DNA of 36,029 bases from Candidatus Staskawiczbacteria bacterium (GTDB taxonomy: Bacteria > Patescibacteriota > Minisyncoccia > Minisyncoccales > Staskawiczbacteraceae). Below are positions 1-36,029 of the stretch, in pieces. Below the pieces are notes generated by a model. That model was not told the DNA's origin, made no database searches, and saw only the letters and a program-made list of their open reading frames with translations. The position numbers and the translations under genes are program-made. The DNA lies in contig JACPYG010000017.1 in assembly GCA_016196125.1 (NCBI GenBank), forward strand, positions 1 through 36,029, in the 5' to 3' direction. Numbering within the stretch: position 1 is the stretch's first letter; every line of letters begins with the position of its first letter.

Positions 1-2
1 AC

Positions 3-110
3 TACATCCGGCCCCACGAAGCCCTTGACTACCTGACGCCGGACGAATATTCAAACAAATACAAAGTCGAAATATTACCAACAAAAAACGTAATCATTTT
101 ACAGGCCTAG
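3..110 (+). CDS. C-terminal fragment of an integrase-core (rve/DDE) transposase, truncated by the window edge
   Basis: Frame from nt 3 reads YIRPHEALDYLTPDEYSNKYKVEILPTKNVIILQA*; RPHxALxYxTPxEY is the typical C-terminal signature of rve transposases. Confidence 0.75.
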   Translation, partial: YIRPHEALDYLTPDEYSNKYKVEILPTKNVIILQA

Positions 111-112
111 GG

Positions 113-139
113 TGTCGGATATCTATCTGAACCTGGACA
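113..139. repeat. Possible terminal end of the left-edge IS element
   Basis: tgtcggatatctatctgaacctggaca lies just after the transposase stop; the mate is outside the window. Confidence 0.35.
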
Positions 140-201
140 TTGCAAAAAGTATGGTATCAATTAAATTTATTATCTTTGAGCCGAAATAACAACCTTTGTA
201 A

Positions 202-2607
202 TCATACGACAATATTAATTAGTTTATTTGGAATAAAAATTATTTTTTTAATCTGATTGCCGCCAATAATGCCTTTAATCTTTGAACTATTAAGGGCTAC
301 ATTCTCAGCCTCTTTTTGCCCTATATTATAGCCAACTTTTATTTTGTCACGAACTTTGCCATTAACTTGCACGATTATTAAAACGCTTTCTTCTACGATT
401 AATTTTGAATCATACTTGGGCCATTTAGAATCACCGCAAAAACCTTTAAAACCGGCCCTTTCCCACAGTTCGTCTGTTAAATGCGGAGCCAAGGGAGACA
501 AAATTGCCAAAAAATCAGCAAAATCGTCTTTCCCCAAAGTATTTTGTGAAACCTGCCATGCATTAGCAAACTCCATTAAGGAACTAACTGCTGTATTGAA
601 TTTCATCAAATCAATATCTTCTGAAACTTTCTTAATTGTTTTGTGCAGAAGTTTTTTAAAATTTTCATCGCTTTTTACTGCTGTTCTTTTGACTTCTGAT
701 AAATTATATATTTTTTCTAAAAATCTTCTTGCTCCAACAATCCCTTTTTGGTCCCACGGAATCATCTGCTCAAATGGGCCCATAAACATTTCGTAAATTC
801 TTAGAGTGTCGGATCCGTATTTTTTAATAACATCATCCGGGTTAACAACATTTCCTTTTGACTTTGACATTTTAATACCGCCTTCTGCTAAAACAACACC
901 GTGAGAAGTTCTCTTTTTATAGGGCTCCGGCCCAATTTGTTTTGGAACAGCTGCAATATCCCACAAAAATTTAAAAATAAACCGTGAATACAGCAAATGC
1001 AAAGTTGTGTGCTCCATGCCTCCATTATACCAGTCAACCGGAAGCCAGTATTTCAAGATTTTTTCATTCGCTAATTTTTTATTATTCTTGGGATCGCAAT
1101 ATCTTAGATAATACCAATTAGAACCGGCCCAATTTGGCATTGTGTCGGTTTCCCTTCGCGCGTTTCCGCCGCACTCAGGGCAAGCCACTTTAACCCACTT
1201 ATCCATTGACGCTAATGGAGATTCTCCGGTATTGGTTGGCTGATATTTTTTAACCTTGGGTAATTCTACAGGTAAATCTTTTTCTGGAACAGGATGCCAA
1301 CCCTGTCCTGGGTCATGCCGACGGGCGCATTCTTCACAAAAAACCATCGGGATTGGTTCGCCCCAATAATGCTGTCGCGAAAAAATCCAATCTCTTAATT
1401 TATAATTTACGGTTTTTTTACCTCCCACTGATTTGGTAATTTCCTCTTTTGCTTTTTTTGAATCCATTCCATTAAATTGAGCAGAGTTAATAAGAATACT
1501 TTTATTTCCATCTGATAAAACAACTTCTTTTACTGGTAGATTGTATTTTTTAGCAAATTCAAAATCCCGCTCGTCGTGAGCGGGAACTGCCATAATGGCT
1601 CCAGTACCATAACTAAGCATCACGTAATCTGAAATAAAAATCGGCATTTTTTCGTTATTTGCCGGATTTACCGCTTTTATGCCTTTTATTTCTATTCCTG
1701 TCTTATTTTTATTATTTTCCATTCTTTCCAAATCAGATTTATTTTTTGCCTGTTTTATGTATTTTTCTGCTTCCTGCCAGTTTTTGATTTTGCTTTTTAT
1801 TTTTCCGATAATTTGGTGCTCTGGAGCTAAAACTAAAAATGTACAGCCAAATAATGTGTCTGGCCTTGTTGTAAAAACTTTAATTTTTTCATTAAAATCG
1901 TCCAAAGAAAAATTAATCTCCGCGCCCTCGCTGCGCCCTATCCATTCTTTTTGCTGGATTTTTATTCTTTCCTGATAATCAACCAAATTTAAGTCATCAA
2001 TTAATCTATCGGCGTATTTTGTAATTTTTATCATCCATTGTTCTTTTTCTTTTTTTTCAACTTTTGTGCCGCACCTTTCGCACTTTCCAGAAACTACCTC
2101 CTCGTTGGCCAAACCAATTTTACAGGAAGGGCACCAATTAATAGATATTTTATCTTTATAGGCCAAACCTTTTTTGAACAACTGCACAAATATCCATTGT
2201 GTCCATTTATAATATTGCGGGCTGGTTGTATTTATTTCTCTCGACCAATCAAAAGACAAACCCAAACTTTTCATCTGGCGCTTAAAGTTATCCGTATTTT
2301 TCTTTGTAACCAAAGCCGGATGCACTCCCCTTTTTATTGCATAGTTTTCGGTTGGCAAACCAAAAGCGTCCCAACCCATAGGATACAAAACATTAAAACC
2401 CTGCATTCTTTTTTTGCGGGCTATTGCGTCGAAAGCTACAAAGCTCCGGCAATGACCGACATGAAGCCCGTCGCCTGAAGGATAAGGAAATTCAACCAAA
2501 ACATAAAACTTAGGCGATTTAGTTTTATTTTTAGCTTTAAAAGTATCAGAATCATACCATTTATTCTGCCATTTTTTTTCTATTTTAATTGGATTATATC
2601 TTTGCAT
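202..2607 (-). CDS. leuS: Leucyl-tRNA synthetase
   Basis: 801 aa; FPYPSGDGLHVGH, CP1 editing motif TTRPDTLFG, RETDTMPNWAGSNWYYLRY, KMSKSKGN. Confidence 0.97.
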   Translation of the reverse strand: MQRYNPIKIEKKWQNKWYDSDTFKAKNKTKSPKFYVLVEFPYPSGDGLHVGHCRSFVAFDAIARKKRMQGFNVLYPMGWDAFGLPTENYAIKRGVHPALVTKKNTDNFKRQMKSLGLSFDWSREINTTSPQYYKWTQWIFVQLFKKGLAYKDKISINWCPSCKIGLANEEVVSGKCERCGTKVEKKEKEQWMIKITKYADRLIDDLNLVDYQERIKIQQKEWIGRSEGAEINFSLDDFNEKIKVFTTRPDTLFGCTFLVLAPEHQIIGKIKSKIKNWQEAEKYIKQAKNKSDLERMENNKNKTGIEIKGIKAVNPANNEKMPIFISDYVMLSYGTGAIMAVPAHDERDFEFAKKYNLPVKEVVLSDGNKSILINSAQFNGMDSKKAKEEITKSVGGKKTVNYKLRDWIFSRQHYWGEPIPMVFCEECARRHDPGQGWHPVPEKDLPVELPKVKKYQPTNTGESPLASMDKWVKVACPECGGNARRETDTMPNWAGSNWYYLRYCDPKNNKKLANEKILKYWLPVDWYNGGMEHTTLHLLYSRFIFKFLWDIAAVPKQIGPEPYKKRTSHGVVLAEGGIKMSKSKGNVVNPDDVIKKYGSDTLRIYEMFMGPFEQMIPWDQKGIVGARRFLEKIYNLSEVKRTAVKSDENFKKLLHKTIKKVSEDIDLMKFNTAVSSLMEFANAWQVSQNTLGKDDFADFLAILSPLAPHLTDELWERAGFKGFCGDSKWPKYDSKLIVEESVLIIVQVNGKVRDKIKVGYNIGQKEAENVALNSSKIKGIIGGNQIKKIIFIPNKLINIVV

Positions 2608-2650
2608 TTTAATTTACCAAATATAACATAATTCTAGCGTTTCTGGAAGA

Positions 2651-3499
2651 TTATATTCTAAACAATTTTCTGGCGTTTTGTGCGGTTTTATCAGCCACTT
2701 CTTCAAAACTAATACCCTTTAATTTTGCTATTCTTTGGATAGTGTGTTTTATAAAAATCGGCTCGTTTCTTTTGCCCAATTCCTGCGGAGGCGTTAAATA
2801 AGGGCAATCTGTTTCAACCAAAAGTTTTTCTAATGGGGCATTTTTAATTACTTCATCGATGTTAAACTTAAAAATTATTCCGTTAATGCCCAAATAAAAT
2901 CCCATATTCATATATTTTTGCGCCTGTTCCGCGGTCCCCGTAAAGCAATGGATTACTCCTTTTTGGTTTTTGCCCTGAGCCTGCCGAAGGGTTAAGATTT
3001 CTATAACATCATCATGCGCCATTCTACAATGAAGAATCACCGGCAAATTTAATTCTTTTGCCAATTCTAATTGCTGTAAAAATACTTGTTTTTGTTTTTT
3101 CTTGAATTGCTCCAATTTTAAATTGGTTTTTGGCTTATAATAATAATCCAAACCAATTTCGCCTACCGCCACTACCTTTTTTGACTCTTCGGTTCCGCTC
3201 AGGGCAAGTTTTCTATATGCCTCTTTATTAAAATCCTGTTCTTTAATTAAAAATTCCCCCTCTTCCGGGTCTGTTTTTATTTTTTGGAATTCTGCCGCCG
3301 CGTAAATTGGATGAAGGCCTATTGCCGCATAAATTCCTTTGTTATACATTTTTGCCAAATTGACTGCCCGTTCCGATGTTTCAAATTTTGTGCCAACATT
3401 TATTGCCCAAATATCTTCTGTCAATGTTTTTTTTATAACCTCATTAAAATCTTTTTTATAGGCATTAAAGTTTAAATGGCTGTGAGTATCTATAATCAT
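2651..3499 (-). CDS. TatD family metal-dependent hydrolase / DNase
   Basis: IDTHSHLNF, GEIGLDYYY, LHCRMAHDD, VIHCFTGT, LLVETDCPYLTP. Confidence 0.95.
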   Translation of the reverse strand: MIIDTHSHLNFNAYKKDFNEVIKKTLTEDIWAINVGTKFETSERAVNLAKMYNKGIYAAIGLHPIYAAAEFQKIKTDPEEGEFLIKEQDFNKEAYRKLALSGTEESKKVVAVGEIGLDYYYKPKTNLKLEQFKKKQKQVFLQQLELAKELNLPVILHCRMAHDDVIEILTLRQAQGKNQKGVIHCFTGTAEQAQKYMNMGFYLGINGIIFKFNIDEVIKNAPLEKLLVETDCPYLTPPQELGKRNEPIFIKHTIQRIAKLKGISFEEVADKTAQNARKLFRI

Positions 3500-3545
3500 A
3501 ATAACTCCATTCTAACTGAATACAGCAAAAATTCAATAAAAAAAA

Positions 3546-3570
3546 CGGCTGGTTGCGTGGCAACCAGCCG
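3546..3570 (-). terminator. Rho-independent terminator downstream of csrA
   Basis: Perfect 11-bp stem CGGCTGGTTGC/GCAACCAGCCG, loop GTG; A-run on + side is a U-run on the minus transcript. Confidence 0.85.
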
Positions 3571-3596
3571 CATTGGCGCTTTGACTAGCATTATTG

Positions 3597-3797
3597 CTAA
3601 TCAGTTTCCGGCTGCTGGTCATCATCGTGACGATCAGCTTGAATCTGTTCGTAAATCTCTCCGCGATAAACCGGAATCTCCCTGGGCGCATCAATTCCAA
3701 TCTGCACCCGTCTTGTGCCGATGATTTCATGAACCGTGATTGTAATGTCATCATTGATGACAATGCAATCACCCTTCTTGCGGGTAAGAACTAACAT
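3597..3797 (-). CDS. csrA: Carbon storage regulator / translational regulator CsrA
   Basis: 66 aa [53 protein letters not shown]; near-canonical CsrA; AGGAG-type RBS upstream. Confidence 0.95.
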
Positions 3798-3873
3798 ACC
3801 ACCTTACTCCTGAAAAAACCTACTAGCCATGCTCCATCAAGCCGTCTTGACTTGATAAAAAAGAGCTATAAGC

Positions 3874-3901
3874 ATTATAGCAAACAAACTTCAAAAGTCA
3901 A
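3874..3901 (-). promoter_or_regulatory. Sigma70-like promoter of csrA
   Basis: Minus strand TTGACT-N16-TATAAT. Confidence 0.65.
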
Positions 3902-3915
3902 TAGTCGGCACCAAT

Positions 3916-5337
3916 TTAGATCCTTGGAAAGAGAGCCTCCTGTTTTTTTTGGTTAATTAATTGTTTAATTTTTTCTGAAGTTTCTGGCAAAAACGGGTAC
4001 AGTAAATTTGCAATATTTTGCAAAGCAAAAAGAGAGTCGGAAACAACTTGGTTGGCATTTTTTTTAACTTCCCACGGCTTTTCTTCATTTATATATTTAT
4101 CGCAAAATCCAATCAATTCCCAAATTGATTTTAATGCCTCGTTAAACTTAAAGTCCTCTAAATATTTTTTACAATCTTTTATTGTTGCATTGACTGCTTT
4201 ATTAATTTTAAATGTTATTTTAATTTGTGAAACATTAAGTTTAATGGCCAAGGCAATGGTTCTGGCAACAAGATTGCCAATTCCCAAGGCCAAGTCTCCG
4301 TTATATCTTTGCTCAAATTTTTCATAAGTAAAGTCGCCGTCTTCTATCGGAGAAATTTCTCTTAAAAGATAATACCTCACGGCATCCGTGCCATATTTTT
4401 TAACCAATTCGAATGGATCTACGATATTACCAAATGATTTTGACATTTTTTGACCGGCCACATTAATGAATCCGTGGACAAAAATTGACTTTGGCAAATC
4501 CAAGTCCGCCGACAAAAGCATTGCCGGCCAGTAAAGAGCGTGGAATTTTATAATATCTTTACCAATACAATGTATATCGGCAGGCCAAAACTTTTTAAAT
4601 TTTTCCTGATCACCGGCATATCCAATCGCTGAAATATAATTTGGAAGCGCATCTTGCCAAACATAAAAAACCTGATTTTCATCGCCCGGAACCGGCCAAC
4701 TCCAGTACTTTTCTTTTGACCGAGTAAAGCTTACATCTTCCAATCCGCTCTCAATCATTCCCAACACTTCATTTTTTTTGCTTTCAGGAATTATTTTTAT
4801 AATATTTTTTCCAATAATTTTTTTAATTTCCGGCAAATATTTTGAAAGCTTAAAAAAATAATTTTCTTCTTCCACTTCTTCAATTTCTTTTTGATGTATA
4901 ATACATTTACCATTAATTAATTCTTTTTGGGTTTTAAAGGCCTCACACCCAGGGCAATAAAAACCTTTGTATTTTTTTTTATAAATATCTCCTTTTTCTT
5001 TAAATTTTTCCCATAACGCATATACTGCCGGCAAATGCCTTTTTTCATCGGTAGTTCTGATAAAATCAGTATTTGAAATATGCAAAACTTTTGCCAAATC
5101 TTTGAATTTAGCCGAAATTTCGTCTGCAAATTCTAATACTTCTTTTCCGGCTGTTTTCGCTGCCCGTAATGTTTTTAAGCCATGCTCGTCAGTTCCAGTC
5201 AAAAAATAAACCTCCTGTCTCAAATATTTGTGATATCTGGCAATAACATCCGCTTGCACTAATTCAAACGCAAAACCAATATGAGGCGGCGCATTAGTAT
5301 AAGGAATGCTGGTAGTTATATAAAATTTTTTTGCCAT
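3916..5337 (-). CDS. metG: Methionyl-tRNA synthetase
   Basis: TSIPYTNAPPHIGFAFE, GTDEHGLK, KMSKSFGN; 473 aa, no C-terminal tRNA-binding extension. Confidence 0.96.
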   Translation of the reverse strand: MAKKFYITTSIPYTNAPPHIGFAFELVQADVIARYHKYLRQEVYFLTGTDEHGLKTLRAAKTAGKEVLEFADEISAKFKDLAKVLHISNTDFIRTTDEKRHLPAVYALWEKFKEKGDIYKKKYKGFYCPGCEAFKTQKELINGKCIIHQKEIEEVEEENYFFKLSKYLPEIKKIIGKNIIKIIPESKKNEVLGMIESGLEDVSFTRSKEKYWSWPVPGDENQVFYVWQDALPNYISAIGYAGDQEKFKKFWPADIHCIGKDIIKFHALYWPAMLLSADLDLPKSIFVHGFINVAGQKMSKSFGNIVDPFELVKKYGTDAVRYYLLREISPIEDGDFTYEKFEQRYNGDLALGIGNLVARTIALAIKLNVSQIKITFKINKAVNATIKDCKKYLEDFKFNEALKSIWELIGFCDKYINEEKPWEVKKNANQVVSDSLFALQNIANLLYPFLPETSEKIKQLINQKKQEALFPRI

Positions 5338-5374
5338 ATAGTATAATAATTATAACACTTTTTAATAATTTTTC

Positions 5375-5824
5375 ATGATTTTAACGGCTCATTTGCTTTT
5401 AGGGGCGGCCATCGCCTCAAAAATAGAATATGCGCCAGCGGCATTATTTATGGCTTTTTTAAGCCATTACTTTTTAGATATATTGCCTCATATTGAATAC
5501 TCTATTAGCAATATTTCAGAAAAGCAATGGCAAAAGTCGGCTCCCGATATTTTATCAGTATTTTTGGATTTTTTCTTTGGCATACTATTAATTTTAATAT
5601 TTTCAAATAATCAGCCTATAATTTATATGGGCGCATTTGTTGCCCTAATACCCGACAGTTTAACTATTATAAGTTCTGTATTCCCAAACAAAATTTTATC
5701 GAAACACGACCAACTTCACAGAGGAAAAATACATTTTTTAAAATACAAAAAAATCTCCATTTTCTGGAGAATCTCAAGCCAAATCTTAGCAATTATTATC
5801 TCTATTATTTTGTTATTAAGTTAA
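5375..5824 (+). CDS. Small integral membrane protein (metal-dependent hydrolase-like)
   Basis: 149 aa, hydrophobic, conserved-looking His/Asp residues (LTAHLLLGAA, SHYFLDILPHIEY). Confidence 0.6.
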   Translation: MILTAHLLLGAAIASKIEYAPAALFMAFLSHYFLDILPHIEYSISNISEKQWQKSAPDILSVFLDFFFGILLILIFSNNQPIIYMGAFVALIPDSLTIISSVFPNKILSKHDQLHRGKIHFLKYKKISIFWRISSQILAIIISIILLLS

Positions 5825-6847
5825 TTACATTTCTCCTTCTCTTTTTTGTTCCAAAAACTCTTTTAAAAATTCATAGATAATCCCAAAAACCGGCACGGCA
5901 AAAATTGTGCCTAAAAAGCCAAAAATCTGAGACCCGACAAGCAGAGCCAATAAAACCAATACGGGCGGGAGATCAATCATTTTTTTCATCAATATAGGAG
6001 TCAAAAGACTATTTTCTATTAACTGAATTAACAGAAAAGCGGCCAAAACATAAAACACAAAAAACCAAGAAGCTGAAAAAGAAATAACAAATACAATCAA
6101 CAAAATACTGGTTATCCAGGGCCCCACATAAGGCACGAAATTTAAAATTCCAGCCAATAAAGCAAGCAGAAAGGCATATTTTACTCCAAATATATAAAAC
6201 ACAATAAAAGAAGCCACCCCTACGAAAAGACACGCTAAAATTCTTGCCCCAAACCAACCGGCAACTTTATTTTGGGCCCTTTTAAAAAGAGTTGTTATGT
6301 GTTCTTCATATTTTTTAGGACTTAACAGTATTAAAAATTTTTCTACCCCTTTTTCTTCCAAAGAAAGAAAAAAAGCAATGGTTAAAATAAAAACGGTTGA
6401 AGCAAGTCCTCCAAAAAAGGCCAAAAGAGCGCCTATAACGCTCTTAGAACTTTTTTCTAAGTTGCCGGTTAAAATACTTGTAATTTCTCCAAATCCCTTG
6501 GCAACATCAAAGCCGAGTTGTTTTAAAAGAGGACTGATACGTTCGAAATAATCGGGCAAAGACTGCACAAACTGTTTTATTTCATAAACAAAAATAGGCG
6601 CTGTCAAATAAACCAAAAAACTTAAAAGACCAAAAATTGACAAGTAAATCAAAAATATTGCAATAATTTTTGGAATATAGATCCTCCTTAAAAAATTAAC
6701 AGCAGGCTGAAGTAAAATAGAAATTACGAGAGCGAAAAAAAACCAAACTGCAATATCTCTGGCAAGATAAATAATATAAAAAATAAAACTGGCTATAAAA
6801 AATTTAATTATTGTTTCCCAAGAAACATCTAGTGTTTTTTCCGGCAT
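5825..6847 (-). CDS. AI-2E family transporter (PerM/YdiK-like)
   Basis: 340 aa multi-TM; C-terminal LLTPILMKKMIDLPPVLVLLALLVGSQIFGFLGTIFAVPVFGIIYEF typical of the family. Confidence 0.9.
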   Translation of the reverse strand: MPEKTLDVSWETIIKFFIASFIFYIIYLARDIAVWFFFALVISILLQPAVNFLRRIYIPKIIAIFLIYLSIFGLLSFLVYLTAPIFVYEIKQFVQSLPDYFERISPLLKQLGFDVAKGFGEITSILTGNLEKSSKSVIGALLAFFGGLASTVFILTIAFFLSLEEKGVEKFLILLSPKKYEEHITTLFKRAQNKVAGWFGARILACLFVGVASFIVFYIFGVKYAFLLALLAGILNFVPYVGPWITSILLIVFVISFSASWFFVFYVLAAFLLIQLIENSLLTPILMKKMIDLPPVLVLLALLVGSQIFGFLGTIFAVPVFGIIYEFLKEFLEQKREGEM

Positions 6848-6856
6848 ATTTATTGC

Positions 6857-8122
6857 TTAAATATTCAGTAGACTCTGGAGTTTTTCTTTTTCTTCAAACG
6901 GCCCTATCACGGCTAAATTAAGATTTTTTGATAAGAATATATCTTCGGCTACTTTTTTTATATCATTTATAGAAACTTTGTCAATTTCTTTGAATTTTTC
7001 TTCCAAAGTCAGAATTTTTTTCTCCAATAATTCTTGAGAGGCATAAAAAGACGCCTGGCTGTTTGATGTTTCCAGAGATAATGTTGACATCCCCTTTAAG
7101 TAATCTTTTGCTTTTTGAAGCTCTCTTGCTGTAATTTTTTTGTTTTTTAAATCTTTGTATTCTTTTATAATCAGCTCAACCGACTTTTTTAAATTTTTGT
7201 GGTCTATGCCAGCTTGAGTTACCAAATAACCGGTATCCGAAGTGGCATCAACCGAAGTATGAATATAGTAAGCCAAACCTTGCCTTTCCCTGACTTTAAT
7301 AAAAAGCCGAGAACTCATGTTGCCGCCCAAAATTACAGACAATAAAGACAGGGCATTTTTCCGGGGATGAAATATGTCATAAGCCCTTACTCCAAGACAA
7401 AAATGAGTTTGATCCGTTTTTTTAAAATGCAACATAATCTCCGGCTTTTGCTGTTCTTCTCTTGTTTTAATTTTCTCTTTGGCTTCCCTGATTTCTATAT
7501 TTTTGAAATACTCCCGAACTTTGTTCTTTATATTTTTTGAATCTATATTTCCAGCAACGCAAACAACAGTATTGAAAGAAGAATAATGATTTTTGTAATA
7601 ATCTAAAACCTTTTGCCTGTTAAAGCTTAAAATATTTTCTTTTTCTCCAATAATTCTCCAGCCGGCCGGCTGGTCTCCGTAAAGCAGTTTTTCAAAAAGC
7701 TCCGAAACATAGACAGTCGGCGTATCTAAATACATATTCATTTCTTCAATTATTACACCTTTTTCTTTCTGCATTTCCTTTTGGTCAAACTTAGAATTCA
7801 AAAACATATCAGAAATCCAATCTAATGCAATATCTAAATGCCTATTATCTACTTTGGCCCAAAAACCTGTGATTTCTTTTGAGGTAAAAGCATTGTACTC
7901 GCCGCCAACCATATCCAAAGTTTCTGCTATTTCCAAAGTGTTGGGCCTTTTTCTCGTACCCTTAAAAAACATGTGCTCTAAAAAGTGCGAAATGCCATTT
8001 ATTTCCTTTGTTTCGTGCTTAGAGCCGGTACCGACTAATATCAAAACCGTTACGCTGTTGGCATTTTTTATTGGAACTGTAATTAATCTTAATCCGCCCT
8101 CAAGCGTAGTTTTATGAAACAT
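6857..8122 (-). CDS. M16 family zinc peptidase
   Basis: HxxEH motif HFLEHMFFKGT; LTSKEITGFWAKV; ORF track start is 8152, internal Met at 8122 (MFHKTTLEGGLRL) is plausible. Confidence 0.93.
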   Translation of the reverse strand: MFHKTTLEGGLRLITVPIKNANSVTVLILVGTGSKHETKEINGISHFLEHMFFKGTRKRPNTLEIAETLDMVGGEYNAFTSKEITGFWAKVDNRHLDIALDWISDMFLNSKFDQKEMQKEKGVIIEEMNMYLDTPTVYVSELFEKLLYGDQPAGWRIIGEKENILSFNRQKVLDYYKNHYSSFNTVVCVAGNIDSKNIKNKVREYFKNIEIREAKEKIKTREEQQKPEIMLHFKKTDQTHFCLGVRAYDIFHPRKNALSLLSVILGGNMSSRLFIKVRERQGLAYYIHTSVDATSDTGYLVTQAGIDHKNLKKSVELIIKEYKDLKNKKITARELQKAKDYLKGMSTLSLETSNSQASFYASQELLEKKILTLEEKFKEIDKVSINDIKKVAEDIFLSKNLNLAVIGPFEEKEKLQSLLNI

Positions 8123-8123
8123 A

Positions 8124-8645
8124 TTACTTTTTATTATACCCAAAAGAATCAATTAAAAAAAGTGAGAACCTTTCTATTTTTCTAATTATTCTAATTAAAA
8201 TATTTTCTTTATTATTTATAGGCTCAACCAAAACTGTGACAGCTCCATTTAAATTGCCAAATAAAATATCCGGAAATATTCTATCTCCCACGATAATAAC
8301 TTTACTGGCCTCTACATTATAAGTATCTTTGATGCTCTTAAATAATTTTTTAGACGGTTTTTTAAATATGCTTAAAAATATCTGACACCCCAATAATTTG
8401 GATATTTTGTCTTTTCTTTTTTTAATAGTTCTGCTGTTAGACAAACAAATACACTTGTAATTTTCATTTATTTTTTTAAACCAGTCAATAATTTCTTTTT
8501 TAGTTTCTGTGCCTTCTGAAAAAACCAGTGTATTGTCTACGTCAAAAATAATCAAGCTTTTATTTAAAAAAATATTAATATCCATATTAATTAATTTACC
8601 AAACCTGTAGCTTGGCATAATCTTTGAAAATAGATTTAAAATCAT
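8124..8645 (-). CDS. YqeG-like HAD IIIA family phosphatase
   Basis: LIIFDVDNTLVF, CLSNSR, KKPSKKLF, VIIVGDRIFPDI; Met at 8645 overlaps the ubiA-like stop as ATGA. Confidence 0.8.
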   Translation of the reverse strand: MILNLFSKIMPSYRFGKLINMDINIFLNKSLIIFDVDNTLVFSEGTETKKEIIDWFKKINENYKCICLSNSRTIKKRKDKISKLLGCQIFLSIFKKPSKKLFKSIKDTYNVEASKVIIVGDRIFPDILFGNLNGAVTVLVEPINNKENILIRIIRKIERFSLFLIDSFGYNKK

Positions 8646-9508
8646 AAAAATAAGACCCAAGTAATTATTATTGCTAAAATCCAATAACAAAATCCTATAA
8701 CTCTTAAATATCTAATCTGTGTTTTAACTTTATTTAATGTTAAAAGATAAATAACTGTCAATGGAGGTATTGCAAATGGCACGAAATTTAATAATTTTAT
8801 CAGGCCCTTCTCAAGACACAAAAAAATAAAAGAAGAAAAAGAAACAAGCCATAATAAAGCCGAAATAATTACTATTGTTTTTTTGCTTACAACAGTAATG
8901 GAATTTTTTATTTTTAGAGACAATAAAGACGCTCTATCAACTTCTTTGTAAAGCATGTATCCTGCGCTTTTTGCCGAAATTAAAAACATTACTGCCGATA
9001 GTGGAGGCATAGAAATAGAAAAAATAAGCCAAGAGGCGATAAATCGAAAGAAGAAAGTAAGAGTGGCGCCAAATAAAATATCTAATATAACTCTTTCTTT
9101 AAAGCGCGTGTATTGAAAAGAATATAAAAATCCGGTGATAAGAAGCGCCAACAAGGCAGTCAAAAAATAAAGGTTAATAGTAAAACCAAAATAAAGACCG
9201 GCGATAGTAAATATTACGGCAAGAAACGATGTGTTTTTTTCTCCAAAATATCTGACTGATTTTGAATAATGGTTTTTGTTTTTATTATAACTGTCAATTT
9301 TTGCATCGCTAAGATTATTGTAAATATAAATTGCCGAGCAAATAAATGACAAAGAAATTATCCCTATAAATAATCTGCGCCAATCCAAGTTACTGCCAGA
9401 AAGATAAAACGACAAAAAAACAACAGCAATGTTTTTAACATTGCTTAAAATTCTGGTTAAATTAAAAAAATTCAACAAAAATTCTTTTGTTTTTTTAAGA
9501 AATTCCAT
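8642..9508 (-). CDS. UbiA family prenyltransferase (decaprenyl-phosphate phosphoribosyltransferase-like)
   Basis: LSNVKNIAVVFLSF, YIYNNLSDAKIDSYNKNKNHYS; multi-TM. Confidence 0.8.
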   Translation of the reverse strand: MEFLKKTKEFLLNFFNLTRILSNVKNIAVVFLSFYLSGSNLDWRRLFIGIISLSFICSAIYIYNNLSDAKIDSYNKNKNHYSKSVRYFGEKNTSFLAVIFTIAGLYFGFTINLYFLTALLALLITGFLYSFQYTRFKERVILDILFGATLTFFFRFIASWLIFSISMPPLSAVMFLISAKSAGYMLYKEVDRASLLSLKIKNSITVVSKKTIVIISALLWLVSFSSFIFLCLEKGLIKLLNFVPFAIPPLTVIYLLTLNKVKTQIRYLRVIGFCYWILAIIITWVLFL

Positions 9509-10790
9509 CTTCTAAAAATTTAACCAAGTCTTTTATTTTTATTCTTTCTTGCGCCATTGTGTCTCTGTGTCTTACGGTTACATCATTATTTTCTAAAGAT
9601 TCAAAATCCACAGTCAGGCAAAATGGAGTCCCAATCTCATCTTGGCTGTAATATCTTTTTCCAATATTTCCCCTATCGTCAAAAACGGCATTAAATTCTT
9701 TTTTAAGGCCAGCATAAATTTCTCTGGCGATTTTAACTAATTCCGGTTTATTTTTCAAAAGAGGGAATACCGCAACTTTATAAGGAGCTAACATTGGCTT
9801 TAATTTTAAAACCACCCTTTCTGATTCCTCTTTGTATGCATCGTAAATTAAGGCCAAAACAGACCTGTCTACGCCAAAAGTCGGCTCTATGACATGGGGA
9901 TAAAATTTTTCGCCTGTTTCCTCGTCTTTATAGGGAGCTTCTTTAAAATGGTTTTTTAAGTCAAAATCAGCGCGATATGCCAATCCATATAATTCACTTT
10001 TGCCAAAAGGAAAATCATATTCAAAATCTATGGTTTTTTTGGAATAATGAGCCCTCTCGCCGTCTGGAACATCTGACTCATGAATGCTGTCTTTTTTTAA
10101 TCCAAGCGCATCTGTCATCCAATCCCACATCTCTTTCTGCCAATACTTAAATGAATCTTTCCAATCATTTTCTTTTATAAAATATTCTATTTCCATTTGC
10201 TCAAATTCACGGGTTCTGAAGATAAAGTTTCCTGGCGTAATTTCATTGCGAAATGCTTTTCCTGTTTGAGCAATGCCAAAAGGAATTTTTTTTCTTGAAG
10301 TTTCCAGCACATTTTTAAAATCCACAAACATCGCCTGAGCAGTTTCGGGCCTGAAAAAAACTTCATTGGCTTTTTCTTCCGCCGGCCCCAAAAAGGTTTT
10401 TAACATTAAATTAAATTGCCTTGATTCGCCGAGTACTCCGCCGCAGTCAGGGCATTTTTTTGAATTAACATGGTCGGCTCTAAATCTTCTTTTGCATTTT
10501 TTACACTCAACCAAAGGGTCAGAAAACTCTTTTAAGTGCCCCGACGCCTCCCACACTTTTGGATTCATTATTAAAGCCGCGTCAATGCCAACCATATCAT
10601 TTCTTTGGTGCACAAAACGCTTCCACCAGAGATTTTTTATATTATTTTTCAATTCAACGCCTAATGGGCCATAGTCATAACTATTAGCTAATCCTCCATA
10701 AATTTCAGAGCCTGGAAAAATAAACCCCCGCCTTTTGCATAAAGAAATTATCTTTTCCATTAAATTGTTTTCTTCTTTTTTTTCTTTCAT
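9495..10790 (-). CDS. glyQS: Glycyl-tRNA synthetase, dimeric type
   Basis: RRGFIFPGSEIYGGLANSYDYGPLGVELKNNIK, RPETAQAMFVDFKN, PHVIEPTFGVDRSVLALIYDAY. Confidence 0.96.
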   Translation of the reverse strand: MKEKKEENNLMEKIISLCKRRGFIFPGSEIYGGLANSYDYGPLGVELKNNIKNLWWKRFVHQRNDMVGIDAALIMNPKVWEASGHLKEFSDPLVECKKCKRRFRADHVNSKKCPDCGGVLGESRQFNLMLKTFLGPAEEKANEVFFRPETAQAMFVDFKNVLETSRKKIPFGIAQTGKAFRNEITPGNFIFRTREFEQMEIEYFIKENDWKDSFKYWQKEMWDWMTDALGLKKDSIHESDVPDGERAHYSKKTIDFEYDFPFGKSELYGLAYRADFDLKNHFKEAPYKDEETGEKFYPHVIEPTFGVDRSVLALIYDAYKEESERVVLKLKPMLAPYKVAVFPLLKNKPELVKIAREIYAGLKKEFNAVFDDRGNIGKRYYSQDEIGTPFCLTVDFESLENNDVTVRHRDTMAQERIKIKDLVKFLEDGIS

Positions 10791-10824
10791 AATCTTAAAT
10801 TTTTATTAAACTTCTATTATTAAT

Positions 10825-12501
10825 TTATTGCACTATCCCTCCGCCAGAACCGCTTTGGTCATCGGGTAAACTGGTATTAATCGACGATGCCGCGCCTTTT
10901 GCAACAGCCCCGGTAAATTGATCGTCTGCGGTAATGCTTGCTTCGCCAATAAGAGAGGCTGTGCTTCCTTTTTGAGAATTATCAGGAGTTAAAGAAACTT
11001 GAAAAGAAAGCAAAGGAGCGCTGCTTACAATTCCTATACCGGCTTCAAATGAAGACCCGCCTGAAACGTTCCAAACTATTTCCCGGCTATTATTGTCAAA
11101 TGAAAAATTTAAAAATTCCGATTCTGGCAAAACTTTTCCGGTCAAACTCACATTTTGCGGCAGAACTGCCCTGATTTTTGCATTTTTAATATCGTTGAAA
11201 TAATTCTTTAGCTCCCAAGTTATGGTATAGGTCGTTGAAACGCCAACTGTCGGAGGAATGGGACCCGAATTTGTAATTCCTGCCTGGTCTGAATAATATC
11301 CTTTTTGCAAAACTTCTAATTTTGAATTAACTTTTGTTTGGAACTCATTGCTAATTTCAGAAATATTAACTTTATTTTTTATTATTGTATTATTTTTTTC
11401 TAAATCAGATTGAGTCCAATTATTTTTTAATTGAACATCAAACTCAACTTTACCTTCTTTTTGAGGAGCTAAATACCTTAATTCTGGCACCTGTTTATAG
11501 TCCCAGGCAATTAATCTGTCGTTTGCCCTAACCTCTCCGGCTTCGGATGTTATGCTTTGCATATCTATGGCTTGGCCGTCCAGTTTTATCAGTAAAAATA
11601 AATTATCAAAAGGCGTAGACCCAATATTTCTAAAGAAAATCTCGTAGTGTAATTTTTCTCCGGGAGAAGCAACATAATTCGGATAACCGTTGATTTGCTG
11701 GGACATGAAAATCAAGGGCTCAACAATGGACACTTCTTTGCTTGTATCTTTTATTAAAACAAACTCCCCGTCCTGCCACATGCCAAGGCGAGCGGCAAAG
11801 CTTAATTGGCTTCCCGGGTCGCCTGTAATTCTTCCGCCAACTGTTATTCTGCCGCCCTGCGCTTTGTCCAGAGTTGGAATTTTCCATTCAGATTTATCCA
11901 GAGATAAAGGGACTGAATTTTCCAGCTGAAAACCAGTTATGGAATCAATTTTTATGCTAAGGTTCTCTAAGGGATAATCTACATTGGAAAAATAATTAAG
12001 GGAATACTGTATTTCTTTGCCTCTTTCTGCTTTTGACGGCAAATCAAAATCCAATGTTATGGGCACCGCATCAATTTTTGTGCTAAAAGTGGTGCTAGAT
12101 TCGAAGCGAACCGTTAGATTTTTTGGCATATAAGAAAGCCACGCCTTTGCTACCGCCAAATCATTTTCACTGCCCAAAAGCCGTGTTTTAAATTTTACAA
12201 AATCCTCGTCTCCCGGATAGATATCTTTTAAATCTTGAGTGAATCTTGTCTTGTCGTCTTCAGTCAGGGAATGCTCGGGAAGTTCAAAAATAAGCCTTGG
12301 CTCCTGCAAAACAGAGTTGCCGTTATTTTTGTATTTAACGGTATATTCTATTTCATCGCCCATTTTAATAGTATCGGCTCCCAGAATCTCCAATTTTAAA
12401 ACTTCTTTTGAAAAAATATTGTTACGATAAAGCCAGAAGCCGAAAAAACCTCCGATAATAATAAGTGATATTATAATTATAATAATTATTTTTTGATTCA
12501 T
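10825..12501 (-). CDS. Membrane-anchored extracellular protein with DUF11/CARDB-like Ig repeats
   Basis: N-terminal TM segment, then beta-rich repeats (GADTIKMGDEIEYTVKYKNNGNSVLQEPRLIFELP). Confidence 0.6.
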   Translation of the reverse strand: MNQKIIIIIIISLIIIGGFFGFWLYRNNIFSKEVLKLEILGADTIKMGDEIEYTVKYKNNGNSVLQEPRLIFELPEHSLTEDDKTRFTQDLKDIYPGDEDFVKFKTRLLGSENDLAVAKAWLSYMPKNLTVRFESSTTFSTKIDAVPITLDFDLPSKAERGKEIQYSLNYFSNVDYPLENLSIKIDSITGFQLENSVPLSLDKSEWKIPTLDKAQGGRITVGGRITGDPGSQLSFAARLGMWQDGEFVLIKDTSKEVSIVEPLIFMSQQINGYPNYVASPGEKLHYEIFFRNIGSTPFDNLFLLIKLDGQAIDMQSITSEAGEVRANDRLIAWDYKQVPELRYLAPQKEGKVEFDVQLKNNWTQSDLEKNNTIIKNKVNISEISNEFQTKVNSKLEVLQKGYYSDQAGITNSGPIPPTVGVSTTYTITWELKNYFNDIKNAKIRAVLPQNVSLTGKVLPESEFLNFSFDNNSREIVWNVSGGSSFEAGIGIVSSAPLLSFQVSLTPDNSQKGSTASLIGEASITADDQFTGAVAKGAASSINTSLPDDQSGSGGGIVQ

Positions 12502-13229
12502 ATTATTGGGCTTGTTAAATTATATTTTAAATAGTTATCCGATATTTCTCCGAATAAATTTTGAGAGAATATATCCACTTTTAATTTCGATAAAATTTTC
12601 CAATCTTTTTTTAAAATTAATCTCAATATTTTAACAGTATCTGAATTAATCTCTTTGAACTCTATATCAGAACCCGAACAATTTTTACAAATGACCCCGC
12701 CATTTTTATTAGAAAAATAAAGACTGTGCGGATTTAACTTCAACCTGCAAATAACGCAATTCTGAATTTCGGGATGATACCCTATCACAGATAAAAAATT
12801 CCAAAGGAAATAATAGTAAATCAATTGAATAATAGGAGTCTGTAGTTTATGGTTGTTTAATTTACCAAGCGTCTCATTCAACAGAATAAAAATATCCTCA
12901 TCCTTTTCCTGCCCCTTGATAAAGTTATCTAAAACTTCGCTTATTTTGTAACTAATTTCTAATTTATTGGGGTCTTTTATTATATTATTAAATCTTTCTA
13001 TTGCAATTGTGTCGGTAAGAGTTTTGCGATTTTTCCCTTGGATAAATTCAATTTCCGACAAAGAAAAAATCTCAATTCCGCCTCTTAATTTTGATGTTAT
13101 TTTTCTTATGGCGCGGCCTACTATTTCTAATCTTCCGAAGTCGTAGGTAAAAACTGAAAAAACTCTGTCTGCTTCAAATATATCTTTTTTTTTAAAAATA
13201 AATCCTTGCGTTTTATAATAAATAGCCAT
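12498..13229 (-). CDS. recO: DNA repair protein RecO
   Basis: MAIYYKTQGFIFKKKDIFEADRVFSVFTYDFGRLEIVGRAIRK; zinc-finger CVICRLKLNP...GGVICKNCSG. Confidence 0.9.
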   Translation of the reverse strand: MAIYYKTQGFIFKKKDIFEADRVFSVFTYDFGRLEIVGRAIRKITSKLRGGIEIFSLSEIEFIQGKNRKTLTDTIAIERFNNIIKDPNKLEISYKISEVLDNFIKGQEKDEDIFILLNETLGKLNNHKLQTPIIQLIYYYFLWNFLSVIGYHPEIQNCVICRLKLNPHSLYFSNKNGGVICKNCSGSDIEFKEINSDTVKILRLILKKDWKILSKLKVDIFSQNLFGEISDNYLKYNLTSPII

Positions 13230-13230
13230 G

Positions 13231-16218
13231 CTACATTTTTCTGATTTTCAATAATATTTTCTGGCCACCAATTTCTGTTTCTTGCTCTAAGTCAAACTTT
13301 GTTCCTGAATTTTTTTCTAAATAAAAGTCTTTTGCTTTAATCTCTCTTAGTATGAAATCTTTATTTTTATCTAAAATTTTATTCATTTCTTGGTCTCCGG
13401 AAAAGGAAATTGAAATTTTATCTTCCGGCTTTAGGCCTATTTTTTTCCTCATATCTTGAATGTACCTGATTACATCTCTTATTATTCCTTCTTCTTTCAG
13501 TTCTTGCGTGATTTTCGCATCAAGCTCTATTGCGTTTTTAATCTTGGAATCAAAAATAATCTTCTTTACATTAACTTCATCTTTTATCAGTTCCAATATT
13601 TCTTTCTCCCCTTCAATACTAAATGTTTTGGATTTTATTTTAATTGAAGCAATGGGCTGTCTTACCTTAATTTCTTTTTCTGACCTTTCTGCCAAAGACA
13701 AATTAACAATAGCGCGCGCTTGGTCCATTTTGCCTTCAAGTTCCAAATCGGCGTAATTTTCCTCTTTTAATTGAGGCCAGCCGCACAAATGAACCGATTC
13801 TGGCATATTATTTGTTTTCAAATTTTGATAAATTTCTTCCGCAAAAAAAGGCATTATCGGGCTCATTAGTTTTGCAAGATTCAAAAGCGCGCAATAAAGA
13901 GACGAAACTGCCTCTGACCTATCTTGGCTATCGTTGACTTGCCCTGAGTCTAATGAAGGGTGGAATCTTTTTCTTGACCTTCTTACATACCATAAAGACA
14001 GATCATTTATAAAAAAATCTTCTATGTTTAAAACCGCTTTAGCAACATCATATTTTTCAAAATTAAATTCACAAGTGTTAATTAAGTGGTCTGTTTTTGA
14101 TAAAATCCATTTATCTAAAACGTTTTTCGGCGATGGGTTTAAATCTATATTCGGCAGTTCCTCTTTTTTAACATATGTATTAAAAAAAGTGTAAATATTA
14201 TATAGAGTCAATAATCTTCTTTTTGACTCATTTGCCGCACTATAACCAAAATTAAGATTTTCTGCCGGATTTTGTTTTGAATACATCCAGCGCATCGGAT
14301 CGGCTCCAACAATTTTTACCGCATCGTTAAGCCAAATGGCGTTTCCTTGCGACTTGTGCATTTCTTGGCCTTTTTCGTCTTTTACCGATGAATAACCAAA
14401 AATAGTTTTTACTGGAGCCGTTTCTTCCAATACTGCCGACATAACCAATAAAGAATAAAACCAGTTTTTAAATTGCCCGGGGAATGACTCGCAAATCAAT
14501 TCTGCAGGAAACCATTTTTTCCAGTAGGATTTGTCTTCAAGATATTTTGTTGTTGAAAAGGGAACTATTCCCGCATCCAGCCAAGGGTTTCCAACATCTT
14601 TAATCCTTGAAACTGTTTTTTGGCATTTACCGCATTTTATTTTTACATTATCTATCCATGGCCTATGCGGAGAATTTCCGCCAGAAGGCTTGTCAAAACT
14701 TTCCCACCCCTCCACCGCCCTTTCTTTTAACTCTTCTTTTGAACCAATAACTTCAAAACTGCCGCACTCGCATTCAAAAATAGGCAAAGCCAAGCCCCAG
14801 TACCTCTTTTTTGAAATCAGCCAATCGTGCATATTTTTTAACCAATCCAACTCTCTTTCTTTGCCAAAAGGAGGAATCCAATTTATTTTTTTAGTTATTT
14901 CTTCCAATGGTTTTCTTAATTTTTTCATCGAAATATACCACTCATCCACAACACGCCAAACTAATTCTGCTTTACATCTCCAGCAAGTAGGATATTTATG
15001 CCTATAAGGCAAAATTTCAAAAACCCAACCTTGGCTCGCCGAAGCTTTAGCGGAGGCGGCTTTCGCCTTCTCGCTTTCTGCAACCAAATAATCCAAAATT
15101 ATCTTTGGATTGTTCTTGGCATTTTGGCCAGAAAATTCACCCAAACCATCCAAATAAGATGCATCTTCTCCTATTACTTCTATTAGCGGCAAACCGCGTT
15201 TTTTACCGAGTTGAAAATCCTCCTGGCCGGCAGAAACAGCTGTATGCACAAGACCGGTTCCGTCTTCTATGTTAATTGGCATTATTCTGCTGTCAGTTGC
15301 AATTACAATATGGAACTTTTCTGGATTTTTTTGGGCCGCTTCTTTTACTTTTGGCAGGTTATCAAAAGCAAAACTGTATTTTAACCCGACTAATTTTTTG
15401 CCCTTTACGGTTTTTAAAATTTTGCTTTTGTCTTTGAATATTTTTTCCACTAAATCTTTTGCAACCCAAAATGAAAAACCCGTATCGCCTCTCACCAGCG
15501 CATAATCAATTTTTTCATCAACGGCCACGGCTATATTTGCCGGCAGCGTCCATGGAGTTGTTGTCCACACCAAAAGATACTCGTCTTTGCGGCCCACAAT
15601 CGGCAGTTTAAAATATATTGAGTCGTGGACAATTTCTTTATATTCTTCTGTTAAAATTTCGTGCTGGCTGATTGCCGTTCCGCACCTTGGGCACCAGGGA
15701 ACTGAATCTCTGCCTTTATACAAATAACCTTTCTGCCAGCATTTTTTCAAAAAATGCCAGATAGCATAATTATTGGCATCAGACATTGTATAATAAGAGT
15801 TTTCCCAATCCATCCACTGGCCCAATCTTATTGACTGCTCTGTTTGAATGGCCGAATATTTTCTGACCCTTTCTTTGCATTTTTCAACAAATTTATCAAT
15901 TCCGTAAGCTTCAATGTCTTTTTTATTTTTAAAACCGAGTTCCTTTTCCACTTCCACTTCCACCCACAAACCCTGGCAATCAAAGCCGTTTTGATACCTT
16001 TCGTCAAACCCCTGCATTGCTTTGTATCTGCAAAATAAGTCTTTATAGGTTCTGCCCCAGGCATGATGCACTCCCATTGGATTGTTTGCTGTAATAGGGC
16101 CATCTAAAAACGACCAGGGTTTTTTACCTTTGTTTTTTTCTCGGAGTTTTTCAAAAATCTTATTATCTTCCCAAAACTTTAAAATTTTTTCCTCGTTTTC
16201 CGGAAAATTATAGGTCAT
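13231..16218 (-). CDS. ileS: Isoleucyl-tRNA synthetase-like class I tRNA ligase
   Basis: 995 aa; WTTTPWTLPANIAVAV, SKKRYWGLALPIFEC, NWFYSLL; HIGH position reads GVHH, KMSKS position reads MHKSQ. Confidence 0.88.
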   Translation of the reverse strand: MTYNFPENEEKILKFWEDNKIFEKLREKNKGKKPWSFLDGPITANNPMGVHHAWGRTYKDLFCRYKAMQGFDERYQNGFDCQGLWVEVEVEKELGFKNKKDIEAYGIDKFVEKCKERVRKYSAIQTEQSIRLGQWMDWENSYYTMSDANNYAIWHFLKKCWQKGYLYKGRDSVPWCPRCGTAISQHEILTEEYKEIVHDSIYFKLPIVGRKDEYLLVWTTTPWTLPANIAVAVDEKIDYALVRGDTGFSFWVAKDLVEKIFKDKSKILKTVKGKKLVGLKYSFAFDNLPKVKEAAQKNPEKFHIVIATDSRIMPINIEDGTGLVHTAVSAGQEDFQLGKKRGLPLIEVIGEDASYLDGLGEFSGQNAKNNPKIILDYLVAESEKAKAASAKASASQGWVFEILPYRHKYPTCWRCKAELVWRVVDEWYISMKKLRKPLEEITKKINWIPPFGKERELDWLKNMHDWLISKKRYWGLALPIFECECGSFEVIGSKEELKERAVEGWESFDKPSGGNSPHRPWIDNVKIKCGKCQKTVSRIKDVGNPWLDAGIVPFSTTKYLEDKSYWKKWFPAELICESFPGQFKNWFYSLLVMSAVLEETAPVKTIFGYSSVKDEKGQEMHKSQGNAIWLNDAVKIVGADPMRWMYSKQNPAENLNFGYSAANESKRRLLTLYNIYTFFNTYVKKEELPNIDLNPSPKNVLDKWILSKTDHLINTCEFNFEKYDVAKAVLNIEDFFINDLSLWYVRRSRKRFHPSLDSGQVNDSQDRSEAVSSLYCALLNLAKLMSPIMPFFAEEIYQNLKTNNMPESVHLCGWPQLKEENYADLELEGKMDQARAIVNLSLAERSEKEIKVRQPIASIKIKSKTFSIEGEKEILELIKDEVNVKKIIFDSKIKNAIELDAKITQELKEEGIIRDVIRYIQDMRKKIGLKPEDKISISFSGDQEMNKILDKNKDFILREIKAKDFYLEKNSGTKFDLEQETEIGGQKILLKIRKM

Positions 16219-16249
16219 ATTACACTTTTAATTACCTTCTATTTATAAA

Positions 16250-17380
16250 TTATTTTTCGAACAAACCTACATATTCATATAATTCAAAAGAACGATTTCT
16301 ATAAAACCCTGTTTTCTCTTTAAGAATTCCCTTGCTTTCAAATTCAAAGATAAGTCGTGTTGCAGTAACAAAAGCAATATTAAGCTCTTTTGCGATTTGA
16401 TTAATATTCATAATAGGCTGAGAAAATAAAATCAAAAGAAGTCTTTGCCCAAGCTCGGCACGACGACCCATTTCCATAATCTTTCGTTCATATTTTTGCC
16501 TTAATGTTATTATTTTTTCAAAAGTTAATTTACCTTTATTAGCAGTTTCAATCACTCCTGAAAGAAAAAAGTTAATCCATTGTTCAATATTATTTGAAGA
16601 CCTTACCATAGTTAAAGAGTTATAATATGAACCTTTATTCCTTTCAAAAAAATCAGACAAATATAATGTAGGCTTCTTTAAAACTTTTGCATCTACTAAT
16701 TGAAGAGTAATAAGAAGACGACCGATTCTACCATTTCCATCTAAAAATGGGTGAATTGTCTCAAATTGATAATGACTTATAGCGACTTTTATCAGTAGCG
16801 GTAATTGAAGGTTTTTGTTATGCCAAAACTTTTCAAGATCAGAAATTAACTCTCCTACTTCGTCTGGATGCGGAGGAATAAAAAATGCATCCCTTAAATT
16901 TGATCCGCCAATCCAATTCTGACTTATACGTATTTCACCGGGTGTTTTGTGTTCACCTTTTGCATGAGCTAAGAGTATCTTATGCGCATTTTTAAGAAGT
17001 CGTATAGAAAGTGGTAATGTGTGCAATTCTTTAATAGAATAATTAATAGCTTCTATATAATTTTGCACTTCTTTCCAATCATCACGTTTTTCTGGATTAA
17101 TATCATCCTTCGAGAGCAGTGCTTCATCAATACCAGTTTTTGTGCCTTCAATCCTGCTTGATGTAGTTGCTTCCTTTGCAATATGCATACGAATAAAATA
17201 ATCTACATCTGGAACAAGACTAGAATAAGCATTTAGTTCACCCAAAAGCCGTACTGCTTCTTCTGAAAGCATATTTATTTTCTTATCTTCCCACTCAAAG
17301 GGTTTATTAATAAGAAAAGGACTAAAACTTCTGTATTCCAACTGCTGTTTATAAATACCCGCCTTAAATGATTGTTTCAT
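16250..17380 (-). CDS. Fic family protein (putative AMP-transferase), class II
   Basis: Fic motif [15 protein letters not shown]-terminal inhibitory motif SSRIEG; C-terminal winged-helix-like segment. Confidence 0.93.
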
Positions 17381-17455
17381 ATATGAAAATATAATTAACT
17401 GTATTTTCAGTTTAACACATAAGTGAAAATAAGAAAAGCCATATTTACAATTGGT

Positions 17456-17626
17456 TTATATGTCTCTCTTTTTCGTTTCTTTGCCTTTTTCATTAATATC
17501 CTGCACTTTTTCCATAATTTTATCAACAACTTCTGGAGACAACTCTTTTTCAACTTGAGTCTCTTTTTCAACATAAAGCTGTGGTTCCGGTGTTTCTTCT
17601 GGTTGTTGCCTAAATTGTTCTGACAT
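17456..17626 (-). CDS. Small hypothetical protein (56 aa), absent from the supplied ORF track
   Basis: Manual translation MSEQFRQQPEETPEPQLYVEKETQVEKELSPEVVDKIMEKVQDINEKGKETKKRDI*. Confidence 0.55.
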   Translation of the reverse strand: MSEQFRQQPEETPEPQLYVEKETQVEKELSPEVVDKIMEKVQDINEKGKETKKRDI

Positions 17627-17643
17627 AACTTATTATTAAAAGT

Positions 17644-18213
17644 TTAATTCAGTTTCCTTACCTCGCTCTTGTGAATTCTTTTCTTAAAAGGATTATTATG
17701 TATAGTTTCTAACAAAGAAAACCCCTTTACTTTTCCTTCCAATAAAAATAACGGGCATTCATGGCTGATTATTAATATATTTTTATTTTTGTATTTCTTA
17801 TCTACGTCTTTTAAAAAGCTGGATACTCTTTTCAATAAATCAGCATAGGTTTCCCCTTTTGGAACACTATGATTAATTCTTTCTTCTTCTTTTTTAAACT
17901 GCCCGTGAAAATCAAATATTGGTTTTGAATTAAAAACCCCGAAACCAATTTCTCTTAATCTTTTATCTATTTTTGGTTTTATTTTTAATATATTGCCAAC
18001 AATTTCTGCTGTTTGCCGAGTTCTTAACAGAGGTGAAACAAAAATCAAATCAATGTTTTTATTCTTTAATGTAAAAGCTGCCTCTTTTACCATTAATTTT
18101 CCTTTTTTTGTAAGATGATTATTAAATTTTTCCGGCCATGAAGAAACAATTTCTCTTGCATTAGACAATGCTTCACCGTGGCGCAGTATATAGTACTTGT
18201 TATTTAATTTCAT
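17644..18213 (-). CDS. Histidine phosphatase family protein
   Basis: YILRHGEALSN, SPLLRTRQTAEIV, PKGETYADLLKRV, ILIISHECPL. Confidence 0.92.
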   Translation of the reverse strand: MKLNNKYYILRHGEALSNAREIVSSWPEKFNNHLTKKGKLMVKEAAFTLKNKNIDLIFVSPLLRTRQTAEIVGNILKIKPKIDKRLREIGFGVFNSKPIFDFHGQFKKEEERINHSVPKGETYADLLKRVSSFLKDVDKKYKNKNILIISHECPLFLLEGKVKGFSLLETIHNNPFKKRIHKSEVRKLN

Positions 18214-18217
18214 ATCG

Positions 18218-19822
18218 TTACATTTTTTCGGGAGCTGATATGCCCATTAGATTTAATGTGTTTTTGAGAACTATTTTTGTCGCTAAAACCAAATTTAATC
18301 TTGCCTGGCTTAATTCTTTATCTTCGGTTATAACTTGGCAACTCTCATAAAAACTGTGAAAAGCATCGGCAAGTTCTGTTGAGTATTGCGGCATTCTTTG
18401 AACCTGATAATCTCTGGCGGTATCTTCAATAACTTCTAAAAATATTACAAACTGCCTGATTAAATTTAATTCACTCGGTTCGCTTAACGCTTCATAATTT
18501 ATTTTTGATTTAATTTTTGCCTTGCCCGCAGACTTATGGCCGAATGATTTTTTAATAATACTGCAAATTCTTGCATAAGCATATTGAACTTTAAAAACCG
18601 GATTTTTATCTGATTTTTCTTTGGCTAAATCCAAATTAAAATTAAAATGGGTGTTTGAGCCCCGCGTTAAAAAGAAAAATCTGGCAACATCCAACCCGAC
18701 TTCATTAATTAATTCATCAATTGTTATATAAATACCTGTTCTTTTCGACATCCTGACTTCTTTGCCTTTTTCAAACAACTTCACTAACTGCACCACAATA
18801 TCATTAACGCTTTCTTTTTTATAACCTAACGCATAAGCCCCGGCCTTTAATCTGGCCACATAACCATAATGATCCGCTCCTAAAAGTATGATCAAATGAT
18901 TAAATCCTCTTTTGAATTTATTTCTTAAATAAGCCATATCCGAAGCAAAATATGTCTTAATCCCATCTTCCCTAATTAGCACTCTGTCTTTGTCGTCTCC
19001 AAGGTCGCGAGACTTAAACCATAAAGCCCCTTCACTTTTATAGGTAAATCCTTTTTTGGAAAGTTCCTCTATTACTTTATCCACTTCTTTGTTTTTATAT
19101 AAACTTTTTTCTGAAAACCAAAAATCAAATTTTATTCCCATTTTTTTTACCGATGGTTTTATCATTTTATCTAAAATTATTTTTGAGGCTCTTTCTCCAA
19201 CTTTTTCAAAATTATTTCCTTTAATTTTTTTTCTTAATTCAATAATATATTCTCCTTTGTAAAGAGCATGTTCGTTTCCGATAACAGAATGGCCAAGTTT
19301 ATTTATTTGATTTCCAATATCATTGATATAATATTCCCTTTTTACCTTATATCCGGCCTTTGCGAGAACATTAGCCAAAACATCCCCGCAAAAACCGCCT
19401 CTCCCATTGCCTAAAGTCAAGGGTCCCGTTGGATTAGCTGAAATAAACTCAACATTAACTTTTTCATTTTTTCCGATTTTCAAGTTTCCGAAATTATTTT
19501 TTTTCTTTAAAATAACCGGTAATTGTTTTCTAAAATAATCGTCTGAAATAAAAAAATTAACAAATCCTCCAATTATTTCAACTTTTTGAATAATGGATTT
19601 TTCATTTTCAATTTCAGATTTCAAAAGCATTGCCGCCTCAACGGGATTTTTAGCTATATTCTTGCTTATTAAAAAAGAAATGTTGGTTGAATAGTCACCC
19701 CTAAGTTTTTCTCTCGGGTGTTCAATTAAAATTTTAGGGATTGAAAACGCGCTCAATTCCCCTTTTTTTTGGAGGTTTTTAATCGCATTTTCAATTATTG
19801 TTTCCAGTTCTTCTTTTATCAT
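18218..19822 (-). CDS. argS: Arginyl-tRNA synthetase
   Basis: VEFISANPTGPLTLGNGRGGFCGDVLANVL, VLLGADHYGYVARLK, MSKRTG, DALUE-like C-terminus. Confidence 0.95.
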   Translation of the reverse strand: MIKEELETIIENAIKNLQKKGELSAFSIPKILIEHPREKLRGDYSTNISFLISKNIAKNPVEAAMLLKSEIENEKSIIQKVEIIGGFVNFFISDDYFRKQLPVILKKKNNFGNLKIGKNEKVNVEFISANPTGPLTLGNGRGGFCGDVLANVLAKAGYKVKREYYINDIGNQINKLGHSVIGNEHALYKGEYIIELRKKIKGNNFEKVGERASKIILDKMIKPSVKKMGIKFDFWFSEKSLYKNKEVDKVIEELSKKGFTYKSEGALWFKSRDLGDDKDRVLIREDGIKTYFASDMAYLRNKFKRGFNHLIILLGADHYGYVARLKAGAYALGYKKESVNDIVVQLVKLFEKGKEVRMSKRTGIYITIDELINEVGLDVARFFFLTRGSNTHFNFNLDLAKEKSDKNPVFKVQYAYARICSIIKKSFGHKSAGKAKIKSKINYEALSEPSELNLIRQFVIFLEVIEDTARDYQVQRMPQYSTELADAFHSFYESCQVITEDKELSQARLNLVLATKIVLKNTLNLMGISAPEKM

Positions 19823-20517
19823 TTTATCGTAGTGCCAATAAATGATTTATTGTTTAAGAAATCCTCCAACCTTTCTAAATTCCTGCCATTGATTATAACT
19901 ACTTTTATTTTTAACACATCGGCCATTTTTGATGCTCTCGGGTCAAAAGGCATTGAAAGACCGGGGCTCCATTTATCCCCGACAATTTTTCTGAAATCTT
20001 TCCAGCTTATTTCCTTTAAAGCTCTGGCATTTTTAAAATCTTGCTGGGTCTTTGCCTGCCTGCCGGCAGGCAGTTCGTAAACATAATCAATATTAGTCAG
20101 GTTAATTATGGTTTTAACTCCCATATTTTTTGCCAGCGCAATTGAGCAATAATCAGTTGACCAGCCGGGCTTCCATCCGGCAGCCACCACGATATCTTTT
20201 CTGGTGCTTATTTTTTTTGTTGGATTGGTGATAATTTCAGGATAAGCTATTTCTTCAAAGACCTGCTTTAAAACCCTGGCATTTAGCCTTGAAACGTCTA
20301 TGCCAATTATGTCTCTTTCTTTATTGTCTGCCCCGAATTCTAAAAGCGCTTTTTGGTAATTTCTGCAGATTTTTCCGCCTCCGACGAAAATAAAAAATCT
20401 CTTATTTGAAAGATATTTTTGCAGGCAATGCTTAAAATTCTTCAAAAAACCCGCATCAATTTCATTTGGCGCCACCAAAGACCCGCCCAGAGATATAATA
20501 ACAGTTTCTCGATACAT
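19819..20517 (-). CDS. pyrH: UMP kinase, archaeal-type (amino acid kinase family)
   Basis: VIISLGGSLVAPNEID, FVGGGKICRNYQKAL, WSTDYCSIALAKNMGVKTIINLTNIDYVY, PFDPRASKMA. Confidence 0.85.
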   Translation of the reverse strand: MYRETVIISLGGSLVAPNEIDAGFLKNFKHCLQKYLSNKRFFIFVGGGKICRNYQKALLEFGADNKERDIIGIDVSRLNARVLKQVFEEIAYPEIITNPTKKISTRKDIVVAAGWKPGWSTDYCSIALAKNMGVKTIINLTNIDYVYELPAGRQAKTQQDFKNARALKEISWKDFRKIVGDKWSPGLSMPFDPRASKMADVLKIKVVIINGRNLERLEDFLNNKSFIGTTIK

Positions 20518-20560
20518 ATGACTATTCTATCTTATTTTCATTAAAAATTAAAGATACTTA

Positions 20561-20600
20561 AAAAAAAGACCCCCTGCAACAATTATTGTTGAGGGGGTTT
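20561..20600 (-). terminator. Rho-independent terminator of the lectin-like cassette
   Basis: ACCCCCT...AGGGGGT with inner CAACAAT/ATTGTTG; U-run on the minus strand. Confidence 0.8.
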
Positions 20601-20607
20601 AATTTTG

Positions 20608-20622
20608 CCCGCCTTCGGCGGG
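20608..20622. repeat. Short GC hairpin CCCGCC-TTC-GGCGGG
   Basis: Perfect 6-bp arms between the CDS and the terminator. Confidence 0.7.
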
Positions 20623-20626
20623 ACAC

Positions 20627-20666
20627 CTTTGCCAACTCCGTCCCTAACGGGACTCCGTTGGCAAAG
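20627..20666. repeat. Hairpin/cruciform over the stop codon of the lectin-like gene
   Basis: 10-bp arms CTTTGCCAAC/GTTGGCAAAG, inner GTCCC/GGGAC, 4-nt loop; stop codon at 20644-20646 overlaps stem/loop. Confidence 0.85.
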
Positions 20667-21360
20667 AAACTACGGAACGGGCACGCAGACCGCCATCGCG
20701 ACGGCCGGAGCGGCCCCAACCAACCCCGAACTCGCCATCGCACCAATGGGCGTTAGGCACATCACCGCCGGAGTCACGAGAGCCCGAACAAAGCGTTGCG
20801 CTTCTGATGTCCAGGTGATTCCCAGTTTCGTCAAAGTACTTTAGCTCGTAGAGCATGCGCTCCATGAGCGTGGTACCATTGACTTGCCGGGTTGCCAGCT
20901 GATCTGCAGAGAGGTTTTTGTTTTCCTCGTCGGCTTCCTGGCGGTCGCGAACCCAAATGGCATAAGTGCCGTTGGCTGGGTCGCGGTCGTTGGTGGCGAC
21001 ATCCTTGTCCAAATCATCCTTGTAGCGCCAGCATTTGAACTGCTTTTGGCAGGCGTCATAGACCCTGTTGAGGGTCAAGCCATTGGCGACAACAATCAGG
21101 CGATCAAAACCGGGCTGATGGTCGGGAACAGCGACATCGCCGATGGTGAGACCGAAGCGCTTCTTGTAGAAGCTGTCCCACTCTTGGAGTTGCCGCTGAG
21201 CCGAAATGTCTGGTCCGTGGACACAAGGACAGAGACCTGCGAGGAACTTTTGGAGTCCTCGGGGGTTCTCAATCCAGTTCTGCATGACTTCGTCTGAAAT
21301 CTCCGGCATGTTCTGCGCCACGGTGGCAATGAACTCTGCGGTCTGTTTGTGATACAACAT
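20644..21360 (-). CDS. Putative DGR-type variable protein with C-type-lectin-like C-terminus
   Basis: 238 aa; C-terminus TLCSGSRDSGGDVPNAHWCDGEFGVGWGRSGRRDGGLRARSVVS; nt 20689-20745 have 3 adenines in 57 on the coding strand; RBS-like GAAAGG upstream. Confidence 0.6.
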   Translation of the reverse strand: MLYHKQTAEFIATVAQNMPEISDEVMQNWIENPRGLQKFLAGLCPCVHGPDISAQRQLQEWDSFYKKRFGLTIGDVAVPDHQPGFDRLIVVANGLTLNRVYDACQKQFKCWRYKDDLDKDVATNDRDPANGTYAIWVRDRQEADEENKNLSADQLATRQVNGTTLMERMLYELKYFDETGNHLDIRSATLCSGSRDSGGDVPNAHWCDGEFGVGWGRSGRRDGGLRARSVVSLPTESR

Positions 21361-21413
21361 GGTGCTTTTTCCTTTCTTTAGGGTTTCACCATTCTTGCCT
21401 GACTTCCGAAGTG

Positions 21414-21465
21414 GCAGTCATAGCCATAAATCCTCTAAAATTAAAGGTCTTATGGCTATGACTGC
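21414..21465. repeat. 16-bp perfect inverted repeat in the 5' leader of the lectin-like gene
   Basis: GCAGTCATAGCCATAA / TTATGGCTATGACTGC. Confidence 0.85.
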
Positions 21466-21516
21466 TGTCTTTTAAGTAATTTTATGATGTAAAAGGGCTG
21501 TTCTTTACTATATTTG

Positions 21517-21545
21517 ATTGTACACCTATTAAGTGATGTTGTCAA
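21517..21545 (-). promoter_or_regulatory. Sigma70-like promoter of the lectin-like cassette
   Basis: Minus strand TTGACA-N17-TACAAT. Confidence 0.7.
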
Positions 21546-21569
21546 GAGTTTACATAGATTCGGTATAAA
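21539..21569 (+). promoter_or_regulatory. Possible divergent smpB promoter
   Basis: TTGTCA-N19-TATAAA; -10 flanked by AGTTTACA/TGTAAACT. Confidence 0.35.
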
Positions 21570-21583
21570 TGTAAACTAAATCC

Positions 21584-22027
21584 ATGCAGATATTATCGGA
21601 GAATAAAAAAGCCTATTACGACTATGAAATACTCGAAAAATTCGAGGCGGGTTTGGTTTTGCAGGGCCAAGAAGTAAAATCAATAAAGGGAGGACACATC
21701 AGCTTGACCGGGTCTTATATTGTTTTTAGGCAAGAAGAGCCGTATTTAATTGGAGCTAAAATACCCGCTTGGCAGCCCAAAAATGCGCCCGAGGACTATA
21801 ATCCCGAAAGGTTAAGAAAGCTCCTTTTGAATGAAAAAGAGATAAACAGGCTTTTGGGTAAGTCAAATGAAAGAGGGTTTTCCATAATACCCTTGAAAGT
21901 TTATACAAAAAATGGTAGAGTGAAACTTGAATTCGGTATAGCAAGAGGAAAGAAAAAATACGACAAAAAAGAAAAGATTAAAAAAAGAGAGGCAGACAGA
22001 GAAATAAACAGAGCGTTGAGTTTGTAA
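21584..22027 (+). CDS. smpB: SsrA-binding protein SmpB
   Basis: NKKAYYDYEILEKFEAGLVLQGQEVKSIKGGHISLTGSYI; ARGKKKYDKKEKIKKREADREINRAL. Confidence 0.96.
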   Translation: MQILSENKKAYYDYEILEKFEAGLVLQGQEVKSIKGGHISLTGSYIVFRQEEPYLIGAKIPAWQPKNAPEDYNPERLRKLLLNEKEINRLLGKSNERGFSIIPLKVYTKNGRVKLEFGIARGKKKYDKKEKIKKREADREINRALSL

Positions 22028-22033
22028 AGTTTT

Positions 22034-22380
22034 GGGAGTGATTGTATCGACAGGTGTTCTTTTTTAAAATAAGCAAATTCAGTATTCTGAAACCTGATAA
22101 AACTTTCAGAAAAAACATAATTGCCAATTTTTCAAATAGGCAACCAGCGTTAGCATACGCTTAATGCTGCATCTTTATCATTGACTCCTAATAAATGAAT
22201 GAAGGTGTTATATTATTAGGATAGGCGGTTTTATTCCTCGGGAAACTGCCGAGATTTACGAGGATTAGGATATTAAGTTTTTGTCTGTTTCTTATTTAAT
22301 ATCTGAAATACAAAATAGACTAAATTTGTAGAATTATTTTAAAAAAACTTCTGGACGCGAGTTCAAACTCGCCACTTCCA
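22034..22380 (+). ncRNA. ssrA: Transfer-messenger RNA
   Basis: Directly after smpB; acceptor GGGAGTG/CACTTCC with G3.U pair, T-arm GCGAGTTCAAACTCGC; ORF ending PALAYA*. Confidence 0.88.
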
Positions 22381-22401
22381 CTAATAAAAGCATTAAAAAA
22401 T

Positions 22402-22911
22402 TTGCAGAATAGAATACCAATAAATAATTTCATACGGGCAAAAGAAGTAAGAGTTATCGATGAAAAAGGCGGGCAGTTGGGCGTTATGAACATTTTTTCG
22501 GCTATTGATTTGGCTAAAGAACGCGGTTTGGATTTAATTCAGGTTACGGAAAAAGTTGAACCGCCAGTTTGCAGAATTGGCAACTATGGCAAATATTTAT
22601 ATTCTTTAAAGAAAAAAGATAAAAAAATAAACGTAAAAACAAAAACAGAATTAAAGGAAATAAGAATAGGGTTCAATATATCTCCCCATGACCTGGAAAC
22701 AAAAGCAAAACAGGCAGAAAAATTTTTAAAAGAAGGAAATAAAGTAAAAGTGGGGATGATGCTAAGGGGAAGAGAAAAAGCAATGGGAGATTATGCGAAG
22801 AAAAAAGTTATATCATTTTTGGAAATTTTAAACTCGCTTATACCCATTAAAGTTGAAAGGGAATTAAAAAGAGAGCCAAGGGGATTTACTGCCATTATTT
22901 CAAAAGAATAA
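22402..22911 (+). CDS. infC: Translation initiation factor IF-3
   Basis: 169 aa (TTG start); PINNFIRAKEVRVIDEKGGQLGVMNIFSAIDLAKERGLDLIQV. Confidence 0.94.
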   Translation: MQNRIPINNFIRAKEVRVIDEKGGQLGVMNIFSAIDLAKERGLDLIQVTEKVEPPVCRIGNYGKYLYSLKKKDKKINVKTKTELKEIRIGFNISPHDLETKAKQAEKFLKEGNKVKVGMMLRGREKAMGDYAKKKVISFLEILNSLIPIKVERELKREPRGFTAIISKE

Positions 22912-22920
22912 AAACATGAA

Positions 22921-23018
22921 CCCTTCACCCCAAAAAAGTGAAGGCAGTTAAAAAATATTAAATTAATACCAGCGAATTAAAATCTTTATAAATTATAAAT
23001 TCGTGTGGGTGAAGGGTG
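22921..23018 (+). promoter_or_regulatory. Candidate rpmI translational operator with alternative pairings
   Basis: CCCTTCACCC (22921-22930) complements GGGTGAAGGG (23007-23016, over SD/start); competing local CCTTCAC/GTGAAGG hairpin. Confidence 0.5.
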
Positions 23019-23207
23019 AACAAAACAAAAAAGGCGCTAACAAAGCGTTTTAAAATAACAAAAACAGGCAAAATATTAAGGAGACTTACAGGTCTTAACC
23101 ACTATCAAGCCAAAAAATCCGGACAAAGAAAAAGAAAAGGCCGCAAATGGGTTGCGATTTCAAAATCAGAAACCAAAAAAATTAAGAGATTTTTACATAA
23201 TATTTAA
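23016..23207 (+). CDS. rpmI: 50S ribosomal protein L35
   Basis: NKTKKALTKRFKITKTGKILRRLTGLNHYQAKKSGQRKRKGRK; GTG start. Confidence 0.92.
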   Translation: MNKTKKALTKRFKITKTGKILRRLTGLNHYQAKKSGQRKRKGRKWVAISKSETKKIKRFLHNI

Positions 23208-23374
23208 CTGGACCTACTGATTAAAGTTTTCCGTTATGAAATGTTAAGATTTCAAAGCGAAAATTTGGAAGAGCGAGAAGGTTTATATAAAATATAAGCC
23301 GACGAGCTATTACAAATTTGCAACTGAAATATTAATATTGCAATAGGAAAATCTTTAGTCAGGAGGGCTACTAT

Positions 23375-23725
23375 ATGCCAAGAGTAAAAAGAGGAAAATC
23401 GGCCAACAAGCGCAGAAAGGCTTTATTAAAACATGCCAAAGGTTTTAAGTTGGGCAGGAAGTCTAAATATAAACTGGCAAAAGATGCTTTAAGGCATGCC
23501 TGGACTTATTCATACCGCGACAGAAAAGTTAAAAAGAGAGATTTCAGGCAACTTTGGCAGGTTCAAATTAATGCATTGGCCCGTAAAATGGGAATCAATT
23601 ATAGCCGTTTGGTTCACGGATTAAAAGTAAAAAAAATTGAACTTGATAGAAAGATTTTATCCACTCTGGCAAAAGATTATCCCGATATTTTTGAAAAAAT
23701 CGTGGAAGAAGTAAAGCAAAAATAA
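23375..23725 (+). CDS. rplT: 50S ribosomal protein L20
   Basis: MPRVKRGKSANKRRKALLKHAKGFKLGRKSKYKLAKDALRHAWTYSYRDRKVKKRDFRQLWQVQINA. Confidence 0.97.
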   Translation: MPRVKRGKSANKRRKALLKHAKGFKLGRKSKYKLAKDALRHAWTYSYRDRKVKKRDFRQLWQVQINALARKMGINYSRLVHGLKVKKIELDRKILSTLAKDYPDIFEKIVEEVKQK

Positions 23726-23730
23726 CAAAC

Positions 23731-23768
23731 AAAAAACCGTCCTTCGACCATTCTCGGGACGGTTTTTT
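23731..23768. terminator. Bidirectional Rho-independent terminator
   Basis: AAAAAACCGTCC/GGACGGTTTTTT between convergent rplT and NUDIX genes. Confidence 0.88.
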
Positions 23769-23769
23769 G

Positions 23770-24249
23770 TTACTTTAAAACAAGGCGGTCATTTGCTTGC
23801 CCTAATTTTAACAATAGGTAGTTATGGGCTTTGGTTAAAATATTTTTTGCGTTTTTATAAGTTAATTTTTTTACTGCATCGCCAAATGGCAGCCATATAA
23901 AACCAGTGTGTTCTTTTGAAATTACAACATCTTCCGTATTAGTTTGCGCTAAATAAAAAACAACTAACTTAAAAACCCAGGGAGCCTTTTTCTTTGCTTC
24001 TCCTGAAAGCCCATAGCTTTTCCTGAAAAAATATTTTACATACTCTTTAAATCCGGGAATGATTTTTAAATCTTTTATTCCGGTTTCTTCTTCTATTTCT
24101 CTTTTAACTGTGTCCTCGTTGCTTTCTCCTTCCTCAATATGGCCCTTGGCAAACTCCCAATGCCCTGAATGATAATGCAAAAGCAGATAATGCGGCACAT
24201 TATCTTTTATGCGATATACTACAGCTCCAGCCGATTTTTCTTTTGGCAT
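23770..24249 (-). CDS. NUDIX hydrolase
   Basis: Nudix box GHIEEGESNEDTVKREIEEETGI. Confidence 0.95.
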   Translation of the reverse strand: MPKEKSAGAVVYRIKDNVPHYLLLHYHSGHWEFAKGHIEEGESNEDTVKREIEEETGIKDLKIIPGFKEYVKYFFRKSYGLSGEAKKKAPWVFKLVVFYLAQTNTEDVVISKEHTGFIWLPFGDAVKKLTYKNAKNILTKAHNYLLLKLGQANDRLVLK

Positions 24250-24271
24250 TGTTCATTGTATCAATTATTTA

Positions 24272-24314
24272 AAACAAAACCAGCCCTGAGCTTGTCGAAG
24301 GGCTGGTTTTGTTT
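24272..24314 (-). terminator. Terminator of the surface-protein gene, containing a palindromic repeat
   Basis: 16-bp perfect stem AAACAAAACCAGCCCT/AGGGCTGGTTTTGTTT. Confidence 0.85.
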
Positions 24315-24330
24315 AGTTAATAAACTTTTA

Positions 24331-26739
24331 TTATTTCTTTAACATTTCTCCTATAATCTTGGCTATTCTTGCAGTAGCTTCAGAAATAGATGCCAACGAT
24401 TGATCGCTTATATTTTGGCTGGTAGTCGGCGCGACGATGCTAAAATAGTTGTCGCTTAAATCAAAAATTGTCGTTGCGTAGTTTGGATCATAAACAAAAA
24501 TTTTGTAATTGCTTGCCGGAGATATATTGGACGGTACAGTCCATGTATAAGATCCAGTGGTGGTAGAAATACTTGAAGCTACAGTTGTGGGAGTACCCCC
24601 TGGATTTATTAATAAAATATTTACCATAGATGAGCCAGATGACCCTACTGAACTCCATGTGATATTATATGTTTGTCCTTGTTTTAATGTCTCTCCTCCG
24701 TTTGGAGAAAGGACTGTGATAGACGGCTGGGTTGAAGAAACAATGCTAAAATAGTTATCTGAAGTATCCATCACGGCACTCTCATTATCATTTGCTTCTC
24801 TTATTTTGATTTTATACCCAATATATGGGTTTGCAAGAGATGCATTTGTAAAAGACAAAGAAGACGGAGTCCAATAATAATATCCCTGATTAGTAGAAAC
24901 TCCCGCAGAAATTAATTGCCAGTCTTGCACTATTCCCAAATCAGTATAAGCTGCTAATAAAATGTCTACTTGAGAGTATACATTTCCCGAAAAAGTCCAA
25001 GTAATATTTTGCTGTTTATTTCTATCCCATTGTTCTCCTCCGTTTGGAGAAAGGACTGTGATTTTAGGAACATTAGTGCCATCTGAAACAGTAAAATAAG
25101 CACTAAAACCACATACAGATCCTGGAGAATTCATATCACATACTTCAATTCTATATTTGCCCGAGGTAAATGTTTTACCATCCATTAAGAATCCTCCTGC
25201 GCTACCTGGAGTATATGTACCTGGCGGTAGATTTACATTGTACGATAAACCATATGTGTAAAAAGTATTACCAGCGCTATCCAAAACAAATATTTTAATT
25301 ATTCCGTTAGGTACAGTGTAATTAGCACTCCATGCATAATTCACCGCAGATGATCCAGCTTGATATATTTCAGTTCCATTTGGTTTGTCTACAGTGATGG
25401 ACGGCTGGGTTGTCGGCGCAACAATGCTGAAATAGTTGTCGCTTCTATCTATTATATTTGCAAGTAGACCAGACTGGATACTAATTTTATATGCACCTAC
25501 TGGCATTGTTAAAGGCACAGTATATAAAAAAGAACCACTGGAAGCTGGAATCTGACCCGAAGGATTAAGACTATGATCTTCACCAACTGCATTTTCGATG
25601 CCAATAGACACTGCACTTACTCCAGTAGATTGCCATGTAATATTGTATGTCTTACCTTGAATCCACATTTCTCCACCATTTGGAGAAAGAACTGTGATAG
25701 ACGGCTGGGTTGAAGAAGATATTATTGTAATAGGATATGCTGGAGTGGTTGCCACATTGATATTATTATCCACATTGACCTGGTAGGGACCAGCGACTGT
25801 TCCTGCTGGAACAATAAAGAATAGTGTCTTTCCGTCGTCGTCTGAAATATCATAAAAATGCGTAATTACTCCCGTTGAGGTATTTTTCAAAATTATATCA
25901 TTATTGGCCTGTGTATTGAAATTTAAACCACTTATAGTAAGAACAGCACCAACTGATGTTGATACAGTTACAGGGTTAGGGGTTATTGAAATTATAGACG
26001 GCTGGGTTGAATAAAGATTTACCGTAACGCTATTCGAAACTTCAATGGCTGGATCATAATAAGTACATGCTACGGTATAAGTAGCGTTGAAAGTTGGAAT
26101 TAAGGATAAAATTCCAGATGAATGAACAATGCCATTAACATTTTCATTATATGGGTCACTGCTAATAGTACAGCCTTTTGTATTTTCGATGGTGGAGTTC
26201 CAACCAATTACAACCGAAGATCCTGGAGTAACAGTTACTATTGGCCCTTCAGAATTATTCGCGGTTATATGTACAACTGGCAATACTGAATTTGTCTTGC
26301 ACCCATACAACGTATTTAATTTTTTCCTTGTTGATGGACCGACATAACCTGTTCCACGCTTTAAACCGTAGGGAGCCAAAATTTCAGAAGCATATTTTTC
26401 TTGAAATTCGCTAACTGCAGAGGCAATTCCTTCAGTAAAATTAGGTAAACCTATATCTATTCCGCTGTAAACGCCGTTTTTTTGTAAGGCTATTTTTAAA
26501 GCGTCTACTTCATCGCCCGCATCTCCAATTCTTAAATTAGTATCAAAAGTATGGCACCAAGCTAGAGTTGTAGTCTGTTGCGCTTTGAGCTCGGCTATTT
26601 GTTGCAACAATACTTGAATTTGCGCCTGCAACTGGGCAATCAATGCCGAGTTATCTGCGGTTTGGGCATTAACCGAACCGCCAGAAAACAAAATCGCTGT
26701 CGCTAAAACGGCTGTTATTAGAACTGATTTAATCTTCAT
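24331..26739 (-). CDS. Secreted surface protein: signal peptide, peptidoglycan-binding-like domain, IPT/TIG-like and repeated Ser/Thr-rich Ig-like domains
   Basis: Signal peptide; LRIGDAGDEVDALKIALQKNG; repeated ITVLSPNGGExxxxGxxYNITW modules. Confidence 0.8.
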   Translation of the reverse strand: MKIKSVLITAVLATAILFSGGSVNAQTADNSALIAQLQAQIQVLLQQIAELKAQQTTTLAWCHTFDTNLRIGDAGDEVDALKIALQKNGVYSGIDIGLPNFTEGIASAVSEFQEKYASEILAPYGLKRGTGYVGPSTRKKLNTLYGCKTNSVLPVVHITANNSEGPIVTVTPGSSVVIGWNSTIENTKGCTISSDPYNENVNGIVHSSGILSLIPTFNATYTVACTYYDPAIEVSNSVTVNLYSTQPSIISITPNPVTVSTSVGAVLTISGLNFNTQANNDIILKNTSTGVITHFYDISDDDGKTLFFIVPAGTVAGPYQVNVDNNINVATTPAYPITIISSSTQPSITVLSPNGGEMWIQGKTYNITWQSTGVSAVSIGIENAVGEDHSLNPSGQIPASSGSFLYTVPLTMPVGAYKISIQSGLLANIIDRSDNYFSIVAPTTQPSITVDKPNGTEIYQAGSSAVNYAWSANYTVPNGIIKIFVLDSAGNTFYTYGLSYNVNLPPGTYTPGSAGGFLMDGKTFTSGKYRIEVCDMNSPGSVCGFSAYFTVSDGTNVPKITVLSPNGGEQWDRNKQQNITWTFSGNVYSQVDILLAAYTDLGIVQDWQLISAGVSTNQGYYYWTPSSLSFTNASLANPYIGYKIKIREANDNESAVMDTSDNYFSIVSSTQPSITVLSPNGGETLKQGQTYNITWSSVGSSGSSMVNILLINPGGTPTTVASSISTTTGSYTWTVPSNISPASNYKIFVYDPNYATTIFDLSDNYFSIVAPTTSQNISDQSLASISEATARIAKIIGEMLKK

Positions 26740-26784
26740 GTTTATGTTTTTCCACTAATTGTGGATTAATAATATTGTTTTTTA

Positions 26785-26812
26785 ATAATACCACCCCCCC
26801 GCTCTGTGTCAA
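26785..26812 (-). promoter_or_regulatory. Sigma70-like promoter of the surface-protein gene
   Basis: Minus strand TTGACA-N16-TATTAT. Confidence 0.6.
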
Positions 26813-26833
26813 GGGGAAGTATTGTATAATACA

Positions 26834-28249
26834 AAAGGACCCTGAAATGAAAACCTGTTTCTAACGCAAAAGGACCCTCAAATTAACGACTGCAAGAAAC
26901 CGTAAACTGCCATTGAAAACCAGGGAAAAGCCCGACAGAATTGAGGCATGATAATCAACATGCAAGACGATCAAATCGTCACCATAAAACAACTCGAAGC
27001 ATTTTCGAAATTGACTAGCGATGGCGTAAAGTTTGCTGCCGAAAACAAGGCAGAACGTAATCAATGGATTGAAAATGTGTTGCAAAAGTTCAGGTATTTC
27101 TCTTGCAGGAAAAAAGATAAAATCATCATTAAAAAATATCTTGCTCGAATGACCGGCCTTTCCAAAACAAGAATCAAAAGGCTAATTGGCAGAAAAAGGA
27201 AATTTGGCAGGATTAGCCCGTACCAAATTCATCGCCACCGGTTTGAAAGAAAATATGGGCCGGAAGACATTGCTTTGCTGCTCAAAACTGACAACCTCCA
27301 TCAAAGAATGTCCGGTCCCGCCATCAAAGAAATATTGGAAAGAGAATACAACATTTTTGGAAAATCAGAATACAAGAATATTAGTAATATTTCTTCGCCC
27401 CACATCTACAACTTGCGAAAAACGAGGCAGTATATTTCTCATAGCTTGACGGTTAAGAAAACTAACCCCATTAAGGTTGCCATCGGTAAAAGAACGAAGC
27501 CCCAAAACAATGGTTTGCCAGGATTTTTAAGAGTGGATACGGTTCACCAGGGCGATATGGAGAAGGAAAAAGGAGTCTATCACATTAACATCGTTGATGA
27601 AGTAACCCAGTGGGAAATTGTCGGATGCGTGGAAAGAATTTCAGAAGAGTACTTGTTGCCGTTGCTTGAAGATTTGCTGGCTCAATTTCCGTTTGTGATT
27701 ATGAATTTCCATTCCGATAACGGATCGGAATATATCAATAAAGTGGTGGCTGAATTGTTAAACAAGCTGCTGATTTCACAGACCAAATCCAGGCCTCGGC
27801 ACTCAAACGACAACGGACTGGTGGAAGGAAAAAACAATTTTGTCATCCGAAAGCACATCGGCTACCGGTTCATCGACAAAGGATATGCCAAGAGTTTCAA
27901 TATCTTTTACAGGGAATGTTTTAATCTGTATTTGAACTTTCATCGGCCTTGCGGATACCCGACCGTCACGATTGATAAACGAAGGAAACAGAAAAAGAAA
28001 TATGATATTTACCAGATGCCGTACGCACGGCTGAGAGCGTTGCCAAACGCCAAACAATATTTAAAGAAAGGGATGACATTTAAAAATTTAGACAAGGTCG
28101 CTTTTGCACAATCCGACAACGAATTCGCCGAAATTCTGCAAAAGAAAAAAGAAGTATTATTCAACAGTTTTAAAAACAAAAAGCTTCAATTCCCAACCGT
28201 CTTTTCCAACAAGACGATGGCCGAGATTTCGGGGTCCTTTATTGATTAG
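26834..28249 (+). mobile_element. IS-like element with integrase-core transposase
   Basis: Left AAAGGACCCTGAAAT (26834-26848) and right ATTTCGGGGTCCTTT (28226-28240) are inverted, 14/15 match; transposase between. Confidence 0.75.
26948..28249 (+). CDS. rve/DDE integrase-core transposase
   Basis: Catalytic triad RVDTVHQGD ... NFHSDNGSEY ... NDNGLVEGKN. Confidence 0.9.
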   Translation: MIINMQDDQIVTIKQLEAFSKLTSDGVKFAAENKAERNQWIENVLQKFRYFSCRKKDKIIIKKYLARMTGLSKTRIKRLIGRKRKFGRISPYQIHRHRFERKYGPEDIALLLKTDNLHQRMSGPAIKEILEREYNIFGKSEYKNISNISSPHIYNLRKTRQYISHSLTVKKTNPIKVAIGKRTKPQNNGLPGFLRVDTVHQGDMEKEKGVYHINIVDEVTQWEIVGCVERISEEYLLPLLEDLLAQFPFVIMNFHSDNGSEYINKVVAELLNKLLISQTKSRPRHSNDNGLVEGKNNFVIRKHIGYRFIDKGYAKSFNIFYRECFNLYLNFHRPCGYPTVTIDKRRKQKKKYDIYQMPYARLRALPNAKQYLKKGMTFKNLDKVAFAQSDNEFAEILQKKKEVLFNSFKNKKLQFPTVFSNKTMAEISGSFID

Positions 28250-28351
28250 AAAATACTGTTTTTTACTTAAAATATTTTAATAAACCTCAATTGGCTGAGT
28301 ATTTATAATATTCTCTTTTTCGCCCAACCTCGTCGCTCGCAAGCTCGCTCC

Positions 28352-28407
28352 TTCAAAACCCTCGGTTTTGAATAATTTCCTACACGGGGAAATACCCAAT
28401 TTCCCCG
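28352..28407. repeat. Pair of palindromes next to the IS element
   Basis: TTCAAAACC-CTC-GGTTTTGAA (28352-28372) and CGGGGAAAT-ACCCA-ATTTCCCCG (28385-28407). Confidence 0.75.
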
Positions 28408-28418
28408 ACCCCCTTTGT

Positions 28419-28508
28419 AAGAGGCTGGGCAGAGCCTACTCAAAATACTTTAGCAATTCTTTAATCGCTAAAGTATTTATTATATCCGTAGGCTCTGCCC
28501 AGCCTCTT
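28419..28508. repeat. Nested inverted repeats over the polX 3' end
   Basis: 21-bp perfect outer arms AAGAGGCTGGGCAGAGCCTAC/GTAGGCTCTGCCCAGCCTCTT; 12-bp inner arms AAATACTTTAGC/GCTAAAGTATTT. Confidence 0.9.
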
Positions 28509-30205
28509 CGCGCCTGACCTACTCCATATTCCATAAGATTTAATTGGTCTTTGTTGTGTGAATCAGTATTTATTATCATTTTTACGCCTTCAGCTTTGGC
28601 GCGCCTGATATAAAAATCGCGCAAATCCAAACGCGAAGAAGAATTAATTTCTAAAATAGTTCCTGTTTCTTTTGCGATTTTAAGTATTTTATCAAAATCA
28701 ATTTTGTATTCATCTCTTTGATTGACAATTCTCCCGGTTGGGTGAGCCAGAATATCCACATTATGATTTTTCATTGCTTTTTCAATACGAGCCGTCATTT
28801 CTTTTTTTTCCATTTTTAAACTTGAATGAACCCCGGCAATTACGTAGTCCAACTGGGCTAAAACTTCATCTTTTATGTCAATTGAACCATTATTTAAAAT
28901 ATTTGATTCACAGCCATGTAAAACTCTAAATTTTAAACCCTGATTTTTGAATTTTTCATTCAGCTTTTCTATTTCTTTTTTTTGGTCCAATAACTGTTTT
29001 TCATTTAAGCCATTTTCAATTCTTAGAAATTTTGTGTGGTCTGATATGCCAATATATTCATAGCCCAAATTCATGGCTGATTTCGCCATGACTTCTATGG
29101 AATTTTCGCCGCCATCCCAGTTTGAATGGCAATGCAAATCTCCTCTAATATCTTTTAATTCAATTATTTTTGGCAACCCTGGAAGATTGCCCTGAGCTTG
29201 TTGAAGGGCGGCTTGAATTTCACCCTCATTCTCCCTTAGTTCCGGCTCTATATATGGAAGCCCGATTGATTTGTAAACTTCCTCCTCTGTAGAACCGGCA
29301 ATCGCCTTAGAGCCGCGAAATACTCCATACTCGCTGAGCTTTAAACCTTTATCAATGGCAATCTTTCTGGTAATAATATTATGTTCTTTTGAACCGGTAA
29401 AATACTGAAGAGCAGCGCCATAACTTTTTTCCGGAACCACTCTCAAATCCATATCAAAACCGTCTGTCATATGAACCGAAGCTTTTGTGCCGCCCTTGCC
29501 CCAAATTTTTTCAACTCCGGGCAAAGAAACAAAAAAATCTGCGACAGCGCCCGCCGAAGCCTTGGCGAAGGCGGGCCCTCGGGACTCATCTATGGCAACA
29601 AGTATATCTACATCTCCAATTGTTTCTTTTTTTCTCCTAAGAGAACCGGCTAAACTAATTTTTTTTACTTCTTTTAAATTTTTTAATTTTTCAAAAACCT
29701 CTTTTACCGCGGGCATTATGTCTCCCAATAAAAATCTGCCCTTGCTCTTTTTTAAAAACTCTATCCCCTGTAAAATATTATCTTCTGTTTTTTGGCCAAA
29801 GCCGGACAATGGAGCTATTTGGTGTTTTTTTACCGCTTTTTCCAAATCTTTCAAATTTTTAATGCCCAATTTTTGATAAAGGATTTTTACTTTTCTCGGG
29901 CCTAAGCCCTCTATTTTTACCAGCTCATCTATATTTAAAGGCAGCTTCTTTTTTAACTGTTCATAAATCGTTATTTTTCCTGATTTTAAATATTCCTCAA
30001 TATGGTCTGAAATATTCTTGCCGACTCCCGATATTTCCATTAATGCTTTAAGCCCGCCTTTATTATAGATTTCTCCGACATCTTTTTCCAACGCTTCTAA
30101 AGAATTGGCGGCTTTTTCATATGCGTAAGGCTTAAATGCCACTCCGTCAATTTCTAAATATTTTGCTATATCATAAAATATTTTTGCTATTTTTAGGTTT
30201 TTCAT
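28436..30205 (-). CDS. polX: PolX family DNA polymerase (Pol beta-like + PHP)
   Basis: ISGVGKNISDHIEEY, IGDVDILVAI, PHP motifs RGDLHCHSNWDGG, DILAHPTGR, NTDSHN. Confidence 0.94.
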   Translation of the reverse strand: MKNLKIAKIFYDIAKYLEIDGVAFKPYAYEKAANSLEALEKDVGEIYNKGGLKALMEISGVGKNISDHIEEYLKSGKITIYEQLKKKLPLNIDELVKIEGLGPRKVKILYQKLGIKNLKDLEKAVKKHQIAPLSGFGQKTEDNILQGIEFLKKSKGRFLLGDIMPAVKEVFEKLKNLKEVKKISLAGSLRRKKETIGDVDILVAIDESRGPAFAKASAGAVADFFVSLPGVEKIWGKGGTKASVHMTDGFDMDLRVVPEKSYGAALQYFTGSKEHNIITRKIAIDKGLKLSEYGVFRGSKAIAGSTEEEVYKSIGLPYIEPELRENEGEIQAALQQAQGNLPGLPKIIELKDIRGDLHCHSNWDGGENSIEVMAKSAMNLGYEYIGISDHTKFLRIENGLNEKQLLDQKKEIEKLNEKFKNQGLKFRVLHGCESNILNNGSIDIKDEVLAQLDYVIAGVHSSLKMEKKEMTARIEKAMKNHNVDILAHPTGRIVNQRDEYKIDFDKILKIAKETGTILEINSSSRLDLRDFYIRRAKAEGVKMIINTDSHNKDQLNLMEYGVGQARRGWAEPTDIINTLAIKELLKYFE

Positions 30206-30843
30206 GGCTCAACAACTGATTTTATCGGGGGAACAAAACCATCCTTATCTCTCACGAAAACATTATTTCTAATAAACAAAAGCAGAATTGCAGACAATAA
30301 GTTAAACATGCTTACGAAAATAAAAAGCGTATTGAAACCAAAAATACCAGCCATAATTCCGCCTACGCCACCGGCTATGCCGGCTCCCATGCCGATAGAT
30401 GTAGTTGCCATGCCCCATTCAAAAGCTTCTCTCCCCTTATCAATATGGCGCGTAAAAATCGCCAGCCAAGAAGGCAATGCCATAGCCATTCCAATAGCGT
30501 GAATAACTTGAAAAAAATAAATATGCCATGGCATAGAAGAAACAAGATAGCCAATAGGAACCAAAGCAGTTATAAATGTTCCAATTACCATAAACCAAAA
30601 ATCATCTTTTTCTCCGTGTTTTTTATCAAGAAAGCGGCCGATTGGTATTTCTAAAAAAGATTTTGTTATCCAGTAAAATAAGGCCGCAAATCCGGCAACC
30701 TTAGCCGCATCTGAAACATTTTGCATAACAATATTTTCTAAAATAAATATTGCAAACACCGGAGCCAAAAGACCCCAGCCCAGATTTAGAAAGAAATCGC
30801 TTATTATTAAAACTTTTACAATTTTATTGATTATTTTAGGCAT
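30202..30843 (-). CDS. Half-length MFS-type membrane protein
   Basis: 213 aa, about 6 TM; FWITKSFLEIPIGRFLDKKHGEKDDFW resembles MFS loop 2-3. Confidence 0.75.
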   Translation of the reverse strand: MPKIINKIVKVLIISDFFLNLGWGLLAPVFAIFILENIVMQNVSDAAKVAGFAALFYWITKSFLEIPIGRFLDKKHGEKDDFWFMVIGTFITALVPIGYLVSSMPWHIYFFQVIHAIGMAMALPSWLAIFTRHIDKGREAFEWGMATTSIGMGAGIAGGVGGIMAGIFGFNTLFIFVSMFNLLSAILLLFIRNNVFVRDKDGFVPPIKSVVEP

Positions 30844-30884
30844 ATATTGGCATTAATGTTATTATATATTAACATTGTATTTAA

Positions 30885-30916
30885 TAAAAAACAGCCCCGA
30901 TATGATAAAGCTGTTC
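30885..30916 (-). terminator. Likely terminator of the HD-domain gene
   Basis: Minus strand AACAGC...GCTGTTTTTT. Confidence 0.65.
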
Positions 30917-30923
30917 TTAGAAA

Positions 30924-31565
30924 TTAATATTTAGGCTTATTTTTTTTGTAAAATTTCTTATCCATCTTTTCAATAAAATCGAGTAATACGGGGTCATCAA
31001 AAAATTCTCTGGCCCATTCCCACCAGGAACCCTGAGGGAGTTTTTTGTTTTTTTCCCAATACTCCATGGACTGCAAAAAGCTTTCTATCCTGTCTGTTTG
31101 CTTAAAAAATCTTCCTTCTTTGCTTGAGCCATTTTCATAATCCATCCAAAGATTCATAACTTCGTTTTTCAGCTTAGGAGATAAATCTTTGATTAGTTTT
31201 TCCAAGCCTTCTTTTTCTTTTTTATATTTTTTTTCGGATAATTTTTTCTTTTTTCCCTCTGAAAATCTAGGCCATGTTCTTACCAATTTCTGCATTTGTT
31301 TTTTATCCTTGGTAAGAATTGAGTCGTAGGGAGTTGTGTCTCCGGCATATACTTCGCACAAATCATGAATTAAAGCCATTTTAATAATTTTTTCTATGTT
31401 AAAATTATTTCTTTTCTTTTCTCCTAAAAACCATGCCATTATAGTGACGCGGAACGTATGCTCTGCAATGCTTTCTGGATTTTTTATATTCCTAATAACC
31501 CAGCCCCTTCTTGGCATTTTTTTCAACTTTCCCGCTTTAATAAAAAAATTAAGAAGGTTTTCCAT
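30924..31565 (-). CDS. HD domain phosphohydrolase (HDDC2/YfbR-like)
   Basis: IAEHTFRVTIMAWFL, ALIHDLCEVYAGD. Confidence 0.9.
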   Translation of the reverse strand: MENLLNFFIKAGKLKKMPRRGWVIRNIKNPESIAEHTFRVTIMAWFLGEKKRNNFNIEKIIKMALIHDLCEVYAGDTTPYDSILTKDKKQMQKLVRTWPRFSEGKKKKLSEKKYKKEKEGLEKLIKDLSPKLKNEVMNLWMDYENGSSKEGRFFKQTDRIESFLQSMEYWEKNKKLPQGSWWEWAREFFDDPVLLDFIEKMDKKFYKKNKPKY

Positions 31566-31570
31566 TTACC

Positions 31571-32053
31571 TTAAGACGATAAATACTTTATTCTTTTAAT
31601 TTTATATGTTGTTTTAATGGGGAAAAAAACAACAATTTCTTCTCCGACTTTATGACCCATAAGCGCTTTTCCAACAGGGGATTCATTGCTTATTTTTCCC
31701 AAAGAGGGATTGGCCTCAAGCGTTCCGGTAATTACAAATTCATCTTTTTTTCCGTCTATGCTTACCAAAACCCTGGCTCCCAATTCAATTACATTTTTAT
31801 TTTGTTTTGAGGGATTTTTTATTAATTCGCAGTTGTTTAAAATATTTTCCAATTCCATAATCCTTGACCTCAAAAAACTCATATCCTCTTGAAAACTAAG
31901 AAACTCCGGATTCAAATCTTCAGATTCAAGAACCTTTGGAGCCTCTTCTCCCATTGTTTTGCTTCGCTCAAAGGCAACCAAGCTTTCATGTTCTTGCTCT
32001 AATTCTTTTAATTTCTTTTTTGTTAGATAAAATTTTTTACCTTCCATCTCCAT
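31571..32053 (-). CDS. greA: Transcription elongation factor GreA
   Basis: YLTKKKLKELEQEHESL, SFLRSRIMELENIL, SNESPVGKALMGHKVGEEIVV; ORF track start 32113, internal Met at 32053 preferred. Confidence 0.9.
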   Translation of the reverse strand: MEMEGKKFYLTKKKLKELEQEHESLVAFERSKTMGEEAPKVLESEDLNPEFLSFQEDMSFLRSRIMELENILNNCELIKNPSKQNKNVIELGARVLVSIDGKKDEFVITGTLEANPSLGKISNESPVGKALMGHKVGEEIVVFFPIKTTYKIKRIKYLSS

Positions 32054-32197
32054 AGAGTAATTTAACCTGCATCTGTTTAGTACTATGCTATTCCTTAAAA
32101 TATGAATTGTCAATCTATAAAAAACCGCTATTCTATCGGCCTGTTATCATCTTATTCTTTATTTATTTTCAATAATTTTTAATAAAAAATTATAAGA

Positions 32198-32464
32198 TTA
32201 TATTTTATATGCGTTATATCCTTCTCTCACCTTTTCGCTTACTTTTAGCCCTACAGAATCTCCTTTTTTTGCAATCTTTACCTTATTATGGTCAACTTCC
32301 ATTGAGTCAATGCTTTGATTAAAATCCGTATCTTCTCCGCCAGTGATTCTAATAGTGTCTCCTTCATTTAAAGTCCCCAAAAGATCTATGACAGCTACAT
32401 TAATATTTGAAAAATAATGAGTAATTTTACCTATTAATTTACCCTCTTCTTTGTTTTTTGGCAT
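32198..32464 (-). CDS. Stand-alone EF-Tu domain 2-like protein
   Basis: 88 aa: GKITHYFSNINVAVIDLLGTLNEGDTIRITGG...MEVDHNKVKIAKKGDSVGLKV. Confidence 0.75.
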   Translation of the reverse strand: MPKNKEEGKLIGKITHYFSNINVAVIDLLGTLNEGDTIRITGGEDTDFNQSIDSMEVDHNKVKIAKKGDSVGLKVSEKVREGYNAYKI

Positions 32465-32501
32465 ATTATATTTATTTTGTTGTATTATGACACCGACCTT
32501 T

Positions 32502-32569
32502 ACCCAGTTAAATAATTTCGATTTTCAAAAATTGAAATTAAAATTCTTTGGATTTTATTTAACCTGGGT
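32502..32569. repeat. Large hairpin upstream of the EF-Tu domain 2-like gene
   Basis: ACCCAG-TTAAATAA/TTATTTAA-C-CTGGGT (one bulged C), inner AATTTC/GAAATT. Confidence 0.7.
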
Positions 32570-32589
32570 TTATTGTTATTTTAACAAAA

Positions 32590-32772
32590 AATAGACCAAA
32601 AAACCATCAGAAAATTTTTTTCCAATGGTTTTTTGATGAGGGAGATTATAACTCTCAATGTTTTTGGCCCGTTTTTAAAACTAGGTTCGGACAATGTGAA
32701 ACTAGGCATATGCATAAACCTTTTTCATTAAAAATTACTCTGTCCTTGAGAATAAATCTCTCACCCCCCTCA
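32590..32772 (-). ncRNA. Candidate small noncoding RNA, about 180 nt
   Basis: Minus-strand TTGACA-N16-TAAAAT (32779-32806), no substantial ORF, terminator stem AAAAAACCAT/ATGGTTTTTT (32598-32644). Confidence 0.4.
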
Positions 32773-32924
32773 ACTTGCATTTTAAACCCAAAAGAGAACT
32801 TGTCAATACCAAGATCATCCATTAAAACCAATTAAAGTATTTATACTAATTTTTGCCTTTCTATGAATTGTTGGATCGTTTATATACGAACGGCATTATT
32901 TATTAGAGAAAAGGATTAGATTTT

Positions 32925-33278
32925 TCAGGGGGTTGTAGTTTTATATGGATTTGGAATTGTTGGTGTATTTGTATCTTTTGTATAGAAAATATTTTTAGGA
33001 AGAATAAAGTATAACACAACTCCAGCGATAATAGTAAAAGCAGCGGTTATAACCGCTGTAATAAAGACATTTTTCCAATATTTTGTCCCCTTAAGAGTTC
33101 TATTGTCTATCTCTTTGCCAGCATACTTTTGAACCATATCTTCAAATTCTACTGTTTTTGTATACTCGGCTACAATTTCCTTTATTTTATTCCTAAAATC
33201 TTCGTGCTTCAAGAGTTTTTTAGCTTCCTTTTCAGCTAAAGGACGTATTTTTTCTTGGTCTTCAGTTGTTATTGTCAT
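32925..33278 (-). CDS. Small membrane-anchored hypothetical protein
   Basis: 117 aa; one TM segment VFITAVITAAFTIIAGVVLYFIL. Confidence 0.6.
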   Translation of the reverse strand: MTITTEDQEKIRPLAEKEAKKLLKHEDFRNKIKEIVAEYTKTVEFEDMVQKYAGKEIDNRTLKGTKYWKNVFITAVITAAFTIIAGVVLYFILPKNIFYTKDTNTPTIPNPYKTTTP

Positions 33279-33285
33279 AGAAAAA

Positions 33286-33498
33286 TCATTTAGATTTTTT
33301 ATTCTCTTCTCTTAATCTTTCTATGAAAGCAATAGCTACTTCAATCACCTTTTCTAATTTTGCATTTTCTTCAAGAATGCCTTCTTTAACAAGAAAATCC
33401 TTTATTTCTTTTATTTGTTCATAAGTACCATTTGTAAACTCTATAACAAATTCTTCTTTTCCATCTGCGCCTGTTTTTTGATTACCTGTTAATGCCAT
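33286..33498 (-). CDS. Small hypothetical protein
   Basis: 70 aa ORF in a same-strand run. Confidence 0.55.
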   Translation of the reverse strand: MALTGNQKTGADGKEEFVIEFTNGTYEQIKEIKDFLVKEGILEENAKLEKVIEVAIAFIERLREENKKSK

Positions 33499-33517
33499 AT
33501 TTTAAAAAATTAATTAT

Positions 33518-33988
33518 TTACTCTCCTCTCTCAACGAAAATACTATTTGGATATCTAAAACCTACTGCTAATTGATTAAAGAATCCTTTTGTTCCCCAAA
33601 TAGCAGTCTGCTGTGGCATTGTCTTTTGAAACTTAGTTTCTGCAAAAACAACGTAATCCCTATATATAATACTTTCTTCTTTTCCCATCAAGTCATCTAT
33701 CTGAAATCCAACACTGTGTAGGTATCCACTTATTTGTCCTCCACCTACTCCTATTATTTTAACTCGCTTACCCTTTTCAATTTCATATCCGAGTTCCTCT
33801 CCTATCTCTCTATCAATTATCGTCAATTCAGAACCAGAATCAATAAGTCCTAATGTATATATAACTTTGTCATTTGTTTCGTGATTATATTTTTCTGGGT
33901 TGTATAATCCAACATTAATCCAAGGCAAAATCTTGTCGTTTCGTCTATGGTTAAAAAAAGATATAACTTTACGGTAAGGAAATTCCAT
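33518..33988 (-). CDS. Retropepsin-like aspartic protease
   Basis: GLIDSGSELTIIDREIGEELG (DSG motif), VKIIGVGGGQISGYLHSVGFQI, IWGTKGFFNQLAVGF. Confidence 0.7.
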   Translation of the reverse strand: MEFPYRKVISFFNHRRNDKILPWINVGLYNPEKYNHETNDKVIYTLGLIDSGSELTIIDREIGEELGYEIEKGKRVKIIGVGGGQISGYLHSVGFQIDDLMGKEESIIYRDYVVFAETKFQKTMPQQTAIWGTKGFFNQLAVGFRYPNSIFVERGE

Positions 33989-33991
33989 TAT

Positions 33992-34183
33992 TTATCCTGC
34001 AAAAATAGTATTAACTGGAGCAGATTTAAAAACTATTGGTTTTTCGATTCCTTTTTTACTTGATTCTTGTAATACTTTTTTAAGAGTTTTTCCTTTAGCT
34101 ACTAATTTATTATCTTTAGGAGAAATAGCAATCCATCCACTCTTATTTTCTGATAATATTTTAGTCATATCTATAATTTTCAT
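33992..34183 (-). CDS. DUF5678-like small protein
   Basis: 63 aa; GWIAISPKDNKLVAKGKTLKKVLQESSKKGIEKPIVFKSAP. Confidence 0.65.
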   Translation of the reverse strand: MKIIDMTKILSENKSGWIAISPKDNKLVAKGKTLKKVLQESSKKGIEKPIVFKSAPVNTIFAG

Positions 34184-34380
34184 ATATTTTTATTTAGATT
34201 TATATAATCTATTCTAACAAATTATAATATTAACAACAATGACAGGCAGTCGGTTGTGGATAACTAAATCTATGAGTAAGACCATACTACTTCAATATCT
34301 TTATTTTACTAAAAAACGTGCTTTAACGAGAGAAGAGTCGTCTTTTATACCAAGTAAATCAACTGCAAATCCACACTTTA

Positions 34381-35337
34381 TTAAACTCTTGAAACTCTGG
34401 TAAAACCGGAACATTGCACAATTTCTATGCCCTGTTTTTCCAGTTCATCCATAAATAAATTTACTCCCAACGAATCAGAAGATATGTGACCGGCAATAAT
34501 AATATTGATATGGGCCAATTCTGCTTCTTTTTTGTGCTCCTCTGAAATATGCATGCCAACAACTGTGCCAATGCCGGCATTTGCCATTTTGTCGTAAAGT
34601 TTTGGCGAGCCCTCTGTTCCGCCAGTAATTTCAGATAGGGCAATCTTGCCGCACCTGTTTTCCGGAGAACCGACAAAAATTTTAGGACCTACCCCAATTT
34701 TACCAGCTGTTTTATATTCCGGTATTTCTTTTAATATGTTTATTAAATCAGAAACTCTTTCTATTTCTTTGCCTTCAATTAAATTCTTTAAAAATTTGGC
34801 AGCCAAGTTATCACAGGGAGTATGGGAATTCATTAAATTAAAATTCAAAAGCTTGGCTGCGTCAACTGTTCTTTGATGATTGGCAGAATTTACTCCTCTG
34901 GCGACCTCTGAAATTCTTTCACGCATCAACCCCTCTGAAATATTGATTGGCACGCCATAATATCTTAAAACATCGCATTGCAAACTCATCACGTCTGCCA
35001 ATTGCGCCAAGCCCTTTCCTATTGGATGATGGGCAATAATAAGGTCTATATTGCCTAATTCTTTTGCTATTAAAATTTCTTCAGGTCCAATATCAATGCC
35101 GACTAAAACTCTTTTTATTTCTTTTTCGCCAGCTGGCGAACCGGCTATGTTGCAAATTATTGAATCCAAATAAGGATTTTCTAATTCTTCTTTATCAAAT
35201 TCATCCTGTTCCGGTAAAGATAATTTTTGAAATTTTTTTTTCTTGTTATCTAAAAATTTCTGGACGCCGTCTTGGCCTCTAAAATCTGACGATATTCCCA
35301 TTTGTATGGATAAATTTTGGATATCTTGAATTTTCAT
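34381..35337 (-). CDS. NIF3-like (NGG1p-interacting factor 3-like) protein
   Basis: VGIDIGPEEILIAKELGNIDLIIAHHPIG, NSHTPCDNLAAKFL, NIIIAGHISSDSLGVNLF. Confidence 0.75.
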   Translation of the reverse strand: MKIQDIQNLSIQMGISSDFRGQDGVQKFLDNKKKKFQKLSLPEQDEFDKEELENPYLDSIICNIAGSPAGEKEIKRVLVGIDIGPEEILIAKELGNIDLIIAHHPIGKGLAQLADVMSLQCDVLRYYGVPINISEGLMRERISEVARGVNSANHQRTVDAAKLLNFNLMNSHTPCDNLAAKFLKNLIEGKEIERVSDLINILKEIPEYKTAGKIGVGPKIFVGSPENRCGKIALSEITGGTEGSPKLYDKMANAGIGTVVGMHISEEHKKEAELAHINIIIAGHISSDSLGVNLFMDELEKQGIEIVQCSGFTRVSRV

Positions 35338-35339
35338 TT

Positions 35340-35663
35340 TTACTTTTTACTTTTTTTGCTTTTTTTCATTTTTACATTTTTCTGCCCTTTTTTAACTTTT
35401 TTCCCCTGCCTCGCCCTACTCGCCCTTATGGCTACGCCCGAGGGCTTGGCTACGGCCGAAGGTATTTTGGATGCCATTTTCTCTGATTCAATTATTTTGG
35501 GCGCCTCTATTTTTTCCGCTATCGGCTGATTTAAGATTTTACTGTACATATTTGCTATTGCTTCCTCCTGCGCTTTGTAATCTAAAAACTGGCGTCGTAT
35601 CCGAGCTTTCTCAAAACGAATAAATTTTCTTGTTGAATTTGGCAATTTTTTTTCTCTATTCAT
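35340..35663 (-). CDS. Hypothetical protein with Lys-rich C-terminal tail
   Basis: 107 aa; ends GKKVKKGQKNVKMKKSKKSKK. Confidence 0.6.
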   Translation of the reverse strand: MNREKKLPNSTRKFIRFEKARIRRQFLDYKAQEEAIANMYSKILNQPIAEKIEAPKIIESEKMASKIPSAVAKPSGVAIRASRARQGKKVKKGQKNVKMKKSKKSKK

Positions 35664-35674
35664 ATAATTACAAT

Positions 35675-35706
35675 AAAAATATGGTTTCTTTAAAAACCAT
35701 ATTTTT
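35675..35706. terminator. Intrinsic terminator downstream of the LamG-type gene
   Basis: 13-bp stem AAAAATATGGTTT/AAACCATATTTTT. Confidence 0.75.
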
Positions 35707-35792
35707 AAATCTCTTACAGCATAACCTAAAACACATTAAAAAGCAATATTATAATAATTAATTATGATTTTAATTATTTTCGGTTATAGCAA

Positions 35793-36029
35793 TTATGGCA
35801 GTTGTAGCAATTGGATATTCTTATTTAAGAACAATCGGGATATCACATCTAGTAATGAAGCAAGTTGAGAAGAAACCTGGGCAATCGTAGACCCTACCGG
35901 CGTCGCCATATCTGTCTGAATCTCCGACAAAGTCAACGCCCGGTTATACACCCTGACATCATCCACCTTACCGATTAACCTGTATCCTCCGCTTCTTTGT
36001 CCGATATTAACATTCAAGGCAGAGTTAGC
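35793..36029 (-). CDS. C-terminal part of a LamG/concanavalin A-like surface protein, truncated by the window edge
   Basis: Frame is open to the edge: ANSALNVNIGQRSGGYRLIGKVDDVRVYNRALTLSEIQ; IDDVRVYNRALSxxEI is a LamG C-terminal signature. Confidence 0.8.
   Translation of the reverse strand, partial: ANSALNVNIGQRSGGYRLIGKVDDVRVYNRALTLSEIQTDMATPVGSTIAQVSSQLASLLDVISRLFLNKNIQLLQLP

Follow-up and report, generated by a model that had tools for sequence, protein, structure and literature searches.

Diversity-generating retroelements (DGRs) whose targets are remote or served in trans have been described in Trichodesmium (PMC8867640) and in Thiohalocapsa PB-PSB1 (PMC10907252), and in the latter, long reads revealed intact variants of loci that had seemed incomplete. 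The survey of PMC8144416 could not detect remote targets of this kind. The locus considered here lies in a window of 36,029 nucleotides (the whole stretch of DNA that was analysed), which is contig C6 of a 646,940-base assembly in 17 contigs that is 95% complete. A sequence-only reading had proposed that one gene in the window encodes a DGR variable protein without a local reverse transcriptase (RT). This gene, hereafter the window gene, sits between a UMP-kinase-like gene and smpB, both named by reading their sequence and both conserved in relatives. Coordinates of the features are collected in Table 1.

Table 1. Features of the window gene and its surroundings (positions on the window).
Feature	Position	Strand	Details
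Inverted repeat directly 3' of the variable repeat, overlapping the stop codon	20627..20666	-	Outer stem of 10 bp, inner stem of 5 bp, loop GTTA
DGR target (variable protein) gene	20644..21360	-	238 aa, GC 56%
Variable repeat, 40 codons GSRDSGG...LRARSVVS	20665..20784	-	Adenine-derived changes relative to templates of relatives
Possible initiation-of-mutagenic-homing (IMH) site: GC-rich CTGCGTGCCCGTTCCG at the variable repeat's 3' end	20673..20688	-	Corresponding stretch unchanged between template and variable repeat in cassettes of relatives
Conserved 5' leader	21358..21499	-	Boxes, long hairpin, hairpin enclosing the Shine-Dalgarno sequence
Hairpin enclosing the Shine-Dalgarno sequence, TGGTG...CACCATG	21358-21391	-	Part of the conserved 5' leader
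Core leader hairpin and 3' extension, modelled as R1	21386..21465	-	Arms 21450-21465 and 21414-21429
Leader box AAATTACTT	21474-21482	-	Part of the conserved 5' leader
Leader box AGCCCTTTTACA	21488-21499	-	Part of the conserved 5' leader
Promoter-like TTGACA-17-TACAAT	21517..21545	-	11/12 matches

Homologues of the window gene in DGR cassettes

Homologues were sought in 58 genomes (the window's own and those of relatives), and matches were obtained in 15, every one of them from the same Patescibacteria family. The window protein shared about 43-53% identity with DGR targets of same-family genomes that are proven by a template repeat (TR). Several relatives carried an extra, tail-only match approximately 200-300 nt downstream of the homologue, and self-comparison identified these matches as template repeats, ~112-122 nt long and differing from the corresponding variable repeat (VR) almost only at template adenines. 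For instance, TR and VR of G018:C12 were separated by 18 A>G, three A>T and three A>C changes and by no other change. An RT followed within a few hundred bases of the template repeat. The proteins of these relatives are therefore DGR targets, and homologues of the window gene were found as the targets in five intact cassettes of variable protein, template repeat and RT (VP-TR-RT; G019:C17, G001:C37, G012:C41, G018:C12 and G018:C2). A separate scan of genome contigs returned four homologues, one of them on a Ca. Staskawiczbacteria contig.

Pfam and PHROGs scans of the window protein gave no significant match, and a sequence search of solved structures gave no match. A Foldseek search of PDB and of viral models with the confident AlphaFold2 model of the protein (pLDDT 89) gave no significant match; C-type lectins and Mtd of BPP-1 appeared only at E>0.5, and a C-type-lectin-like fold of the variable domain was not confirmed. 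An N-terminal module (NLPEVPEDIMQNWIENPKALQKLL...) is common to targets with otherwise unrelated tails (P0001 residues 1-45; L035, L036, L042, L123 and L136), a pattern of sharing that suggests modular reshuffling.

Adenine-specific change in the variable repeat

The window protein ends in ...WCDGEFGVGWGRSGRRDGGLRARSVVSLPTESR, and the paucity of adenine in the Gly/Arg/Trp/Asp-rich stretch, described in the sequence-only reading, was confirmed and proved to be rare genome-wide. The coding strand of 20689-20745 holds three adenines in 57 nt, and the minimum elsewhere in the gene is six per 57 nt. Across the ORFs of at least 150 aa in the same genome, three or fewer adenines were counted in 59 of 165,751 codon-phased 57-nt segments, 11 of which fall in the window gene; no other ORF has as many. 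By itself a low adenine count is weak evidence because the whole gene is GC-rich (at 56% it ranks second among the ORFs of a genome with 35% GC), and it was rejected on that ground as sole proof of DGR origin. The evidence for such an origin lies instead in the comparison with homologues. Target genes in L030-L042 are likewise GC-rich throughout (mostly 0.46-0.58), and the RTs of the same cassettes, in L030-L036, are AT-rich (0.23-0.38); adenine mutation does not explain this contrast, because it touches the tail only.

The window VR was aligned without gaps to the template repeats of five relatives. Relative to the G019 template, the window VR was changed at 25 of 33 adenines and at 17 of the 87 remaining positions (p=1.8e-8); taken singly, G, C and T had rates of 12-26%. 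Over all five templates the p values for adenine-specific change ranged from 1.8e-8 to 1.3e-4, and at codon positions 1-2 from 6.7e-10 to 2.8e-5. The negative control was the stretch of residues 54-192 in these gene pairs, where the changed fraction was 0.36-0.49 for adenines and 0.39-0.45 for the other bases (p 0.24-0.75). The adenine-specific signal is confined to the tail of the window gene. Differences thus gather at template adenines within the 3' VR, the templates being those of relatives and not the gene's own. A relative's template with Asn codons reads GSRNTNGNVPSANWNDGKFKVNWYNPDNHNYHLRSRSEVS, in agreement with the earlier suggestion that template Asn codons had become Gly, Arg, Asp, Ser and Cys codons. 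With cassettes in relatives, adenine-specific change in the tail and a null control upstream, the proposal of a DGR variable protein was upheld, and it is nearly certain that the window gene is a DGR target by descent.

The inverted repeat at 20627-20666, together with a neighbouring stem, has a predicted fold of -39.7 kcal/mol (z about -4 to -6). The window gene thus carries a hairpin/cruciform just downstream of the VR, a feature not found in all homologues: the hairpin is similar in G019, weaker in G018 and missing from G001 and G012.

Reverse transcriptase, template repeat and genomic setting

No DGR RT was found in all 646,940 assembled bases using Pfam RVT_1, tblastn with the RTs of relatives, or a lineage-specific RT profile, for which the best hit with filters off had E=0.081. 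A cognate template was likewise not found in the genome by blastn or by an ungapped adenine-tolerant scan, and a 66-base adenine-degenerate pattern with three mismatches allowed matched the window gene alone. The absence of RT and near-repeat first remarked for the window therefore extends to the whole assembly, in which, at 95% completeness, neither component of a complete DGR was detected; relatives have both. Two further genes of this genome, a second homologue at C17:46741-47436 and a target-type gene with the leader at C12:20999-21511, also have neither RT nor template, so that three target-type genes are orphaned and not one. Compared with templates of its type, the C12 gene displayed weak adenine-specificity (p 0.03-0.24), and the confident claim is thus limited to the window gene. 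The second orphan target (G000:C17, L002) is flanked by two 236-bp direct repeats (45643-45878 and 48096-48331) with 13 mismatches.

The UMP-kinase-like gene and smpB adjoin in eight relatives. The gap between them, at 20518-21583 of the window, holds different GC-rich accessory genes across relatives; it is nearly empty in G002 (178 bp) and in G018 is occupied by another target-like gene, also GC-rich, with no template found. Judging from these few genomes, target genes seem to come and go at this gap without an RT.

Origin and present state of the window gene

Our preferred explanation, which we consider probable, is that the window gene is a DGR target now stranded, diversification having been ancestral and the RT and template having since been lost or left behind. 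An ancestral RT would have copied the template repeat, changing template adenines, and the mutated cDNA would have taken the place of the gene's final ~40 codons, so that the present tail would be the frozen product of past diversification. Stranding could have come about through loss of the cassette or through a lone target moving into the UMP-kinase/smpB gap. The gene still reads as an intact ORF, and expression from its own promoter and structured leader presumably continues. This reading is bounded by an assembly of 17 contigs at 95% completeness and by a comparison restricted to genomes from other genera.

DGR loci assemble badly, and an RT and template acting in trans from the unassembled ~5%, from other cells of the population or from an unbinned element could still be diversifying the target. 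Such arrangements exist among close relatives. In G022, a template next to an RT on C25 corresponds to a target on C24, and over ~100 nt target and template differ only at adenines, bar two sites; template and RT also lie on a contig other than that of the target in G014 (C2 from C6) and G023 (C22 from C4), while G030 (C9 from C8) is a possible case in which both sites are near contig starts and the contigs could adjoin. Furthermore, the window ORF is intact, its VR is still close to the templates of relatives at non-adenine positions, and trans activity with hidden intact variants is documented elsewhere (PMC10907252). Continued service in trans is nevertheless a doubtful, if possible, explanation, as RT and template are both absent from 95% of the genome and both would need to be missing, the orphaned target-type genes number three, and four other family genomes (G013, G020, G021 and G028) have the leader and no RVT_1 match. 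On balance, the gene is probably stranded rather than remotely served.

It is unlikely that the lone target was acquired already diversified from another lineage and never met an RT here, a sub-case of stranding that overlaps our preferred explanation. The GC content of 56% vs 35% for the genome, the insertion between housekeeping genes and the presence at this site of an unrelated target-type gene in G018 are consistent with import, but targets of RT-bearing relatives are equally GC-rich beside AT-rich RTs, so that composition need not mean recent import, and the leader is a family trait. That no DGR was ever involved, the tail being an ordinary Gly/Arg/Trp-rich and GC-rich end of a GC-rich gene in which few adenines are expected, is scarcely credible, being contradicted already by adenine-specific change in the tail with none upstream and by the templates and RTs adjacent to the orthologous tails of relatives.

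A structured 5' leader shared among target genes

The window gene is preceded by a conserved leader with a predicted fold of -44.4 kcal/mol (z -7.1), and promoter-like sequences were present upstream of many relatives' genes too. In the leader stem 96.6% of cells were paired and slid controls failed; eight pairs and 33 cells were changed on both sides, values as high being reached in 1/500 and 0/500 shuffles, respectively. The G-U pairs in the stem favour an RNA rather than a DNA palindrome. Of the 35 family genomes, 23 contained matches to the R1 covariance model. The 23 genomes from elsewhere in the order yielded two weak matches in unrelated contexts, and one clean exact leader match was found in a different family of the class, before a target-type gene. 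An Rfam search of the leader returned no family above cut-off. The leader pattern was not found in viral contigs, and there is thus no sign of phage carriage.

In other genomes the same leader precedes several unrelated target types, mostly DGR targets. For at least 14 leader sites, the gene that follows has an adenine-mutated template within its own genome, and most of the remainder precede homologues of those target types. The leader is not exclusive to DGR targets, about eight sites preceding other or broken genes. A second leader occurs in the window's own genome (G000:C12:20914-20993). At L174 (G007:C5:33728-33806), leader and target-type N-terminal module continue in frame into leucyl-tRNA synthetase-like sequence, identified as such by eye, within one 1075-codon ORF.

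Bases flanking the Shine-Dalgarno sequence are paired in many leader copies (TGGCG/CGCCA; TGGTG/CACCA in the window), and for this reason regulation of translation is the most likely reading of leader function. A role in the movement of target genes between loci, with the palindromic leader as the site, is the alternative. We tentatively suggest that the unrelated DGR targets of this family may form one regulon, in which a promoter-proximal structured leader RNA would time variable-protein production and persist after retroelement loss. The shared leader appears to be new; a limited search of the open-access literature found no description of how variable proteins are regulated in CPR bacteria.

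Implications and comparison with known systems

Testing the tail of a gene against the templates of relatives, with a control inside the same gene, allows a DGR target to be recognised when no RT is present, and RT-keyed surveys therefore undercount DGR targets. For orphan targets in genomes that are reduced and probably host-dependent, one may ask whether binding to something is what preserves a frozen variant. The shared leader offers a handle on the regulation of variable proteins and is the part that deserves follow-up.

Like the remote targets of Trichodesmium and Thiohalocapsa, the window gene is a target without a local RT; unlike remote or trans targets, it has no cognate template in its own genome. 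It resembles the targets of Patescibacteria VP-TR-RT cassettes in its homologous protein, the same variable-repeat register and the Asn-rich template pattern, but the five cassettes of relatives have template and RT within about 1.5 kb, whereas the assembly yielded neither for the window gene. Finally, the window gene shares with mtd of Bordetella phage BPP-1 (PMC3240598) an inverted repeat directly after the VR, the BPP-1 type consisting of an 8-bp stem with a GRNA loop and that of the window gene of an interrupted 10+5 bp stem with a GTTA loop.
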